Positions 1 through 64,000 of a stretch of 64,000 bases of DNA are shown here, piece after piece. The position numbers were made by a program, and so were the translations under genes. Source of the stretch: Flaviramulus sp. BrNp1-15 (lineage in GTDB: Bacteria; Bacteroidota; Bacteroidia; Flavobacteriales; Flavobacteriaceae); NCBI RefSeq assembly GCF_022259695.1, contig NZ_CP092099.1, forward strand, positions 1,596,471 to 1,660,470. The letters are read 5' to 3'. The notes below the pieces were generated by a model. The model saw nothing but the letters and a program-made list of their open reading frames with translations. It was not told where the DNA came from and made no database searches. How positions within the stretch are numbered: the first letter of the stretch is position 1; every line of letters begins with the position of its first letter.

Positions 1-738
1 CCAATCTTCAATTTTGGTATTAATTAAAGGAGACAAAGAACGTACACGTAATCTATAGTAGTCATCATCTATTTTATAAGCAGCAATCCAGTTATGAAAT
101 GTAGATTCAATATTTACAGGTTTATTGTTTGTTTTGTTTTTTGGTAAAAGTCTATAACCAATATATCTAAAATATAAAAGTGCAATAATTAATAGAGGTA
201 AACCAATTAATCCAAATTCAAAGAATGAAAAGCCTTCAAATCCAGCATCAACTAAGGCATTACTTGCAATAATGTTTGGTGGTGTTCCTGTTAAAGTCAA
301 TAGACCACCCGTGTTAGAACCAAAGGCTACTGGCATAAGCATTTTAGAAGGTAGTGTACCAATGCTCCAAGCAGAAGATATGGTTAGTGGCGTTAAAGTA
401 GCTACTGTACCAGTATTACTTACAAAACCAGATAAAACACCTGCACCTAATGTAACTATAACTAATAGTTTAGGAACACTTTTTCCTGCCCATTCAACAA
501 ATTTCTTACCAGCTAATGCTGTCCAACCTGTTTGTGCAATGCCTTCTCCAATTATAAAAAGAGCAGCAATCATAATAACAGTAGGATTACTAAAACCGCT
601 TAAGGTTTCTGTAGTATCTAAAATACCTGTTAAATATAAACTCAACATAGAAATTAGTGCAACAATGTCTGGAGTAAATTTCCCCCATACAAAGAGACCA
701 ATAGTTATAATTAAAATGAAGAGCATTAAATAGATCAT
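1..738 (-). CDS. SLC13/DASS-family anion:Na+ symporter, N-terminal part (runs off the window start)
   Basis: The minus strand is open from an ATG at 738-736 to the first base, giving about 246 residues of a polytopic inner-membrane protein. Two DASS hallmarks are visible: an SNT motif at residues 107-109 followed by GTVATLTP, and a second SNT at 141-143 in a GSNTGG...TGTPPN loop. These motifs form the paired re-entrant hairpins that bind Na+ and the anion in the SLC13 (divalent anion symporter) family. The segment after about residue 185 becomes hydrophilic, where many bacterial members carry TrkA-C/RCK domains, but the rest lies outside the window. Substrate (sulfate, dicarboxylate or phosphate) cannot be told. 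It is transcribed divergently from bshB1 across about 390 bp. Confidence 0.85.
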   Translation of the reverse strand, partial: MIYLMLFILIITIGLFVWGKFTPDIVALISMLSLYLTGILDTTETLSGFSNPTVIMIAALFIIGEGIAQTGWTALAGKKFVEWAGKSVPKLLVIVTLGAGVLSGFVSNTGTVATLTPLTISSAWSIGTLPSKMLMPVAFGSNTGGLLTLTGTPPNIIASNALVDAGFEGFSFFEFGLIGLPLLIIALLYFRYIGYRLLPKNKTNNKPVNIESTFHNWIAAYKIDDDYYRLRVRSLSPLINTKIEDW

Positions 739-1125
739 ATGTTATAATAGTTTATTAGTTTTAACACTTTATTGGTTTAGCTTACTAATTATGATGTAAA
801 ATTACTGGGCATTATCACTATTATTTATGACGAATGTCATACTTTTTGTAAGTACGTTATTTTTCAATAATTATAAAAAAATGGTATTATAAAATATTAA
901 TAAGAAAAACGAAAACGTGATAGTGATGATGTATTTTTAATTATTCATAATTTATTTTATAAATTTAAGTCTTAAGGTTGTAAAATTTGCATTAAAAAGT
1001 AGAGAATTAATGATTTTTTAATAACAATTAATTCTAGTTAGGACTAAAATTTAAGTTTTAATGAATAAAAAATAAAGGATTTTAAAAATAGTATCAATTA
1101 CTGTAAATGAATTAAATTATAATAA
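739..1125. other. Divergent intergenic region, no gene seen
   Basis: About 390 bp of very AT-rich sequence separates the SLC13 transporter and bshB1. I found no convincing ORF, hairpin terminator or exact TAnnTTTG promoter box. The nearest match is a weak element around 977-985 with one extra spacer base. It presumably holds both divergent promoters. Confidence 0.5.
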
Positions 1126-1845
1126 ATGAAATTAGATATTCTTGCTTTTGGCGCTCATCCAGATGATGTTGAATTAGGATGTGGTGGCACTGTAGCAAAA
1201 GAGGTTGCCAACGGAAAAAAAATTGGGATTATAGATTTAACCAAAGGAGAACTTGGAACAAGAGGTACTGCTGAAACCAGACATGAAGAAGCATCAGCAT
1301 CTGCCAAAATACTGGGTGTTACGGTTAGAGAAAACTTAGGTTTTGCTGATGTTTTTTTTGTTAATGATAAGCAACATCAAATAGAGGTTATTAAAAAGAT
1401 ACGTAAATACCAACCAGAGATTGTAATTTGTAACGCTTTTGATGATAGACATATTGACCATGGTAAAGGAAGTAAACTGGTAAGTGATGCCTGTTTTTTA
1501 AGTGGTTTAGTAAAAATTGAAACTCAAGATGAATCGAGTGAATTGCAAAAACCATGGCGACCAAAATTAGTGTATCATTTTATACAATGGAAACATTTAG
1601 AACCAGATTTTGTAGTTGATATTTCAGGGTTTATTGATAAAAAAATGGAATCTGTATTGGCTTATAAAACACAGTTTTACGATGCCAATAGTAAAGAACC
1701 TGAAACTCCTATTTCTAGTAAAAATTTTACAGATAGTATAATATATAGAGCTCGAGATTTAGGAAGACTAATAGGCGTAGAGCATGCAGAAGGGTTTAAT
1801 GTTGAGCGCTATGTGGCTGTAGATAGTTTATTTGATTTAAAGTAG
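1126..1845 (+). CDS. bshB1: Bacillithiol biosynthesis deacetylase BshB1 (PIG-L/LmbE fold)
   Basis: This 239-residue protein is a PIG-L/LmbE-type zinc deacetylase. It opens with the family signature AHPDDVELGCGG at residues 10-21, where H11 and D14 are zinc ligands and D13 is the general base. The third zinc ligand lies in the DDRHIDHG segment near residues 106-113. BshB1 removes the acetyl group from GlcNAc-malate to give GlcN-malate in cytosolic bacillithiol synthesis, and many Bacteroidota use this thiol instead of glutathione. Length and the ELGTRGTAETR motif fit BshB1 rather than other LmbE enzymes. The gene stands alone, and no bshA or bshC is in the window. The start is the first ATG, behind an A-rich leader. 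Confidence 0.9.
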   Translation: MKLDILAFGAHPDDVELGCGGTVAKEVANGKKIGIIDLTKGELGTRGTAETRHEEASASAKILGVTVRENLGFADVFFVNDKQHQIEVIKKIRKYQPEIVICNAFDDRHIDHGKGSKLVSDACFLSGLVKIETQDESSELQKPWRPKLVYHFIQWKHLEPDFVVDISGFIDKKMESVLAYKTQFYDANSKEPETPISSKNFTDSIIYRARDLGRLIGVEHAEGFNVERYVAVDSLFDLK

Positions 1846-1900
1846 TTATGCTTATAGTTGATTATTTTTTTTAAAATATGAAATAAATATTAAAAAAGTC

Positions 1901-1932
1901 TTTGTAGAAAAGATTGAAAACAATTACATTTG
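1901..1932 (+). promoter_or_regulatory. Bacteroidota-type promoter of tRNA-His
   Basis: A TTTG box at 1901-1904 and TACATTTG at 1925-1932 are separated by 20 nt, an exact match to the -33/-7 consensus of Bacteroidota housekeeping sigma. It sits 27 nt before the mature tRNA 5' end. Confidence 0.75.
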
Positions 1933-1959
1933 CACACGCATTACAAAATGCAGTTACAC

Positions 1960-2034
1960 GGTGGTTGTAGCTCAGTTGGTTAGAGCATTGGTTTGTGGTA
2001 CCAAGGGTCGTGGGTTCGAATCCCATCATCCACC
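1960..2034 (+). tRNA. tRNA-His (anticodon GTG)
   Basis: A cloverleaf can be folded by eye. The anticodon stem TTGGT/ACCAA encloses the loop TTGTGGT, giving anticodon GTG (His). The T arm is GTGGG-TTCGAAT-CCCAT and the D arm is GCTCAGTTGGTTAGAGC. The extra 5' G typical of tRNA-His is encoded at 1960 and faces discriminator C at 2034. The acceptor stem has one T-T mismatch at pair 5:68. The 3' CCA is not encoded, so it must be added after transcription. Confidence 0.95.
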
Positions 2035-2043
2035 CAAAAGTAA

Positions 2044-2074
2044 AAGCCTTTCAAGAAATTGAAAGGCTTTTTTT
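2044..2074 (+). terminator. Rho-independent terminator after tRNA-His
   Basis: An 11-bp perfect stem AAGCCTTTCAA/TTGAAAGGCTT with a GAAA tetraloop is followed by a run of T to 2074. It ends the tRNA transcript. Confidence 0.9.
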
Positions 2075-2122
2075 GTTTTCTTCTTGATAATTCTAAGGTT
2101 ATTAAACCATAGGTTTAATTCT

Positions 2123-2153
2123 TTTGCTAGCTAGTTCATTTTTTTTACATTTG
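2123..2153 (+). promoter_or_regulatory. Bacteroidota-type promoter of the VCBS/ASPIC lipoprotein
   Basis: TTTG at 2123-2126 and TACATTTG at 2146-2153 are spaced by 19 nt, matching TTTG-N(17-23)-TAnnTTTG. It lies about 48 nt before the ATG at 2202. Confidence 0.65.
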
Positions 2154-2201
2154 AGAATCAATCAACTAAACTAAAACTGGCCATTTGTGGCTTATACCAT
2201 T

Positions 2202-5200
2202 ATGCAAATACTAAAAGTAGTTACATTCTTATTGCTTATTATTTGTTTTTCATGTACAAAGGATAATGTAAAGGTTAAAACCACTAATGCAGGTACTATG
2301 TTTACATTACTTTCTAATAACCAAACAAACATTCGTTTTAAAAACGCTATAACTGAAACTAAAGATTTTAATGTTTTAATATACTATTATGCTTATAACG
2401 GAGGTGGTGTAGCTGTTGGAGATATAAATAATGACGGATTAGACGATATTTATTTTACTTCCAATCAACAATCAAATAAATTATACTTAAACAAAGGCAA
2501 CTTTAAATTTGAAGATATTACTAATAAAGCAATGGTAAACGATTTAGAAGGCTGGAGTACTGGTGTAAACATGATAGATATAAATAATGATGGTTGGCTA
2601 GATATTTATGTATGTAAATCGGCTTCATTAAATAATAACCAAATTCGAAAAAACAAATTATTTGTTAACCAAAAAGATGGAACGTTTAAAGAAGAAGCAC
2701 AAAAATGGGGTATAGATGATGATGGATTTTCCATACAGTCTTATTTTTTTGATTATGACAAAGATGGCGATTTAGATATGTTTCTTATAAACCATCGAAA
2801 TGATTTTATAAATTCTGATCATCTTGTAAACATTGTAACAGATAAAAATCTTATTCCTCAGACTTCCGATCATCTTTATAGAAATGATGGTAATAAATTT
2901 ACAGATGTAACTATAGACAGCCAGATGGTGAATAAAGAATTTAGCTTGAGCGCCTCAATAGGTGATTATAACAACGATGGATGGTTGGATGTTTATGTTG
3001 CTAATGATTTTATAACGCCAGATATGTTATACATAAACAATAAAAATGGCACGTTTACAAATCAAATTAATGCAAGAGTTAAACATACATCATTTAGTAG
3101 TATGGGATCTGATTATGCAGATGTTAACAACGATTTTTTACCAGATTTATTAGTTTTAGATATGTCTGCCGAAGACCATAGCCGGGGTAAACAAAATATG
3201 CCTAGTATGGATACTTCGGGTTTTTGGAATATGGTTAACTATGGGTTTAATTATTCTTATATGTCTAATATTCTAAATTTAAATAATGGTAATGGTTCAT
3301 TTAGTGATATAGCACAGTTTGCAGGAATATCAAAAACAGATTGGAGTTGGGCACCACTTATTGCCGATTTTGACAACGATGGATATAAGGATGTTTTTGT
3401 GTCTAACGGTATAAAAAGAGAAATTGCAAATCAAGATTTTGGCCGTTTTCTTGATTCGGAGCAAGACTCAATTAATACTATGTCAATTAATCAACTTTTA
3501 GATGTAATTCCATCTGAAAAATTACCCAATTATGCTTTTAAAAATACAGGTAATTTATCTTTTACTAAAGTAATTAAAGAATGGGGCTTTGAAAAACCGC
3601 TAAATACTAATGGAATAGCTTATAGTGATTTGGATAATGATGGAGACCTAGATTTAATCTTAAATAATTTAGAAGATGAAGCCAGTATATACAGAAATAA
3701 CTCAACAAATAATTTCATTAACATAAAACTAGAAGGTGATAAAAAAAACCATTTTGGTATTGGAGCCAAAGTAAAACTATTTACCGATAGCACTCATCAA
3801 TATCAAGAAATGTTTGTAGCACGTGGGTATCAATCTTCTATATCTCCAATACTTAATTTTGGTATAGGTAAAGAGGATAAAATAAACAGAATTGAAGTTG
3901 TTTGGGGAGATGGTAAAGTGACTCTTGAAAGCAATATAAAGGCAAACCAAAACATAACTATTAAGCAATCAAAGTCCACTTCATATTCAGAGACAAAACA
4001 AAAAAATCCAATCTTTTTTGCTAAAGTTGATACTAAAAAGCTAAATGTTGATTTTAAACATTTTGAAAATAGTTTTAATGATTTTTCTCGACAAGTACTC
4101 TTACCACAAAAACAGTCTCACCAAGGACCAGCCATGGATGTTGCTGATGTAAACAATGATGGGTTAGAAGATTTATTTATAGGTGGGGCTTTAAATCAAC
4201 CATCAGAACTTTATATACAAACCACTAGCGGAACATTCAATAAAACGAATCAACCTTCATTTGAAAGCGATAAAATATTTGAAGATAATGGAGCTCATTT
4301 TTTTGATTCAGACGGTGATGGCGATCTAGATTTATATGTAACAAGTGGGGGTTATGAGTTAAATGAAAATGATAAATTATTACAAGATAGATTGTATTTA
4401 AATAATGGAGAAGGTAGTTATATAAAATCTAAAGCATTGCCCAAAATGTTAAGTAGCACAAAGGTTGTGGTGTCTTTTGATTATGATAATGATGGTGATT
4501 TAGATATTTTTGTAGGTGGTAGAGTCGTGCCAGGAAAATACCCACTTACCCCAAGATCATATATTTTAAAAAATAATAATGGAAATTTTGTTGATGTCAC
4601 TAAGGTAGTTGCTCCAGAATTTTTTGAAATAGGTATTGTTAACGATCTAATTTTTTCAGATTATGATGGCGATAACGATAAAGATTTAATTGTAGTTGGC
4701 GAATGGTTACCTATAACTATTTTCAATAATAATGAGGGAATACTTCAAAAAGCTAATATTTCTTCTTTTGAATATACAGAAGGTTGGTGGAATACTATAT
4801 CTGAAATAGATTTTGATAACGATGGTGATATGGATTATTTTGTGGGTAACCTTGGCGGGAATAATAAATTTCATCCTTCTATAAAAAAACCACTGCATGT
4901 TTATGGTAACAATTTTGATGACGATGGAAATTACGATATGATTTTAAGTAAACTCTATAATGGTACTTTAGTTCCAGTGAGAGGAAAAGAATGTTCTACT
5001 AGCCAAAACCCATTTGTAAGTAAAAAAATTAAATCTTATAAAGAGTTTGCAAATTCAAGTTTGGCAGATATTTATGGCGATGATATGCTTACAAATTCTT
5101 TTCATAAAGCGGTTTATGAGTTTGAATCGGTTTATATTGAAAATAAAGGTAATGGAGTTTTTGAAATACATCATTTACCTAGTGTAGCGCAATTAGGTCC

Positions 5201-5483
5201 AACTATGGCGTTTGTATTTACTGATGTTAATCATGATGGGCATTTAGATGTAATAGGCTCAGGGGCAATACATGAAGCCGAAGTTGAAACAGTAAGATAT
5301 GATTCTAATACGGGTTATATTTTATTAGGAAACTCAAAAGGAGATATGAAGCCTTACCGAGATGTTAGCTTTTACAATAACATGAACGCTAAACAAATGA
5401 AACTTATTGATATTCATAATGAAAAACATATTGTTATTGCTAATAATAATGCACGAGTATTAATATTTAAAATACGAAAGTGA
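2202..5483 (+). CDS. VCBS/FG-GAP repeat lipoprotein with central ASPIC/UnbV domain (CRTAC1-like)
   Basis: I place the start at ATG 2202, because the longer frame begins at a GTG in 2187 and the ATG leads straight into a signal peptide with lipobox (IICFSC). The product of about 1093 residues is therefore an exported lipoprotein. It carries about 14 Ca-binding-like DxNxDGxxD blades: seven before and seven after a central ASPIC/UnbV segment near residues 515-600 (GIGAKVKLF...VVWGDGK). This layout resembles tandem CRTAC1-like beta-propellers. The family is common in marine Flavobacteriaceae but its role is not established; surface binding or adhesion is inference. It converges, 5 bp apart, on another ASPIC lipoprotein at 5489-7789. 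Confidence 0.85.
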   Translation: MQILKVVTFLLLIICFSCTKDNVKVKTTNAGTMFTLLSNNQTNIRFKNAITETKDFNVLIYYYAYNGGGVAVGDINNDGLDDIYFTSNQQSNKLYLNKGNFKFEDITNKAMVNDLEGWSTGVNMIDINNDGWLDIYVCKSASLNNNQIRKNKLFVNQKDGTFKEEAQKWGIDDDGFSIQSYFFDYDKDGDLDMFLINHRNDFINSDHLVNIVTDKNLIPQTSDHLYRNDGNKFTDVTIDSQMVNKEFSLSASIGDYNNDGWLDVYVANDFITPDMLYINNKNGTFTNQINARVKHTSFSSMGSDYADVNNDFLPDLLVLDMSAEDHSRGKQNMPSMDTSGFWNMVNYGFNYSYMSNILNLNNGNGSFSDIAQFAGISKTDWSWAPLIADFDNDGYKDVFVSNGIKREIANQDFGRFLDSEQDSINTMSINQLLDVIPSEKLPNYAFKNTGNLSFTKVIKEWGFEKPLNTNGIAYSDLDNDGDLDLILNNLEDEASIYRNNSTNNFINIKLEGDKKNHFGIGAKVKLFTDSTHQYQEMFVARGYQSSISPILNFGIGKEDKINRIEVVWGDGKVTLESNIKANQNITIKQSKSTSYSETKQKNPIFFAKVDTKKLNVDFKHFENSFNDFSRQVLLPQKQSHQGPAMDVADVNNDGLEDLFIGGALNQPSELYIQTTSGTFNKTNQPSFESDKIFEDNGAHFFDSDGDGDLDLYVTSGGYELNENDKLLQDRLYLNNGEGSYIKSKALPKMLSSTKVVVSFDYDNDGDLDIFVGGRVVPGKYPLTPRSYILKNNNGNFVDVTKVVAPEFFEIGIVNDLIFSDYDGDNDKDLIVVGEWLPITIFNNNEGILQKANISSFEYTEGWWNTISEIDFDNDGDMDYFVGNLGGNNKFHPSIKKPLHVYGNNFDDDGNYDMILSKLYNGTLVPVRGKECSTSQNPFVSKKIKSYKEFANSSLADIYGDDMLTNSFHKAVYEFESVYIENKGNGVFEIHHLPSVAQLGPTMAFVFTDVNHDGHLDVIGSGAIHEAEVETVRYDSNTGYILLGNSKGDMKPYRDVSFYNNMNAKQMKLIDIHNEKHIVIANNNARVLIFKIRK

Positions 5484-5488
5484 TTTTT

Positions 5489-7789
5489 TTAATGATGATT
5501 ATGATGTTGCATTTCATTATTACTTTTAGTTTTAAATACCAAGGTTTTTAGGTTAAGCACATCAATAGCATTTCCTTCTACTATTTTAATGGTTTTGTTA
5601 ACTTCAATATCAGTAAACTCACTAACATTTTTAGTATGATGTGGCCATTTAACAATTAATTTTTTAATCAAAGTAGCCTTACCCAAACCTATTTCTGCCA
5701 TCATACTATTACCACCAAAGCTTGCATCTGTACCAACCGAATAATAAATACTACGCATTTTACCATGCTCTTCTATAGTCAAAATAAGTTTTGCTCCAAT
5801 AGCACAGCGATTGCTTTCTTTACCCTGTAAAACTATATTTATCCAATTATTTTTATTTCCTAATGGATTTTCAAAAAGTAAATTTTGAAAAGTATCTCCC
5901 TCAAAGGCACCACCCATAACAGCATATATATCTTGGTCTCCATCTAAATCTAAATCACCAAAACCAATTGCATGTCCTTTTTGAATATGTCCAAAACCAG
6001 CACTATAAGTAATATCCTCAAATTTACTACCACTAATGTTATGATACATTCTGTTTGGTACTATTGAGAAATAATCAGGATCGCCAGTAGCAAGATAAAA
6101 ATCTAAAAACCCATCATTATCTAAATCACCAAAATTGCACCCCATTGTAGCAATGGGTTCATTTAAGTTTGAGCTTAACGAAACTTCTTCAAATGTACCA
6201 TCACCATTATTTTTATATAGTAAAGGGTGATTTATTGGTTTATTAGTTTTTATATTTTGCATCATCATTTGTGCAGGTAAATTTTCAACTGTAGAATATC
6301 CTGAAACAAAAATATCTTCAAACCCATCATTATTATAATCAAAAACCCAGGTAGGAAAACTGTAAATAGGCATGCCTACATTGGCTTGTTCCGTTTTTAT
6401 CTTAAATGACGGACTTTCATTTTCTTTGGTTGTATTAATGTACAAGGTGTTTTCTCCTGAATAATTTGAAAGATAAAGATCTGGGTACAAATCATTATTT
6501 AAATCACCACTTGCAACACCTTTAAAAAAGCCTATTGCGGATATACCGGCTTCTTTTGTTATATTTTTAAATGTGCCGTTACTTTGATTTAAAAAGAGTT
6601 CACATTCACTTTTTTTATTTTCAGACCACTCGTTGGCAATAAATAAGTCAACCCATCCATCAAGATTAAAATCGGACCAAACAGCTGTTTGTGTAGGGTT
6701 GAGAGAGTATATACCAGAAGCTATAGTAACATCAGTAAAAGTGCCATCACCATTATTTTTCATTAGTGAATTTGGTATTCCACCATTATTAGATAACCAA
6801 GCACCTCTTAAAATTATAAAATCTAGATAACCATCGTTGTTATAATCAGCATGCCTTAAGTTTAGTCCACCAGTAACACCTTTTAAACCTGCATCAATAG
6901 TCTTATCTATAAAACTTCCGTTTTGGTCATTTTCAAAATACTTTATTTGGTCTTGAAATCCCCATGATGAGGCTATAATATCTAAATAGCCATCTCCGTT
7001 AAAGTCATCAACACAAGTGCCTCCAGCATTTTTATTTTCAGCTACACCTAAATCCATAGCAATATCTGAAAACTTCGGAAAATTTGTTGCACTAGAAAAA
7101 TAAGATTCTGGTATTCTATATTCACTAGGTACATTTTTCGGGTAAGTACCTAAAGTCATATTTGCGATGTTTAATAAGTATTGGCACTCGAGGTCGTTTG
7201 GGTTGTTCTTTAATAATTCATTTAAAATATTAATAGCTTTTTCTGCGCCTTCTTTTAACTTATGTTGTGCTTTTGGAGATATGGGTATAATACAAGATTC
7301 GTTATTATGATTGTTAAGGCAATTATCAAGTTCAGCTTTTCTTATGTAAGCAATAGCCAGTTGCTTTTTTATAACAAACAATATTTGAGATTTGTTTTTT
7401 ATATTAGATTGTTCAATAGTCGATAAAACTTCGTTTAACGTAGCAATTGATTCTTCGGTTTTACCAGCATTAAGTAGTTCCATTCCATAAGTAAACAAGA
7501 TATTTACTCTATCTAAACCGTTTAAATTTTGAAGTTTAGCGGCTAGAATATTTACTTTTTTGCTGTTAAGAATATATGGAACGTTTTGAACATCAATTTT
7601 TGCAACTGCTTCTTCAACTTTTTTAATCATTTCCTTGGTAGGTTCGTCTGGCTCTCCTTCTTGTATAGAAATGACTTGGTCTAGTTTAATAGATTGTTCT
7701 TTTTTTTTATTGTTGCAGTTAAAAAATAGGAGTATAAAAAAAAGCCCCAATATTACGAAGAATTTGTTTTTGTAATATTTTAGGAGCAT
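5489..7789 (-). CDS. VCBS/FG-GAP repeat lipoprotein with N-terminal helical region and C-terminal ASPIC/UnbV domain
   Basis: This 766-residue protein starts with a signal peptide and lipobox (FFNC near residue 25). A helical, TPR-like region follows (about 60-215). Seven VCBS/FG-GAP blades come next, with motifs such as DFNGDGYLD, DYNNDGFED and DLDNDGFLD. The protein ends with an ASPIC/UnbV domain (about 660-745, CAIGAKL...IVKWP) and a His-rich tail. It differs from the neighbour at 2202-5483 in having a single propeller set and a terminal ASPIC domain. It follows the M28 peptidase gene by 39 bp on the same strand, so co-transcription is possible. The likely location is the outer membrane or cell surface. 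Function is unknown. Confidence 0.8.
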   Translation of the reverse strand: MLLKYYKNKFFVILGLFFILLFFNCNNKKKEQSIKLDQVISIQEGEPDEPTKEMIKKVEEAVAKIDVQNVPYILNSKKVNILAAKLQNLNGLDRVNILFTYGMELLNAGKTEESIATLNEVLSTIEQSNIKNKSQILFVIKKQLAIAYIRKAELDNCLNNHNNESCIIPISPKAQHKLKEGAEKAINILNELLKNNPNDLECQYLLNIANMTLGTYPKNVPSEYRIPESYFSSATNFPKFSDIAMDLGVAENKNAGGTCVDDFNGDGYLDIIASSWGFQDQIKYFENDQNGSFIDKTIDAGLKGVTGGLNLRHADYNNDGYLDFIILRGAWLSNNGGIPNSLMKNNGDGTFTDVTIASGIYSLNPTQTAVWSDFNLDGWVDLFIANEWSENKKSECELFLNQSNGTFKNITKEAGISAIGFFKGVASGDLNNDLYPDLYLSNYSGENTLYINTTKENESPSFKIKTEQANVGMPIYSFPTWVFDYNNDGFEDIFVSGYSTVENLPAQMMMQNIKTNKPINHPLLYKNNGDGTFEEVSLSSNLNEPIATMGCNFGDLDNDGFLDFYLATGDPDYFSIVPNRMYHNISGSKFEDITYSAGFGHIQKGHAIGFGDLDLDGDQDIYAVMGGAFEGDTFQNLLFENPLGNKNNWINIVLQGKESNRCAIGAKLILTIEEHGKMRSIYYSVGTDASFGGNSMMAEIGLGKATLIKKLIVKWPHHTKNVSEFTDIEVNKTIKIVEGNAIDVLNLKTLVFKTKSNNEMQHHNHH

Positions 7790-7828
7790 TGTTTTAGGAT
7801 TTGTTATGTTTTATTATGTAATAATTAG

Positions 7829-8833
7829 CTAATCCAACTTTATTCTTTCATCCCTATTCGCTAATTCCCAAGCGGTGTGAAAAATTAAACGCGTTCGCGT
7901 TTCTAAAAATTCGTAGTTAATTTTGTCTGGTGTGTCGCTAGGTCTGTGGTAATCGGCATGTGTACCATTAAAGTAGAAAATAACCGGTATATTATTTTTG
8001 GCAAAATTGTAATGATCTGAACGGTAATAAAAACGATTAGGGTCGTTATCATCATTGTAAGTATAATCAAATTCTAAATTAAAATACTCTTTATTTACCT
8101 CTTCAGAAAGGTCATGTAATTCTTTGCTTAATTTATCTGACCCAATTAAATATAAGTAGTTTTCACCGCCTTCGTGCTTTGGGTCTACACGACCAATCAT
8201 ATCAATATTTAAATTAGCAACAGTATTTTCTAAAGGGAAAACAGGATCTTCATTAGCATAATATCGAGAACCAAAAAGACCTATTTCTTCGCCAGTTACA
8301 TGTAAAAAAAGAATAGAACGTTTGGGGCCATTTCCCTTTTTCTCAGCAGCTTTAAAAGCTTCTGCAATTTCTAAAATAGCTACAGTACCAGAGCCATCAT
8401 CATCTGCACCATTATTAATATCGCCATTTTTAGAAATTCCTATATGGTCTAAATGAGCTGAAATGACTATAACTTCGTCTGGCTTTTCAGAACCTTTAAT
8501 GTAAGCTAGAACATTTTCTGAGTCTTTTATACCATCACTAAAATAAGAAGCTGGAATATCTTGAAAATAATCACCTTCTGTAATTGGAGAAGGAATATTT
8601 GCAGATAAGTAATGATTTTTTATAAATTCAATTGCTTTTTTTTGTCCGGGTTCGCCAGTTTTTCTGCCTTCAAAATCATCAGATGCATAGGTGTAAAGCA
8701 TATCTTTAAGCTCACTTGCTGTGATAGTTTTTGCATAAGTTTCTGGAGCAGATGATTTTTTAGACTTATTTTGAGAAGAGCTACATGATGTTATAAACAA
8801 TGTAGCGCAGAGGAGAATTGCTAGATTTTTCAA
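7829..8833 (-). CDS. M28-family zinc aminopeptidase, lipoprotein (copy A)
   Basis: This 334-residue exported M28 metallopeptidase has a lipobox (ITSC) at residues 14-17. Zinc-binding motifs in order are AHLDH (H127), GADDDGSG (about 142-149), GEEIG (E182/E183), NIDMIGR (D211) and a C-terminal THADYH histidine. This is the complete two-zinc set expected for an aminopeptidase. The start codon is TTG (8833-8831): no in-frame ATG lies upstream before a stop codon, and the TTG opens directly into the signal peptide. It lies 65 bp downstream of a close paralogue, evidence of tandem duplication. The probable role is removal of N-terminal residues from peptides in the periplasm or at the surface; substrate unknown. 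Confidence 0.88.
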   Translation of the reverse strand: MKNLAILLCATLFITSCSSSQNKSKKSSAPETYAKTITASELKDMLYTYASDDFEGRKTGEPGQKKAIEFIKNHYLSANIPSPITEGDYFQDIPASYFSDGIKDSENVLAYIKGSEKPDEVIVISAHLDHIGISKNGDINNGADDDGSGTVAILEIAEAFKAAEKKGNGPKRSILFLHVTGEEIGLFGSRYYANEDPVFPLENTVANLNIDMIGRVDPKHEGGENYLYLIGSDKLSKELHDLSEEVNKEYFNLEFDYTYNDDNDPNRFYYRSDHYNFAKNNIPVIFYFNGTHADYHRPSDTPDKINYEFLETRTRLIFHTAWELANRDERIKLD

Positions 8834-8898
8834 ACTTATAAATTTTAATTATTGGCACTATATTACGAAAATGAATTTATACGAATATGTTTTTCAAT

Positions 8899-9951
8899 TT
8901 ATTTTAACAATTCATTATCTCTATCTAAAACCAAACGGTGTTCTTTATTTGCAATTTCCCAGGCAGTAGTAAAAATAAGTTTTGTGCGTTTTTCTAATAA
9001 CGGGTAATCTATTTTGTCTGGTGTATCGCTTATTTTATGGTAATCTTCATGCTCTCCATTAAAATAAAAAATAACTGGAATATCTTGAAGTGCAAAATTG
9101 TAGTGGTCTGATCTGGTGAAGTAACCATTTCGTTCTCCCTCAGCATTATATTTGTAATCTATATTAATATTAAAATAGGTGTTATTTACTTTTTCAGAGA
9201 GGTAATGAAGCTCTTTACTTAATCTATCTGAACCAATTAAATAAATATAATTTTTATTGTTTTTGTGTTTGTCATCCACACGACCAATCATATCAATGTT
9301 TAAATTAGCAACAGTGTTTTCTAAAGGAAATACAGGTTTCTTAATGTAATAAGCAGAACCTTGTTTACCTATTTCTTCTGCAGTTAAATGAAGGAATAAA
9401 ATACTTCTTTTTGGTCCGTTTCCTTCATTTTTAGCTATGTTAAAAGCTTGAGCCATTTCCATTAATGCCACTGTTCCAGATCCATCGTCATCTGCACCTC
9501 GATATACTTTTCCATCTTCAGTAATACCTAAATGGTCTAAGTGAGCTGAAATAATAATAACTTCTTCAGGTTTTTCACTTCCTTTAATGAATGCTAAAAC
9601 ATTTTCAGAACTATTAATATCATCTGGTAAAAAGTTTGATGGTATAGTTTGATAATAATTATCTAGACCAATTGGAGCACTAATATTTTGGTTTTGATAA
9701 TATGATTGTATAAACTCTGAGGCTAATTTTTGCCCAATTTCTCCAGCTTTTCTACCTTGAAACTCTTGTGAGGAAAACTTATAAAGATGCGTTCTTAATT
9801 CTTCGGTAGTTATTGTATTTACATATTTTGCAACTAAAGTGCTGTCAGATAGTTGAATACTATCTTTTAAATTTTCAATTTTTACAGTGTATTTAGGAGT
9901 GGCACAAGTGCCAACTAATGCAAAGAGAGAGAGAATACAAAATGCTTTCAT
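8899..9951 (-). CDS. M28-family zinc aminopeptidase, exported (copy B)
   Basis: This 350-residue paralogue of the downstream gene shares the same motif order: AHLDH, GADDDGSGT, AEEIG, NIDMIGR and the C-terminal GEHEDYH/SDTPDKIDY block, so the two-zinc site looks intact. The N-terminus has a short signal peptide with Cys in VGTCATP, which may be a lipobox. Identity to copy A is high through the catalytic domain and low at the N-terminus, and copy B has a longer C-terminal tail. It is the first gene of the pair and could form one transcript with copy A and the ASPIC lipoprotein behind it. Confidence 0.87.
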   Translation of the reverse strand: MKAFCILSLFALVGTCATPKYTVKIENLKDSIQLSDSTLVAKYVNTITTEELRTHLYKFSSQEFQGRKAGEIGQKLASEFIQSYYQNQNISAPIGLDNYYQTIPSNFLPDDINSSENVLAFIKGSEKPEEVIIISAHLDHLGITEDGKVYRGADDDGSGTVALMEMAQAFNIAKNEGNGPKRSILFLHLTAEEIGKQGSAYYIKKPVFPLENTVANLNIDMIGRVDDKHKNNKNYIYLIGSDRLSKELHYLSEKVNNTYFNINIDYKYNAEGERNGYFTRSDHYNFALQDIPVIFYFNGEHEDYHKISDTPDKIDYPLLEKRTKLIFTTAWEIANKEHRLVLDRDNELLK

Positions 9952-10051
9952 AAGTATATTAAACAGGTTTTAATCCCATAAAACTTACTATTAACTCATT
10001 CTCTGGGGCAGGAAAATTTTAGTCTAGTAGCTTAATTAATAATAATAAAAG

Positions 10052-10059
10052 CAAATATA
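10052..10059 (-). promoter_or_regulatory. Possible -7 box upstream of the M28 pair
   Basis: The minus strand reads TATATTTG, matching TAnnTTTG, about 100 nt before the copy B start. No good -33 TTTG lies at the right distance, so this is weak. Confidence 0.25.
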
Positions 10060-10081
10060 TATATTTATAAGGAAATACTTA

Positions 10082-10468
10082 CTATTCGATTGGAATATCT
10101 TCTAAATCAGATTCTTCAATTTCTAAGCCTTCAAGTTCTGAGTCATCAATATCTAATTCTTCTAATTCTTCAATGGCTTCTTCTTCAAGTTTAATTTCTG
10201 TAGCTTCTAAAACTTCTGTATCTGCTACTTTAGTTTCTGTAAAAATAGCTTTGTAAGTAGTTAGTGCAAGTGCAATAATTGTTAGAAGAAAACTAAATTG
10301 AATTATTTTTTTTACTTCTCCAGCCTTTTTAGATAAATAAAAGGCTATAAGGCCAAAAACTAACGCAAGTATAGCAGGAATAATGGCTAAATTTGAAACA
10401 GGTAAAACAGAAAGTAAAACAGCAAATATTGATGCAATTACCGCTAGAATAGTAAATAATTTTTTCAT
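10082..10468 (-). CDS. Small membrane protein with a highly acidic C-terminal tail
   Basis: This 128-residue protein has about three hydrophobic helices in residues 1-75. It ends with a strongly acidic tail (about 88-128) made almost only of E, D, L and I, with repeats such as EELEELDIDD and ELEGLEIEESDLED. There is no recognised enzymatic motif. The tail could bind Ca2+ or other cations or a basic partner, which is inference. It lies 9 bp downstream of the DUF3108 gene on the same strand, so the two probably form an operon. Confidence 0.7.
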   Translation of the reverse strand: MKKLFTILAVIASIFAVLLSVLPVSNLAIIPAILALVFGLIAFYLSKKAGEVKKIIQFSFLLTIIALALTTYKAIFTETKVADTEVLEATEIKLEEEAIEELEELDIDDSELEGLEIEESDLEDIPIE

Positions 10469-10477
10469 GATAATATT

Positions 10478-11242
10478 TTAATTTTTTAAACCTGAAGCAG
10501 ATTTTATTTTTAATTCGCCATTACCAACAGGTATTTTAAACTTGCCATAAACAGGAATCTTATTTTCATCGGCAGTAATCCATAAAAGATTATTTTTACC
10601 CTGAAGCACATCAGACTCACTAGAGCCTATAGCTAATTTGTAACATTCTTTTCTTCCAATAGCAGTAGATATTGTTTCTTTACCCAAATATGTTATTTTT
10701 CCTCTTACTTCTTTTCTATCGAAAATTATTGGAAGAGTTTTACTAGAACCTACAGACATATTTGCAAAATCAAACAATCTTATATAATACAGTGTTGATA
10801 CGATATCTTTTGTACCAGAGCTTATTGAAACACTTTTGTTTTCTACTTGGTTTTTCTTTTTTTTCTGAACAGATTTAACTGTTTTTGTTTTATGGCTAAA
10901 AGTGTACTTCATATTTTTATAATAAGTACCTTCATTAATATCTCTATTATATAAATATGGAGTTAAAGTTTTTGGGTTTACATAGCTTTCGTATAAATCT
11001 CTTATTTTGAAAAAATTATCCCATTTACTGTATGTTGTTGCCGTACATTTTAATCTTAATAATGTAGCTTTAGAGGTTTTAACAGGACTAGTTTCCATAG
11101 TAACTTGTGCTATATCTGTTAAAATTCCAGACATGTTATATGAAGCTGTGTAGGTAAGTTTTTCATTAATACCAATAGTATTGTTTTGAGCGCTTAAGTT
11201 AAGTGTAACAAGGCAAATTAATAATAGGTGTATACGTGGCAT
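10478..11242 (-). CDS. DUF3108-type exported protein
   Basis: I place the start at ATG 11242-11240. The frame stays open to 11281, but the 13 added residues are polar and would precede the signal peptide (MPRIHLLLICLVTLNLSAQ), so the shorter form of about 254 residues fits better. The body is beta-rich and matches DUF3108 as I know it: NEKLTYTASYN near the N-terminus, a central YYKNMKYTF strand and a PVYGKFKIPVG segment near the end. Such proteins are predicted periplasmic or outer-membrane associated, with no assigned function. The small acidic-tail gene follows 9 bp after it. Confidence 0.75.
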   Translation of the reverse strand: MPRIHLLLICLVTLNLSAQNNTIGINEKLTYTASYNMSGILTDIAQVTMETSPVKTSKATLLRLKCTATTYSKWDNFFKIRDLYESYVNPKTLTPYLYNRDINEGTYYKNMKYTFSHKTKTVKSVQKKKKNQVENKSVSISSGTKDIVSTLYYIRLFDFANMSVGSSKTLPIIFDRKEVRGKITYLGKETISTAIGRKECYKLAIGSSESDVLQGKNNLLWITADENKIPVYGKFKIPVGNGELKIKSASGLKN

Positions 11243-11431
11243 GTAATTTTGTTTTAGGTTATATAACGCATCAATTAACATTTATTGTGCCGAAAATACA
11301 ATGCTTAAAATTATTATACTAATTTTTTTATTTCACCAGTTAATTTGTAAAGTAGTCGTTAGCTGACATTTATCATAGTTTTAACTCTTTAATCAAACTA
11401 TTTTTACTTTAGAATCTATTTAACTGTTGAA

Positions 11432-12271
11432 ATGAAAACTATTTTATTACCCACAGATTTTTCAAATAATTCTATTAATGCAATTAATTACGCTATAAAA
11501 TTATTCGAGCATATTGCCTGTGATTTTTATATTTTAAATGTACAAAAAGCGTCTTCTTTTATTTCTGATGATATGATGACTGTTTCATCATCTGCAACTA
11601 TTTACACTACTTTAGTAAGTGCCGCAAAAAAATCTATTACAAATATTATTTCTAAAATTGAAAAAACAACCAATAACAAAAACCACACATTTCATTCTAT
11701 AGTAGATTACGATAATTTTGTTGATGCCATTAATCAAACCTGCCAGAAACATGATGTTGATTTAATTATTATGGGTACCAAAGGCGCTTCGGGTTTAGAT
11801 AAAGTAATTTTTGGAAGCAATACAGTACGTGTTATGCAGCGATGCATTGTACCAGTTTTAGCTATTCCAGAAGGCTGCACGTTTAAAAAATTAGATACTA
11901 TTGCTTTTACCAGTAGTTTTAGATCATCTTATTTTATTAAGGATTTAAAACCTTTAAAAGATCTAGTTAAATTATATAACACAAAATTAAAAATATTGCA
12001 TGTTGAAGAAGACTATAATTTTAAAGAAAAACTAAATGAAAATATTAAGTTTTTTAAAGAACATTTTATTGATGTTACTTTTGATAGAATTATTTCTAAT
12101 GGAAAAGATATTTACACCAGCATCCATGACTATGTGATTGAAAAGGATATAAAAATGATTGCTATGTTGAGTAAAAAACATCCTTTTTTAATTCGCTTGT
12201 TTTCTAAACACTCCGTTGAAACATTTGCTTTTAAAATTGATGTTCCGTTTTTAGTTATGCACAATTCTTAA
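11432..12271 (+). CDS. Universal stress protein, two UspA domains in tandem
   Basis: This 279-residue cytosolic protein contains two Usp folds. The first opens with ILLPTDFSNNSINAINYA and has the nucleotide-binding-type motif GTKGASGLDKVIFGSNT with PVLAIPEG at the end (about residues 112-150). The second half (about 155-279) keeps the fold outline but lost the G-x2-G-x9-G(S/T) motif, ending in SKKHPFLIRLFSKHSVETFAFKIDVP. One active and one degenerate domain is usual in Bacteroidota tandem Usps. It reads divergently from the DUF3108 gene. Role in stress survival is known for the family, not shown here. Confidence 0.85.
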   Translation: MKTILLPTDFSNNSINAINYAIKLFEHIACDFYILNVQKASSFISDDMMTVSSSATIYTTLVSAAKKSITNIISKIEKTTNNKNHTFHSIVDYDNFVDAINQTCQKHDVDLIIMGTKGASGLDKVIFGSNTVRVMQRCIVPVLAIPEGCTFKKLDTIAFTSSFRSSYFIKDLKPLKDLVKLYNTKLKILHVEEDYNFKEKLNENIKFFKEHFIDVTFDRIISNGKDIYTSIHDYVIEKDIKMIAMLSKKHPFLIRLFSKHSVETFAFKIDVPFLVMHNS

Positions 12272-12299
12272 AAAAACCAGAATTTTAAAAAGTTAAAAA

Positions 12300-12785
12300 A
12301 TGAAAAATACATGCTTATCTGTTTTTCTGCTAGTACTAATGTTTACCAGTTGCAAAAATTCTAATAATAACCAATCTTACACAACACAGAGTCAAAACAC
12401 AAATATAAAAAAGGATACGGTTCATCCAGGTGAAAAACTAATGAAAGTATATTGTTATTCGTGTCATGATGCCACTACAAGCGAAGATTTAAGATTAGGG
12501 CCGCCTATGATTGCTATTAAAAGACGTTATATTTTTAAGGATACTTCAAAAGAAGAATTTATTAACGATATACAAGAGTGGATTAAAAACCCAACTGAAA
12601 AAAACGCAAAAATGTATGGTGCAGTAAAACGTTTTGGTGTAATGTCTAAAATGTATTATCCAGAAGATATAATCGCAAAAATAGCTGATTATATGTATGA
12701 TAATGACATAGAGCAACCCGAATGGTTTGAAGAGCATTACAAACAAAATATGGGCAATAGAAACCGCAATAGAGGTGGTTTTTAA
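12300..12785 (+). CDS. Monohaem cytochrome c lipoprotein
   Basis: This 161-residue exported protein has a lipobox (FTSC, C18) and one CxxCH haem-binding motif (CYSCH, residues 52-56). A plausible distal Met lies in the GVMSKMYYP segment. A Ser/Asn/Gln-rich linker tethers the haem domain to the membrane. The C-terminus is rich in N, R and G (RNRNRGGF). It probably acts as a small periplasmic electron carrier; the partner is unknown. It lies 28 bp after the Usp gene and could be co-transcribed with it. Confidence 0.85.
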   Translation: MKNTCLSVFLLVLMFTSCKNSNNNQSYTTQSQNTNIKKDTVHPGEKLMKVYCYSCHDATTSEDLRLGPPMIAIKRRYIFKDTSKEEFINDIQEWIKNPTEKNAKMYGAVKRFGVMSKMYYPEDIIAKIADYMYDNDIEQPEWFEEHYKQNMGNRNRNRGGF

Positions 12786-12867
12786 CTTTATTCACAAAAA
12801 TATTATTTCTCTGTAACATTTTTTGATTGTATGCGTCAAATAAGTATCAATCAAAAAAATCGCCATC

Positions 12868-13206
12868 ATGAGAGAAGATAATCAACTTTTAGTCATAACA
12901 CATTTAAGTCAGTTAATAACCTTATTTACAGGTTTTGGTAGTTTATTATTACCGCTTGTGCTTTGGTTAACACAAAAAGAAAAAGTGTATCAAATGGATA
13001 CACATGGTAAAAACATTGTAAACTTTCAGTTAAGCTTAATAGTTTACTGTCTTATATGTATACCTTTAATTTTATTATTCGGTTTAGGCTTATTAGGTTT
13101 TTTAATTTTAGGAATAGTATCTATTATATTTCCTATTGTAAATGCCATTAAAGCCAGTAGAGGAGAAACAGCTACTTATCCTTTCACCATTAATTTTATT
13201 AATTAG
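12868..13206 (+). CDS. DUF4870-family membrane protein
   Basis: This 112-residue protein has about three membrane helices. It shows the family outline: an N-terminal HLSQLITLF helix, the TQKEKVYQMDTHGKNIVNFQLS loop and a C-terminal IFPIVNAIKASRGE segment. Members are widespread small inner-membrane proteins (DUF4870, related to Tic20) without a proven role. It is followed by a bidirectional terminator shared with dnaN. Confidence 0.8.
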   Translation: MREDNQLLVITHLSQLITLFTGFGSLLLPLVLWLTQKEKVYQMDTHGKNIVNFQLSLIVYCLICIPLILLFGLGLLGFLILGIVSIIFPIVNAIKASRGETATYPFTINFIN

Positions 13207-13254
13207 AACATAAAACTCTTTATCTCTTAATTTTATTAGTTAGTTAGTATGAGA

Positions 13255-13285
13255 TAAAAAAAAGCTCACCATATGGTGAGCTTTT
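13255..13285. terminator. Bidirectional rho-independent terminator
   Basis: A 24-nt perfect palindrome at 13261-13284, with arms AAAGCTCACCAT and ATGGTGAGCTTT, has A residues on its left and T on its right. It can end both the DUF4870 transcript and the dnaN transcript coming from the other strand. Confidence 0.85.
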
Positions 13286-13368
13286 TATATATAGCTAAAG
13301 CAAAATTCTTAAATTGTTTAGTTGGTAAAATGTTGTGGTGAAAAATAAATTTTGCCTTAGCTTAAAAA

Positions 13369-14487
13369 TTAACTATTTAACATTACAGGCATTACCAGCA
13401 TAGTAATTTGTTCGCCTTCATCTAGTCCATCAACAGGTGTTAAAATACCAGCTCTATTAGGCATACTCATTTCTAATTGTACTTCATCAGAGCTTAAATT
13501 ATTCAACATTTCGGTTAAAAAACGTGAATTAAAACCAATTTGCATATCATCACCTTGATAATCGCAAGTTAATCGCTCTTCTGCTTTATTACTGTAATCT
13601 ATATCTTCTGCCGAAATATTAAGTTCTGCACCAGCAATTTTTAAACGTATTTGGTGTGTTGTTTTGTTAGAGAAAATACTAACACGACGTACAGAATTTA
13701 AAAATTGATTTCTGTCTATTACTAATTTATTAGGGTTTTCCTTAGGAATAACCGCTTCGTAATTTGGGTATTTACCGTCAATTAAACGACAAATTAGCTC
13801 AGAATTTTCAAAAGTAAATTTAGCGTTAGATTCGTTGTATTCAATAGTAACATCATCTTCACTAGCTGCTAAAATTCCTTTTAAAAGGGTTAAAGGTTTC
13901 TTTGGCATAATAAATTCTGCAACTTGATTTGCTTTAATATCCTCGCGTGTATATTTTACTAATTTGTGAGCATCAGTAGCCACAAAGGTTAATCCTTGTG
14001 TAGAAAACTGAAAAAATACACCACTCATTACCGGACGTAAATCATCATTTCCTGCAGCAAAAATAGTTTTGCTAATAGCAGTTGCTAGAACATCACCAGT
14101 TACAACAGTTTTACTTGGGTCTTCAAGAGCCACAGCTTTTGGGAATTCGTTACCATCGGCATAAGCTAATGCGTATTTACCGTGGTTAGAACTTATTTCT
14201 ACAGTGCTATTATCTTCAACAACAAAGGTTAGAGGTTGCTCTGGAAATGTTTTTAAAGTATCTAACAATAAACGTGCAGGAATGGCAACGCTTCCGCTAC
14301 TGTCACTCTCAACATCTAAAGATGAAGACATTGTGGTTTCTAAATCACTTGCAGAAACGGTTAATTTTGTATGATCTAATTCAAATAAAAAATTATCTAA
14401 AATTGGTAAGGTGTTTGAATTATTGATAACGCCACCTAAAACTTGTAATTGTTTTAATAAATATGTACTTGATACTATAAATTTCAT
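13369..14487 (-). CDS. dnaN: DNA polymerase III beta subunit (sliding clamp)
   Basis: This 372-residue protein has the normal length of a bacterial beta clamp with three clamp domains. Family features include the N-terminal LLKQLQVLGGVI...LPILDNFLFEL segment, the central ATDAHKLVKYTRE, RLIDGKYPNYEAVIP, and the C-terminal PNRAGILTPVDG...LVMPVMLNS region that forms the binding cleft for polymerase peptides. The clamp encircles DNA and tethers the replicase. It lies downstream of gldG with 173 bp between, where a possible -7 box gives it its own promoter. dnaA is not nearby, so this does not mark the replication origin. Confidence 0.97.
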   Translation of the reverse strand: MKFIVSSTYLLKQLQVLGGVINNSNTLPILDNFLFELDHTKLTVSASDLETTMSSSLDVESDSSGSVAIPARLLLDTLKTFPEQPLTFVVEDNSTVEISSNHGKYALAYADGNEFPKAVALEDPSKTVVTGDVLATAISKTIFAAGNDDLRPVMSGVFFQFSTQGLTFVATDAHKLVKYTREDIKANQVAEFIMPKKPLTLLKGILAASEDDVTIEYNESNAKFTFENSELICRLIDGKYPNYEAVIPKENPNKLVIDRNQFLNSVRRVSIFSNKTTHQIRLKIAGAELNISAEDIDYSNKAEERLTCDYQGDDMQIGFNSRFLTEMLNNLSSDEVQLEMSMPNRAGILTPVDGLDEGEQITMLVMPVMLNS

Positions 14488-14613
14488 GTGTTAGTTTATA
14501 TTTTTTTTAAAGATCACATGCAACATTTATTTTGTGTTTATAAATACCATAAGGCATTTATTATAAATGTTTCATCTAAAATAGCTTAGTTTTTATTGTA
14601 ATTATACTACTTA

Positions 14614-14621
14614 CAAATATA
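14614..14621 (-). promoter_or_regulatory. Possible -7 box for dnaN
   Basis: The minus strand reads TATATTTG, an exact TAnnTTTG match, about 127 nt before the dnaN start. The -33 region is poor. Confidence 0.35.
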
Positions 14622-14660
14622 TTCCAATCCCTCTTTATTTGGAAAGAAACTTATTAACAT

Positions 14661-16328
14661 TTAAGACGCGTATTTTTTCTTTCTTAAGTAATTAAAAAAG
14701 AATCCAAAGATACCTAGTAATACCATTGGTAATGCAATGTTTATGAGTTGCCACTTAGTTTTTTCTGATGTTATTTTTTGCTGATTTAAGAATGCTACGG
14801 CTATTTCTTTAGACCGAATGTTTATAAGTCCATCATCGTCTAGCAAATAATTAACGGTATTCAACAAAAATTCTTTATTGCCATAGGTTTGTCCTGTCCA
14901 ACGGTCAAAACCTAATTCTTGCGGTGTATTTCTAATTACATCGTTTTTTATAACATCACCATCAGCAATAACTACCATTTTGGTTGGTACACTTTTATTT
15001 TTTTCTTCCGAAAGGGTAAAAGGTTTTATAAGATTATTATAAGCCGAATTAAATTCACCTTCAAGTAAAACGGCTAATGTTTGGTTACCTTTATTAAAAC
15101 TTGCAGGATCTTGCTCTTTAGTCACTAAATTTAAGTTAATTTCTCTTGGAGTGCCTTCAAGCTTTGTTAAAGGAGCAGATTCTAAAAGGATAGTTTTTTT
15201 AACACTGTTTTTAAGTGTGTCAATTTGATTTGCAAAATCAAACCTTACCAAATTTAAATTGTTTACAATTGGATGATTATTACTTGTTGCAGCTAATGGC
15301 GAATAAGGCCATCTTAAATTTTGAAATTGAGACTCGCTACCACTTCCCATTGCCAAAGTTATAGGAGCAGAGTATAGGGTGCTTACCATAACCGGATTTA
15401 TACGAACGCCATATTTAAAGAAAAAATCGGTTAAGTTTAAATCTCTTGAAATAGCAAAATTTCGTCCAGCATCATTATAAAGGCTGTCCTTTTCCATGAC
15501 TACGGCATCAATTAACCAAAGACTTTTACCACCATTCATAGTGTATTGGTCTAAAACAAACTTTTCATTTTCGGTAAATTGTTCTGTAGGTTTTGCTGAA
15601 ATAATTAAGTCGAAACCCCTTAAATCTGTTAATGTTTTTTGCGGATTTTTAGACACACTGTCTAATGTAAAAGGTGCAATAAAATAATATTCACCAAGCT
15701 TCTTAACAAAGTCTGCAATATACTTGTCATCAAGTTGTTTGTTACCTTTTAAAATAGCAATTTTCCGTTTTTTAGGTTTTATTAATTTGCTGAATCCATC
15801 TGCGAAAGCGTATTCTAGATGTTGTACAGAATTACTAACTAAGTCTTGTTGCGAAGCACCTATTTTATTTTTTACTAAAGGAATAATAACCGTTTGCTCA
15901 TTATAACTAGCTAATGCCCAAGGAAAAATTATAGCTTGCGACGATTTTCCGTTTTCTTGAATGCTTAATTGCATAGGTGTTAACCCCCTTTGTGTTAATT
16001 GTTGAATATTTCGTTCTCTAGTTGTATCATCTTCTAGCGGATTAATAAAATTAAAGATGATGTTTTTGTTTTTTGCTGAAAACTCTTCGAGTAATTGTTT
16101 AGTTTCTTTTTGAAGACGTCTGAATTCCGAAGGAAAATCATCGCCTTCTAAAAATATATCGACAACAATAGGTGATTCAATGTCTTTAACAACATTTATG
16201 GCAGATTCACTTAAAGTATAGCGTTTATCTGAAGTTAAATCGAAACGTTTATATACTTTACTGCTAATAAAATTAATCGCTATTAAAACAATTACCAGTA
16301 AGACTATATGTTTTAAATTTTTATTCAA
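14661..16328 (-). CDS. gldG: Gliding motility ABC-transporter component GldG
   Basis: This 555-residue protein has one N-terminal membrane helix, a long extracytoplasmic region of the ABC_transp_aux type and a C-terminal helix before the KKKYAS end, the GldG plan. It contains the segment RFDLTSDKRYTLS near residue 28, usual for GldG. GldG works with GldF and ATPase GldA in Flavobacteriia gliding, although gldA is not in the window. The start is TTG at 16328-16326, overlapping the stop of the upstream gene by 8 bp; an in-frame TAA sits just upstream and no ATG lies between. The overlap suggests translational coupling. Confidence 0.92.
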   Translation of the reverse strand: MNKNLKHIVLLVIVLIAINFISSKVYKRFDLTSDKRYTLSESAINVVKDIESPIVVDIFLEGDDFPSEFRRLQKETKQLLEEFSAKNKNIIFNFINPLEDDTTRERNIQQLTQRGLTPMQLSIQENGKSSQAIIFPWALASYNEQTVIIPLVKNKIGASQQDLVSNSVQHLEYAFADGFSKLIKPKKRKIAILKGNKQLDDKYIADFVKKLGEYYFIAPFTLDSVSKNPQKTLTDLRGFDLIISAKPTEQFTENEKFVLDQYTMNGGKSLWLIDAVVMEKDSLYNDAGRNFAISRDLNLTDFFFKYGVRINPVMVSTLYSAPITLAMGSGSESQFQNLRWPYSPLAATSNNHPIVNNLNLVRFDFANQIDTLKNSVKKTILLESAPLTKLEGTPREINLNLVTKEQDPASFNKGNQTLAVLLEGEFNSAYNNLIKPFTLSEEKNKSVPTKMVVIADGDVIKNDVIRNTPQELGFDRWTGQTYGNKEFLLNTVNYLLDDDGLINIRSKEIAVAFLNQQKITSEKTKWQLINIALPMVLLGIFGFFFNYLRKKKYAS

Positions 16329-16806
16329 ATTTTTGTTTTAATTGATATTGTTTAATTGTATTTACTCTATTGTTGCTAAATGAAAACTCAACACATTCCT
16401 GCATTTTATTAAAGGCGCCAGGTTTAATACCTAAATTATAGTTCCATTTTTCGGGAGAATTTGCTTTAATTGAATCGTCCCATCCAAACCATTCACTTTT
16501 GCCTAAAAGCATTTCTACTTCGCTTTTTGTTTTTCCAGTAAACAAGCTTTCATCAACAATATTACCAATCATTTCGTAACGTAAAGCAGGTTTTTCTTTC
16601 CAAGCTTCAGTATTAAAATATTTTTGATGATGATAACTGCTAAATATATTCAACATAGGATAAAATAAATAAAAATAAACGATAGGAGCTAAAACTAAGC
16701 TTATTAAAAATGTTAACCATTTACGTTTATCAATAGTATTTATAAATAACCAAACCAGTATAAAAACAACTACTAAAAAAACAACAAACAAAGGAGTAAT
16801 AATCAT
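16321..16806 (-). CDS. Unrecognised membrane-anchored protein between gldF and gldG
   Basis: This 161-residue protein has two N-terminal membrane helices (about 3-23 and 31-50). A soluble domain follows (about 65-161), containing TGKTKSEVEMLLGKS, WNYNLGIKPG and a closing NNRVNTIKQYQLKQKFE. The pattern of a helix with 'xxEVxxLLG' followed by an antiparallel sheet recalls the BamE/SmpA fold, which is only a structural guess. It starts 0 bp after gldF ends and overlaps gldG by 8 bp, so it is built into the gld operon. I do not recognise it as a named Gld protein. Confidence 0.75.
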   Translation of the reverse strand: MIITPLFVVFLVVVFILVWLFINTIDKRKWLTFLISLVLAPIVYFYLFYPMLNIFSSYHHQKYFNTEAWKEKPALRYEMIGNIVDESLFTGKTKSEVEMLLGKSEWFGWDDSIKANSPEKWNYNLGIKPGAFNKMQECVEFSFSNNRVNTIKQYQLKQKFE

Positions 16807-17523
16807 CTATTTTACTTTGCTAATGTTAAGTTTAGTAAGCATTAGGAAAAATACCGTAATGCTTAAAAAATATAATATATCGCGAGTATCTAAAACACCA
16901 CGACTCATACTTTTAAAATGTACGCTCATACCCAATTGTTCTATAAAATTGCTTGAAGTAAATTCTGCAACACCTTCAAAACCAATATAAAATATAAAAC
17001 AAATAAAAACCGCTGTAATAAATGCAACTATTTGATTATCTGAAATAGTTGAAGCAAATACTCCAATTGCTGTATAAGCAGCAACTAAAAATAATAAACC
17101 AAAATAGGAGCCCAGTGTACTACCCATATCTAGATTACCAATAGGATTTCCTAATTGATAAACGGTATAAACGTATAATAAAGTTGGTAAAAGAGCAATG
17201 AGTATTAAAATAAAAGCTCCAAAATATTTTCCTAAAACGATATTAATTAAAGAAATAGGTTTAGTGAGTAGAAGTTCTAAAGTGCCTTGTTTTTTTTCAT
17301 CAGAAAAACTGCGCATAGTAACTGCAGGAATTAAGAAAATTAAAATCCAGGGCGCTAATAAAAAGAACGACGATAAATCTGCAAAACCGTAATCAATAAT
17401 ATTAAATTCTCCCCTAAACAACCATAAAAACAAACCATTTAAAACTAAAAAAATGGCAATAACCAAGTAGCCAATTGGCGATGCAAAAAATGAGTTTATT
17501 TCTTTTTTTAGAATTGCTAGCAT
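16807..17523 (-). CDS. gldF: Gliding motility ABC-transporter permease GldF
   Basis: This 238-residue inner-membrane permease has about six helices. It begins MLAILKKEINSFFASPIGYLV and carries the ABC-2 motif MRSFSDEKKQGTLELLLTKPIS (about 66-87), where the coupling helix meets the ATPase. These are the GldF and NosY/ABC-2 family hallmarks. Its ATG overlaps the stop codon of the upstream ABM gene by one base (TAATG), which indicates coupling. gldG follows after a small inserted gene. Confidence 0.93.
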   Translation of the reverse strand: MLAILKKEINSFFASPIGYLVIAIFLVLNGLFLWLFRGEFNIIDYGFADLSSFFLLAPWILIFLIPAVTMRSFSDEKKQGTLELLLTKPISLINIVLGKYFGAFILILIALLPTLLYVYTVYQLGNPIGNLDMGSTLGSYFGLLFLVAAYTAIGVFASTISDNQIVAFITAVFICFIFYIGFEGVAEFTSSNFIEQLGMSVHFKSMSRGVLDTRDILYFLSITVFFLMLTKLNISKVK

Positions 17524-17819
17524 TATTTTAATGTTTGTAACTTTTCAACACTCCAAGCTTTTGCAGGTTTACTAAAAAGAGGTTTTGTTTTAGACCAAAC
17601 AGAATTAAATAATTCAGATTTTCTGTAACCTTCTAACGCTTCTTCAGATTCCCAATAACTATAAGTAAAAAACACAGTTGGATCTTTTACGTCTCTATAT
17701 AATTCTAAAAACTGGCAACCTTCAAAATTTCTAATGCGTTGTTTTGTGTCTTCAAAATTAGAAAGAAAAATTTCTATATTTTGTTTGTAAAATCCCATTT
17801 TAACTATTCTAACTATCAT
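17523..17819 (-). CDS. ABM-fold (antibiotic biosynthesis monooxygenase-like) small protein
   Basis: This 98-residue protein matches the dimeric alpha+beta ABM/quinol monooxygenase fold: FLSNFEDTKQRIRNFEGCQFLELYRDVKDPTVFFTYSYWESEEALEGYRKSELFNSVWSKTK is the typical strand-helix-strand pattern with FWxSxxA-like spacing. The reading frame could also start at internal M8. The substrate is unknown, and many members act on quinones or haem. It overlaps gldF by one base and follows the DUF62 gene by 15 bp, placing it in the gld operon, with no evident link to motility. Confidence 0.8.
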   Translation of the reverse strand: MIVRIVKMGFYKQNIEIFLSNFEDTKQRIRNFEGCQFLELYRDVKDPTVFFTYSYWESEEALEGYRKSELFNSVWSKTKPLFSKPAKAWSVEKLQTLK

Positions 17820-17834
17820 AAAATCATTTACTTT

Positions 17835-18731
17835 TTATTGGTAATCACTTGCTTTTGTAACATTCTGTATTATTTCCTGCCCTTTTGGAATTACAGGCGA
17901 TGAAATAAAATGTACACTCACAGCATCCATTAAACCTAAGCCTAATAATGTTGATGCGCTACCCACTGTTTCACTATTACTCTTGTAAACGGCAATTTCT
18001 AAAAAATCACCAGAATTAAAAACCACTAATTTTCGACCCTCATCATGTCGTTTGTTTTCAGGGATTTCAAAGTTTACAATATCGCTATATTTTTTATGTA
18101 TTTTTTTAAACGTATAGTTGCGTGCAGAAATTTCAAAATCACGTCCTCTTTGGATGGTTTCAAAAAAGGCACGTTTAATATTTGTTACCACATTTCCGTA
18201 ATTGTCAATATAGATGATGCTGCCAATAATTTGCGTTTTATCATCGTTTACATAGGGTACAATGTTTTTTATTGGTTTTATGTTGGTTATGTTTTTACCA
18301 ATAACTTCAAGAGTTCCACCACGAGCAATATGGCAAGCTACTTTTACAAAAACATCTAATACAGGAAAACTGGTTTGAATTTTATCGTGTATGTTAATTT
18401 CAACAATTTTTTCTGGAGCAATTTCAGAACAAATCATACTCATAATTCCATTGTTGGCACAAATAAAATAGTGACCGTCAAGTTTTATAGCAATATGTTT
18501 ATTTTCAGCATTAATTTCAGAGTCAATACCAATAATGTGGATAGTGCCTTTAGGAAAACTATTATAGGCGTTTTGAATAATATATGCTGCTTCAGGAATG
18601 TTAAATGGTGAAACAGAATGTGAGATATCAACAATCTTAACATCGGGTAGCTCACTATAAATGGCGCCTTTAGTTGCGCCAGCAAAGTAATCTTTTTCAC
18701 CAAAATCGGTGGTTAATGTTATTATGGCCAT
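17835..18731 (-). CDS. S-adenosyl-L-methionine hydroxide adenosyltransferase (DUF62)
   Basis: This 298-residue cytosolic enzyme belongs to the DUF62/SAM hydrolase-fluorinase-like family, which splits SAM into adenosine and methionine using water or hydroxide. Visible hallmarks are the N-terminal ITLTTDFGEKDYFAGATKG, VDISHSVSPFNI and ICANNGIMS, and the C-terminal VFNSGDFLEIAVYKSNS. D8 and the central Arg/His/Asp set of the hydrolase type look plausible, but I cannot align them reliably. It is first in the operon leading to gldF, orf161 and gldG, and is preceded by a good promoter. Confidence 0.9.
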   Translation of the reverse strand: MAIITLTTDFGEKDYFAGATKGAIYSELPDVKIVDISHSVSPFNIPEAAYIIQNAYNSFPKGTIHIIGIDSEINAENKHIAIKLDGHYFICANNGIMSMICSEIAPEKIVEINIHDKIQTSFPVLDVFVKVACHIARGGTLEVIGKNITNIKPIKNIVPYVNDDKTQIIGSIIYIDNYGNVVTNIKRAFFETIQRGRDFEISARNYTFKKIHKKYSDIVNFEIPENKRHDEGRKLVVFNSGDFLEIAVYKSNSETVGSASTLLGLGLMDAVSVHFISSPVIPKGQEIIQNVTKASDYQ

Positions 18732-18769
18732 TTACAAAATTGTTGATATGTTTTTAGCAAAGTGTCACT

Positions 18770-18800
18770 CAAATTTATGTATTTTTGAGTTTCATACAAA
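18770..18800 (-). promoter_or_regulatory. Bacteroidota-type promoter of the DUF62-gldFG operon
   Basis: On the minus strand TTTG (18800-18797) is followed after 19 nt by TAAATTTG (18777-18770). It lies about 40 nt before the DUF62 ATG. Divergent phoH starts on the other side. Confidence 0.7.
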
Positions 18801-18887
18801 CCTACATAATTTTTTCGTTTTCGTTTTTATGATTAAGATGAAATTATAAGTTTATGAAGATATATTTTTAAAACAAAATTTAGGCCT

Positions 18888-19841
18888 TTGAACGAAATCA
18901 TTATTGAACTTGAAGAGATTTCTCCAAAAGAATTTTTTGGAGCACAAAATGCAAATATAGAACTCTTAAAAAAGTACTTTCCAAAGCTAAAAATTGTAGC
19001 GAGAGGAAATAAAGTTAAAGCTTTTGGAGATGAAGAATTACTAGAAGAATTTGATCGCCGAATATCTATGCTTTTAAAGCATTTTGGTAAGTATAATAAA
19101 CTAGATGAAAATGTTATAGAACGTGTTTTAACTAGTCAAAGTAGTGATGATTACAATACGTCTAAGCAAAGCGGAGAAGTTATTGTTCATGGTGTAGGCG
19201 GAAAACTTATAAAAGCGCAAACTGCAAATCAGCGTAAGTTGGTAGAAAGCATGAGACAAAATGATATGGTTTTTGCTATAGGTCCTGCAGGAACCGGTAA
19301 AACCTATACTGGTGTAGCATTGGCTGTACAAGCTTTAAAAAACAAAGAAGTAAAACGTATTATTTTAACTCGACCAGCAGTTGAGGCAGGCGAAAATTTA
19401 GGTTTTTTACCTGGAGATTTAAAAGAAAAGTTAGATCCTTACATGCAACCGCTTTATGATGCGTTGCGAGATATGATTGCTCCAGAAAAATTGGCACATT
19501 ACATAGAAAATGGTACCATACAAATTGCACCATTGGCTTTTATGCGTGGACGTACACTAGACAATGCCTTTGTAATTTTAGATGAAGGACAAAATACAAC
19601 ACATGCGCAAATGAAAATGTTTTTAACGCGTATGGGGAAAAATGCAAAATTCTTATTAACAGGAGATCCAGGGCAAATTGATTTACCAAGACGAACTATT
19701 TCTGGGTTAAAAGAAGCGTTGCTAATTTTAAAGAATGTTGAAGGTGTTGGTATGATATTTTTAGACGATAAAGATGTAATAAGGCATAAACTGGTTAAAA
19801 AAGTAATAGCAGCCTATAAAAGTATTGAAAACAGAGAGTAA
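18888..19841 (+). CDS. phoH: PhoH-family ATPase
   Basis: This 317-residue PhoH-like protein has an N-terminal KH-like region (about 1-100) and a P-loop ATPase domain. Walker A is GPAGTGKT (132-139), and the [22 protein letters not shown] block and Walker [10 protein letters not shown] are typical. PhoH-like ATPases are linked to RNA metabolism with YbeZ/YbeY-type functions; the physiological role here is inferred. The start is TTG (18888): an in-frame TGA lies at 18855 with no ATG between, and the [10 protein letters not shown] start agrees with homologues as I recall them. purC overlaps its stop by one base. Confidence 0.93.
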
Positions 19842-20791
19842 TGAGTAATACTATAATTGATACAAATTTTAAGTTTCCAGGGCAGAAAAGTGTTTATAAA
19901 GGGAAAGTTAGAGAAGTATATAATATTAACGATGAGCAATTGGTTATGGTGGCAACCGATAGGTTATCGGCGTTTGATGTTGTTATGCCAAAAGGTATTC
20001 CTTACAAAGGGCAAATATTAAACCAGATAGCTACCAAAATGATGAAAGCTACTGAAGATTTAGTTCCAAATTGGTTAACTGCCACACCAGACCCTAATGT
20101 TGCTGTGGGGCATTTGTGTGAACCATTTAAAGTAGAAATGGTAATTCGTGGTTACATGTCTGGTCATGCAGCTCGTGAGTACAAAGCAGGTAAAAGAATG
20201 TTATGTGGTGTGCCTATGCCAGAAGGGATGAAGGAAAACGATAAGTTTCCTAAACCTATTATAACACCTGCAACCAAAGCTGAAATGGGTAATCATGATG
20301 AAGATATTTCTCGTGAGAATATTTTAAAACGCGGTATTGTAAGTGAGGCAGATTATTTGATTTTAGAAGATTATACACGTAAATTATTTCAGAGAGGTAG
20401 TGAAATTGCGGCTTCTCGCGGACTTATTTTAGTGGATACTAAATATGAATTTGGTAAAACTAAAGATGGTAAAATTGTATTAATTGACGAGATTCATACA
20501 CCAGATTCATCACGTTATTTTTATGCAGATGGCTATGAGGAACGCCAAGATAAAGCTGAACCGCAAAAACAACTTTCTAAGGAGTTTGTACGCCAATGGT
20601 TAATTTCTAATAATTTTCAAGGTTTAGAAGGGCAAACCGTGCCTTTTATGAGTGATGAGTACATAGAAACTGTTAGCGAGCGTTATATAGAACTTTACGA
20701 AAATATAACTGGAGAAACTTTTGTAAAAGGTGATGTAAGTAATATACAAAAGCGTATAGAGAATAATGTATTGGAGTATTTAAAAAACTAA
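19841..20791 (+). CDS. purC: Phosphoribosylaminoimidazole-succinocarboxamide synthase
   Basis: This 316-residue SAICAR synthetase joins CAIR and aspartate with ATP in step 8 of purine synthesis. Motifs are KGKVREVY (about 21-28), [10 protein letters not shown] (about 38-47), [21 protein letters not shown] and [13 protein letters not shown] followed by [14 protein letters not shown]. Length fits the longer form found in Bacteroidota and yeast-like enzymes rather than the short E. coli type. Its ATG overlaps the phoH stop (TAATG), so the two are translationally coupled. Confidence 0.96.
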
Positions 20792-20830
20792 AACCAGCCA
20801 CAAAGGATTATATTTTTTTAATAAACTTTA

Positions 20831-21934
20831 TTATAAACCTTGACGGTAATTTTTTATCCTATCTGTTATTTTTCGAATTATATCATAAACAAAAGTGTTG
20901 GTTTTTGCATAATGAAATGATATAAAGCAAACCACAATCATAAAAAAAGCTGCTCCCCAAATTGCTTCACTAGGTTCTAACGATTTACTGAAATAGCGTT
21001 TTAAACCATAACCTGTAAAACTTCCGTAGAGTAAAATAAAGTGTATTACATAAATGGAAAGCGTCTTTTTTCCAATATTAACAATTAAGGACTGTTTTAA
21101 AAATCGTTCAAACGTATAAAATACACCAAATAAAATAAGCACATTGCCCAGTCTGGTAAATAAGTAATTGTAATTAGCACTCATTTCAAATACTTCAATA
21201 CTTGTGATGTGATATAATTTTATAAGAAACCACGAAGACTGATATAATAATAAACTACCAGCAACAAAAAACGTTATTATAGTAGTTAATTGAAAGTGAC
21301 TTTTATGTGCATGTCTAAAGAAAACAGTAGATAAAAATGCACCAAAAGCCGAATACCCAAACCATGGCAGAATTGTAAATACAGAACCATTGGCTTTGGT
21401 CATATAATTAGCAATAAACTTTGGAATATGCTCTAAAGTTAAATTTCTGTAGAGTGGTTCGGTTACAAAAATTAAGCTACCTATAATAAAAAGAACTATC
21501 GAAAAAAAATAGCTCTGTTTTTTGAAAATCATATGGAGTAGTACCAACATTATTATAGACAAACCAATACATTGCAATACGTCGATTACAAGAATGTAAG
21601 GGTTGAAATAACCACTGAACCAACTCACCAGATTAATTCGAAGACTATAGCCTATAACAAGTAAAAGTAGTCCTCTAAATAGCCCTTTTTTTATTCTTAT
21701 TTTATCATCTCCTTTGGCATAGGATCGCAAAAGTAAGTAGGCAAATACAAGTCCAGAAATAGTAAAGAATACAGGAGCAGTTATACCTCTAAAGTATGTC
21801 CAGATATTATAAATTGTGTTTGTTTTGTCTCTGTAAATAGGGTTTAATAAGGTATCTATAAAATGCCCTTGTAACATCATTAAAATAGCAAATGCTCTTA
21901 CAGCATCAATAAAGAATAAACGTGTGGGTTGCAA
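20831..21934 (-). CDS. DUF1624/HGSNAT-like membrane acyltransferase
   Basis: This 367-residue protein has about 10 membrane helices. It begins with RLFFIDAVRAFAILMMLQGHFIDTLL, the conserved D-x-R-A...M-x-x-Q-G-H block seen in heparan-alpha-glucosaminide N-acetyltransferase-like (DUF1624) and related acyltransferase-3 proteins; the His is the likely catalytic residue. It probably transfers an acyl group to an extracytoplasmic sugar. The start is TTG (21934-21932), with an in-frame TAA just upstream. It converges on purC and diverges from the AGCS symporter. Confidence 0.75.
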   Translation of the reverse strand: MQPTRLFFIDAVRAFAILMMLQGHFIDTLLNPIYRDKTNTIYNIWTYFRGITAPVFFTISGLVFAYLLLRSYAKGDDKIRIKKGLFRGLLLLVIGYSLRINLVSWFSGYFNPYILVIDVLQCIGLSIIMLVLLHMIFKKQSYFFSIVLFIIGSLIFVTEPLYRNLTLEHIPKFIANYMTKANGSVFTILPWFGYSAFGAFLSTVFFRHAHKSHFQLTTIITFFVAGSLLLYQSSWFLIKLYHITSIEVFEMSANYNYLFTRLGNVLILFGVFYTFERFLKQSLIVNIGKKTLSIYVIHFILLYGSFTGYGLKRYFSKSLEPSEAIWGAAFFMIVVCFISFHYAKTNTFVYDIIRKITDRIKNYRQGL

Positions 21935-21940
21935 TATTTA

Positions 21941-21948
21941 TAAATTTG
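21941..21948 (+). promoter_or_regulatory. Possible -7 box for the AGCS symporter
   Basis: TAAATTTG matches TAnnTTTG, 87 nt before the symporter ATG. The -33 element is not convincing. Confidence 0.3.
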
Positions 21949-22034
21949 AACGGGTTAAATATACTTTTAAAAAATTAATCTTAATGTTTATAAAATGATA
22001 TATTTATAGCTTTTAAAGCTATTAACCTTAATTT

Positions 22035-23399
22035 ATGAGTGAACTTATAAAGTCCTTTTCAGATTATGCATGGGGATTACCATTAGTAATTTTACTTATA
22101 GGAGGTGGTTTATATCTGTTACTACTTTCAAGATTTTTGCCATTTCGTTTTTTAGGTCATGCTATTCAAGTTTTAAGAGGTAAGTATGACGATCCTAATG
22201 ATCCTGGGCAAATAAGTCATTTTAAGGCTTTAACAACAGCTTTGTCCTCAACTATTGGAATGGGAAATATTGCTGGTGTTGCAGTGGCTATTTCAGTTGG
22301 GGGCCCTGGAGCTATGTTTTGGATGTGGGTTAGTGCTATTGTTGGTATGTCTACAAAATTTTTCACTTGCACTTTAGCAGTTATGTATAGAGGTAAAGAT
22401 AGTGCGGGTGAGCTACAAGGTGGTCCTATGTATTTTATTACTGAAGGTTTAGGGAAATCATGGAAACCACTTGCTGTAATGTTCAGTTTATTTGGAATGA
22501 TTGGGGCGCTTCCAGTTGTTAATGTTAATCAATTAACACAAGCCATTAACGATATTGTTTTAATTCCTAATGGAGTAGAAGTAGGGTTGAAATCTAATCT
22601 TATTTTAGCTTTTATATTGGTTGTGGTAACATCTGTTATAATTCTAGGAGGATTAAAACGCATTAGTAATGCCGCTTCAAAAATGGTTCCCTCAATGGTA
22701 TTATTATACTTTGTTTTGATATTGTTTATTTTAATATCTAATTACGAAGTCCTCCCTAAGTATTTTGTTATGATTTTTACTGATGCTTTTGCTGCTGAAA
22801 ATTTTAAAGGAGAACCATTTTATGGTGGGGTTTTAGGAGCTTTAATTTTGTTGGGTATTAGAAGAGGTGCGTTTTCAAACGAAGCGGGTATTGGTACTGC
22901 GCCTATGGCGCACGGTGCAGCAAAAACAAATGAGCCTATTAGGGAAGGATTAGTAGCTATGCTTGGTCCAGCTATTGATACCTTGGTAATTTGTACACTT
23001 ACCGCTCTAGCTATTTTAGTTACAGGTGTTTGGGAAACCACCACAGATAATGGTGTGAGTTTAACAGCTTCAGCATTTAGCGATGCTATGCCAATTTATG
23101 GAAAGTATCTGTTAATGGTTTGCATTTTAATTTTTAGTGTGTCTTCATTATTTTCATACGCTTATTATGGTACTAAATGCTTATCGTTTTTAATTGGAGC
23201 AGATAAAAAACATTTTTACAATTATATTTACATATTAAGTATCATATTAGCAGCAACAACACCATTTAGTATGATGTTAAATTTAATTGATGGGGTTTTT
23301 GCGCTTATGGCAATTCCAACAATGTTAGCTACTATAATAATGGCACCTAGGGTTGTAAAAGAAATAAAGTTGTATAAGAATAGAATAAAATTAAAATAG
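22035..23399 (+). CDS. Alanine/glycine:Na+ symporter (AGCS family)
   Basis: This 454-residue inner-membrane protein has about 11 helices. AGCS hallmarks are the TTALSSTIGMGNIAGVAVAISVGGPGAMFWMWVSAIVGMSTKF block (about 67-110), GGPMYFI and the later RRGAFSNEAGIGTAPMAHGAA segment (about 275-297). These enclose the Na+ and amino-acid sites, and the family imports alanine or glycine with Na+. It is monocistronic and converges on the AraC gene with only 7 bp between stops. Confidence 0.93.
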   Translation: MSELIKSFSDYAWGLPLVILLIGGGLYLLLLSRFLPFRFLGHAIQVLRGKYDDPNDPGQISHFKALTTALSSTIGMGNIAGVAVAISVGGPGAMFWMWVSAIVGMSTKFFTCTLAVMYRGKDSAGELQGGPMYFITEGLGKSWKPLAVMFSLFGMIGALPVVNVNQLTQAINDIVLIPNGVEVGLKSNLILAFILVVVTSVIILGGLKRISNAASKMVPSMVLLYFVLILFILISNYEVLPKYFVMIFTDAFAAENFKGEPFYGGVLGALILLGIRRGAFSNEAGIGTAPMAHGAAKTNEPIREGLVAMLGPAIDTLVICTLTALAILVTGVWETTTDNGVSLTASAFSDAMPIYGKYLLMVCILIFSVSSLFSYAYYGTKCLSFLIGADKKHFYNYIYILSIILAATTPFSMMLNLIDGVFALMAIPTMLATIIMAPRVVKEIKLYKNRIKLK

Positions 23400-23406
23400 T
23401 ATATAC

Positions 23407-24306
23407 TTAACCATGCACTTGTAAGTCTGGTGTGAATTTTCTAATGTTTCTATAAGTATTTCTATATTCACTTGGGGTTTTATTTTTACATTTTTTAAAA
23501 ACTCTATTGAAATTAGCTATATTATTGTATCCACATTTATAACATATTTCACTAATAGAGAAATCGCTATCAATTAAAAATTTTGAAGCATAAATAAGCC
23601 TAACATCATTAATATAACTAATAAAAGTTTTTCCTGTTCTGTCTTTAATAAATCTGTTAAAAGAACTATTACTCATATTTACAAGATTCGAAATTTCAGT
23701 TAGGGATATTTTATTGCAATAATTTTTATGAACAAAATCATGAACTTTTTTTAGTTTTTTGCTATTTTCATATTTGCTCACCTCGTGGTCACTTTCAGAA
23801 AGTAATTTAAAATCTTTTGTAAGTGCTAATTCTTCTAAAATTAAAAGTAATTCTGTAAAACTACTTACCTTATTTTGATTTGTAATAGCTTCTAATTTTG
23901 GTAATAGTTTTAAGGCTATTTCTTTTGAGAAATTAACACCTTCTTTTGCCTTATCAAGTAAATCTTTTATTGGCTTAAATGTTTTTAAAGTGAACAATTT
24001 ATCGTTAAACAACCACTCATGAAATAATATTGTTATTTCATTTATTTCTTTGCTCTGACAGTGATATGTTTCCCAACCATGTTCTAAATTAGATCCAATT
24101 AAAGTTAATTCAACATCGTCCATTTCCTCAATACTATTACCAACAATTCTTCGAATACCTTTTCCATTCCGAATAAAATTAATTTCAAATTCTGGATGAA
24201 AATGAATAGGGAAATCAAATTCATGCTTTATCTTTTTAATAACAAAAAAAGAATCGTCAGGTCTTAATTGTGTAATTTCTCTATTAATACATTTACTCAT
24301 AATCAT
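23407..24306 (-). CDS. AraC-family transcriptional regulator
   Basis: This 299-residue DNA-binding protein has an N-terminal cupin-like sensor domain (about 20-110, with FDFPIHFHPEFEINFI) and a C-terminal pair of HTH motifs (about 195-290). These read KISLTEISNLVNMSNSSFNRFIKDRTGKTF and FSISEICYKCGYNNIANFNRVFKKCKNKTPSEYR, the AraC signature. Two starts are possible: ATG 24306 (MIMSK) or ATG 24300 (MSK). A 20-bp inverted repeat (24301-24320) overlaps this region, suggesting autoregulation. The inducer is unknown, possibly a sugar or carboxylate. Confidence 0.9.
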   Translation of the reverse strand: MIMSKCINREITQLRPDDSFFVIKKIKHEFDFPIHFHPEFEINFIRNGKGIRRIVGNSIEEMDDVELTLIGSNLEHGWETYHCQSKEINEITILFHEWLFNDKLFTLKTFKPIKDLLDKAKEGVNFSKEIALKLLPKLEAITNQNKVSSFTELLLILEELALTKDFKLLSESDHEVSKYENSKKLKKVHDFVHKNYCNKISLTEISNLVNMSNSSFNRFIKDRTGKTFISYINDVRLIYASKFLIDSDFSISEICYKCGYNNIANFNRVFKKCKNKTPSEYRNTYRNIRKFTPDLQVHG

Positions 24307-24320
24307 TATAGATAATGATT
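24301..24320. promoter_or_regulatory. Inverted repeat at the AraC-family gene start
   Basis: AATCATTAT and ATAATGATT form 9-bp perfect arms around AG. It overlaps the longer start codon and lies directly before the shorter one. It could be an autoregulatory operator or a leader hairpin. Confidence 0.45.
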
Positions 24321-24464
24321 AAAGTTAGTTAAAAAAATGATTTCAAAAAAAATGAAAACCCCAAAAGTTGTAAATACTTTAAAAGAATACTTTAATAGAG
24401 CGGGATTGTAACTGTTTTTTCCTGTATATTATTATACAACAATAAATTTATTTTAATTAATTCG

Positions 24465-24499
24465 TGCTAAATTAGTATATTTATGCTAAAATAATATAT
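24465..24499 (+). repeat. Direct repeat just before the InsA-like gene
   Basis: Two 16-mers, TGCTAAATTAGTATAT (24465-24480) and TGCTAAAATAATATAT (24484-24499), agree at 14 of 16 positions with a 19-bp period. The second copy ends at the ATG. A candidate operator for the encoded DNA-binding protein. Confidence 0.5.
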
Positions 24500-24919
24500 A
24501 TGACAGTAGATTTATGCCCAAACTGTGGATCGGACCAATACATTAAAAGTGGAATTGTCAATGATAGGCAGCGCTATAAGTGTAAAAAATGTAATTATTT
24601 TTTCTCTGTTAATAAGATGGGAAAGAAAATAGATGATTATTATGTTAACAAATCGCTGCAATTATACTTAGAAGGATTAACCTATCGTGAGATAGAGCGT
24701 ATTTTAGGAATCTCTCATGTTAGTATCATGAATTGGGTTAAAAAATATAACATCAAACGTCCTTATAATTCAAATTATCATCCAACGTATAAGATTTTAA
24801 ATGCTACAGAGTTAGGAAGCTATTTTAGTAATGCTGAAAATATCAATGGAGCAGGTGTGCTTGTTACGGAGTTGGGGGATAAATTCATGTTGATTAAATG
24901 GGAGCGTTTTAAAGATTAG
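24500..24919 (+). CDS. InsA-like zinc-ribbon/HTH DNA-binding protein without transposase catalytic domain
   Basis: This 139-residue protein begins with a zinc ribbon of the IS1 InsA type: C6-x2-C9 and C28-x2-C31, with RYKCKKCNYFFSV. A helix-turn-helix follows (about 50-80, LYLEGLTYREIERILGISHVSIMNWVKKY). The last 55 residues do not resemble the IS1 InsB catalytic domain, and no DDE transposase ORF or terminal inverted repeats follow. It therefore looks like a domesticated, regulator-type relative of transposase. It sits directly upstream of, and on the same strand as, the porin/acetate-permease/sensor genes, so a role in their regulation is a reasonable inference. Confidence 0.8.
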   Translation: MTVDLCPNCGSDQYIKSGIVNDRQRYKCKKCNYFFSVNKMGKKIDDYYVNKSLQLYLEGLTYREIERILGISHVSIMNWVKKYNIKRPYNSNYHPTYKILNATELGSYFSNAENINGAGVLVTELGDKFMLIKWERFKD

Positions 24920-24929
24920 TATAGTAATT

Positions 24930-24958
24930 TAACAAAAAAATATATTAATTTTTTGTTA
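24930..24958 (+). promoter_or_regulatory. Inverted repeat between the InsA-like gene and the porin gene
   Basis: Arms TAACAAAAAA (24930-24939) and TTTTTTGTTA (24949-24958) are perfectly complementary around a 9-nt loop. It may be an attenuator-like or terminator hairpin for the InsA-like gene, or an operator for the porin-permease operon. Confidence 0.4.
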
Positions 24959-25027
24959 ACAGATTGTTTTTAAGAGATTAGTAGGGCACACAAAACCAAT
25001 TAATTACTAACTAAATCTTATTAAACA

Positions 25028-26269
25028 ATGAAAAATCAATCGTTTTTACTTTTAATAGTATTAATGCTGATATGCCCTTTTATGGGCAATAGTCAGGAAG
25101 ATGGAAAGGATGTAGATCATTCTTATAAGCCATTAAAAATTAATTTAAATGAAGATGGTAGTAAATATTTACGATTTATTACATGGCATCAAATGTGGTT
25201 GGAAGCCAATAGCAATCAGAAAGGGTTAAGGCATTCAATTAGAAGATCTCGTGTTTTAGCTTTTGCTCAAATTTCTCCCAGATTCTTAATTTTAACTCAC
25301 TTTGGCTTAAATAGTTTAGGTGCGGGGAATTTAACCGCAAACCCTAACTCGCAAACAGCAAACAATAGAAGTTTACTCTTTTTACATGACGCTTGGGCAG
25401 AATTTGCTATAGAGCCTGGAAAGTTACATATAGGTACAGGATTGCATTACTGGAATGGTATTTCTAGACTTTCTAATCAAAGCACATTAAATATGATGAC
25501 GCTTGATAATCCAGGAGCTGGAAATGCAGATGCTAGACTTTTCCCATGGAATAACATCACTACAAGTGATCAATTTGCACGTCATTTAGGAATTTATGCA
25601 AAAGGATCATTAGGCAATTTTAGTTACAGACTTGCGGCTAATAATGCAAGAACTAATATAGGTACATTAGGACCAAATCCTTCTTTTCAAGTTGATAATA
25701 TTAGTGGAGCTGGTCTTTGGAATTTTGCTGGATATTTTAAATACGATATTTTCGATAAAGAATCAGACAAGCTTCCATATTTGGTTGGTACCTACTTAGG
25801 AAAAAAGAAAGTTTTAAGTTTAGGTGCTGGTTTTTTCCATCATCCAGATGCATTAGCAGTTGGGGATTTAGAAACTAGAGAATCTGTGTCGCATTTTGCT
25901 ATGGATGCGTTTTATGATGCTCCAGTTAATGAAAATATTGCAATAAACGCATTAGGTGCTTACTATAATTATAAATATGGTGATACCGATGGATTTAACT
26001 CTGGCGGATTGGTGCCATCATCAGGAAGTATTCTTCATGGGCAAGTGGGAGTTTTATTTAGAAAAGCGAACTTAATGCCTTATTTAACGTTTAACTCGCA
26101 AAATTTAGATGCTACACCAGAAAACAGTAGTGAATTTGGTTTTGGTCTTAATTATTTCATAAATGGTCATTTTGCTAAAATTACAGCCGAATTTACTTCT
26201 GGTACTAAAGGCGCTATAGGTGCTGAAGCTACTAATATATTTAGGCTTCAAACACATATCTTTTTATAA
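25028..26269 (+). CDS. Outer-membrane porin-like beta-barrel protein
   Basis: This 413-residue protein has an N-terminal signal peptide ending near GNSQ (about residue 22), then alternating beta-strand sequence rich in aromatic and glycine residues. It closes with a strand ending in aromatic/aliphatic residues (RLQTHIFL). It resembles phosphate-selective-porin-like barrels, with sequence such as FITWHQMWLEANSN and RHSIRRSRVLAFAQISPRF. It sits 36 bp upstream of DUF4212 and the VC_2705-type permease, so it probably lets short-chain carboxylates pass the outer membrane. The substrate is inferred from context only. Confidence 0.75.
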   Translation: MKNQSFLLLIVLMLICPFMGNSQEDGKDVDHSYKPLKINLNEDGSKYLRFITWHQMWLEANSNQKGLRHSIRRSRVLAFAQISPRFLILTHFGLNSLGAGNLTANPNSQTANNRSLLFLHDAWAEFAIEPGKLHIGTGLHYWNGISRLSNQSTLNMMTLDNPGAGNADARLFPWNNITTSDQFARHLGIYAKGSLGNFSYRLAANNARTNIGTLGPNPSFQVDNISGAGLWNFAGYFKYDIFDKESDKLPYLVGTYLGKKKVLSLGAGFFHHPDALAVGDLETRESVSHFAMDAFYDAPVNENIAINALGAYYNYKYGDTDGFNSGGLVPSSGSILHGQVGVLFRKANLMPYLTFNSQNLDATPENSSEFGFGLNYFINGHFAKITAEFTSGTKGAIGAEATNIFRLQTHIFL

Positions 26270-26304
26270 ACAACTAATTAATTATAACCTTAAAACAACA
26301 TTTT

Positions 26305-26565
26305 ATGAGTGAAAAACAAAAACATGCAACAGCATATTGGAAGGAAAATCTAAAATACCTTCTAATTTTATTAAGTATATGGTTTGCAGTTTCATATGGA
26401 GCTGGAATTATATTCAAAGACGCATTAAACGCAATTAAAATTGGTGGGTTTCCACTAGGATTTTGGTTTGCACAGCAAGGTTCAATCTATGTATTTGTAA
26501 TATTGATTTTTGTCTATGTTCGCTTGATGAACAAATTGGATAAAAAATATGGATTTGACGATTAA
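26305..26565 (+). CDS. DUF4212 small membrane subunit of a sodium:solute symporter
   Basis: This 86-residue protein has two helices. It shows the DUF4212 outline: an N-terminal HATAYWKENLKYLLILL, then FPLGFWFAQQGSIYVFV and a cytoplasmic YVRLMNKLDKKYG tail. DUF4212 proteins are encoded directly before VC_2705-type symporters, as here (26 bp), and are thought to be their partner subunit. Confidence 0.9.
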   Translation: MSEKQKHATAYWKENLKYLLILLSIWFAVSYGAGIIFKDALNAIKIGGFPLGFWFAQQGSIYVFVILIFVYVRLMNKLDKKYGFDD

Positions 26566-26591
26566 TTAACTAACTAATAAAAAAAATAATC

Positions 26592-28298
26592 ATGGATGTA
26601 CAAACTTGGACCTACCTTATCGTAGGAGTAACATTTGCACTATATATAGGAATTGCAATTTGGTCGCGTGCAGGATCAACAAAAGAATTTTACATTGCTG
26701 GAGGAGGTGTTTCGCCACTTGCTAACGGTATGGCAACAGCTGCAGATTGGATGTCAGCCGCTTCATTTATTTCCATGGCTGGTATTATATCTTTTGCAGG
26801 ATATGATGGAGCTGTATACCTAATGGGATGGACTGGTGGATATGTGCTTTTAGCACTTTTATTGGCTCCCTATTTAAGAAAATTTGGAAAGTTTACAGTT
26901 CCAGATTTTATAGGAGAGCGTTATTATTCTAATACTGCAAGAACAGTAGCTGTAATTTGTGCTTTAGTAGTGTCATTTACATACGTGGCTGGTCAAATGC
27001 GTGGTGTTGGAATTGTGTTTTCTAGATTTTTAGAAGTAGATATTACAACAGGTGTTATTATAGGAATGGTTATAGTACTTTTCTATGCTGTACTTGGAGG
27101 TATGAAAGGTATTACCTATACTCAAGTAGCACAATATTGTGTTTTGATTTTTGCTTTTATGGTGCCTGCAATTTTTATTTCAATTCAAATGACAGGTAAT
27201 CCAATTCCACAGTTAGGAATGGGTGGAAAAGTAGAAGGTGGTGCTTATCTTTTAGATAAATTAAATGGGCTTTCAACAGAGTTAGGTTTTGCAGAATACA
27301 CAAATGGTTCTAAAAGTTTAATTGATGTTTTTGCTATTACCTGTGCATTAATGGTAGGTACAGCAGGTTTACCTCACGTAATTGTTCGTTTCTTTACGGT
27401 TAAAAAAGTAAGTGATGCTCGTAAATCAGCTGGATTAGCATTATTATTTATTGCAATACTTTATACTACAGCTCCAGCGGTTGCTGTTTTTGCAAGAACT
27501 AACTTGATCGAAACGGTAAGTAACAAAGAGTATGCAGATATGCCTGTTTGGTTTTCTAACTGGGAGAAAACAGGTTTAATAAAATTTGATGATAAAAATG
27601 GTGATGGCGCTATTCAATATGTTGCAGATGCTAAAACAAATGAGTTGACGATTGATCGTGATATCATGGTATTAGCTAATCCAGAAATTGCAGATTTACC
27701 AAACTGGGTGATTGCTTTAGTTGCTGCTGGGGGATTAGCAGCTGCATTATCAACTGCTGCTGGATTATTATTAGTAATTTCTTCGTCTATATCTCATGAT
27801 TTAATCAAAAAGATGGTTAATCCAAAAATTTCAGAAAAAGGAGAGCTTTGGGCTGCAAGAATTGCTGCTACAGTTGCAGTTGTAATTGCAGGTTTATTTG
27901 GTATTTACCCACCAGGTTTTGTTGCGGCAGTCGTCGCACTGGCATTTGGTTTAGCTGCGGCTTCCTTCTTTCCGGCAATTATATTAGGTATTTTTTATAA
28001 AAAAATGAATAAAGAAGGCGCTATAGCAGGAATGGTTGTTGGACTATTACTAATGCTTTTCTACATGTTAAAATTCAAATTTGGATTGTTTGATGGTGGA
28101 AAATCTGCTGTAGCAGGATTGAAAGAAAGTTGGTGGTTTGGAATTTCTCCTGAAGGATTTGGAACTATTGCAATGATTGTCAACTTTATAGTGGCTTTTG
28201 CTGTTAATGCATTTACACCAGAACCACCAGAAGATGTTCAAGAAATAGTAGAAAATATAAGAATACCTTCTGGAGCAGGTGAAGCTTCAAACCATTAA
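26592..28298 (+). CDS. VC_2705-type sodium:solute symporter (acetate-permease-like)
   Basis: This 568-residue inner-membrane SSS transporter has about 13 helices. Motifs include EFYIAGGGVSPLANGMATAADWMSAASFISMAGI (about 32-66), AGQMRGVGIVFSR and GTAGLPHVIVRFFTVK (about 256-272). A hydrophilic loop around residues 330-345 contains DDKNGDG, a calcium-loop-like sequence usual in this subfamily. It is related to acetate permease ActP and paired with DUF4212. The genes downstream (PrpE-like, Acs, glyoxylate enzymes) support acetate or propionate uptake. Confidence 0.9.
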   Translation: MDVQTWTYLIVGVTFALYIGIAIWSRAGSTKEFYIAGGGVSPLANGMATAADWMSAASFISMAGIISFAGYDGAVYLMGWTGGYVLLALLLAPYLRKFGKFTVPDFIGERYYSNTARTVAVICALVVSFTYVAGQMRGVGIVFSRFLEVDITTGVIIGMVIVLFYAVLGGMKGITYTQVAQYCVLIFAFMVPAIFISIQMTGNPIPQLGMGGKVEGGAYLLDKLNGLSTELGFAEYTNGSKSLIDVFAITCALMVGTAGLPHVIVRFFTVKKVSDARKSAGLALLFIAILYTTAPAVAVFARTNLIETVSNKEYADMPVWFSNWEKTGLIKFDDKNGDGAIQYVADAKTNELTIDRDIMVLANPEIADLPNWVIALVAAGGLAAALSTAAGLLLVISSSISHDLIKKMVNPKISEKGELWAARIAATVAVVIAGLFGIYPPGFVAAVVALAFGLAAASFFPAIILGIFYKKMNKEGAIAGMVVGLLLMLFYMLKFKFGLFDGGKSAVAGLKESWWFGISPEGFGTIAMIVNFIVAFAVNAFTPEPPEDVQEIVENIRIPSGAGEASNH

Positions 28299-28341
28299 AT
28301 GATTGTTCTATCTCGGACATAATTTTAATTAGTTAGTTAGT

Positions 28342-28373
28342 AAATCAGCATTACATTTATGTAGTGCTGATTT
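28342..28373 (+). terminator. Strong hairpin after the permease gene
   Basis: Arms AAATCAGCATTACAT and ATGTAGTGCTGATTT form a 15-bp stem with one T-G wobble and a 2-nt loop, followed by a T-rich stretch. It likely terminates the porin-permease transcript, although the T run is short. Confidence 0.6.
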
Positions 28374-28403
28374 CTTATATTTATAACAACAATAAGATTT
28401 TTG

Positions 28404-28415
28404 TTTTTGCAAAAA
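28404..28415. promoter_or_regulatory. Palindrome before the sensor operon
   Basis: TTTTTGCAAAAA is a perfect 12-bp palindrome, 15 bp before the small-protein ATG at 28431. It resembles the TTTGCAAA core bound by RamB-type regulators in other phyla; relevance here is speculation. Confidence 0.3.
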
Positions 28416-28430
28416 TTAAAAAACAACTAA

Positions 28431-28625
28431 ATGAAAAAACGCCACGAACAAAAGCTTGTAGTATTGTCTATAGCTTTGTTTTTAATTTTTAATATCCCTT
28501 TTATTCTGATTTTTAATTTTGAAGGGGCTATTTTTGGTATTCCAACATTTTACTTCTCAGTATTTTCCATTTGGTTATTATCTATAGTCGTTTCCTATAT
28601 TGTATTAAAACGTCATTATGAATAA
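28431..28625 (+). CDS. Small two-helix membrane protein before the SSS-histidine kinase
   Basis: This 64-residue protein has two hydrophobic helices (about 9-30 and 36-58) and a basic cytoplasmic start (MKKRHEQK). Its stop overlaps the next start by 8 bp, so it is translated together with the sensor. It resembles small subunits that accompany SSS transporters, and could be a subunit of the sensor's transport domain, by analogy with DUF4212. Confidence 0.7.
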   Translation: MKKRHEQKLVVLSIALFLIFNIPFILIFNFEGAIFGIPTFYFSVFSIWLLSIVVSYIVLKRHYE

Positions 28626-31308
28626 TTACGTTTTAATATTTATAATAGTAATCTATTTATCAGTATTGTTTTATATTGCTTTTTTGGCTGAAAAAAAGCG
28701 AAAAACCAAATGGGTAAATAATCCTTATGTGTATACCTTGTCTTTGGCGGTTTATTGTACTGCCTGGACTTATTATGGTAGTGTTGGGATTGCAGCCAAT
28801 TCTGGTATTAATTTTTTACCCATTTATTTAGGACCTATAATCGCAGCTCCTTTGTGGATAGTTGTGCTTAGAAAAGTCATCCGAATTTCTAAACAACATA
28901 AAATTTCGTCTATAGCAGATTTTATCTCTTTGCGTTATGGTAATAGTAGAGTTCTTGGGGCTTTAGTTACTCTTATTTGTTTGTTTGGAACTATACCTTA
29001 CATTTCTTTACAACTTAAAGCTGTATCTGAAACTTTTGAAATAATGTCTGATAAAACCAGCTATATTTCTTCTGTTATTATTGATGATTCAACTTTTTAT
29101 GTAGCTTTAATATTAGCCATATTTGCAGCTTTTTTTGGAACACAAAACACTGATGCTTCTGAAAAACATAAAGGAATTATTGTTTCAGTTGCCTTCGAAT
29201 CTGTTTTAAAGCTTGTCTTCTTTTTAGTTGTTGGGTCTTATATTACTTTTTATTTGTTTGATGGCACTACAGATATTTATAGTAAAATGGTGGTTACTCA
29301 AAACTTTAAACAATTGTCCACGCTTGGAGGTGTAGAAAGTGGGTTTAATTGGTTTTTTATGATTGCTTTATCTTTTATGGTAATCTTTTTATTACCAAGA
29401 CAGTTTCAAGTATCGGTTTTAGAAAATACTAGAGAAAAGCATTTAAAAAAGGCTATTTGGTTATTTCCATTATATTTATTGCTTTTTAATATTTTTGTAA
29501 TTTTTATAGCTTGGGCGGGTAAGCTTACATTTGGTAGCACACAGAACGCCGAATATTACACTCTGCTTTTGCCCTTAAAAAATGGAAACTCATTTTTAGC
29601 AACCCTTGTTTTTCTTGGTGGTTTTTCAGCAGTAATTTCAATGGTAATTGTTTCTACGTTGGCCTTGTCTACTATGGTAAGTAATAATTTAATTATTCCT
29701 TATGGGTTTTTAGATAAATTTATTAAAAATCAACCTGAACGAAACTCAAAATACATTAAAAATATTCGTCGTATTTCCATTTTTATCATCATTATTTCAG
29801 CTTATTTCTTCTATGTTTCGTTTTCAAAAGAGTTATCGCTATATTCAATTGGGTTAATTTCTTTTGTGATTATTTCTCAATTAGGACCTTCATTTTTTAT
29901 AGGGTTATATTGGAATCGTGGGTCTTCAAAAGCAGCAATTATTGGTATGGTTGTAGGTTTTTGTATAACTATTTACACTTTGGTATTGCCTTTTACTTTA
30001 CAAGCATATACTGGAACAGATGATTTTATACAATATGGATTAAATGGTATTTCTGCCTTAAAACCATATGCTTTATTTGGTATTGATTTTTTAAGTCCTC
30101 CAGCACATGCTTTTTTCTGGAGTATGACATTTAATATATTAAGTTATTTGACCTTTTCATTAGTTTCTAAAGGGAATTATAGAGAGCGTAACTATGCTGA
30201 AATGTTTGTAGATAGTAGAAACTTTTTAACCCTTCAGGATAGTGCTTTGGTTTGGAAAGGAGAGGCATATGTTGCAGATATTAAAAGTGTTTTGGTGCGT
30301 TTTTTGGGCGAAAATAGAGCTACACGCGCATTAAATATTTTCTTTAGAAAATATAAATTACCACCAGATACTCAGTTAGCAGATGCAAGATTGATTAACT
30401 TTTCAGAAAAACTATTAACAGGAAGTATTGGTTCTGCATCGGCAAAAATATTAATATCAAGTGTGGTTAAAGAAGAGCAAATTAGTTTAGTTGAAGTTTT
30501 GAGGATTTTAGAAGAATCTAAAGAAAACATTGTAAGTAATAAAGTTTTGTTAGAGAAATCTAATGAGTTAACACAATTGTCTGCAAAACTTAAAGATGTA
30601 AATCAAGAATTAATAACTAAAGACAAACAAAAAGACGAATTTTTAGATACTGTTGCTCATGAGTTAAAAACTCCAATTACAGGTATTCGTGCTGCAACAG
30701 AATTATTGATGGATGAAGATGATGATATGCCAAAGGAAATGAAGGCACAATTCTTAAAAAACATCCTTCAAGATTCAGATCGTTTAGGGCGTTTGATTAA
30801 TAATATTTTAGATTTTGAAAAACTGGAAACAGGTAGGTTAAACTTAGATTTAACGTATAATGATATTCAAAAAACAATTGTAAAAGCCATTAGTAGTATT
30901 TCTCAAATAGCGGCAAAAAAAGAAGTACAGATTATAAATAAAAACCTAAATACTTTTAAAACTAATTATGACGAAGATCGTATCTTACAAGTATTAACTA
31001 ATTTACTATCTAACGCCATTAAGTTTTGTGAACCTAAAAAAGGAAAAATAGTTGTGGATTATAGGTTGGGGAGTGAGTTTATTGAAATCTCTATAATTGA
31101 CAATGGTAAAGGGATTCCTGAAGAAGATCAGGATTATATTTTTGATAAATTTTATCAATCTCAACATCAAAACACCATCAAACCTCAAGGTAGCGGATTA
31201 GGTCTTGCGATAACCAAACAGATTGTAGAAAAGCATAATGGTAAGATTTGGGCAAAAAAAGGCGTTAAAAAAGGCGCAACACTTGTTTTTACGATACCTT
31301 TTAAGTAA
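28618..31308 (+). CDS. Sodium:solute symporter-histidine kinase fusion (CbrA-like sensor)
   Basis: This 896-residue protein couples a full SSS transporter domain (about 1-500, some 13 helices) to a sensor kinase. After a linker of about 150 residues come HisKA with DTVAHELKTP (phospho-acceptor H681) and a HATPase domain with NLLSNAIKF (N box), DNGKGIPEED (G1) and GSGLGLAI (G2). CbrA-type fusions use the transporter as sensor or as a combined importer. Here the neighbours point to acetate or a related carboxylate. A receiver-only regulator follows 16 bp after, its probable partner. Confidence 0.93.
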   Translation: MNNYVLIFIIVIYLSVLFYIAFLAEKKRKTKWVNNPYVYTLSLAVYCTAWTYYGSVGIAANSGINFLPIYLGPIIAAPLWIVVLRKVIRISKQHKISSIADFISLRYGNSRVLGALVTLICLFGTIPYISLQLKAVSETFEIMSDKTSYISSVIIDDSTFYVALILAIFAAFFGTQNTDASEKHKGIIVSVAFESVLKLVFFLVVGSYITFYLFDGTTDIYSKMVVTQNFKQLSTLGGVESGFNWFFMIALSFMVIFLLPRQFQVSVLENTREKHLKKAIWLFPLYLLLFNIFVIFIAWAGKLTFGSTQNAEYYTLLLPLKNGNSFLATLVFLGGFSAVISMVIVSTLALSTMVSNNLIIPYGFLDKFIKNQPERNSKYIKNIRRISIFIIIISAYFFYVSFSKELSLYSIGLISFVIISQLGPSFFIGLYWNRGSSKAAIIGMVVGFCITIYTLVLPFTLQAYTGTDDFIQYGLNGISALKPYALFGIDFLSPPAHAFFWSMTFNILSYLTFSLVSKGNYRERNYAEMFVDSRNFLTLQDSALVWKGEAYVADIKSVLVRFLGENRATRALNIFFRKYKLPPDTQLADARLINFSEKLLTGSIGSASAKILISSVVKEEQISLVEVLRILEESKENIVSNKVLLEKSNELTQLSAKLKDVNQELITKDKQKDEFLDTVAHELKTPITGIRAATELLMDEDDDMPKEMKAQFLKNILQDSDRLGRLINNILDFEKLETGRLNLDLTYNDIQKTIVKAISSISQIAAKKEVQIINKNLNTFKTNYDEDRILQVLTNLLSNAIKFCEPKKGKIVVDYRLGSEFIEISIIDNGKGIPEEDQDYIFDKFYQSQHQNTIKPQGSGLGLAITKQIVEKHNGKIWAKKGVKKGATLVFTIPFK

Positions 31309-31324
31309 ATTGAGTCCTGAATCT

Positions 31325-31690
31325 ATGAAGAAGAAAATATTAATTGTAGACGACGAGCCTAATATAGTCATGTCGTTAGAATACACCTTCAAAAAGCAAG
31401 ATTTTGAAGTGTTTATAGCAAGAGATGGAAGTGAGGCATTGCAGATATTGAAGCATCATACACCTGACGTTGTTTTGTTAGATATTATGATGCCAAATGT
31501 AGATGGTTATCAAACCTTAAAGTATATTAAAAACACAGACAGTTTAAAAACTGCAAAAGTAGTTTTTTTAACTGCTAAAAATAAAGCTTCAGATATTGAA
31601 AAGGGCTTAAAACTTGGAGCAGATAAATATTTAACAAAGCCTTTCTCAGTAAAAAAAATAGTTTCAGAAATTCTTGAACTACTAAATTAA
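31325..31690 (+). CDS. Receiver-only response regulator
   Basis: I place the start at ATG 31325 (MKKKILIVDDEPN), because the open frame upstream overlaps the kinase gene and adds 29 residues outside the fold. The protein of 121 residues is a complete REC domain: acidic pocket D9/D10, phospho-acceptor D53 in LLDIMMPNVDG, the conserved Thr in FLTAKN and Lys in YLTKPF. There is no output domain, so it must act through protein contacts or a phosphorelay. It lies behind the SSS-kinase fusion. Confidence 0.92.
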   Translation: MKKKILIVDDEPNIVMSLEYTFKKQDFEVFIARDGSEALQILKHHTPDVVLLDIMMPNVDGYQTLKYIKNTDSLKTAKVVFLTAKNKASDIEKGLKLGADKYLTKPFSVKKIVSEILELLN

Positions 31691-31738
31691 AGTTGGTTTT
31701 GTGTGCAAACAAACTAAGTTTAATTAAAGTTTAAAGAC

Positions 31739-31954
31739 ATGAAATTTCGTATCAATCCTTTAGCATCAGATATTATTATAAGTATCTATGTTATAGTTAC
31801 ACTTTATTTAAGGTTTAAATTCGAAGGTCAAACCTATACAAGTCCTATGCTTTCAATAGTTATGGGAATTTGTTTTGTAGTTATTATTTGGGTGCTTATC
31901 AAGCTGAAAATACTTAATCCAAATTGGTTTGGACTACTAAAATCTAAAAAATAG
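31739..31954 (+). CDS. Small membrane protein of unknown function
   Basis: This 71-residue protein has two hydrophobic helices (about 8-26 and 37-58) with a short basic tail (GLLKSKK). No family is recognised. It is wedged between the response regulator and the PrpE-like gene, 5 bp before the latter, so it is probably part of the operon and may be a transport accessory. Confidence 0.6.
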   Translation: MKFRINPLASDIIISIYVIVTLYLRFKFEGQTYTSPMLSIVMGICFVVIIWVLIKLKILNPNWFGLLKSKK

Positions 31955-31959
31955 TAGTC

Positions 31960-33855
31960 ATGAATTACCAAGAATTTTACAAAAAAAGCCTGAAACATCC
32001 AGAACAATTTTGGAATCGACAAGCTCAACAATTAGATTGGTTTAAAAAACCAGAAACCATTTTGTCTAAAAACAAATATGATTATTTTCAATGGTTTGAA
32101 GATGGGCAACTTAACTTAAGTTACTTGTGTATAGACAAGCATGTTGAAGATGGTTTTGGAGAGCAAGATGCAATCATTTATGATTCTCCAGTTACAAATA
32201 CAAAAAAGCATATTAGCTTTAATCAATTACAAGATGAAGTTTCTAAGCTAGCAGGTGGATTACAAAGTTTAGGTTTAAAAAAAGGCGATACATGTATTAT
32301 TTACATGCCTATGATTCCACAGGCTTTGTATGCTATGTTAGCATGTGTTAGAATAGGTGTAATTCATTCGGTTGTATTTGGCGGATTTGCTCCACACGAA
32401 CTAGCAATTCGTATTGATGATTGTAATCCTAAAGTAATTATAACTGCGTCAAACGGAATTGAAATAGAACGTATTATTCCATACAAACCATTTGTAGATG
32501 AAGCCATCACTAAAGCTAATAAAAAGCCAGAACATGTTATTGTTTTTGATAGAGAATTAGGTGTTGATATACCTAATAAAGCTTATGATGTAGACTATCA
32601 AACATTAGTTGAAAATTCACCTTTAGTTAAAGCTGTTAGTGTAGAATCTACCCATCCATCCTATATTTTATATACCTCTGGCACCACAGGAACTCCAAAA
32701 GGTATTATTAGAGATACAGGTGGTTATGCAACAGCTTTAAAATTTTCAATGAAATATGTGTATGGTGTAGATGAAGGAGATACGTTTTGGGCAGCAAGCG
32801 ATGTGGGTTGGGTTGTAGGGCATAGTTATATTGTTTATGGACCTTTATTAAACCGTAATACGACTATTCTTTTTGAAGGCAAACCTATTAAAACTCCAGA
32901 TTCTTCTACCTTTTGGCGAGTTATTAGTGAGCATAATGTAAAAGTCATGTTTACTGCTCCAACAGCTATTCGAGCTATAAAAAAAGAAGATCCTACAGGA
33001 CACATGTTAAAGCGTTTTGATTTATCTTGTTTAAAATACCAGTTTTTAGCAGGAGAACGTTGCGATGTGGCTACTTTAAATTGGACAGAAGAAAAGCTTA
33101 ATGTTCCAGTAATTGACCATTGGTGGCAAACAGAAAGTGGTTGGCCAATGTTAGCAAACATGGTTGGAGTTGACTTACAGGAGGTCAAACCTGGATCTGC
33201 TACCTTTCCTGTATGTGGTTATGATATTCAAATTTTAAATGAAGAAGGCGAAGAAGTAGAGAATAACATTGAAGGTTATGTTGCAGTAAAATTACCGTTA
33301 CCACCAGGAACATTAACAAGTCTTTGGGGAAATCCGGAGCGTTTTAAATCTGGTTATCTAGATCGTTTTCTAGGTTATTATTTTTCAGGAGATGGTGGTT
33401 ATAAAGACGAAGATGGATATGTTTTTATTACCGGTCGTGTAGATGATATAATTAATGTTGCAGGACACAGATTATCTACTGCAGAAATGGAAGAAATTGT
33501 AGCTTCACATAAAGCTGTAGCAGAATGTGCAGTATTTGGTGTGCATTGCGAAATTAAAGGTCAGAAACCATTAGGTTTAGTAGTTTTGAAATCAGGTGAA
33601 CCTGCAGATGAAAAAACTATTCGATCAGAAATAATTCAAGAAGTGCGTCAAGAAATTGGTGCTGTAGCTTCCTTTAAAGATGTACTTGTAGTTAATCGAT
33701 TGCCAAAAACGCGAAGTGGAAAAATTCTTCGTAAATTACTGCGTAATATCGCAGATGAACAACAGTACAACATACCATCAACAATTGATGATACTGCAAT
33801 TATAAACGAAATAAAATCTGTCTATATTAACCATCATATTGGAATTCACAAATAA
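31960..33855 (+). CDS. Propionyl-CoA synthetase-like acyl-CoA ligase (PrpE type)
   Basis: This 631-residue AMP-forming ligase activates a short-chain fatty acid to its CoA ester through an acyl-adenylate. Motifs are YTSGTTGTPKG (A3 loop), WWQTESGWPM, the YFSGDGGYKDEDGYVFITGRVDDIINVAGHRLS hinge and PKTRSGKILRK (catalytic Lys). The insertion ASNGIEIERIIPYKPFVDEAI resembles PrpE (propionate) rather than Acs, and the N-terminus MNYQEFYKKSLKHPEQFW also fits PrpE. Acs itself follows 19 bp on. The preferred acid (propionate or another) remains to be tested. Confidence 0.85.
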   Translation: MNYQEFYKKSLKHPEQFWNRQAQQLDWFKKPETILSKNKYDYFQWFEDGQLNLSYLCIDKHVEDGFGEQDAIIYDSPVTNTKKHISFNQLQDEVSKLAGGLQSLGLKKGDTCIIYMPMIPQALYAMLACVRIGVIHSVVFGGFAPHELAIRIDDCNPKVIITASNGIEIERIIPYKPFVDEAITKANKKPEHVIVFDRELGVDIPNKAYDVDYQTLVENSPLVKAVSVESTHPSYILYTSGTTGTPKGIIRDTGGYATALKFSMKYVYGVDEGDTFWAASDVGWVVGHSYIVYGPLLNRNTTILFEGKPIKTPDSSTFWRVISEHNVKVMFTAPTAIRAIKKEDPTGHMLKRFDLSCLKYQFLAGERCDVATLNWTEEKLNVPVIDHWWQTESGWPMLANMVGVDLQEVKPGSATFPVCGYDIQILNEEGEEVENNIEGYVAVKLPLPPGTLTSLWGNPERFKSGYLDRFLGYYFSGDGGYKDEDGYVFITGRVDDIINVAGHRLSTAEMEEIVASHKAVAECAVFGVHCEIKGQKPLGLVVLKSGEPADEKTIRSEIIQEVRQEIGAVASFKDVLVVNRLPKTRSGKILRKLLRNIADEQQYNIPSTIDDTAIINEIKSVYINHHIGIHK

Positions 33856-33874
33856 AATTTTAAACTAACAAATT

Positions 33875-35782
33875 ATGAGTAATTATCACATAAAACATTT
33901 AGAAGAATACTACCAAGTCTATAGAAAATCCGTACGTAATCCAGAAAATTTCTGGGAAGAAATTGCTGAAGAGCATTTTATGTGGCGTAAGAAATGGAAC
34001 AACGTATTGAGTTGGGACTTTACTAAGCCAGAAGTTAAATGGTTTGAAGGCGCAAAACTAAACATTACAGAAAACTGTATAGACAGGCATTTGTACACCA
34101 GAGGAGATAAAACAGCTATCATTTTTGAGTCAAATAGTCCAGACGAAAAAGCATTGCATATCACTTACAGAGAGCTTCATGAAAGAGTATGTAAATTTGC
34201 TAATGTACTTAAAGAAAGTGGGGTAGGTAAAGGCGATAGAGTTTGTATTTACTTACCAATGATTCCAGAACTAGCTGTTTCTGTTCTGGCTTGTGCACGT
34301 ATTGGTGCTATACATTCTGTAGTTTTTGCAGGATTTTCATCTACAGCATTAGCAACCAGAATTAATGATTGTGATTGCAAAATGGTTATTACAAGCGATG
34401 GATCTTATCGAGGAGCAAAAAGCATCGATTTGAAAGGTATAGTTGATGATGCTTTAGAAGAGTGTCCGGGTGTAGAAACTGTATTGGTTGCAAAACGAAT
34501 TAATTCAGAAATTAGCATGAAAGCAGGTCGTGATAAATGGCTACAACCTTTATTAGATAATGCATCACATGAATGTGCTCCTGAAATAATGGATGCTGAA
34601 GATCCTTTATTTATTTTATATACTTCTGGTTCTACAGGAAAACCAAAAGGAATGGTGCATAGTACAGCTGGTTATATGGTTTATACAGCCTATACATTTA
34701 AAAACGTATTTCAATATAAAGAAGAAGATGTATATTGGTGTACAGCAGATATAGGTTGGATTACAGGGCATAGTTATATAGTCTATGGACCATTATGTAA
34801 TGGTGCTACAACAGTTATGTTTGAAGGTGTTCCAAGTTATCCGGATTTCGGACGTTTTTGGGAAATTGTAGCAAAGCATAAAGTAAATCAATTCTATACG
34901 GCGCCAACAGCAATTCGTGCCTTAGCAAAAGAAGGAGTAGAGCATTTAGAAAAGCACGATTTATCCTCTTTAAAAGTGTTAGGGACCGTTGGTGAACCTA
35001 TAAATGAAGAGGCTTGGCATTGGTATGATGATAATGTTGGGAAGAAAAAATCTCCTATTGTGGATACATGGTGGCAAACCGAAACAGGAGGTATTATGAT
35101 TACACCAATTGCATTTGCTACACCTACAAAGCCTACTTATGCAACGCTTCCGTTTATTGGAATCCAACCAGCGTTAATGGATGAGCAAGGACAAGAAATA
35201 AAAGGAAATCAAGTAGATGGTCGTTTGTGTATTAAATTCCCTTGGCCTAGTATGGCAAGAACTATTTGGGGAAATCATCAGCGTTATAAAGACACATATT
35301 TTTCGGCATTTGAAAATATGTATTTTACAGGTGATGGAGCGTTAAGAGACGAAGTAGGTTATTATAGAATTACAGGACGTGTAGATGATGTTATTATTGT
35401 GTCTGGTCATAATTTAGGTACAGCGCCAATTGAAGATGCTATTAATGAGCATCCAGCTGTTGCAGAAAGTGCTATTGTAGGTTTTCCTCATGATATCAAA
35501 GGAAATGCTTTATATGGTTATGTAACCCTTAAAGAAACAGGTGAAAGTAGAGATCATGATAATTTACGAAAAGAAATTAATCAGATTATTACAGAACAAA
35601 TAGGACCCATTGCTAAACTAGATAAAATCCAGTTTACTAATGGATTGCCCAAAACTCGAAGCGGAAAAATTATGCGTCGTATTTTGCGTAAAATAGCCCA
35701 TAAGGATACTAGTAATTTAGGTGATACTAGTACACTTTTAAATCCAGAAGTTGTTCAGGATATTATGGATAATGCATTATAA
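33875..35782 (+). CDS. acs: Acetate-CoA ligase
   Basis: This 635-residue cytosolic enzyme converts acetate, ATP and CoA to acetyl-CoA. It has the classical acetyl-CoA synthetase motifs YTSGSTGKPKG, WWQTETGGIMITP, MYFTGDGALRDEVGYYRITGRVDDVIIVSGHNLGTAPIEDAI and the C-terminal PKTRSGKIMRRILRKIA. The Lys in this last motif is catalytic and the usual target of acetylation control. It follows the PrpE-like gene by 19 bp and ends with a bidirectional terminator. It is the metabolic partner of the permease upstream and the glyoxylate genes beyond the next regulator. Confidence 0.95.
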   Translation: MSNYHIKHLEEYYQVYRKSVRNPENFWEEIAEEHFMWRKKWNNVLSWDFTKPEVKWFEGAKLNITENCIDRHLYTRGDKTAIIFESNSPDEKALHITYRELHERVCKFANVLKESGVGKGDRVCIYLPMIPELAVSVLACARIGAIHSVVFAGFSSTALATRINDCDCKMVITSDGSYRGAKSIDLKGIVDDALEECPGVETVLVAKRINSEISMKAGRDKWLQPLLDNASHECAPEIMDAEDPLFILYTSGSTGKPKGMVHSTAGYMVYTAYTFKNVFQYKEEDVYWCTADIGWITGHSYIVYGPLCNGATTVMFEGVPSYPDFGRFWEIVAKHKVNQFYTAPTAIRALAKEGVEHLEKHDLSSLKVLGTVGEPINEEAWHWYDDNVGKKKSPIVDTWWQTETGGIMITPIAFATPTKPTYATLPFIGIQPALMDEQGQEIKGNQVDGRLCIKFPWPSMARTIWGNHQRYKDTYFSAFENMYFTGDGALRDEVGYYRITGRVDDVIIVSGHNLGTAPIEDAINEHPAVAESAIVGFPHDIKGNALYGYVTLKETGESRDHDNLRKEINQIITEQIGPIAKLDKIQFTNGLPKTRSGKIMRRILRKIAHKDTSNLGDTSTLLNPEVVQDIMDNAL

Positions 35783-35801
35783 TTTTATTAGTAGTTTAAA
35801 T

Positions 35802-35832
35802 AAAAACGTGGCTAAATTAGCCACGTTTTTTT
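35802..35832. terminator. Bidirectional terminator between acs and the XRE regulator
   Basis: Arms AAAAACGTGGCTAA and TTAGCCACGTTTTT enclose a 1-nt centre and are flanked by A and T runs. The T run overlaps the stop codon of the convergent regulator gene. Confidence 0.88.
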
Positions 35833-37309
35833 ATTTACTAAATTTTTTAGTCAATTCATCTACTACATTTTCAGTTTGTAGATTTTTAGCTTCTTTTTCC
35901 AAAACAATTGGGGGTGCTTTTCGTTCTTTGCAATTAGCAATTGCACAGCGTTCGCAGGTTACGCCAACATCAAGCGATTTTATGGTTTTATCATTAATAA
36001 ATGAGATTTTATTCTTAAGCTGTCTATTAATTAATAACCCTATACTGATACTTCTGTAATGATTATCCTTAAACGGGTCTTTAGTGGCAGAAGAGAGTAC
36101 TAAATATTGAAAATTATCTTCTGGATAATTAGAAATCTGAATATCGAATACATGGTCTTCTTTTCCTTTGCTAATATCTTGTAATACCTTTAGTGAAATC
36201 CAGCGTCTGCAATACTTTTCATTTACTTCGTTAGCTCTTGGTGATTGCTGATGAGCTAAATGCAGTTCTTTTTTTAACTGAAACTTATCGCTCCCTTTTT
36301 TATAAGTAAAACGCAAAAAGAACAGGTTTAAAAGATTAAAATCTTTTGGAATAATGTTTGTTAACCGTTGGTATAGTGACTCAGGAGAAGCATTATAGGA
36401 GTTCATAATATCAATAAAATTTTGCTTCTCAAATGTTTCTTTTGCAAATAATTCTGTTAATTGTTTGGTAAGTGATTCACGTGGAATAATTAGTGCTCCG
36501 GCAAAGTAAGAGGCGTAAAAGTTATTAATGACCTGATCGAAATTTTTAAATTTTATCCAAGAGAATGTGTATAAACGTTCTTCTATATTTAGAAAATTAT
36601 AAGCTATTTCTTTAGCGTAAATAAATGTGCGTTGCGCATCGTCTATGTGGTTTGCTAATAATAATATCTTCTTTTTTGGAATAAAAACTGAACGTAAATT
36701 ATCTAATTCTTTATGTGTATCTAACTCTTTGTTGTTTATTGTGTATCCATATTCTTCAATAAGAATTTCTTCCAATTCTTTAGAGCTAATAGGTTTGGAG
36801 AGATCTATGTGATACGCTTTAGCAAATGATAATACATCTTGTTCAAGATTATCAAAATAATTATTATTTGCTTGTTGATAGGAGCGTACAGATGCTAAAT
36901 AAAAATTCTCCTTGCTAAAATTATAGTGTTGAGCTATTTCTATAATAGTACTAATGAAAGCGTTTACCTTTGCTGGTGCATTTGCAACTATATCAATTAA
37001 GTTACTTTCCTTAATTCCAAATAATTCCAAAGGAATTTCTTTTAGCACTTTAGATTGCAATAGTTCGCCAATTGGAGCTAAATTCTTGTCTAGCTTAAGT
37101 GATACAAAATGATCATAAGGTACATCCAGCTTATCAGATAATATGGCGATTTTATCTGTTTTAGGATATTTTTTTCCTTTTTCAATTTCGTTTAAATATG
37201 ATTTTGATAATCCTGTAAGCTTTGATAATCCAAATAACGAGAGATCTTTGTCAGTTCGTATTTGTTTGAGTTTTAGCCCAAATATTAGTTTTATATAGTC
37301 TTCTTCCAT
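35831..37309 (-). CDS. XRE-family short-chain fatty-acid regulator (RamB/ScfR-like)
   Basis: This 492-residue protein starts with an HTH_3 domain (about 8-62, LKQIRTDKDLSLFGLSKLTGLSKSYLNEIEKGK). A long helical middle follows; it resembles the IrrE/ImmA-like region but lacks an HExxH zinc motif. The C-terminal domain has the cysteine cluster CERCAIANCKERKAPPIVLE (about 455-474), usual for the DUF2083 part of RamB/ScfR regulators. In other bacteria these proteins control glyoxylate-cycle, acs or propionate genes by sensing acyl-CoA or redox state. It is divergent from aceB, with a perfect palindrome between, and lies next to acs, so local control of acs and aceBA is likely. Confidence 0.85.
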   Translation of the reverse strand: MEEDYIKLIFGLKLKQIRTDKDLSLFGLSKLTGLSKSYLNEIEKGKKYPKTDKIAILSDKLDVPYDHFVSLKLDKNLAPIGELLQSKVLKEIPLELFGIKESNLIDIVANAPAKVNAFISTIIEIAQHYNFSKENFYLASVRSYQQANNNYFDNLEQDVLSFAKAYHIDLSKPISSKELEEILIEEYGYTINNKELDTHKELDNLRSVFIPKKKILLLANHIDDAQRTFIYAKEIAYNFLNIEERLYTFSWIKFKNFDQVINNFYASYFAGALIIPRESLTKQLTELFAKETFEKQNFIDIMNSYNASPESLYQRLTNIIPKDFNLLNLFFLRFTYKKGSDKFQLKKELHLAHQQSPRANEVNEKYCRRWISLKVLQDISKGKEDHVFDIQISNYPEDNFQYLVLSSATKDPFKDNHYRSISIGLLINRQLKNKISFINDKTIKSLDVGVTCERCAIANCKERKAPPIVLEKEAKNLQTENVVDELTKKFSK

Positions 37310-37371
37310 AATTTAAAAACAAAGATAATAAAATTTGCGAATATAGTTTAAAAAGTGGATTTTTAATATTT

Positions 37372-37385
37372 AGCGAACGTTCGCT
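37372..37385. promoter_or_regulatory. Palindromic operator candidate between the XRE regulator and aceB
   Basis: AGCGAACGTTCGCT is a perfect 14-bp palindrome, 53 bp before aceB. A related half-site, TTTGCGAA, lies at 37334-37341. It is the best candidate site for the divergent RamB-like regulator. Confidence 0.6.
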
Positions 37386-37437
37386 TGTTTTTTTCAAAAC
37401 TTTGTTTTAATATTGTCACAACAAAAACAATTCAGTT

Positions 37438-39036
37438 ATGCAAAATCCAATATTAACAAATTCTAAATTGCAGTTTTCTAAAGATGTTGCGCAATATTAT
37501 CCAGAAGTAATTACTGATGGTGCCAAAGAATTTCTAATTGAACTACACAAAAATTTTAATTCTAAAAGATTAGAATTATTAGAAAGACGAAAACAACAAC
37601 AAGTTTTATTTGATAAGGGGGGCTTTCCAGAATTTCCTCGCGAAACTAAATCGATAAGAGAAGGGGACTGGGTTGCTGGTTCTATTCCAAAAGATTTATT
37701 AGATAGACGAATAGAAATAACAGGACCTGTTGATAGAAAAATGGTTATTAACGCTTTAAATTCTGGAGCAAAAACTTTTATGGCTGATTTTGAAGATAGT
37801 AATTCGCCAACTTGGAGTAACACCATTGAAGGTCAGTATAACTTAATAGATGCTAATAAAAGAACACTTTCTTTTTTTGATGTTAACAAAGAAAAAAGCT
37901 ATAAGTTAAATAATGAAGTAGCAGTATTGTTGGTTAGACCCAGAGGTTTACATTTAAATGAGCGTCATATTTTAATTAATGAAGAAGAAACCTCAGGAAG
38001 TCTAGTGGATTTTGGATTGTATGTATTCCATAATACTAAAACCATGCTTGAGAATAATACAGCTCCATATTTTTATTTACCAAAACTAGAACATTATCTA
38101 GAAGCTCGATGGTGGAATGAGGTTTTTGAGTTTGCACAAGAGTATATAGGAGTGCCTAAAGGAACTTTTAAAGCAACAGTTTTAATTGAAACAATTACTG
38201 CTAGTTTTCAGTTGGATGAAATAATATATGAGCTTAAAGACCACATAGTAGGACTAAATTGTGGGCGTTGGGATTACATTTTTTCTTATATCAAAAAATT
38301 TAGAAATCATAAAGATTTTGTAGTGCCTAATCGAGATCAGGTAACCATGACTACACCTTTTATGGCTGCTTACTCAAAATTAGTAATTCAGAGATGTCAC
38401 AAAAGAGGAATTCATGCCATGGGAGGAATGGCAGCTCAAATTCCAATTAAAAACAATCCAAAAGCTAATGAAGCAGCTTTAGAAAAGGTTAGAGTTGATA
38501 AAGAACGTGAAGTTAAAAATGGGCATGATGGTACTTGGGTGGCACATCCAGCATTGGTTCAAGTAGCAATGGACGAGTTTAATAAACATATGCCAACTCC
38601 AAATCAAATTAATAAAAAGTTAGATGATTTAATAGTTACAGAACAAGATTTAATAGAGTTGCCCAAAGGAACTGTATCTGAAGCAGGGATTCGCAAGAAT
38701 ATAAATGTTGGTATTCTTTATCTAGAGGCTTGGTTAAAAGGCAACGGGGCAGTGGCTTTGTACAATCTTATGGAAGATGCAGCTACAGCCGAAATCTCCA
38801 GGACTCAAGTTTGGCAATGGCTAAAGAACGAAGTGGAACTCGATAATGGAAAAATATTTGACCAAGATAAATTCGCCCGAATTTTTGATGATGAGGTCGA
38901 AAAAATCATTACAGAAGTTAGTGAAGAACATATTGAAGACACCAAATTTAACGAAGCAATTACACTGTTTAAACAATTGGTAACTCAAGAGAATTTTGAA
39001 GAATTCTTAACCCTTCCAGCTTACAATTATATTTAA
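37438..39036 (+). CDS. aceB: Malate synthase A
   Basis: This 532-residue enzyme condenses glyoxylate and acetyl-CoA to malate in the glyoxylate shunt. Motifs are KTFMADFEDSNSPTW (active-site Asp/Glu), LLVRPRGLHLNERH, TVLIETITASFQLDEIIYEL (catalytic Glu), LNCGRWDYIFSYIKK and GGMAAQIPI. Length is normal for isoform A. It is followed by isocitrate lyase 83 bp on, and faces the RamB-like regulator. The gap to aceA holds a structured hairpin. Confidence 0.96.
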   Translation: MQNPILTNSKLQFSKDVAQYYPEVITDGAKEFLIELHKNFNSKRLELLERRKQQQVLFDKGGFPEFPRETKSIREGDWVAGSIPKDLLDRRIEITGPVDRKMVINALNSGAKTFMADFEDSNSPTWSNTIEGQYNLIDANKRTLSFFDVNKEKSYKLNNEVAVLLVRPRGLHLNERHILINEEETSGSLVDFGLYVFHNTKTMLENNTAPYFYLPKLEHYLEARWWNEVFEFAQEYIGVPKGTFKATVLIETITASFQLDEIIYELKDHIVGLNCGRWDYIFSYIKKFRNHKDFVVPNRDQVTMTTPFMAAYSKLVIQRCHKRGIHAMGGMAAQIPIKNNPKANEAALEKVRVDKEREVKNGHDGTWVAHPALVQVAMDEFNKHMPTPNQINKKLDDLIVTEQDLIELPKGTVSEAGIRKNINVGILYLEAWLKGNGAVALYNLMEDAATAEISRTQVWQWLKNEVELDNGKIFDQDKFARIFDDEVEKIITEVSEEHIEDTKFNEAITLFKQLVTQENFEEFLTLPAYNYI

Positions 39037-39043
39037 AAAAAAT

Positions 39044-39073
39044 GTCTCGCAACTACGGTAATAGTCACGAGAC
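39044..39073 (+). promoter_or_regulatory. Hairpin in the aceB-aceA gap
   Basis: Outer stem GTCTCG/CGAGAC, then a CA/CA mismatch pair, inner stem ACTA/TAGT and loop CGGTAA. It lacks a T run, so mRNA processing or stability is more likely than termination. Confidence 0.4.
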
Positions 39074-39119
39074 TTAATTATCAAAATCTACAATAACCTT
39101 AATAATTAAAAACAAAATT

Positions 39120-40751
39120 ATGAAAAATTTAGCACAAAGTAATTACGGTTCTGCAATAGAAACAGTAAGGCACCTTAAAACAAAGTATGGAAATTCTTGG
39201 AATGCAATAAACCCTGAAAGTGCCGCTAGAATGATTGTTCAAAATCAATTTAAAACAGGTTTAGATATAGCAAAGTATACAGCGGCTATTATGCGAAAAG
39301 ATATGGCAGCCTATGATGCAGATTCTTCAAAATACACTCAATCTCTTGGTTGTTGGCACGGGTTTGTGGCACAACAAAAAATGATAGCTGTTAAAAAACA
39401 CTATAAAACTACCAGTAAAAAATATCTTTACCTTTCTGGTTGGATGGTAGCAGCATTACGCTCTGAATTTGGACCATTACCTGATCAGTCTATGCATGAA
39501 AAAACTGCTGTTTCTGGACTTATTGAAGAAATTTATGATTTTTTAAGACAAGCAGATGCCATTGAGTTAAATGATTTATTCAGAAGACTTGAAAAAGGAG
39601 AAGATGTGCAAGACCAAATAGATAATTTTGAAACACATGTTGTGCCAATTATAGCAGATATTGATGCTGGTTTTGGTAATGAAGAAGCGACTTATTTATT
39701 AGCAAAAAAAATGATTCAAGCAGGGGCTTGCGCAATTCAAATTGAAAATCAAGTGTCTGATGCGAAACAATGTGGACATCAAGATGGTAAGGTAACCGTT
39801 CCTCATGAAGATTTTATTGCTAAGTTGAATGCGGTTAGATATGCATTTTTAGAGTTAGGCGTAGAAGATGGAGTTATTGTTGCAAGAACAGATTCTGAAG
39901 GTGCAGGATTAACTCAAAAGCTACCTGTAAGTCAGGAAGCGGGTGATATAGCGTCACAATATTTAGCATTTGTAGAAGCAGAAGAAGTAGCTATTGCAGA
40001 TGCTAAAGAAGATGATGTTTTATTGAAGCGAGATGGTAAATTAGTTAGACCAACACGATTGGCAAATGGCTTGTATAAATTTAAAGAGGGCTCAAATATA
40101 GATCGAGTGGTTTTAGATTGTATTACCAGCCTTCAAAACGGTGCAGATCTTTTATGGATTGAGACTCCTACACCAGATGTTAAACAAATTGCTCATATGG
40201 TGAACCGAATTAAAGCTGTTGTGCCTAATGCTAAATTAGTTTACAATAATTCACCATCTTTTAATTGGACCTTAAACTTCCGTAATCAAGTTTATGAAGA
40301 AATGCTTGCAGAAGGTGAAAATATGACAGCCTACGACAGAAATAATTTAATGGATGTTCAATATGATGGTTCAGAATTATGCTATCGTGCAGATCAAAAA
40401 ATTAAAACCTTTCAAATTGATGGGGCAAGAGATGCTGGTATTTTTCATCACTTAATTACTTTGCCAACATATCATACTACAGCATTAGAAATGAATAATT
40501 TAACAGAAGGGTATTTTGGAGAAGATGGTATGCTGGCTTATGTAAAGGGTATTCAGAGACAAGAAATTCGCAAAACGGTTTCTTGTGTTAAGCATCAAAG
40601 AATGGCAGGTTCAGACCTTGGAGATGATCACAAAACATTTTTTGCAGGAGAGAAAGCGTTAAAAGCTGGAGGTGAAAAGAATACCTCAAACCAGTTTGAA
40701 GTTGATTCTAAAAGCAATAAAGTTGATCGAAAATTAAACGTAGTTGTTTAG
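39120..40751 (+). CDS. aceA: Isocitrate lyase
   Basis: This 543-residue enzyme splits isocitrate into succinate and glyoxylate, starting the glyoxylate shunt. Active-site parts are IADIDAGFGNEEAT (metal site), AKQCGHQDGKVTVPHEDF (the catalytic-Cys motif, usually KKCGH, here KQCGH) and VARTDSEGA. It is longer than E. coli AceA, as are many actinobacterial and Bacteroidota forms. It lies after aceB and before a convergent terminator. Confidence 0.95.
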   Translation: MKNLAQSNYGSAIETVRHLKTKYGNSWNAINPESAARMIVQNQFKTGLDIAKYTAAIMRKDMAAYDADSSKYTQSLGCWHGFVAQQKMIAVKKHYKTTSKKYLYLSGWMVAALRSEFGPLPDQSMHEKTAVSGLIEEIYDFLRQADAIELNDLFRRLEKGEDVQDQIDNFETHVVPIIADIDAGFGNEEATYLLAKKMIQAGACAIQIENQVSDAKQCGHQDGKVTVPHEDFIAKLNAVRYAFLELGVEDGVIVARTDSEGAGLTQKLPVSQEAGDIASQYLAFVEAEEVAIADAKEDDVLLKRDGKLVRPTRLANGLYKFKEGSNIDRVVLDCITSLQNGADLLWIETPTPDVKQIAHMVNRIKAVVPNAKLVYNNSPSFNWTLNFRNQVYEEMLAEGENMTAYDRNNLMDVQYDGSELCYRADQKIKTFQIDGARDAGIFHHLITLPTYHTTALEMNNLTEGYFGEDGMLAYVKGIQRQEIRKTVSCVKHQRMAGSDLGDDHKTFFAGEKALKAGGEKNTSNQFEVDSKSNKVDRKLNVVV

Positions 40752-40836
40752 GTGTAAAGTAGATAATTTAAATTTTAGAAGCACCTTAAAACCACACAAT
40801 TTTAATTAATAAAATGTTATGATAGGTTAAGTAGAG

Positions 40837-40863
40837 ACACACTCAAATTTTGAGTGTGTTTTT
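40837..40863. terminator. Terminator after isocitrate lyase (bidirectional)
   Basis: Arms ACACACTCAAA and TTTGAGTGTGT with a 1-nt centre are followed by T residues. It separates aceA from the convergent exonuclease. Confidence 0.8.
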
Positions 40864-40866
40864 CAT

Positions 40867-41526
40867 TTATAATAAACCTATGCGTTTATTAGCAAACAAA
40901 TCATTTAAAGATAGATTTTCTTTTTCTTTTAATTTTGCTACTATTTTTACAAATAAAAGAGCAGTTATATAGGCATCTCCAGAGGCTGTATGCCTATCGT
41001 GCATGGTAATATTAAATATTTTACTTAATTCATCAAGACTATAATGCTTATTGTCTTTAGGGTTTGTTATTTTTTTGTAAAGATGCCCAGTATCTATTGC
41101 TTTGTTTTTCAATTTAGGTAAATTCATGCGTTTTAATGCAGCATTGATCATAGCTATATCAAAAGCTGCATGGTGTGCTACTAATATGGCATTTCCTATA
41201 TAATTCAAAAAATCTTCGATAGCTTTAGTTTCTTCAACTTTTGTAATATGACCTGTTTTTAATAAACCATGAATTTTAACAGTTTCTGTATTAAAAGTGT
41301 CTTGAATTAGATAGCATTCAAAGGTATCTGAAATATGAATTTTAAAATTGATTATTCCAACTGTTCCTATAGAAAGAATTTTATCTTCATTTATATTTAA
41401 TCCAGTAGTTTCAGTATCAAAAGCCACAAATCGAACCGTTTCTAAATCTTTTTTTTTGTGTTTAAAACTATTTAGGTAGGTTCTATAAAAAACGGGATAT
41501 TTACTATTGCGATTAAACCAATTCAT
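40867..41526 (-). CDS. DnaQ-like 3'-5' exonuclease (copy 1)
   Basis: This 219-residue DEDDh-type exonuclease has motif I FDTETTG (about 35-41), VHGLLKTGHI, motif II VAHHAAFDIAMINA and motif III DRHTASGDAYITALLF. Catalytic His and Asp of DEDDh are in the last motif. It resembles the epsilon-subunit family but is encoded with a DUF294 protein, a pairing seen elsewhere next to VC_2705-type permeases. Its cellular substrate is unknown. It starts 2 bp after the cNMP-CBS-DUF294 gene and is paralogous to 43608-44273. Confidence 0.87.
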   Translation of the reverse strand: MNWFNRNSKYPVFYRTYLNSFKHKKKDLETVRFVAFDTETTGLNINEDKILSIGTVGIINFKIHISDTFECYLIQDTFNTETVKIHGLLKTGHITKVEETKAIEDFLNYIGNAILVAHHAAFDIAMINAALKRMNLPKLKNKAIDTGHLYKKITNPKDNKHYSLDELSKIFNITMHDRHTASGDAYITALLFVKIVAKLKEKENLSLNDLFANKRIGLL

Positions 41527-41528
41527 GT

Positions 41529-43430
41529 TTACATAAACTGTGAAAGATTAAAACGTACAAGTAACAGCTCTTGAATGTTTTTAATAGGTTTGAAACAACT
41601 TTTAAGCTTCAATCTATCTGCCTTACTTAAATGGTTCAGATCTATAAATCTTCCAGAGTCATTATTTTTTAATCCTTGTTGTGTTCTAGAATGTAATAAG
41701 ATTTTAAAGGCATTAATGCAGGTTTCATATAAATGTTTGTTTTGAGGTTCTAAATTTGCTAGTTTTTGGTAGCGATCTATTGTATTTGTTATGTTTTTAA
41801 TGTTTTTAGATAATATCAATACACGAGCAGCGTCTACTAAAGGCATTATGGCTCTAGCTTTTATATCAAACTGGTTTTTGTGTTCGCCAGAATCCTCAAC
41901 TAGAAAATTTCTAAAAAAGCTTAAAGGTGGAGGGTTTTTTAAGGCATTTTGTGCCATAAAATTTAAGAAGATTTCATAATGGTCTATAGCATCAAAAATA
42001 CTTTCAGACATATCATCTACCAATTGATGATTGCCATAAACATTATCAAAATCAAAAAAGATATTACATAGCATAATTTTATCTTCATCTGGGTGTATAA
42101 TCCAATCTTGAAATTGTTTTTTCCACTCAGAAACCGACAAACACCATTTTGGATTGCTACCCATCATTTCGGCAGGACAAAACTCAAAACCAACAGTATT
42201 TAATTTGTCATTTATAGCTTTTGCAAGCTTCAAAAAATAAGCTTTAACTTCAGCATTATGTTCTGCATCTTCATAAACCAGAGCGTTGTCTTGATCGGTT
42301 AATAAAAGTTGTTCCTTTCTACCTTGGCTTCCTAGTGCTAACCACGCAAAAGTAGTTGGCTGTGTCTCGCTCATTTCGGCGATGCTTAAATGAATTATTC
42401 GTTTTGTTATAGCTTCATTTATTGCTGATATAATATTGGTTACAAATGAAATAGGAATGTGTTGACTTATATAATTTGATAATAAATGATGTGCTTTTTC
42501 TCTAATTTCGTGGAGGCGAATAGCGGTTGTAGCATGTTTTATTTCTTTGATTAATACAGAAGGGTTGTTGCCATGAATTACAATAATATCATGCTCTGAA
42601 AGTATACCAATTAATTCAGAATTTACAGTACCGTCTTTTGTTATACATAAATGTGAAATCTCATGTTTTAACATGGCAATTTGCGCTTCTGCAACAGTAA
42701 TATTTGGAGGAAACGTAATTACTGGCGTAGACATTATAGATTCAACTTCATCGATAATATTATAAAGACCTGTAGCAATTTTATAGCGCAAATCTTTATC
42801 TGTAATAATACCAACAGGTTGTTTATTGTTTGTTATAACTATAGAACCCACTTTGTTTTGACTCATAACTAAGGCTGCATCTTTAATTTTTGTATGAGAC
42901 TTACAGGTTATTGGGTTTTTAGAGAAAGAAGCAGATTGTATCTCGGTAAAATCTGAGTTGTTTTTATGAGTAAAAGTTTCGTAAGCAAAAAGAGTTCCTT
43001 TATCTTCTTCAGAATAAGGGTTTCGAGTGTTTGTTGCGAAACTTGCAATTAAAAATTGGCTAGCTTCAGTATTATTTATGATAATTTTTTCTAATAGTTT
43101 AGATGAAATAGCATAAACTATACTTTCTTCTATTGCTTTCGCATTTAAAAGATAATTGTCTTTTCTGATTAAGGCTCTTAATCCAAAAACATCACCTTCG
43201 TCACATTGATCAACTAAAGTTTTATCATTATAAATACCTATTGCGCCATCTTTTACAACATAAAAACAATCGTTCAAGGTGTTACCTTGCTGAAATATAT
43301 ATTGTTCTTTTTCAAAATGCAAAACAACTACTTCTTTTGATATAGCAAATAATTCTTCAGCACTTAAAGTGTCAAAAGGAGGGAAATGCTTTAAAAAATC
43401 TAAAATACGTTCTGCAATAGTATTCTTCAT
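41529..43430 (-). CDS. cNMP-binding/CBS/DUF294 nucleotidyltransferase-like signalling protein (copy 1)
   Basis: This 633-residue protein has, in order, a cyclic-nucleotide-binding-like domain (about 15-130, QYIFQQGN...GAIGIYND), a CBS pair (about 175-295, VGSIVITNNKQPVGIITDKDLR), a DUF294 nucleotidyltransferase-like domain (about 325-470) with WLALGSQGRKEQLLLTDQDNALV, and a DUF294_C helical domain. The GSxGRxEQ...DQDNA pattern is that of GlnD-type nucleotidyltransferases, so it may add or remove a nucleotide on a protein partner. Ligand and target are unknown. The DnaQ-like gene follows 2 bp later. Confidence 0.88.
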   Translation of the reverse strand: MKNTIAERILDFLKHFPPFDTLSAEELFAISKEVVVLHFEKEQYIFQQGNTLNDCFYVVKDGAIGIYNDKTLVDQCDEGDVFGLRALIRKDNYLLNAKAIEESIVYAISSKLLEKIIINNTEASQFLIASFATNTRNPYSEEDKGTLFAYETFTHKNNSDFTEIQSASFSKNPITCKSHTKIKDAALVMSQNKVGSIVITNNKQPVGIITDKDLRYKIATGLYNIIDEVESIMSTPVITFPPNITVAEAQIAMLKHEISHLCITKDGTVNSELIGILSEHDIIVIHGNNPSVLIKEIKHATTAIRLHEIREKAHHLLSNYISQHIPISFVTNIISAINEAITKRIIHLSIAEMSETQPTTFAWLALGSQGRKEQLLLTDQDNALVYEDAEHNAEVKAYFLKLAKAINDKLNTVGFEFCPAEMMGSNPKWCLSVSEWKKQFQDWIIHPDEDKIMLCNIFFDFDNVYGNHQLVDDMSESIFDAIDHYEIFLNFMAQNALKNPPPLSFFRNFLVEDSGEHKNQFDIKARAIMPLVDAARVLILSKNIKNITNTIDRYQKLANLEPQNKHLYETCINAFKILLHSRTQQGLKNNDSGRFIDLNHLSKADRLKLKSCFKPIKNIQELLLVRFNLSQFM

Positions 43431-43607
43431 CTTACTAAAATATAGAAAATTAATAGGATAAAATTTAAAAACGACTAAGTATTTGGTAAATAAATATAGT
43501 TATATAACTCGTTTAACCGCTTTAAATAAAAGAACAAAAACGAATAGAAGTTAAATATGTTTATGTTACTCTATTGTTACAGGATTTTAAGAGTATCTAT
43601 TTAAAAA

Positions 43608-44273
43608 TCATTTGCTTAATAAGTAGCCCCATTCTAAATGCTTGCGTTTATCTAATCGCGATAATATTTTTAAAAATACAATGGCTGTAATAAGTGCATC
43701 TCCACTAGCGGTATGTCTATCTACTTTAGGAACGTTAAGTTCTTTACATAAATCATCAAGCGAATACTTTTCTTTTAAACTTTCTTTATAAATAATGTGC
43801 TTGGACTTATTAAACAAAACACCAGTATCAATAAAATCATTTTTAAGTTCTCCTAAACCATGTCTTAACAGCATTTGATTTACCATAGTTTTATCAAAAT
43901 TTGCATGGTGTGCAATTAAAACAGCGTCTTTTATATAATTTAAAAATACTTTTATAGCTTCTAATTCTGAAATTTTTTCTTCATATCCATTTTTCATTAA
44001 ACCATGAATTTGCACAGTCTCTGGTTTAAAAATATTTTGTTCTAAATACAATTCTAGACTTTTATTTACTTCAATAGATTTCCCAGTAAATGATACAGCA
44101 CCAATAGATAAAATTCTATCCTTTTTTCTATCAAAACCAGTAGTTTCAGTATCAAAAGCCACAAATCTTGTGTTTTCAATTGAGGCTTTTTTCTTGGCGT
44201 CAAATGAGTCAATATATGCCAACCAAAAATCTGGATAGTTTGTTATTTTTCTCTTTAACCTTTTAAATACCAT
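43608..44273 (-). CDS. DnaQ-like 3'-5' exonuclease (copy 2)
   Basis: This 221-residue paralogue of copy 1 has the same motif set: FDTETTGFDRKKD (I), VQIHGLMKNGYE, IAHHANFDKTMVNQ (II) and DRHTASGDALITAIVF (III), so the DEDDh active site looks intact. It follows its DUF294 partner with no gap (ATG and stop adjacent), suggesting coupled translation. The pairing is repeated in the copy 1 cassette directly downstream. Confidence 0.87.
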   Translation of the reverse strand: MVFKRLKRKITNYPDFWLAYIDSFDAKKKASIENTRFVAFDTETTGFDRKKDRILSIGAVSFTGKSIEVNKSLELYLEQNIFKPETVQIHGLMKNGYEEKISELEAIKVFLNYIKDAVLIAHHANFDKTMVNQMLLRHGLGELKNDFIDTGVLFNKSKHIIYKESLKEKYSLDDLCKELNVPKVDRHTASGDALITAIVFLKILSRLDKRKHLEWGYLLSK

Positions 44274-46190
44274 TTACATGAAGTTTTTTAAATCGAATCG
44301 AAATTTTAATGTTTCTTGAATTTCATTAATTGGCTTAAAACAGCGTTTTAATTTTAACTTTTCTTCTTTGGTTAAAGTTTCTAATGCAATAAATTTTCCT
44401 GAGTTATTATGAAGTAAGCCTTGTTTTGCCTTAAATTTTGATAAGGCTTTAAAAGCGTAAGAACAAGATTCAAAAAGTTCTTTATTGTTTGGTTCTAATT
44501 CGGCTAGTTTTTCGTAACGCTCTGAGGTGTTATTTACACCTTTTACGTGCTTGCTTAAAATGAGTAAACGGGCTGCATCAATTAAAGGCATTAAACCTCT
44601 GCTTTTTATATTGAAAAGGTCTTTTTGTTCACCGTTTTGTTCAACTAAAAATTGTTTAAAGAATCCTAATGGCGATGGACTTTTAATAGCATCGCGACCT
44701 AAAAATTTAAAGAATAACGATGTGTTTTTTAGAGTTTTAAAAATAGTATCAGATAATTCATTAACCAACCCTTCGTCACCATAAATTCTTGAATAATCAA
44801 AAAAGATAGACGATAGCAAAACTGCTTTTTCATCAGGTTTTAAAATCCAGTTTCCAAATTGATTTTTCCATTCAGAAATCGATTTACACCATTCTGGATT
44901 GCTTGCCATCATATCGGCTTCACAATACTCAAATCCTATTTTATTTAAAGATTTGGTAACATATTTAGCAAGTTCTATAAAGTAAGCCTGAGTTTCTTCA
45001 TATTTATCCTTTGCAACATCTTCAAAAACAAGTGCATTGTCTTGATCTGTAAATAACAACTGCTCTTTTCTACCTTGGCTACCTAAGGCTAACCATGAAA
45101 ATTTAACAGGAGGAGGTGTAGGCATTTTCAGTAAAGCAATTTCTATAGCACGAAATGTAACCGCATCGTTAATTTGAGAAATTACTTTTATAATATGCGT
45201 TAATGGAATGTTTTGCTCAAGGTAACTTTTAAGTAATGTATTTCCTTTTAAACGAACTGTACGCAGCTTTTTAGTACGTGTTGCACGCTTTATTTCTTTT
45301 AAAATCACTGTTGGATTATTACCTAAAGTTACCAAAACATCGTGGTGTGATAATACCCCAACAAGTTTAGAATTTACAGTACCATCCTTTGTAATACATA
45401 AATGCCCAATATTATGTTTTATCATTTGCAATTGTCCATCTGCAATGGTTAAATCTTTTCTGCTAGTTATAACCGGTGAACTCATAATATTGGTTACAGA
45501 TGTTTCAATAGGATATTTTCCAGTGGCTATTTTATTTTTTATATCACTATTAGTAATAATACCAACTGGCTTTTTTTCTTTATCTATAACAATTATACAT
45601 CCAATTTTAAGTGCACTCATTTTTATAGCAGCATCGCGTAACATTGTTTTTTCACTACAAGTAACAGGTTTTTTTGTGTAATTGGCAGTTTGAAAATTTG
45701 CAATATCTTGTGAGTTGTTAGGAAGATAATCTACAAAAATCTCATTATTTTCCCTTGTTGTATAAGAGTCGTAAGCATTAGTGGCAAAAGCTGTGATTAA
45801 ATATTTATATACTTTAGAATTGTTTTCTGCCGCTAATTGAAACCCTTTTATAGGTATAGCATACACAATAGATTCTTCGTGTGCTGTGGCAGTAAGTTTA
45901 TAGTTTTCCTGAGCTATTAAAGGTCTTACTCCAAATACATCACCAGTATCACTCATAGACACTATTTCTTGAATATCATTATTTGTATGGTTTAGGCTAA
46001 TAGCGCCATCTCTAACCATATAAAAATGTTCGTTAAAACTGTCACCTGCTTTAAACAAAATGTCACCTTTTTCTAAATATATAATAACAACCTCTTCCGA
46101 AATCTCTAAAAGTTTATCAGACTTTAATAAATTGAAAGGAGGGTATATTTTTAGGAAATCATGAACGCGTTCTGCAATAGAGTTTTTCAT
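44274..46190 (-). CDS. cNMP-binding/CBS/DUF294 nucleotidyltransferase-like signalling protein (copy 2)
   Basis: This 638-residue protein has the same domain order as copy 1: cNMP-binding-like N-terminus, CBS pair (GCIIVIDKEKKPVGIITNSDIK, then a second at about 235-290), a DUF294 core with WLALGSQGRKEQLLFTDQDNALV, and DUF294_C with KRCFKPINEIQETLKFRFDLKNFM at the end. The copies match along their length, which indicates tandem duplication followed by divergence. It starts the cassette, followed at 0 bp by its exonuclease. By context both copies could respond to acyl-CoA or nucleotide state during acetate growth; that is inference. Confidence 0.88.
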   Translation of the reverse strand: MKNSIAERVHDFLKIYPPFNLLKSDKLLEISEEVVIIYLEKGDILFKAGDSFNEHFYMVRDGAISLNHTNNDIQEIVSMSDTGDVFGVRPLIAQENYKLTATAHEESIVYAIPIKGFQLAAENNSKVYKYLITAFATNAYDSYTTRENNEIFVDYLPNNSQDIANFQTANYTKKPVTCSEKTMLRDAAIKMSALKIGCIIVIDKEKKPVGIITNSDIKNKIATGKYPIETSVTNIMSSPVITSRKDLTIADGQLQMIKHNIGHLCITKDGTVNSKLVGVLSHHDVLVTLGNNPTVILKEIKRATRTKKLRTVRLKGNTLLKSYLEQNIPLTHIIKVISQINDAVTFRAIEIALLKMPTPPPVKFSWLALGSQGRKEQLLFTDQDNALVFEDVAKDKYEETQAYFIELAKYVTKSLNKIGFEYCEADMMASNPEWCKSISEWKNQFGNWILKPDEKAVLLSSIFFDYSRIYGDEGLVNELSDTIFKTLKNTSLFFKFLGRDAIKSPSPLGFFKQFLVEQNGEQKDLFNIKSRGLMPLIDAARLLILSKHVKGVNNTSERYEKLAELEPNNKELFESCSYAFKALSKFKAKQGLLHNNSGKFIALETLTKEEKLKLKRCFKPINEIQETLKFRFDLKNFM

Positions 46191-46370
46191 TTAGGCTAAA
46201 ATCATTTTATAGGCTAAAAGTATGAAAACCGCTTTTAAATTTAACACTTAATTTCGTTTGATATTGTGTTTTTTTAAAATTTAGAAATAAACTATAAAAG
46301 GTTAATATGTCATGACCTTGAGTTGTGGTATATTTATTGAATTTTAAAACCATATTCTAAAAAGCAATTC

Positions 46371-48143
46371 ATGCGTCATTTAAAAAAACATCCTGAAAAT
46401 ACTGCTAAAACTAAGCCTAAAGTAACCATGTTGCAAGCATTTAAAACTATTATTTGGCCTAGGCGAAACCTGGTTTTTATTGGTTTAATCTTAATTGTTA
46501 TTAGAAGTTTGGCAGGTTTGGTGTTGCCATGGCAGAGTAAAGTTTTATTAGATGATGTTGTACCTAACAAAGATTTAACACAGCTTTATTATTTAATAGG
46601 TTTTGTAATTATTGCTATTACAGTTCAAGCAGTAACATCATTTTTATTAACACGTATTTTAAGTGTTCAAGCACAATATTTAATAAGTGAGTTACGAGCA
46701 CAAGTACAGAAAAAAGTATTGTCGTTACCCATAAGTTTTTTTGACAACACAAAATCTGGTGCTTTAGTATCCAGAATTATGACCGATGTTGAAGGTGTTA
46801 GAAACCTTATTGGAACTGGTTTAGTGCAATTAGTAGGTGGTTCTTTTACGGCTATAATTTCATTAATTATTTTAATAAATCTAAACCCTTGGATGACACT
46901 TTTTGTATTTGTTCCGTTATCTATATTTGGTTACATAGCATTAAGAGCCTTTAAATATATACGTCCAATTTTTAGAACCCGAGGCAAAATTAATGCTCAA
47001 GTAACAGGTAGACTTACAGAAACCTTGGCAGGTGTTCGTGTTATAAAAGCATTTAATGCAGAAGAACAAGAAAATATTGTTTTTGAAAAAGGCGTAGAAA
47101 AACTGTATCAAAACGTAAAAAAGAGCCTAACAGCAACGGCTTTTATGACAAGTTCTTCAACGTTTTTAATTGGAGTTGCAACCACAGGTATTATGGGTAT
47201 TGGTGGTTATTATATGATGCAAAGTGAAATGACTACGGGTGATTTTTTATTCTTCACATTAATACTTGGGTTTATGATTGCACCGATTGTACAAATGAGT
47301 AATATTGGGAGTCAGTTAACCGAAGCTTTAGCAGGTTTAGACAGAACAGAAGAGTTGATGAATATGACTGCCGAAGAAGATAATCAAGAAAGAGATATAG
47401 AACTAAACAGTATAAAAGGTGATATTGAATTTAATGATGTATCATTTTCTTATGAAGAAGGCAAAGAAGTGCTTCATAATATTAAGTTTAAAGCACCAGC
47501 AGGTTCTGTAACTGCGTTGGTTGGAAGTTCAGGTTCTGGTAAATCAACCATAGCAGGTTTATCGGCTACATTTTTAACACCAAAATTAGGTAAAGTAACC
47601 ATAGATAATCAAGATTTATCAAAAATAAAATTAAGTAGCTACCGAAAACATTTAGGTGTGGTTTTACAAGACGAATTTTTATTTGAAGGCACCATTAAGG
47701 AAAATATTATGTTTCCAAGACCAAATGCTACCGAAGCAGAATTACAAAAGGCTGTTAAAGCAGCTTATGTTAATGAATTTACCGATAGATTTGAAGATGG
47801 ATTAGATACACTAATAGGAGAACGCGGAGTAAAGCTTTCTGGTGGTCAGCGTCAACGATTAGCCATAGCAAGAGCTATTTTAGCAAACCCAAAAATTATA
47901 ATTTTAGACGAAGCTACTTCGAGTTTAGATACTCAAAGCGAAGCTTTAATACAAAAAAGTTTAGCAGAACTTATTAAAGATAGAACAACTATTGTAATTG
48001 CTCACCGTTTAAGCACTATTAGAAAAGCAGATCAAATTTTAGTGATTGAATCTGGAAATATTGTAGAACGCGGTACGCACGAGGAATTAATTGCTAAAGA
48101 AGGCAGATATTACGATTTATATACGTACCAAGCTAAGATTTAA
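46371..48143 (+). CDS. ABC exporter, fused permease-ATPase (MsbA-like)
   Basis: This 590-residue half-transporter has a six-helix TMD (about 35-320) and a C-terminal ATPase. Walker A is GSSGSGKST, the signature LSGGQRQR, Walker B IIILDEATSSLD and the H loop IAHRLST, all intact. It works as a homodimer or heterodimer. Lipid or drug export is typical of the family; the substrate is unknown. A DinB-fold gene follows 6 bp downstream. Confidence 0.92.
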   Translation: MRHLKKHPENTAKTKPKVTMLQAFKTIIWPRRNLVFIGLILIVIRSLAGLVLPWQSKVLLDDVVPNKDLTQLYYLIGFVIIAITVQAVTSFLLTRILSVQAQYLISELRAQVQKKVLSLPISFFDNTKSGALVSRIMTDVEGVRNLIGTGLVQLVGGSFTAIISLIILINLNPWMTLFVFVPLSIFGYIALRAFKYIRPIFRTRGKINAQVTGRLTETLAGVRVIKAFNAEEQENIVFEKGVEKLYQNVKKSLTATAFMTSSSTFLIGVATTGIMGIGGYYMMQSEMTTGDFLFFTLILGFMIAPIVQMSNIGSQLTEALAGLDRTEELMNMTAEEDNQERDIELNSIKGDIEFNDVSFSYEEGKEVLHNIKFKAPAGSVTALVGSSGSGKSTIAGLSATFLTPKLGKVTIDNQDLSKIKLSSYRKHLGVVLQDEFLFEGTIKENIMFPRPNATEAELQKAVKAAYVNEFTDRFEDGLDTLIGERGVKLSGGQRQRLAIARAILANPKIIILDEATSSLDTQSEALIQKSLAELIKDRTTIVIAHRLSTIRKADQILVIESGNIVERGTHEELIAKEGRYYDLYTYQAKI

Positions 48144-48149
48144 ATATTT

Positions 48150-48668
48150 ATGACAACAAAAGAATTAACTCTAGAAGAATTTAATCCGTTTTATAGTACA
48201 TATATAAACGTGATCCCCAAAGAATTAAATTTAATAGATGGATTTGAAATAGGTTTCAAAAATGTTTTAGGCTTTTTTAAATCTATACCAGAAGATAAAC
48301 TCGAATATAAATATGCCGAGGACAAATGGACTATTAAAGAAGTTTTTCAGCATATAATTGATACAGAGCGTATTTTTATGTACCGTTGTTTGCGTATTGC
48401 AAGGCAAGATAAAACACCTTTAGCCGGTTTTGAGCAAAACGATTATATCATACCGTCTAAGGCAAACAGCAAAACTATTGAAGCTTTATTAAAGGAATAC
48501 CAAATAACACGTGAATATTCTATTATGCTTCTAAAAAGTTTTAGTGACGAAGATTTAAAATGTATTGGTACAGCTAGTGGTTATCCCATGTCTGCAAGAG
48601 CATCTGCATTTTCTACCATTGGTCATGAAATATGGCACATGAATATTATTAAAGAACGTTACTTATAA
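48150..48668 (+). CDS. DinB-fold metal-dependent protein
   Basis: This 172-residue protein is a four-helix DinB/YfiT-like bundle. The three-histidine metal site is visible: one His in KEVFQHIIDTERIF (about 66-78) and two in GHEIWHMNIIKERYL (about 157-171). Such proteins include thiol S-transferases that use bacillithiol, which fits bshB1 in the same genome, but a role for this one is inference. Its end overlaps the convergent MFS gene by 10 bp. Confidence 0.82.
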   Translation: MTTKELTLEEFNPFYSTYINVIPKELNLIDGFEIGFKNVLGFFKSIPEDKLEYKYAEDKWTIKEVFQHIIDTERIFMYRCLRIARQDKTPLAGFEQNDYIIPSKANSKTIEALLKEYQITREYSIMLLKSFSDEDLKCIGTASGYPMSARASAFSTIGHEIWHMNIIKERYL

Positions 48669-49858
48669 ACAGTAATCCGCTTTAAAACAATAAAAACTAA
48701 AAGCGATAAAATACCAAAAATAGAAAACCCAATAAAAAGAGGTAAAACAGAGGTTTTTACAAAGCCACCAATGTAATTGGCTATTGGTACAGCCATTACT
48801 GTAGAAAGAAATCCGTTTATAGCAGCACCAATCCCCGCAATATGCCCCAGAGGTTGCATTGCTAAGGCTCTTAAATTTCCAAAAAGAAAACCTACTGCAA
48901 AAAATTGTAAGGCAAAAAAGCCTAATAGAACATATATACTAGGGTTTTTACCTGATGAAAATAGAATGACATATAAAATTGAAATAATAGCATAACCAAT
49001 TGCTGCTGAATATGCAATGCGCATCATGCCATATTTTACCACAAAACGGCTATTTAAAAATGTAGCTAAACCTACAGAAATAGCTAAACTTGCAAAAATG
49101 TATGGAAACATATCTGCTAAGTTATATTGTTCTTGAAAAATTTGTTGCGAGGTACTTAAATATACCATAAAAGACCCAGTTATAAAACCAGAGACTAGGG
49201 TAAAAGCAACAGCTTCTTTATACTTAAAAAACTCTCTAACACCGTCAATGAATAAATGAGATGAAAACTTAATACGTTTTTCCTTAATCAATGTTTCTGG
49301 TTGACGGATCCAAAACCAAATCATGACTATAACCCCAAAAATAAGATTGAAATAAAAAACAGCTTCCCAGTTAAAAAGTTGTATAATAAATTGTCCAAGT
49401 GTAGGAGCAACAACAGGAACCAAAATAAAAAACATAACTACAATGGAAATTATTTTCGCCATATAGTCACCACTGTAAGAATCTCTTATTATAGAAAGCG
49501 CTAAACTTCTCGGAGAAGATAAACCAATACCTTGCAGTATACGTCCAATAATCATCATCTCAAAACATTTGGTAGTCACACAAATTATGCTAGCAAATAT
49601 GAAAACAATAAACCCAATATAAACCATTGGTTTTCTACCAAAACTGTCGGATAATGGTCCGAAAAGAAGCTGTCCAAAGCCAAGACCTAAAAAAATCATG
49701 GTAATTAATAATTGATTATCATTTGGGTTAGTAACACCTAATGAATCACCAATTTCTGCTAATCCAGGTAATAGTGCATCAATGGATAAGGCTACAATAG
49801 ACATTAATGAAGCCATTAAAGCAACAAATTCAAACTTAAAAGTGTTATTATTTTGCAT
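48659..49858 (-). CDS. Multidrug MFS exporter, Bcr/CflA type
   Basis: I start at ATG 49858 (MQNNNTFKFEF); the open frame upstream adds six residues (MFYFCC) that do not fit a transporter N-terminus. The product of about 399 residues has 12 helices. The loop 2-3 motif is GPLSDSFGRKP (about 65-75), with LGFGQLLFGPLSD and the A/C-type IGRILQGIGLSSPRSLALSIIRD. This is the Bcr/CflA group of DHA1 exporters. Substrates unknown. It is divergent from the Crp/Fnr gene. Confidence 0.85.
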   Translation of the reverse strand: MQNNNTFKFEFVALMASLMSIVALSIDALLPGLAEIGDSLGVTNPNDNQLLITMIFLGLGFGQLLFGPLSDSFGRKPMVYIGFIVFIFASIICVTTKCFEMMIIGRILQGIGLSSPRSLALSIIRDSYSGDYMAKIISIVVMFFILVPVVAPTLGQFIIQLFNWEAVFYFNLIFGVIVMIWFWIRQPETLIKEKRIKFSSHLFIDGVREFFKYKEAVAFTLVSGFITGSFMVYLSTSQQIFQEQYNLADMFPYIFASLAISVGLATFLNSRFVVKYGMMRIAYSAAIGYAIISILYVILFSSGKNPSIYVLLGFFALQFFAVGFLFGNLRALAMQPLGHIAGIGAAINGFLSTVMAVPIANYIGGFVKTSVLPLFIGFSIFGILSLLVFIVLKRITVYK

Positions 49859-49928
49859 GCAACAAAAGTAGAACAATTAAATGGCGTAGAAATTTAATTT
49901 TCATTTAATAACCCAATCTTATTATTAC

Positions 49929-49936
49929 TAAATTTG
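49929..49936 (+). promoter_or_regulatory. Possible -7 box for the Crp/Fnr gene
   Basis: TAAATTTG is an exact TAnnTTTG match, 20 nt before the ATG. A TTTA instead of TTTG lies 21 nt upstream. Confidence 0.4.
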
Positions 49937-49956
49937 ATACTTAATAAAAACAATAC

Positions 49957-50544
49957 ATGAAAACACAACCGCTTTTAAATTATATTAGTAACTATGTTAG
50001 TTTAACTGCAGCTGAAGAGACTTTTTTAACATCAAAAGTCATTCATAGAAAATATCTCAAAGGTCAATATGTGTTGCAACAAGGCGATGTTTGTAAGTAT
50101 CAATGTTTTGTGATTTCTGGTTGCACAAAAACATTTCATGTTGACGATCATGGGCAGGAACATATTGTAATGTTTTCAATTCAAGATTGGTGGACTTCAG
50201 ATATCGGGAGTTATATCTCTCAAACACCTGCAGATTATAATATACAATGCATCGAAAAAACAGAATTAATCATGTTTCCTCATGATGTAATGGAAGAATT
50301 ATATACTGAAATCCCAAAATTAGAACGATTTTTCAGAAAAATTATTGAACGTGGTTTAGTGGCTTCACAAAAACGCGTTGTTAGAAGTTTTAGCCTTTCA
50401 GCAAAAGACAGATATTTGTATTTTAGAAATCAATATCCCAAAATAGAACAACTTATTCCGCAGTACATGGTAGCTTCTTATTTAGGAATGACAAAAGAAT
50501 TTTTAAGTAAGATTAAGAGTCAGTTATTGACTGAACAAAAATAA
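49957..50544 (+). CDS. Crp/Fnr-family transcriptional regulator
   Basis: This 195-residue protein has a cyclic-nucleotide-binding-like barrel (about 20-125, GQYVLQQGDVCKYQCFVISG). The C-terminal HTH (about 165-195) is short: YMVASYLGMTKEFLSKIKSQL. No FNR-type Cys set is seen. The Bacteroidota group of such regulators often responds to an unknown ligand. The YceI gene lies 107 bp downstream, after a perfect palindrome, so it may control that gene. Confidence 0.85.
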   Translation: MKTQPLLNYISNYVSLTAAEETFLTSKVIHRKYLKGQYVLQQGDVCKYQCFVISGCTKTFHVDDHGQEHIVMFSIQDWWTSDIGSYISQTPADYNIQCIEKTELIMFPHDVMEELYTEIPKLERFFRKIIERGLVASQKRVVRSFSLSAKDRYLYFRNQYPKIEQLIPQYMVASYLGMTKEFLSKIKSQLLTEQK

Positions 50545-50546
50545 AA

Positions 50547-50562
50547 GTTAAACTAGTTTAAC
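50547..50562. promoter_or_regulatory. Perfect palindrome between the Crp/Fnr and YceI genes
   Basis: GTTAAACTAGTTTAAC is a 16-bp perfect palindrome just after the crp-like stop codon. Candidate operator, possibly for the Crp/Fnr protein. Confidence 0.45.
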
Positions 50563-50650
50563 ATCATTTAATAAACTACTTCATTTTAGTTTAGCCTAAA
50601 GTTTATGATTTTTGTAGTGTAAGATTTAATCAAATTTAAAAACTATAAAA

Positions 50651-51229
50651 ATGAAAAAAACACTTAAAAATTTAGTAATTATCACTTTTGTAACACTGCT
50701 TACAGCTTCTTTTACAACTATTGATATCGAAAAAAAAGAAGTAAAAGTTGAAAACAGCAAAGTAGTATGGAAAGGTTATAAAGTAACTGGATCACACGAA
50801 GGAACAATTTCTATTAATTCTGGTACTTTGATGTTTGAAGATGATAAATTAACTGGTGGTGAGTTTGAAATAGATATGACATCTATTAACACCACAGATT
50901 TAGAAGGCGAATATAAAGATAAGCTTGATGGTCATTTAAAATCTGATGATTTCTTTGGTATAGAAACGTATCCAACAGCAACTTTAGTTTTTAAAAATGT
51001 GACATCTTCAGGAAAAAATGCATACAACGTAACAGGAGATTTAACGGTTAAAGGAAAAACAAATCCTGTAAGTTTTACAATTTCAATTTATGGAAATAAA
51101 GCTACAGCTTCTTTAAAAGTTGATAGAACAAAATATGATGTACGCTACGGGTCTACTAGTTTTTTCGATAACTTAAAAGACAAAGCTATTTACGATGAGT
51201 TTGATTTAGTAGCAGATTTAGAATTTTAA
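50651..51229 (+). CDS. YceI-family exported lipocalin-like protein
   Basis: This 192-residue protein has an N-terminal signal peptide (to about residue 24), then the YceI beta-barrel with VVWKGYKVTGSHEGTISINSGTLMFEDDKLTGGEFEIDMTSI, LDGHLKSDDFFGIETYPTATLVFKN and VSFTISIYG. YceI proteins bind polyisoprenoid or amphiphilic ligands in the periplasm. It is monocistronic and ends with a terminator. The upstream Crp/Fnr regulator is a likely controller. Confidence 0.9.
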   Translation: MKKTLKNLVIITFVTLLTASFTTIDIEKKEVKVENSKVVWKGYKVTGSHEGTISINSGTLMFEDDKLTGGEFEIDMTSINTTDLEGEYKDKLDGHLKSDDFFGIETYPTATLVFKNVTSSGKNAYNVTGDLTVKGKTNPVSFTISIYGNKATASLKVDRTKYDVRYGSTSFFDNLKDKAIYDEFDLVADLEF

Positions 51230-51310
51230 ATATAACTCTAGATAAAATACTTTTTAGAGATTAAATAAATTGCTTCTATGAAAAGAAAAAATGATTAGTA
51301 GCATAATTAG

Positions 51311-51338
51311 GACACTCAGAAATGAGTGTCTTTTTTTT
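51311..51338 (+). terminator. Rho-independent terminator after the YceI gene
   Basis: Stem GACACTCA/TGAGTGTC with a GAAA loop is followed by eight T. Confidence 0.9.
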
Positions 51339-51388
51339 ATATAGTTTTACTTAGACTTTTTAAGCCCTATATTTGTTGGCTTATAAAA

Positions 51389-52009
51389 ATGTATAGCTCT
51401 ATGTCATTCAAAAAACTCATTGAACCTTTAAAAGATTCACTTAAAAGTAAAGGTTTTAATGAGCCATTACCACTTCAAAAACAAATTCTATCTAAAATAA
51501 AAGGAGGGGCGAGTTTATTTGTTATGGCTCCAAAAGATTCAGGAAAAACAACAAGTATTGTAATAAGTGTCATTCAAAAATTAAAAAATGCTTTTGAAGA
51601 TGCCCCTAGAGCACTAATTTTTGTAAAAGACAAGCAAGCTGCACTAGATTTAGAATTAGAGTTTAATGCTTTTAAAAGAGGTACAGATTTAAGAATATAT
51701 TGTGCGTATGATGAGCATAATATTGACACACAACGCGATGAAATTTATGATGGAGTAGATGTAGTTATAGCAACTCCCAAGCGTTTAAATAAAATTTTTT
51801 TTCTTAATGGTATCAACTTAAATAAACTCCAAATGTGTATTGTTGAAGATGCTAGTTTTTTATTCAGAAACAATAATCTCGCTGAGGTAACAAGAACTCC
51901 AGAAAGTATCGGAAAGTGCCAATATTTAGTATTTTCTGATAAATTTGATGCACGTTTTGAGCGTTGGCAAGAATCTTTCATGTACAACGCACAAGTTATT
52001 AAGCTTTAG
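51389..52009 (+). CDS. Stand-alone degenerate DEAD-box helicase-like domain
   Basis: I start at ATG 51389 (MYSSMSFKKL), because the frame open from 51326 would overlap the terminator of the YceI gene. The 206-residue product covers only the first RecA-like domain of a DEAD-box helicase. It has a Q-like motif (LPLQKQI), motif I APKDSGKTT, motif Ib-like TPKRL, and a changed motif II (VEDA instead of DEAD). The second RecA domain (motifs IV-VI) is missing, and the next gene is unrelated. It may still bind ATP or RNA, but helicase action is doubtful. Confidence 0.8.
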   Translation: MYSSMSFKKLIEPLKDSLKSKGFNEPLPLQKQILSKIKGGASLFVMAPKDSGKTTSIVISVIQKLKNAFEDAPRALIFVKDKQAALDLELEFNAFKRGTDLRIYCAYDEHNIDTQRDEIYDGVDVVIATPKRLNKIFFLNGINLNKLQMCIVEDASFLFRNNNLAEVTRTPESIGKCQYLVFSDKFDARFERWQESFMYNAQVIKL

Positions 52010-52093
52010 TTTAGGTTGTTAAACCCATCATAAAGTTTTGGTTTAGAATGTTATAGATGTTTAATTTTATAAATGAATTAAACAGCCATATTT

Positions 52094-53185
52094 ATGTATT
52101 CAAATAAGATTACTCTAATTGTATTTGCTTTAATTTTTTCATTTGGTGTTTCGGCTCAAGAGCTGTCCTTTGAAGAATATAACCCTAAATCAACCCTAGT
52201 AGTTCCCAGTAAAATTATAAAACGCGCCAAATTTCCTTTTATAGATATACATGGACATCAATATAGAATGCCAACACAAGATTTAGAGCCAGTTATAGCC
52301 GCAATGGATACTCTAAATATGCAAATCATGGTGAATTTAAGTGGTCGTTCTGGTGACCAATTGCAACAATCTGTAAAAAATATAGCAGACCATTATCCAA
52401 ATCGTTTCGTGGTGTTTGCTAATGTAAATTTTGATGGAGTAGGTGCAGAAGGTTGGATAGAAAAAACCGTAAATCAGTTAAAAGATGATGTGAAAAATGG
52501 CGCTAGAGGATTAAAAGTTTACAAAAGCCTTGGCATGTATAACAAAGATGTTGATGGAAATAGATTAGCTATTGATGATGAACGTTTAGACCCTATTTGG
52601 AAAACCTGTGGCGATTTGGGTATTCCTGTTTTAATTCATGCGGCAGATCCTAAATCGTTTTGGGATGAATTTGATGGTGATAACGAACGTTGGCTTGAAC
52701 TAAAAACGCATCCCAGAAGAAAACGAGGAGCAGATAACCCAGCACCTTGGGAACAAATAATTGCAGAACAGCATAATATGTTTAAAAAACACCCAAACAC
52801 TACATTTATTAATGCCCACATGGGTTGGTTTGCTAATAATTTAGGGAAATTGGGAGAACTTCTAGATGATATGCCAAATATGAATGTGGGTATAGGTGCA
52901 ATTATAGCAGAATTAGGAAGACAACCGCGTTTCGCCAAAGCTTTTTTTATTAAGTATCAAGACCGTATTTTATTTGGAAAAGATAGTTGGAAACCCGAAG
53001 AATTTCCAACGTATTTTAGAGTCTTAGAAAGTGCTGATGAATATTTCCCGTATCACAAAAAGTACCATGCGTTTTGGGCCATGTATGGTTTAGATTTACC
53101 AGACGCGGTTTTAAAAAAAGTATATTATAAGAATGCTTTACGTATTGTTCCAGGGTTGGATAAAAGCATGTTTCCTAAAAATTAG
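52094..53185 (+). CDS. Exported amidohydrolase-2 family hydrolase
   Basis: This 363-residue protein has a signal peptide (to about residue 22, FGVSAQ) and a TIM-barrel amidohydrolase domain. The metal-site motif is DIHGHQYR (about 51-58), then VLIHAADP (about 179-186), NAHMGWF (about 239-245) and FGKDSW (about 298-303), spread as in the amidohydrolase_2 family. It is likely a periplasmic hydrolase or decarboxylase-like enzyme; substrate unknown. It converges on the AGE epimerase with an 11-bp overlap of their ends. Confidence 0.82.
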   Translation: MYSNKITLIVFALIFSFGVSAQELSFEEYNPKSTLVVPSKIIKRAKFPFIDIHGHQYRMPTQDLEPVIAAMDTLNMQIMVNLSGRSGDQLQQSVKNIADHYPNRFVVFANVNFDGVGAEGWIEKTVNQLKDDVKNGARGLKVYKSLGMYNKDVDGNRLAIDDERLDPIWKTCGDLGIPVLIHAADPKSFWDEFDGDNERWLELKTHPRRKRGADNPAPWEQIIAEQHNMFKKHPNTTFINAHMGWFANNLGKLGELLDDMPNMNVGIGAIIAELGRQPRFAKAFFIKYQDRILFGKDSWKPEEFPTYFRVLESADEYFPYHKKYHAFWAMYGLDLPDAVLKKVYYKNALRIVPGLDKSMFPKN

Positions 53186-54527
53186 CATTGTCTTTTTTTA
53201 ATATTTTAATGCAATTGGTTAAAGCTCTAAAATTATGGTAAATGCTTTTCCAAATGTGGCCTTTTAAAGCGGTTTTAGATTCTGATGATTTATCAATGCC
53301 CCATTCGTACCATCCTCCAAATTCATCATCTATAAAATAGGTTTTTGTATAGTTCCATAGATTATCAAATTGTGCTTTGTAATCTAATTCATCATCGGGG
53401 AAATAATCATTCATAATTAAAAGACTATTTAAGCCTTCGGCTTGAGCCCACCAATTTTTTTTATCATTTACTATTGAAATATTGTCATCACCTTTATAGT
53501 AATAACCACCATCATATAAACCACCAAGTTTTTTGTCAATACCATTTTTTATAGTGTGATCAACCAGAAGTTTTGCTTTTTTTAGGGTGATGGAATCATT
53601 CTTTACACCCAAAGCATGGGATGCCTCAAGCATTAAGTAGGCGATTTCAATATCATGACCAAACGATACATGATTTAAGTAATAATGCTGTTTTATGTTT
53701 TCTTTTGAGGTGTCTTGAAATGAAATAGGAGTCCAATTTGCTGTAAAAAACAGATTCATATAACCTTTATCGGTTACAATGGTATCACGTATTAGTAATA
53801 GCATTTCTTCCAAACGTTCTCTTAGCAACTCATCAGGCCATACTTCATATAAAGCGGTAAAAGCTTCCAGTAGATGAATGGAGCTGTTTTGGTCTTTATA
53901 ACCAATGTCAGATGTTGATGGTTCGTCTTCTGGTCTAATAATAGGTGTTCCATCTAAATTTAAATGTTGAAAATAGCCTTTCAAATCTGCATCATGACTA
54001 TGCTCTTCTAACCAATAAAAAGTTTTTTTAGCATATTCTAAAGCTTCTGGGTTTTCTGAGACTTCATATAAAGCAGCAAGACCATAAATAGCAAACGAAT
54101 TTCCGTAAGCAGTTTTTTCTTGTCCGCGTCTTAAAATAGGTGTACCATCTTTTTTTACAAGGCTATAAAATCCTCCATTAATGCTATCCCACATTTTGTT
54201 TTTTAAAAAATCAAAACCATGATTTGCATACGTTAGGTAAGAACTATCTTTATATATAAATGATGCTTTTGCATTTACCCAAACATGTCTTGCTTGTGTA
54301 ACGATCATTTTATTATGATTTTCTCCAATTTTAAAATCATGGGTTACATCACTGTAATAACCACCATCATCTTGATCTAAAATTAAAGGGTACCATTTAT
54401 CTATTAAGTTATCTTTAGCAGCAACTTCCAATTCGGCTAAAAGTAAATCTTCAATTGGTTTTTGTTGCTTTTTACAACTTAAAAATATTACTGTAATGAC
54501 ACAAAAAACTAAAAAGGTTTTATTCAT
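53175..54527 (-). CDS. Exported AGE-family sugar 2-epimerase, lipoprotein
   Basis: This 450-residue protein belongs to the N-acylglucosamine 2-epimerase/cellobiose 2-epimerase fold. It has a lipobox (FLSC, about residue 18), then the (alpha/alpha)6 barrel with GHWW-like segments such as WPDELLRERLEEMLLLI, VSFGHDIEIAYLMLEASHALG and KGHIWKSIYHNFRALTN. The HDIEIAYL segment carries the catalytic His. In this locus with GH26 mannanase and GH9, a mannobiose or cellobiose 2-epimerase is most likely, as in mannan breakdown. Exported forms are unusual compared with cytosolic ones. Confidence 0.85.
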   Translation of the reverse strand: MNKTFLVFCVITVIFLSCKKQQKPIEDLLLAELEVAAKDNLIDKWYPLILDQDDGGYYSDVTHDFKIGENHNKMIVTQARHVWVNAKASFIYKDSSYLTYANHGFDFLKNKMWDSINGGFYSLVKKDGTPILRRGQEKTAYGNSFAIYGLAALYEVSENPEALEYAKKTFYWLEEHSHDADLKGYFQHLNLDGTPIIRPEDEPSTSDIGYKDQNSSIHLLEAFTALYEVWPDELLRERLEEMLLLIRDTIVTDKGYMNLFFTANWTPISFQDTSKENIKQHYYLNHVSFGHDIEIAYLMLEASHALGVKNDSITLKKAKLLVDHTIKNGIDKKLGGLYDGGYYYKGDDNISIVNDKKNWWAQAEGLNSLLIMNDYFPDDELDYKAQFDNLWNYTKTYFIDDEFGGWYEWGIDKSSESKTALKGHIWKSIYHNFRALTNCIKILKKDNANF

Positions 54528-54666
54528 AATTTTATCAATTTCTCAAATAAAGATATAATAATATGTTAATTTTTAACCTCTTCTTATTAATAGTACAATA
54601 AATTAGCAAAATAGTACTAATCTCTACTTTTCTTATTTTCTAATTTAGTGTGGTAAATTTAATTCT

Positions 54667-57165
54667 ATGAAACCCTACCTTTTCTTTATTTCATTTTTCA
54701 TTTTCAGTTTTACAAATGCCCAAAATGATAAAGACAATATTTTTAAAATAAACGACCAAGAGTATCTTGAAATGCGCGGTGCTAACGTTATGTTGGCACA
54801 TGATTTTTATCCTGAAAGTCATCAGGGAGGAGTTGGTATAATTCAAAATGGTATTCGTGTTGCTACCAATGGCGATTTACGTTTAGAACCTACACCTGGC
54901 CAGTGGCAACCCGTACCTAAAGTAGGTGAGCGTCAGGTAGATTTAAATAGACAAACTATAAGTGTAAATATGGAATATCCAGATGATGGAAAAAATGGTA
55001 AGGGTTTCAATCCTATTTTTTATCCAGATTTGGAAATGAAATATACCTTAAAGGTAACTGCTGAAGGCAAATCGTTTAAAATTAGTGTAGATTTAGAAGA
55101 AACACTACCTGCAGAATGGGTTGGTAAAGTAGGTATGAATATTGAGTTTTTTCCAGGTTACCTTTTTGGAAAATCTTACTACATGGATGAAGCCTTCGGA
55201 ATATTTACAAGACAAGCTAATGGTCCTGGTTATTATGATGATGAAGAGGTTTTCCAATTAAAACCTATGGCGGTAGGAAAAGAATTGGTTATTGCTCCTG
55301 AAGATAGCAAACAAACTTTAAGCATAAAAAATCTTAAAAATAATGAGTTGCAGTTGCTAGATGGTAGAGCGCAACACAGCAATGGCTGGTTTATAGTACG
55401 CTCTTTAGTTCCTGCTGGAGCTACAAAAAATGCTATTGAATGGTTGGTTACACCAAATGTTATTGAACAATACACATACAAACCAGTTGTGCAAGTATCT
55501 CAAGTTGGTTATCAAACCAATCAATCTAAAGTGGCAGTTATTGAAACCGATAAAAATGATACTACAAACAGAAATATAAGTTTATTGCGAGTAGATAAAA
55601 AAGGTGGTTTTACTGAAATTTTAAATGAAACACCTAAGCTTTGGGGCGATTTTTTACGTTATCGCTATTATCAATTCGATTTTTCAAAGGTTACAGCATC
55701 TGGTATGTATGTGATTAAATATAATAATGAGATAACACATGCTTTTCAAATAGCAGATGATATTTATGATCGTGATGTGTGGCAACCAACCTTAGAATAT
55801 TTTTTACCTGTGCAAATGTGCCATATGCGCGTAAATGACAGGTATAAAGTATGGCATGGTCGCTGTCATATGGATGATGCTCGAATGGCGCCCATTAACC
55901 ACAATCATTTTGATGGCTATATACAAGGTCCAGAAACACTTGCTAAATACAAATCTGGTGAGCATGTTCCAGGAATTAATTTAGGTGGTTGGCACGATGC
56001 TGGAGATTACGACTTACGAGTAGAATCTCAAGCATCAACGGTTGGCGGACTATCTCATATTTATGAATTGTTTGATGTTCAGTACGATAATACAACTATA
56101 GACCAAAGCACCAAAACCGTAGAAATGCTTCAGCCAGATGGCAAACCAGATGTTTTGCAACAAATTGAACATGGCGCTTTATCGGTTGTTGGTGGTTATA
56201 AGTCTTTAGGGCGTTTTTATAGAGGTATTATCGTACCACACAAACGACAATATATTTTACTTGGCGATGCTGTTAATCATAGCGACGGAGACATTTATTC
56301 AAAAGAAATTAACGCATCAGATGTTGATACATTAGCTATTGAAAAAGGTATAAAAGGAGCACCAGACGATCGTTGGGTGTTTACAGAGCAAAATCCTTGG
56401 AGAGAATTAAACGCAGCAGCAGATTTGGCAGCTGCTTCAAGAAGTTTGCGGGGTTATAATGATGTTCTTGCAGAGGATTGTTTAACCATAGCTAAAGAAA
56501 TTTGGCAAATTACAAATCCACAAAGCCCAATTGTTAAAACACGTTTAGCGGTTGAGTTATTAAAAACGACTAAGGATAAACAATACGCTGAATTTTTAGT
56601 AAAACATGTAGATGGTATTACCGAGAGCATAAGTAGAATAGGCTGGATAGTAGGTCCAGTTTTAAATTTAGTTTCTAATGATGATTTTACAGAAAAAATC
56701 AGAAAGGCAGTAAAAGAATATTCAAAAGAAGTTTCAAAACTTGGTAAAGAAACGCCTTATGGTATGCCATATAAACCTAATATTTGGGGTGCTGGTTGGG
56801 GTATTCAAAGTTTTGGTGTGCAACAATATTATTTGCATACCAGTTTTCCAGATATTTTTCCAGATACCTATATGTTAAATGCTATGAATTTTGTTTTAGG
56901 TGTGCACCCTGGTGTAAACACATCTTCTTTTGCTTCGGGTGTTGGTTCTCGTTCGTTAACGCAAGCTTACGGTATAAATAGAGGAGAGCACTCTTATATT
57001 CCAGGTGGTATTGGTTCAGGTACAGCTTTAATTCGTCCAGATTTTCCAGAGTTATTAGAGTGGCCTTTTTTATGGCAACAAACCGAATATGTTTTAGGAG
57101 GAGGAACCACAGATTATTTACATTTAATTTTAGCGGCTAACACTTTATTAAAACAAAAACAATAA
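54667..57165 (+). CDS. Glycoside hydrolase family 9 (cellulase-like)
   Basis: This 832-residue secreted enzyme has a signal peptide (to about residue 18) and an N-terminal beta-rich region of about 280 residues. An Ig-like cellulase-N domain (about 285-360, VVQVSQVGYQTNQSKVAVIE) comes next, then a GH9 (alpha/alpha)6 barrel. The catalytic DAGD motif is in GGWHDAGDYD (440-449), and a likely acid Glu near the end is in WQQTEYVLGG. The domain order of Ig then barrel matches GH9 endoglucanases. It probably cuts beta-1,4-glucan or glucomannan. GH26 follows 3 bp later. Confidence 0.88.
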   Translation: MKPYLFFISFFIFSFTNAQNDKDNIFKINDQEYLEMRGANVMLAHDFYPESHQGGVGIIQNGIRVATNGDLRLEPTPGQWQPVPKVGERQVDLNRQTISVNMEYPDDGKNGKGFNPIFYPDLEMKYTLKVTAEGKSFKISVDLEETLPAEWVGKVGMNIEFFPGYLFGKSYYMDEAFGIFTRQANGPGYYDDEEVFQLKPMAVGKELVIAPEDSKQTLSIKNLKNNELQLLDGRAQHSNGWFIVRSLVPAGATKNAIEWLVTPNVIEQYTYKPVVQVSQVGYQTNQSKVAVIETDKNDTTNRNISLLRVDKKGGFTEILNETPKLWGDFLRYRYYQFDFSKVTASGMYVIKYNNEITHAFQIADDIYDRDVWQPTLEYFLPVQMCHMRVNDRYKVWHGRCHMDDARMAPINHNHFDGYIQGPETLAKYKSGEHVPGINLGGWHDAGDYDLRVESQASTVGGLSHIYELFDVQYDNTTIDQSTKTVEMLQPDGKPDVLQQIEHGALSVVGGYKSLGRFYRGIIVPHKRQYILLGDAVNHSDGDIYSKEINASDVDTLAIEKGIKGAPDDRWVFTEQNPWRELNAAADLAAASRSLRGYNDVLAEDCLTIAKEIWQITNPQSPIVKTRLAVELLKTTKDKQYAEFLVKHVDGITESISRIGWIVGPVLNLVSNDDFTEKIRKAVKEYSKEVSKLGKETPYGMPYKPNIWGAGWGIQSFGVQQYYLHTSFPDIFPDTYMLNAMNFVLGVHPGVNTSSFASGVGSRSLTQAYGINRGEHSYIPGGIGSGTALIRPDFPELLEWPFLWQQTEYVLGGGTTDYLHLILAANTLLKQKQ

Positions 57166-57168
57166 TAA

Positions 57169-58176
57169 ATGAAACAGTTATTAGTAACTTCTATGGCATG
57201 TGTGTGTATTATAGCTTCAAGCTATAGTCAAAATCTTGATAATAAACTAGTCAATAAAGATGCAAGTGTCGAAGCCATAGCCTTATATAATTACATTAAT
57301 AATCTTGGGGACAATATATTATCTGGACAGCATAGTTATAACGGAAATCCTGAACAATTTTATAATAAAGCATACAATATCACAGGTAAATATCCAGCGG
57401 TTTGGGGAACCGATTTTTATTGGAGTGGTGGTGAAGACCCAGGAAGTAGCGTAGTAGAGTCCACAAAAAAAATGCATAAAAAAGGCGCCATAATAACCTT
57501 AATGTGGCATGTTGGAAGACCAACAGATGATGCTCCTTATGGTTGGAAAGAAAGTGTTCAAAATAAAATATCTGATAGCGAATGGAAGGATTTAATAACT
57601 CCAGGAACAGAAATTCATAAGCGTTGGCTCAATCAAATAGATCATATAGCTGGTTATTTAAAACAATTGCAAGAGGCGAACATTCCTATTCTTTGGAGAC
57701 CGTATCATGAAATGAATGGTGTTTGGTTCTGGTGGGGAAATAAAAGAGGCGAACAAGGGTTTGCTAAACTTTGGCAAATGCTATTCGATCGCTATGTAAA
57801 TCATCATAAATTAAATAATTTGATTTGGGTTTGGAATGCTAATGCGCCAAGAGATATTCCACATGATGAAGGTTTTGAGTATCATCTATTTTATCCCGGG
57901 CATGATTATGTTGACATTTTAGCAACCGATGTGTATCATTTTGATTACGAGCAAAACGAATACGAACAATTATTAAAACTCGCTAATGGTAAACCTATTG
58001 CTTTAGGCGAAGTAGGGCAGTTACCAAAAACCAATATTTTAGATGAACAACCTAAGTGGTCTTGGTTTATGGTTTGGTCCAATTGGTTAGAAACCGCAAA
58101 TACAGAAGAGCGCGTAAAAAGCGTATACGAATATAAAAATACCCTAACACGAGATGAGATTCAAATTAAAAATTAG
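57169..58176 (+). CDS. Glycoside hydrolase family 26 (beta-mannanase-like)
   Basis: This 335-residue secreted enzyme has a signal peptide (to about residue 20) and a clan GH-A TIM barrel of GH26. The acid/base Glu is E181 in WRPYHEMNGVWFWWG and the nucleophile is E281 in ALGEVGQLP. These blocks are those of beta-1,4-mannanases, although some GH26 act on xylan or mixed-linkage glucan. Its stop overlaps the next start by 23 bp. Confidence 0.92.
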   Translation: MKQLLVTSMACVCIIASSYSQNLDNKLVNKDASVEAIALYNYINNLGDNILSGQHSYNGNPEQFYNKAYNITGKYPAVWGTDFYWSGGEDPGSSVVESTKKMHKKGAIITLMWHVGRPTDDAPYGWKESVQNKISDSEWKDLITPGTEIHKRWLNQIDHIAGYLKQLQEANIPILWRPYHEMNGVWFWWGNKRGEQGFAKLWQMLFDRYVNHHKLNNLIWVWNANAPRDIPHDEGFEYHLFYPGHDYVDILATDVYHFDYEQNEYEQLLKLANGKPIALGEVGQLPKTNILDEQPKWSWFMVWSNWLETANTEERVKSVYEYKNTLTRDEIQIKN

Positions 58177-60106
58177 TCAAATAGTAATTGTTTTAGTATT
58201 ATTTTTTTCTATTAATAATTTTGCCCAAACAGAATTTACAACTTGGGGAAATATCACTGGGATAAGAGTTGATAATCAACTTATGGAATTCAAATCTTAC
58301 TTAGTAGTTTTAGATACTTTGGGAGAAGAACGAGTGACGGAAAAAGAAGAGCAAAAAATTCTTTTTAAACGAATTGATGATAGCAAAGTTTTTAGTTACG
58401 AAATGGATAGCTTGCGTTGGAATCAATCCATTAAAACACCAGAAAAGGGTAAAGCAGAAATAGCTATTGATTTTTCTTCAAAGGTAGATACCATTATAAA
58501 AGGTGCGTATTTTAGGTTAAATTTACCTGAAGAGTTTGATGAAAACACAAAAATTAATTTTAAAAATTCGGGTAGTTTAAATGATAAGGAACTCCCAGAA
58601 ATAGCAAAACAATCTCCTTTTGTATTAAAAGCCAATAGTCTTAAAATTGAATCGGTAAAAAGGCAGTTGTATATTGAATTAAATGAAGAAACACCTGTAT
58701 TAATCAAACCAAGTAAAATTACAAAATCGGGTATAGAACTTACCTTTGTATTGGCTACCAAAAATATTGAAGCGAATAAAGTTTACAGAAATAATTTCAA
58801 CATTACAGCAACGGGAGACATTGATACAGAAGCTGTTGAATTAAAAGTTTTTCCAGAGCAAGAAGGAAAACCCTTTGATGGTATTGGAGGAAACTTCAGA
58901 TTGCAAAACCCAAATGCAGACCCGCAAGTCATTGAGTACTGTCTAGAAAATTTACGTGTTGCCTGGTCTAGAGTAGAAATGCCATGGCGCATGTGGCACC
59001 CAGATTTAGAAAAAAATCCAATTGAAGAAGCAAAAAAAGGAAATTTGCATCCTAAAGTAAAAGCGGCTATGGAAATGGCGCAACGTTTAGATAAAAAGGG
59101 AATCCCTGTAATTTTAGCCGCATGGCATGGTCCAGATTGGGCTATTATTGGAAAAAAAGCTAGAGGTGAAAATCCAGATGGAACCCGTGGCAATCCTTTA
59201 GATTTAGCAAAAAAGGAGGCTATTTATAAATCTATAACGGCTTATATCAAATACTTGAAAGATGAATTTGGGGTTGAAACCGTTATGTTTTCATTTAATG
59301 AAGCCGATTTGGGTATTGAAATTAGGCAAACCGCAGAAGAACACAACCAGTTTATAAAGGAAATGGGTAGTTATTTAGTGTCACAAGGATTAGATACTAA
59401 ATTCTTTCTTGGCGATACAGCTGATGCCAATGGTTGGGATTTTACAACTTTAGCTTCAACAGACCCCGAGACACAGCCTTACATTGGAGGAGTGTCGTTT
59501 CATTCATGGCGTGGTTACACCGATGAAAACCTTTTAAAATGGCGCGATATTGCTAATAGAGTCAATCAACCTTTATTTGTAGGTGAAGGTAGTATAGATG
59601 CTGGAGCATGGAGATATCCTCAAATTTTTGAAGAACCAACCTATGCTTTAGATGAAATAGATGCTTACATCAAAATACTGAATATGTCTCAACCTATAAC
59701 TATTTTGCAATGGCAATTAACATCAGATTATTCAGTGATGTCTGGAGGAGGTGTTTTTGGAAATACAGAAGAAGCATTGCATCCAACTCAACGTTTTTTT
59801 AACTTAAAGCAGTTGGGTGAAACACCAAAAGGCTTGTTTGCAATTCCTATTACAACATCTCATGATGCTATAACTTGTGCAGCTTTGGGTAATGTTTCAA
59901 CAGGTGACTATGTTATTCATTTAGTAAATAAAGGCGCAACAAGAATGGCGAATCTCACAGGGTTACCACTACATGTTGAATCTGTTGAGGTTTATGTGAC
60001 TAATATTGAAAAATCATATCAGAAAATCAAAACAATTCTAGTTAAGAATGGCGAACTTTCAGTTGAAATTGAAGGAGCAAGCTTTATTTCTTTATTTGCT
60101 AAATAG
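58154..60106 (+). CDS. Clan GH-A glycoside hydrolase, GH30-like
   Basis: This 650-residue secreted protein has a signal peptide (to about 25) and a beta-rich N-terminal part (about 26-235) without an assigned family. A (beta/alpha)8 domain (about 240-560) opens with FDGIGGNFRLQNP, like GH30. The catalytic pair is E383 in FSFNEADLG and E478 in LFVGEGSIDAGAW. A C-terminal beta domain (VSTGDYVIHLVNKG) completes the GH30 layout. I cannot fix the family. The overlap with GH26 suggests coupled translation and a shared target. Confidence 0.8.
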   Translation: MRFKLKISQIVIVLVLFFSINNFAQTEFTTWGNITGIRVDNQLMEFKSYLVVLDTLGEERVTEKEEQKILFKRIDDSKVFSYEMDSLRWNQSIKTPEKGKAEIAIDFSSKVDTIIKGAYFRLNLPEEFDENTKINFKNSGSLNDKELPEIAKQSPFVLKANSLKIESVKRQLYIELNEETPVLIKPSKITKSGIELTFVLATKNIEANKVYRNNFNITATGDIDTEAVELKVFPEQEGKPFDGIGGNFRLQNPNADPQVIEYCLENLRVAWSRVEMPWRMWHPDLEKNPIEEAKKGNLHPKVKAAMEMAQRLDKKGIPVILAAWHGPDWAIIGKKARGENPDGTRGNPLDLAKKEAIYKSITAYIKYLKDEFGVETVMFSFNEADLGIEIRQTAEEHNQFIKEMGSYLVSQGLDTKFFLGDTADANGWDFTTLASTDPETQPYIGGVSFHSWRGYTDENLLKWRDIANRVNQPLFVGEGSIDAGAWRYPQIFEEPTYALDEIDAYIKILNMSQPITILQWQLTSDYSVMSGGGVFGNTEEALHPTQRFFNLKQLGETPKGLFAIPITTSHDAITCAALGNVSTGDYVIHLVNKGATRMANLTGLPLHVESVEVYVTNIEKSYQKIKTILVKNGELSVEIEGASFISLFAK

Positions 60107-60146
60107 TTTTTTATAAATATTTTAAAATCAAAATTTTTCAATTGAA

Positions 60147-60182
60147 ATAGGTATTATCTTTGATATAATTAATTATACCTAT
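60147..60182 (+). promoter_or_regulatory. Promoter box flanked by an inverted repeat before the dikinase-like gene
   Basis: ATAGGTAT (60147-60154) and ATACCTAT (60175-60182) are 8-bp inverted arms that surround an exact -7 box TATCTTTG (60155-60162). Repressor binding here would block transcription. Confidence 0.45.
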
Positions 60183-60191
60183 AATCTATAA

Positions 60192-63092
60192 ATGAAAAAG
60201 TTAGTTTTACTTGTTTTTGTATGTTTTATTACAAATAGTTTTTCTCAAAAAATAAGTGATGAACAAATTGCTTCTCTAATAAGCCAATACAAAAAGGATG
60301 TTCGCGGTCCATACAAAGATATCCGTTGGTTTTGTACAGATGGAAGCATTAGACAACCAAAAGACCCATGTCCAGATAATATAGGTCCAGGAGTGCAACA
60401 TGCACGTTATAAAGATGAGGTTGTGGCATTAGCCAAAACCAATCAAATTTATTTAGGACAGATTTTGGCTTATACTGATAAAGACGAATTTTGGGATGCT
60501 AAAAACAATCATTCGAGGTTAAAACAATACCAATTAGATAAATATTTAAGAGGTGTTGATAATGGTTGGATTAATGAAAAGGGGCAGTATTACAGAGGTG
60601 CTATTCAATCTGAAGATGAAGAAGCTTGGGGTATCGATTTTTACAAATGGGTATTAGCTGATGATGCTAATATTGAAAAAAACTACTTTTTAATTCGTCA
60701 GTCATTAAAAGATATTCCTCACAATGGCGATGATAATTTATCTCAGCTTATTCGTAGCCAATCTAAAGTGATTTCAGATGAATTTATTCAGTTTATGGAT
60801 TTGCGTGTAAAAATTCATAGTCAACCAGAGTATAATGATATTTCTAAAGTAAAAGCATTTAAAGAAAAATTTAGTTCGAAATTATCGAATTCTCAATCAC
60901 AGAAACTGGATGAACTAATAGCAACTATGGCTAAGTTTTATAAACCAATAGACATTAAAACGTTGGTAAATAAAACGACACTGTTTAAAAACACTGAAAT
61001 TGCTGAAAAAATTAATAGTTACATTTCAAGCAATTCGTCAGAAACGTCTGCAGAGATATTAATCCCAGAAACAGCGCAATTATTGATGGATTTAAGAACC
61101 TCTCTTATAGATGTAAAAAAACCTCTAGCACGTTTGCAACTTTTGGATGTTTCTTTAAAATTAGAAGAAATTATTTTTAAAACGGCACAACAATGGGAAC
61201 CGAATAATTTACAAGAAATGCTTAATAAAATATGTTATTTAGGAATGGCGACTGCTGGTTCTGGGTACATAGAAATGTATGAATGGAATGAGTTAAGTTT
61301 AAAAGCACCATTTCCTGATGAAAATAGTATGACGTTAGACGAACTAACAAATGTTTTAGAAAACGGACGAAGTTTAGTAGAGTGGAGTTCTTCTATGGTG
61401 AAAGCTAATTATCAAAACATTGTTGATGTTTATACCAATTTCGAGCCTAAAACATATGGCTTTATTGATGATAAAATAAGAGGCTCTGTGGCTTTGTATT
61501 TGGGAGAAAGTGTTGGGAAGTTAGGTGATTTTATTGCCTTAGAATCTGCCTTAACAAATAAGGTGCTTGATATTGCTAACCAAAGTTCATTTAGAGGGTT
61601 AAATCCTGGGTATGCTTTTGGCGAATTGGTTGTTGTTGATGGTTCGCCTGATGCCATTGAAGTGAATTCAAACAATATTTATATTTTTCAGCGTCCTCCA
61701 GCCGATTTAAAACCTGTTGCAGGTATCGCTACAGTTTCTGAAGGTAATATGGTATCTCATGTACAGTTATTGGCCAGAAATTTAGGTATTCCAAATGCAG
61801 CGTTATCTGACAGTAATTTGAAAAGTTTAATAAAGTATCATGGACAAAAGGTGTTTTATGCGGTTTCAAATAAAGGAAATATTATCATGAAACTAGAGAA
61901 AGATATGATAGAGGCTGAACGTTCACTTTTTATAAAAAAGGAACGTAATGAAGAGAAAATTGAAGTACCAGTTGAAAACATATTGTTAGATGAAACCAAT
62001 ATTTTAAACTTGCGAAGTGTTGATGCTAGCGATTCTGGTAAACTTTGTGGCCCTAAAGCAGCTAATTTAGGACAATTAAAAAAGATGTTTCCAGAGCAAG
62101 TTGTAGAAGGTTTAGTTATTCCATTTGGGATTTTTAGAGCGCATATGGATTTGCCAATGCCAAATCAAGAGGTATCTTATTGGATGTTTTTAAACAATAT
62201 GTTTAAAGAAGCAGAACGTATGCGTTCTCAAGGAATAGTAGAAGCAGAAGTTGAAGATTATCAATTAAAACAACTTGATATACTTAGAAAGGCTATTAAA
62301 CAAATGGCTTTAAATCCTACGTTTGTTAATCAACTAGAAAAAGACTTTACATCTATTTTAGGAGCAAATTTGGGTGATATTCCCGTATTTTTAAGAAGTG
62401 ATACCAATATGGAAGACCTTAAAGACTTTACAGGAGCTGGACTAAACCTAACGTTATTTAATGTTTTAGATAAAAATAAAATTATTCAAGGAATTAAAGA
62501 TGTTTGGGCATCACCATATACCGAGCGTAGTTTTAAATGGCGTCAAAAATATTTATTAAATCCAGAAAATGTATTTCCTTCTATTTTAGTTATTCCTAGT
62601 GTAGATGTAGATTATTCTGGTGTACTTATTACAAAAGGTATAAGTAACGGGAATGAAAATGACTTAACAGTTGCTTTTAGTAGAGGAGCAGGAGGTGCAG
62701 TTGATGGGCAATCGGCAGAAACCTATCTAATAAAAATAAATGGTGGACAACGATTTTTAGCACCTGCAAGAGAGCAATATTATAACAGTTTGCCAATTAC
62801 TGGTGGAACAGAAAAGAAATTAGCCACGTTTGAAACTTCAGTTTTAAATCAGCAAAACATAAATGAAATTCGTAATCTGGCAAAAACCATTAGGGAAACA
62901 CTTCCAAAAGAAACACATTCCGATTATGAAGGAGCATATGATGTGGAGCTTGGATTTAAAAACAACAAACTATGGCTATTTCAAATACGTCCGTTTGTAG
63001 AAAATAAAAAGGCATTAAGTTCAGATTATTTAGAATCTATAACGCCTATAATTGATAAAAATAAAGTGATTTCGCTTTCAGAAAAACTATAA
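60192..63092 (+). CDS. Exported PEP/pyruvate-binding (PPDK-N) protein, glucan-water-dikinase-like order
   Basis: This 966-residue protein begins with a signal peptide (to about 18) and a long helical N-terminal part (about 20-470). A swivelling phosphohistidine-like domain follows (about 470-590), with VSEGNMVSHVQLLARNLGIPNA (H523 in the SH position). The C-terminal ATP-grasp PPDK_N domain (about 612-950) shows CGPKAANLG, FLRSDTNMEDLKDFTGAGL, SRGAGGAVDGQSAET and VELGFKNNKLWLFQIRPF. His domain before ATP-binding domain is the order of alpha-glucan water dikinase, not of PEP synthase, and no PEP-binding TIM barrel is present. The motifs look intact, although the protein appears exported. A serine hydrolase follows 4 bp later. 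Confidence 0.82.
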   Translation: MKKLVLLVFVCFITNSFSQKISDEQIASLISQYKKDVRGPYKDIRWFCTDGSIRQPKDPCPDNIGPGVQHARYKDEVVALAKTNQIYLGQILAYTDKDEFWDAKNNHSRLKQYQLDKYLRGVDNGWINEKGQYYRGAIQSEDEEAWGIDFYKWVLADDANIEKNYFLIRQSLKDIPHNGDDNLSQLIRSQSKVISDEFIQFMDLRVKIHSQPEYNDISKVKAFKEKFSSKLSNSQSQKLDELIATMAKFYKPIDIKTLVNKTTLFKNTEIAEKINSYISSNSSETSAEILIPETAQLLMDLRTSLIDVKKPLARLQLLDVSLKLEEIIFKTAQQWEPNNLQEMLNKICYLGMATAGSGYIEMYEWNELSLKAPFPDENSMTLDELTNVLENGRSLVEWSSSMVKANYQNIVDVYTNFEPKTYGFIDDKIRGSVALYLGESVGKLGDFIALESALTNKVLDIANQSSFRGLNPGYAFGELVVVDGSPDAIEVNSNNIYIFQRPPADLKPVAGIATVSEGNMVSHVQLLARNLGIPNAALSDSNLKSLIKYHGQKVFYAVSNKGNIIMKLEKDMIEAERSLFIKKERNEEKIEVPVENILLDETNILNLRSVDASDSGKLCGPKAANLGQLKKMFPEQVVEGLVIPFGIFRAHMDLPMPNQEVSYWMFLNNMFKEAERMRSQGIVEAEVEDYQLKQLDILRKAIKQMALNPTFVNQLEKDFTSILGANLGDIPVFLRSDTNMEDLKDFTGAGLNLTLFNVLDKNKIIQGIKDVWASPYTERSFKWRQKYLLNPENVFPSILVIPSVDVDYSGVLITKGISNGNENDLTVAFSRGAGGAVDGQSAETYLIKINGGQRFLAPAREQYYNSLPITGGTEKKLATFETSVLNQQNINEIRNLAKTIRETLPKETHSDYEGAYDVELGFKNNKLWLFQIRPFVENKKALSSDYLESITPIIDKNKVISLSEKL

Positions 63093-63096
63093 AAAA

Positions 63097-64000
63097 ATGA
63101 AAAAATATATTTTAATTTTTGGTGTTATATTCATTTGTTCATCATTCACAGTGTTAACATTTTACCCTATAGATGGTTATGAACATACAGGAATAAAACG
63201 TTTAAAACGCTTAGAACTTATTAAAAGTGGTGAGCTTGTTGAGACTTCAAAATTACCTGCTGGAGCAATGAAGTCTTATCTTGATATTAAGTTAAACTTA
63301 CTTCCCAAAAAGAATGACAGTGTACAATGCTATTTAAAAGTAAATGAGGATTTTCAGAAAGAAATTAATGGTTTGTTTAGAGGTTTGGATAAAAGTTATT
63401 CGTTAGCAGTTTTAGATATTTCAGATATTAATCATGTGCGTTATGCACAGCGTAATGAAACGGCAGGCTATCAACCAGGAAGTGTTGGAAAAATAGCCGT
63501 ATTACTTGGTTTATTTAATCAATTAGCTAAGATTTATCCAGATGATTTTGAAAAGCGTTTAGATGTACTACGAAACAAATCTGTAAAAGCAGGTGTTTGG
63601 GGGTTAACCGACGAACATACTATTCCTATTTACAATATTGAAACTAAAAAATTAGTGAAGCGCCAAGTAATTGCAAGTGATGTGTTTACGCTTTTTGAAT
63701 GGGCAGACCATATGTTGTCTGTAAGCAATAACGGTGCCGCAAGTATTGTTTGGAGAGAGGTTTTACTAATGCAAGCTTTTGGTGAAAAATACCCGGAATT
63801 AACACCTGAGGAAGCTGATATTTATTTTAAAACAACACCAAAAAAAGAATTAACCGATTTAGGAAATGATGTGGTTAATTTGCCATTACGTGATTTAGGA
63901 ATAACACATGATGAGTGGCGCCTGGGTAGTTTTTTTACTAGAGGCGCTAATACTTATGTAGGAGATAAGGGTGGCAGTATAGGAACGACTCTTGGTTTAA
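63097..64000 (+). CDS. Serine hydrolase, beta-lactamase/PBP-like (partial, runs off the window end)
   Basis: The frame stays open from ATG 63097 to the last base, giving 301 codons. It has an N-terminal signal sequence (to about 22) and a serine-acylase-type SxxK motif SVGK (S129, K132) in YQPGSVGKIAVLLGLFN. A candidate SxN-like motif lies in SVSNNGAAS (about 208-216). This is the class A beta-lactamase/penicillin-binding fold. A KTG motif would lie further on, outside or at the end of the window. It follows the exported dikinase-like gene by 4 bp, a pairing that suggests a joint role at the envelope. Confidence 0.8.
   Translation, partial: MKKYILIFGVIFICSSFTVLTFYPIDGYEHTGIKRLKRLELIKSGELVETSKLPAGAMKSYLDIKLNLLPKKNDSVQCYLKVNEDFQKEINGLFRGLDKSYSLAVLDISDINHVRYAQRNETAGYQPGSVGKIAVLLGLFNQLAKIYPDDFEKRLDVLRNKSVKAGVWGLTDEHTIPIYNIETKKLVKRQVIASDVFTLFEWADHMLSVSNNGAASIVWREVLLMQAFGEKYPELTPEEADIYFKTTPKKELTDLGNDVVNLPLRDLGITHDEWRLGSFFTRGANTYVGDKGGSIGTTLGL

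Follow-up and report, generated by a model that had tools for sequence, protein, structure and literature searches.

Described relatives of the locus

Enzymes of the PEP synthase, pyruvate phosphate dikinase (PPDK), and rifampin phosphotransferase superfamily (PF01326 plus PF00391) combine an ATP domain with a catalytic histidine domain, and PPDK-type enzymes are normally cytosolic. Rifampin phosphotransferase has its ATP domain first (residues 1 to 315 of 5hv1) and its histidine domain last; alpha-glucan, water dikinase (GWD) has starch-binding (CBM) N-terminal domains and places its histidine domain ahead of a C-terminal ATP domain. Bacterial periplasmic reactions dependent on ATP are noted in a 2014 Biology Direct paper (PMC4289276), while bacteria other than intracellular parasites are commonly said to lack ADP/ATP transporters. 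NTT-HEAT proteins join the TLC domain of the NTT ATP/ADP translocases to HEAT repeats at the C terminus. The accessible portion of Major et al. 2017 (PMC5381601) reports that they are conserved across many bacteria and lack functional characterisation; it speculates that they transfer ATP across thylakoids or between cyanobacterial cells, and that portion does not raise the feeding of periplasmic enzymes.

Here, we describe a locus in which these families meet, at the end of a 64,000-nucleotide stretch of the Flaviramulus sp. BrNp1-15 genome (the window). In this set of four genes, conserved in some flavobacteria and their relatives, an apparently exported ATP-type enzyme is encoded next to a protein related to the ATP/ADP exchangers of chloroplasts and to two serine enzymes that look secreted, a combination that suggests chemistry beyond the inner membrane powered by exported ATP. 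The component families are known, and we find the system that they form undescribed: among the matches listed in a search of open-access titles and abstract starts, with subscription papers mostly outside its scope, no link was drawn between NTT-HEAT and either an exported dikinase or a serine hydrolase.

An apparently exported dikinase-like protein

The dikinase-like protein (966 aa; positions 60192..63092, forward strand) was delimited from its open reading frame, Pfam, and 52 homologous loci including its own. Conservation was scored over 51 full-length sequences, leaving out L066, where the contig ends; sets A1 and A2 drew on 34 and 30, respectively, of those available. Residues 1 to 18 (60192..60245, forward strand) read as a signal peptide with a predicted cut before Q19, a site that fits the Bacteroidetes Q-rule as given in the accessible part of PMC5837995. 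By a lenient home-made Q-rule heuristic, 51/51 full-length sequences, the window's own counted, have a hydrophobic core near the N terminus and then a glutamine preceded by a site resembling those of signal peptidase, and a positive charge preceded the core in 50 of the 51, the exception being L082, whose start call is over-long. The glutamine aligned at position 19 itself in 47/51. On these sequence features the protein looks like an exported one, and the signal-like N terminus described in an earlier note on this DNA extends to all 51 sequences.

Behind the signal peptide, residues 20 to 460 (60249..61571) form a mostly helical domain with an invariant WFC...C motif (C48 and C60), presumed to be the substrate domain; no Pfam family matched it up to E 1, and the high-scoring Foldseek and VIA-align rows for the dikinase span residues 600 to 949, i.e., not this domain. 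There follow a swivelling phosphohistidine domain at about residues 469 to 570 (61596..61901), with the codon of the predicted phosphohistidine H523 at 61758..61760, and a PPDK_N ATP-binding domain at about residues 600 to 940 (61989..63011), all on the forward strand. Pfam placed PPDK_N on residues 619 to 943 (E 7.6e-23, 81.7 bits against a cut-off of 27), and the predicted structure of the ATP domain matched that of rifampin phosphotransferase with Z 21.1 and rmsd 3.2 over 309 aligned residues. The Pfam match of the histidine domain to PEP-utilizers was weak (E 0.02, below cut-off). The dikinase-family profile aligned residues 471 to 549, with S522-H523, to the histidine domain of 8a8e, a PEP synthase, with a domain score of 15.5 and an i-Evalue of 0.025, H523 falling on the PEP synthase histidine motif; residues 504 to 533 are of low confidence in the model.

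Taken with the conservation described below, these matches confirm the reading frame, histidine motif, and PPDK_N domain of the earlier note, as well as its GWD-like order of histidine domain and then C-terminal ATP domain (Pfam and profile alignment). This order and the apparent export distinguish the dikinase from the PPDK/PEP synthase superfamily, and the position of the ATP domain is the reverse of that in rifampin phosphotransferase, here last rather than first. Unlike PEP synthase and PPDK proper, the protein had no Pfam match to a PEP/pyruvate barrel up to E 1, its ATP domain being the last domain, and its N-terminal domain lies outside the Pfam families.

H523, K622, R735, E741, D917, E919, and Q931 were each present in 51/51 full-length sequences, the window's own counted, so that the ATP site is conserved throughout this set. 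The normally cytosolic location of PPDK-type enzymes had made an exported pseudo-enzyme or binding protein worth considering; since all checked active-site residues are kept in every sequence, we rejected this option as very improbable. The paradox raised earlier, of an ATP-type enzyme with an export signal, was well founded, the export signal being present and the ATP site intact.

Upstream glycoside hydrolases

The dikinase had been described as lying downstream of GH9-, GH26-, and GH30-like genes. Pfam identified GH9 and GH26 upstream within the window, whereas the "GH30-like" gene (650 aa) had no Pfam match up to E 1 and no PDB match up to E 0.1. Recurrence was judged by this 650-aa gene, the GH9 and GH26 families having been searched in the window only, and it was found in just 2 of the 52 dikinase loci, the window's own counted. 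A functional tie between the dikinase and the glycoside hydrolases was rejected on this count, and the latter look incidental. The domain order and the presence of GH9 and GH26 would suit an extracellular glucan, water dikinase acting on the glycans that these hydrolases degrade, but the poor recurrence of the 650-aa gene makes this extremely improbable, as does the lack of any Pfam match to a carbohydrate-binding domain up to E 1 in the dikinase, which also speaks against the glucan substrate first envisaged. The protein differs from GWD in having no detected CBM, in its apparent export, and in its linkage to serine hydrolases and a predicted ATP/ADP carrier.

Two serine hydrolases

The serine hydrolase SH1 (Beta-lactamase2; 419 aa in all) starts at 63097, 4 nt past the dikinase stop, and runs on the forward strand to the window edge at 64000, where it is cut; its own stop would lie 356 bases beyond. 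A second serine hydrolase, SH2 (308 aa), is encoded on the reverse strand 3310 to 4236 bases past the window edge (L070:8781-9707). Both match Beta-lactamase2 (PF13354; cut-off 22), SH1 with 29.2 bits (E 7.2e-07) and SH2 with 72.7 bits, and both carry the SxxK, SxN, and KSG motifs of that family: S129xxK132, S210xN212, and K349SG in 48/48 SH1 sequences, and the corresponding motifs in 50/50 SH2 sequences. Judged by eye, the SH1 N terminus has an export-like or anchor segment. No NCBIfam beta-lactamase model scored over its cut-off for SH1 or SH2; bla_class_A fell far below. The SxxK serine hydrolase reported 4 bp after the dikinase stop is therefore confirmed by reading frame, Pfam, and motifs. 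SH2 and the translocase gene described next had gone unseen, as both lie past the window edge.

An NTT-HEAT translocase gene adjoins the locus

Between SH1 and SH2, on the reverse strand and convergent with SH1, lies a 943-aa NTT-HEAT gene (L070:5814-8645, 343 to 3174 bases past the window edge), which by its orientation is not in the dikinase operon. Pfam detected TLC (E 8e-9, 35.2 bits against a cut-off of 21) fused to C-terminal HEAT repeats (HEAT_2, E 4.5e-14), and the family profile recovered AtNTT1 (E 2.1e-11) and Chlamydia NTT1 (E 8.3e-6). Structure was assessed on a model of the L031 relative, as the NTT-HEAT gene of the window genome itself lies outside the window; this model matched ADP/Pi-bound plant AtNTT1 (9j3m) with Z 41.0 and rmsd 2.9 over 412 aligned residues; the best-matching transporter from outside the NTT family reached Z 28.5, and we accordingly rejected a plain MFS transporter. 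From its domains and the fold of this relative, the gene product is a predicted ATP/ADP translocase of the NTT-HEAT branch. In a tree with long branches, the 22 linked NTTs, picked by hand, formed one side of a branch with support 89/91. What sets this protein apart from the NTT-HEAT branch as described is that linkage and co-occurrence bind it to an apparently exported ATP-type enzyme.

Linkage and co-occurrence of the four genes

Across the 52 dikinase loci, the window's own counted, SH1 was found in 48, NTT-HEAT in 47, and SH2 in 48; the next most frequent neighbours occurred in 12. Gene calls at the loci followed a longest-ORF heuristic, which missed SH1 at L081 (recovered by genome search). 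The pairing with a serine hydrolase described in the earlier note recurs, SH1 directly following the dikinase in 48/52 loci. In a search of 395 genomes of the phylum, which scored only the top candidates of a first pass, full-length dikinase, SH1, and SH2 occurred in the identical 13, so that two distinct Beta-lactamase2 genes accompany the dikinase in 13/13 genomes. Of the 13, 11 also have a matching NTT-HEAT (>478 bits), which was found in 0 of the 382 others. Fisher p values for co-occurrence were about 1e-24 and 1e-19, with genomes treated as independent. On the linkage and co-occurrence counts, we rejected a chance placement of NTT-HEAT. Dikinase, SH1, and SH2 are also missing together, both from G195, G328, and G344 (genus-mates of G199) and from G081, G151, G250, and G286 (genus-mates of G227). 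G178 keeps all four genes though at unlinked sites, and in the L062 genome (Mangrovimonas) SH1 has been relocated and adjoins a second NTT-HEAT.

Some observations could be taken to mean that the unit consists of the dikinase, SH1, and SH2, with NTT-HEAT carrying another cargo or acting in regulation and with ATP supplied by leakage or lysis, or replaced by another phosphodonor. The distant genomes G183 and G199 keep the three genes adjacent and have no NTT of the matching clade, holding other, unlinked NTT-family proteins instead. Exported PPDK_N paralogues of 625 to 631 aa (G206, G222, G316, G170, and G017) and of about 830 aa (G045) occur with no NTT match at 1e-10; such export therefore does not require NTT-HEAT. 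Cargo also varies among characterised NTTs, according to the accessible part of PMC6995639. Against this stand the confinement of the matching NTT-HEAT to dikinase genomes, its retention in G178 even with the genes scattered, and the nucleotide-bound ATP/ADP transporter as best structural match (from the relative's model), and we regard a three-gene unit as unlikely.

A proposed periplasmic phosphotransfer system

We favour a four-gene, ATP-fed phosphotransfer system in the periplasm, with a probability of about 0.58. Intact motifs, export-like signals, linkage, co-occurrence, and the NTT fold of a close relative were observed; transport, its direction, phosphotransfer, and substrate are inferred. 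NTT-HEAT in the inner membrane would exchange cytosolic ATP for spent nucleotide, supplying ATP to the periplasm. There, the C-terminal domain of the exported dikinase would bind ATP, H523 on the swivelling domain would become phosphorylated, and the phosphate would pass to a substrate bound at the N-terminal domain, a chemistry suggested by membership of the PPDK/PEP synthase superfamily. As SxxK serine enzymes (beta-lactamase class), SH1 and SH2 would act on that envelope substrate, or on the product made from it, by cleavage or transacylation, a role proposed because of their co-occurrence with the dikinase. The dikinase reaction would release AMP, which need not be carried by an ATP/ADP exchanger, and this counts against the four-gene model, as do the convergent orientation of the NTT gene and the failure to find dikinase, SH1, or SH2 in 20 stretches around other NTT genes. 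Two options of the earlier note may both still hold: an enzyme acting outside on ATP of other origin, and a dikinase-hydrolase pair acting on an envelope polymer.

The system might also run inward, the dikinase running backwards to convert periplasmic AMP to ATP, with a phosphorylated compound of the envelope or the environment as donor, and with NTT-HEAT importing that ATP or scavenged nucleotides. PPDK-type enzymes are reversible, and direction is not fixed by the evidence here, but free-living flavobacteria make their own ATP, and conserved neighbours beyond the four genes in the 52 loci hint at no phosphorylated donor. We consider this inward direction improbable, even with the import of energy and nucleotides by characterised NTTs of intracellular bacteria, as reported in the abstract of PMC5381601, in its favour.

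On the favoured four-gene reading, the locus addresses two questions: where periplasmic reactions obtain ATP, and what role the widespread NTT-HEAT proteins of free-living bacteria play (accessible part of PMC5381601). With an apparently exported ATP-type enzyme whose active site is intact and a predicted ATP/ADP carrier, both are testable in cultured flavobacteria, among them carriers such as Algibacter, Arenibacter, and Olleya, and the system, if true, would reveal an unknown envelope reaction. A general principle is conceivable, though we hold it only tentatively and at somewhat less than even odds: free-living bacteria may deliberately send ATP to the periplasm through NTT-HEAT, with dikinase-SH1-SH2 as one consumer and a sister clade as a second, independent case.

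Neighbours of other NTT genes

At a threshold of E 1e-3, none of 20 stretches around other NTT genes contained dikinase, SH1, or SH2; the stretches come from 19 genomes, two of which (G183 and G199) carry the dikinase at another site. The sister NTT-HEAT clade mostly adjoins a conserved protein that resembles a lipoprotein and gives a faint HipA-kinase signal. For c1, a protein beside other NTT genes, neither a single sequence nor a profile found a kinase match in the PDB, and an NCBIfam scan of one member gave no match. Among 10 c1 members, Pfam detected HipA_2 in 2 (best E 0.028) and HipA_C in 2 (best E 0.079), and to the eye c1 looks kinase-like (DRR...N and D[MF]G).

A predicted exported dikinase with an intact ATP domain

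The dikinase is encoded by a frame of 966 residues (60192-63092, + strand), and the frame of the first serine hydrolase, SH1, starts on the same strand at 63097, four bases past the dikinase stop, and continues beyond the window end. The length and the four-base spacing are as in the earlier note. The PPDK_N ATP domain described there in an exported protein was confirmed: Pfam places it at residues 619-943 (E 7.6e-23), and a family profile built from 34 relatives aligns residues 695-945 with the corresponding domain of PEP synthase 8a8e (domain i-Evalue 1.2e-19). The predicted model, with a mean pLDDT of 77.4, also fits the ATP domain found in rifampin phosphotransferase (5hv1; Z 21.1, rmsd 3.2, 309 aligned). 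For the proposed phosphohistidine, H523, the same profile aligns residues 471-549, including S522-H523, with the histidine domain of 8a8e (i-Evalue 0.025). Model confidence is low at residues 504-533, the stretch that contains H523. The Pfam match to PEP-utilisers at residues 506-534 is weak and under the cut-off (E 0.02).

Among 395 whole genomes of the phylum, 63 had some dikinase match and 13 a full-length one (753 to 2168 bits); the best match in the other 50 was at most 61 bits, with partial coverage of the protein. Searching a genome collection added 39 loci from named organisms, nearly all Flavobacteriaceae by title, among them two MAGs labelled Saprospiraceae and Lewinellaceae. We compared these 39 with the 13 (window's own included), giving 52 loci, 51 full-length and one cut by a contig end. 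All 51 full-length dikinases have near the N-terminus a hydrophobic core and, after it, a cleavage-like site ahead of a Gln, with positive charge preceding the core in 50. This supports the signal peptide and is in line with the Q-rule, which predicts such an N-terminus for exported Bacteroidetes proteins (PMC5837995; predicted mean 71 percent across species). Because the catalytic and ATP-site residues (S522, H523, K622, R735, E741, D742, D917, E919, and Q931) and cysteines C48 and C60 are each kept in 51/51 sequences, a pseudo-enzyme, one option raised earlier, is unlikely. The N-terminal domain is rich in invariant residues, and no Pfam family was found for it.

Linkage and co-occurrence of four genes

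The dikinase travels with SH1, an ATP/ADP translocase relative with HEAT repeats (NTT-HEAT), and a second serine hydrolase, SH2. Across the 52 loci, SH1 is a neighbor in 48, NTT-HEAT in 47, and SH2 in 48, and the next commonest neighbors occur in 12; the coupling of dikinase and hydrolase proposed earlier thus holds in a genome survey. The dikinase-SH1 gap is -23 to +23 bases in 47 of the 48 loci, where negative values may be start-call errors, and 89 in the remaining one. Among the linkage misses, L066 is truncated by the edge of its contig, L077 stops short of SH2, L057 has NTT and SH2 some 8 kb further away, and the genes are scattered in L079. In the genome of L062 (Mangrovimonas), SH1 is separated from the dikinase and faces another NTT-HEAT gene in convergent orientation (G396:C24:682313-686430). 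A genome search placed SH1, overlooked by the gene caller, adjacent to the dikinase in L081; no matching NTT was found in L081 or L082. Upstream of the dikinase, the gene for a 650-aa protein (58154-60106) occurs in 2 of the 52 loci, its own included; the product, called GH30-like, matched nothing in Pfam at E ≤1 or, by sequence, in the PDB at E ≤0.1.

Of the 395 genomes, the 13 with a full-length dikinase, which by assigned labels span six families and twelve genera, are the same 13 that contain SH1 and the same 13 that contain SH2. Eleven of the 13 have NTT-HEAT above 478 bits, compared with 0 of the 382 others, where the best score was 317.5 bits (G340); the exceptions, G199 (322 bits) and G183 (82 bits), have an NTT unlinked to the dikinase. 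At 1e-10, any NTT match was present in 13/13 dikinase genomes versus 28/382 others (Fisher p 2e-14, counting genomes as independent). G178 keeps all four genes at four unlinked places, with SH2 on another contig, a retention that local gene order does not account for. In a 45-sequence NTT tree, a branch with support 89/91, present in 86 percent of 200 bootstrap trees, separates the 22 linked NTTs chosen for it from the rest, and over 45 loci pairwise distances correlate at 0.956 for dikinase-SH1 and 0.84 for dikinase-NTT.

The putative carrier and the hydrolases

NTT-HEAT (943 aa) is convergent with SH1, overlapping its end by 14 bases, and SH2 comes next; both genes lie in the part of the genome beyond the window end. 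NTT-HEAT combines HEAT repeats (E 4.5e-14) with the TLC domain of ATP/ADP transporters (E 8e-9, above the cut-off). By family profile and a relative's predicted model, this TLC protein is an NTT: the profile matches Arabidopsis NTT1 (E 2.1e-11), Chlamydia NTT1 (E 8.3e-6), and HEAT-repeat entries, and the model of the 942-residue L031 relative scores Z 41.0 against AtNTT1 with ADP/Pi bound (rmsd 2.9, 412 aligned) and Z 36.7 against the ATP-bound form. Other NTT entries reach 31.4, 28.1, and 27.5, and the top-scoring transporter that is not an NTT reaches 28.5. In 5 of the 52 loci there is a membrane protein of the TerC family (Pfam E 1.7e-53 for the one member scanned, from L031), between SH1 and NTT in L031, L032, L038, and L050 and upstream of the dikinase in L077. 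TerC proteins are linked to the metal supply of exported enzymes, and such a neighbor would suit a metal-dependent exported dikinase.

SH1 (419 aa, E 7.2e-07) and SH2 (308 aa, E 3.5e-20) both match Beta-lactamase2 and have export-like N-termini by eye. Both look catalytic from their motifs, with S129xxK132, S210xN212, and K349SG kept in 48/48 SH1 sequences and S95LPK98, S131xN133, and K247SG in 50/50 SH2 sequences. SH2 is tandemly duplicated in two Lutibacter loci (L049:13130-14902 and L056:13138-14903).

A periplasmic ATP supply as the best reading

In the PPDK superfamily, the ATP domain charges a swivelling histidine, which then carries phosphate to an acceptor site. The dikinase would have its acceptor site in the N-terminal domain and would require ATP at its site of action; an NTT-family carrier, tied to the set by gene order and co-occurrence, would be the natural supplier, and SH1 and SH2 would then process the dikinase's substrate. 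Here we infer the carrier's cargo and direction, the reaction, and the substrate, which we guess to be an envelope component. One difficulty is the AMP that a dikinase leaves behind: either the carrier would also have to return it, or another enzyme would be required. The components belong to known families; in searches of an open-access library, none of the papers listed connected an exported dikinase with an NTT or with serine hydrolases, and within those limits the module is undescribed. According to earlier work, NTT-HEAT proteins occur widely in bacteria and are uncharacterised, and ATP transfer in cyanobacteria has been a matter of speculation (PMC5381601); another paper notes that ATP-needing periplasmic reactions exist in bacteria, yet carriers are commonly denied (PMC4289276).

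Other observations weigh against supply by this carrier. Dikinase, SH1, and SH2 persist without the matching NTT clade in G183 and G199. Shorter exported PPDK_N proteins (625-631 aa; signal peptides assigned by eye) occur in G206, G222, G316, G170, and G017, adjoined by a DUF4956-type protein in 5/5 (single members scanned: PPDK_N E 3e-32, DUF4956 E 2e-19), and G045 has one of roughly 830 aa. In all six genomes, no NTT matched at 1e-10 or appeared in the stretches examined; an exported enzyme of this fold can thus occur without an NTT-HEAT carrier. The 20 stretches around other NTT genes contained no dikinase, SH1, or SH2. ATP supply by NTT-HEAT is therefore the best, not the only, reading.

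As a separate observation, the 625-631 aa proteins in L148, L149, L151, L152, and L153 (also L016 and L018) show histidine-then-ATP order by eye beside a DUF4956-type membrane protein, with no NTT in these stretches. In L021 (frame of 838 residues) and L150, another exported PPDK_N-like protein has a C-terminal end that looks like a type IX secretion tail, which would point to delivery to the cell surface.

Another NTT-HEAT clade, sister to the linked one, is a lead and not a result: it may belong to a second ATP-fed periplasmic system, and should its conserved neighbor c1 turn out to be a kinase, a role of NTT-HEAT in supplying periplasmic ATP would be a general one. c1 (558-656 aa) is lipoprotein-like by eye, with an invariant Cys after the signal; it had weak HipA-kinase matches in 2/10 members (best E 0.028) and no PDB match. 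It lies by an NTT gene in 10 of the 11 stretches L128-L138, being absent from L135: a full NTT-HEAT is no more than one gene away in 8, and a shorter NTT frame adjoins c1 in 2 (L128 and L134). A second conserved neighbor accompanies c1 in 8/10; the single member scanned was Omp85-like (E 8.1e-15).
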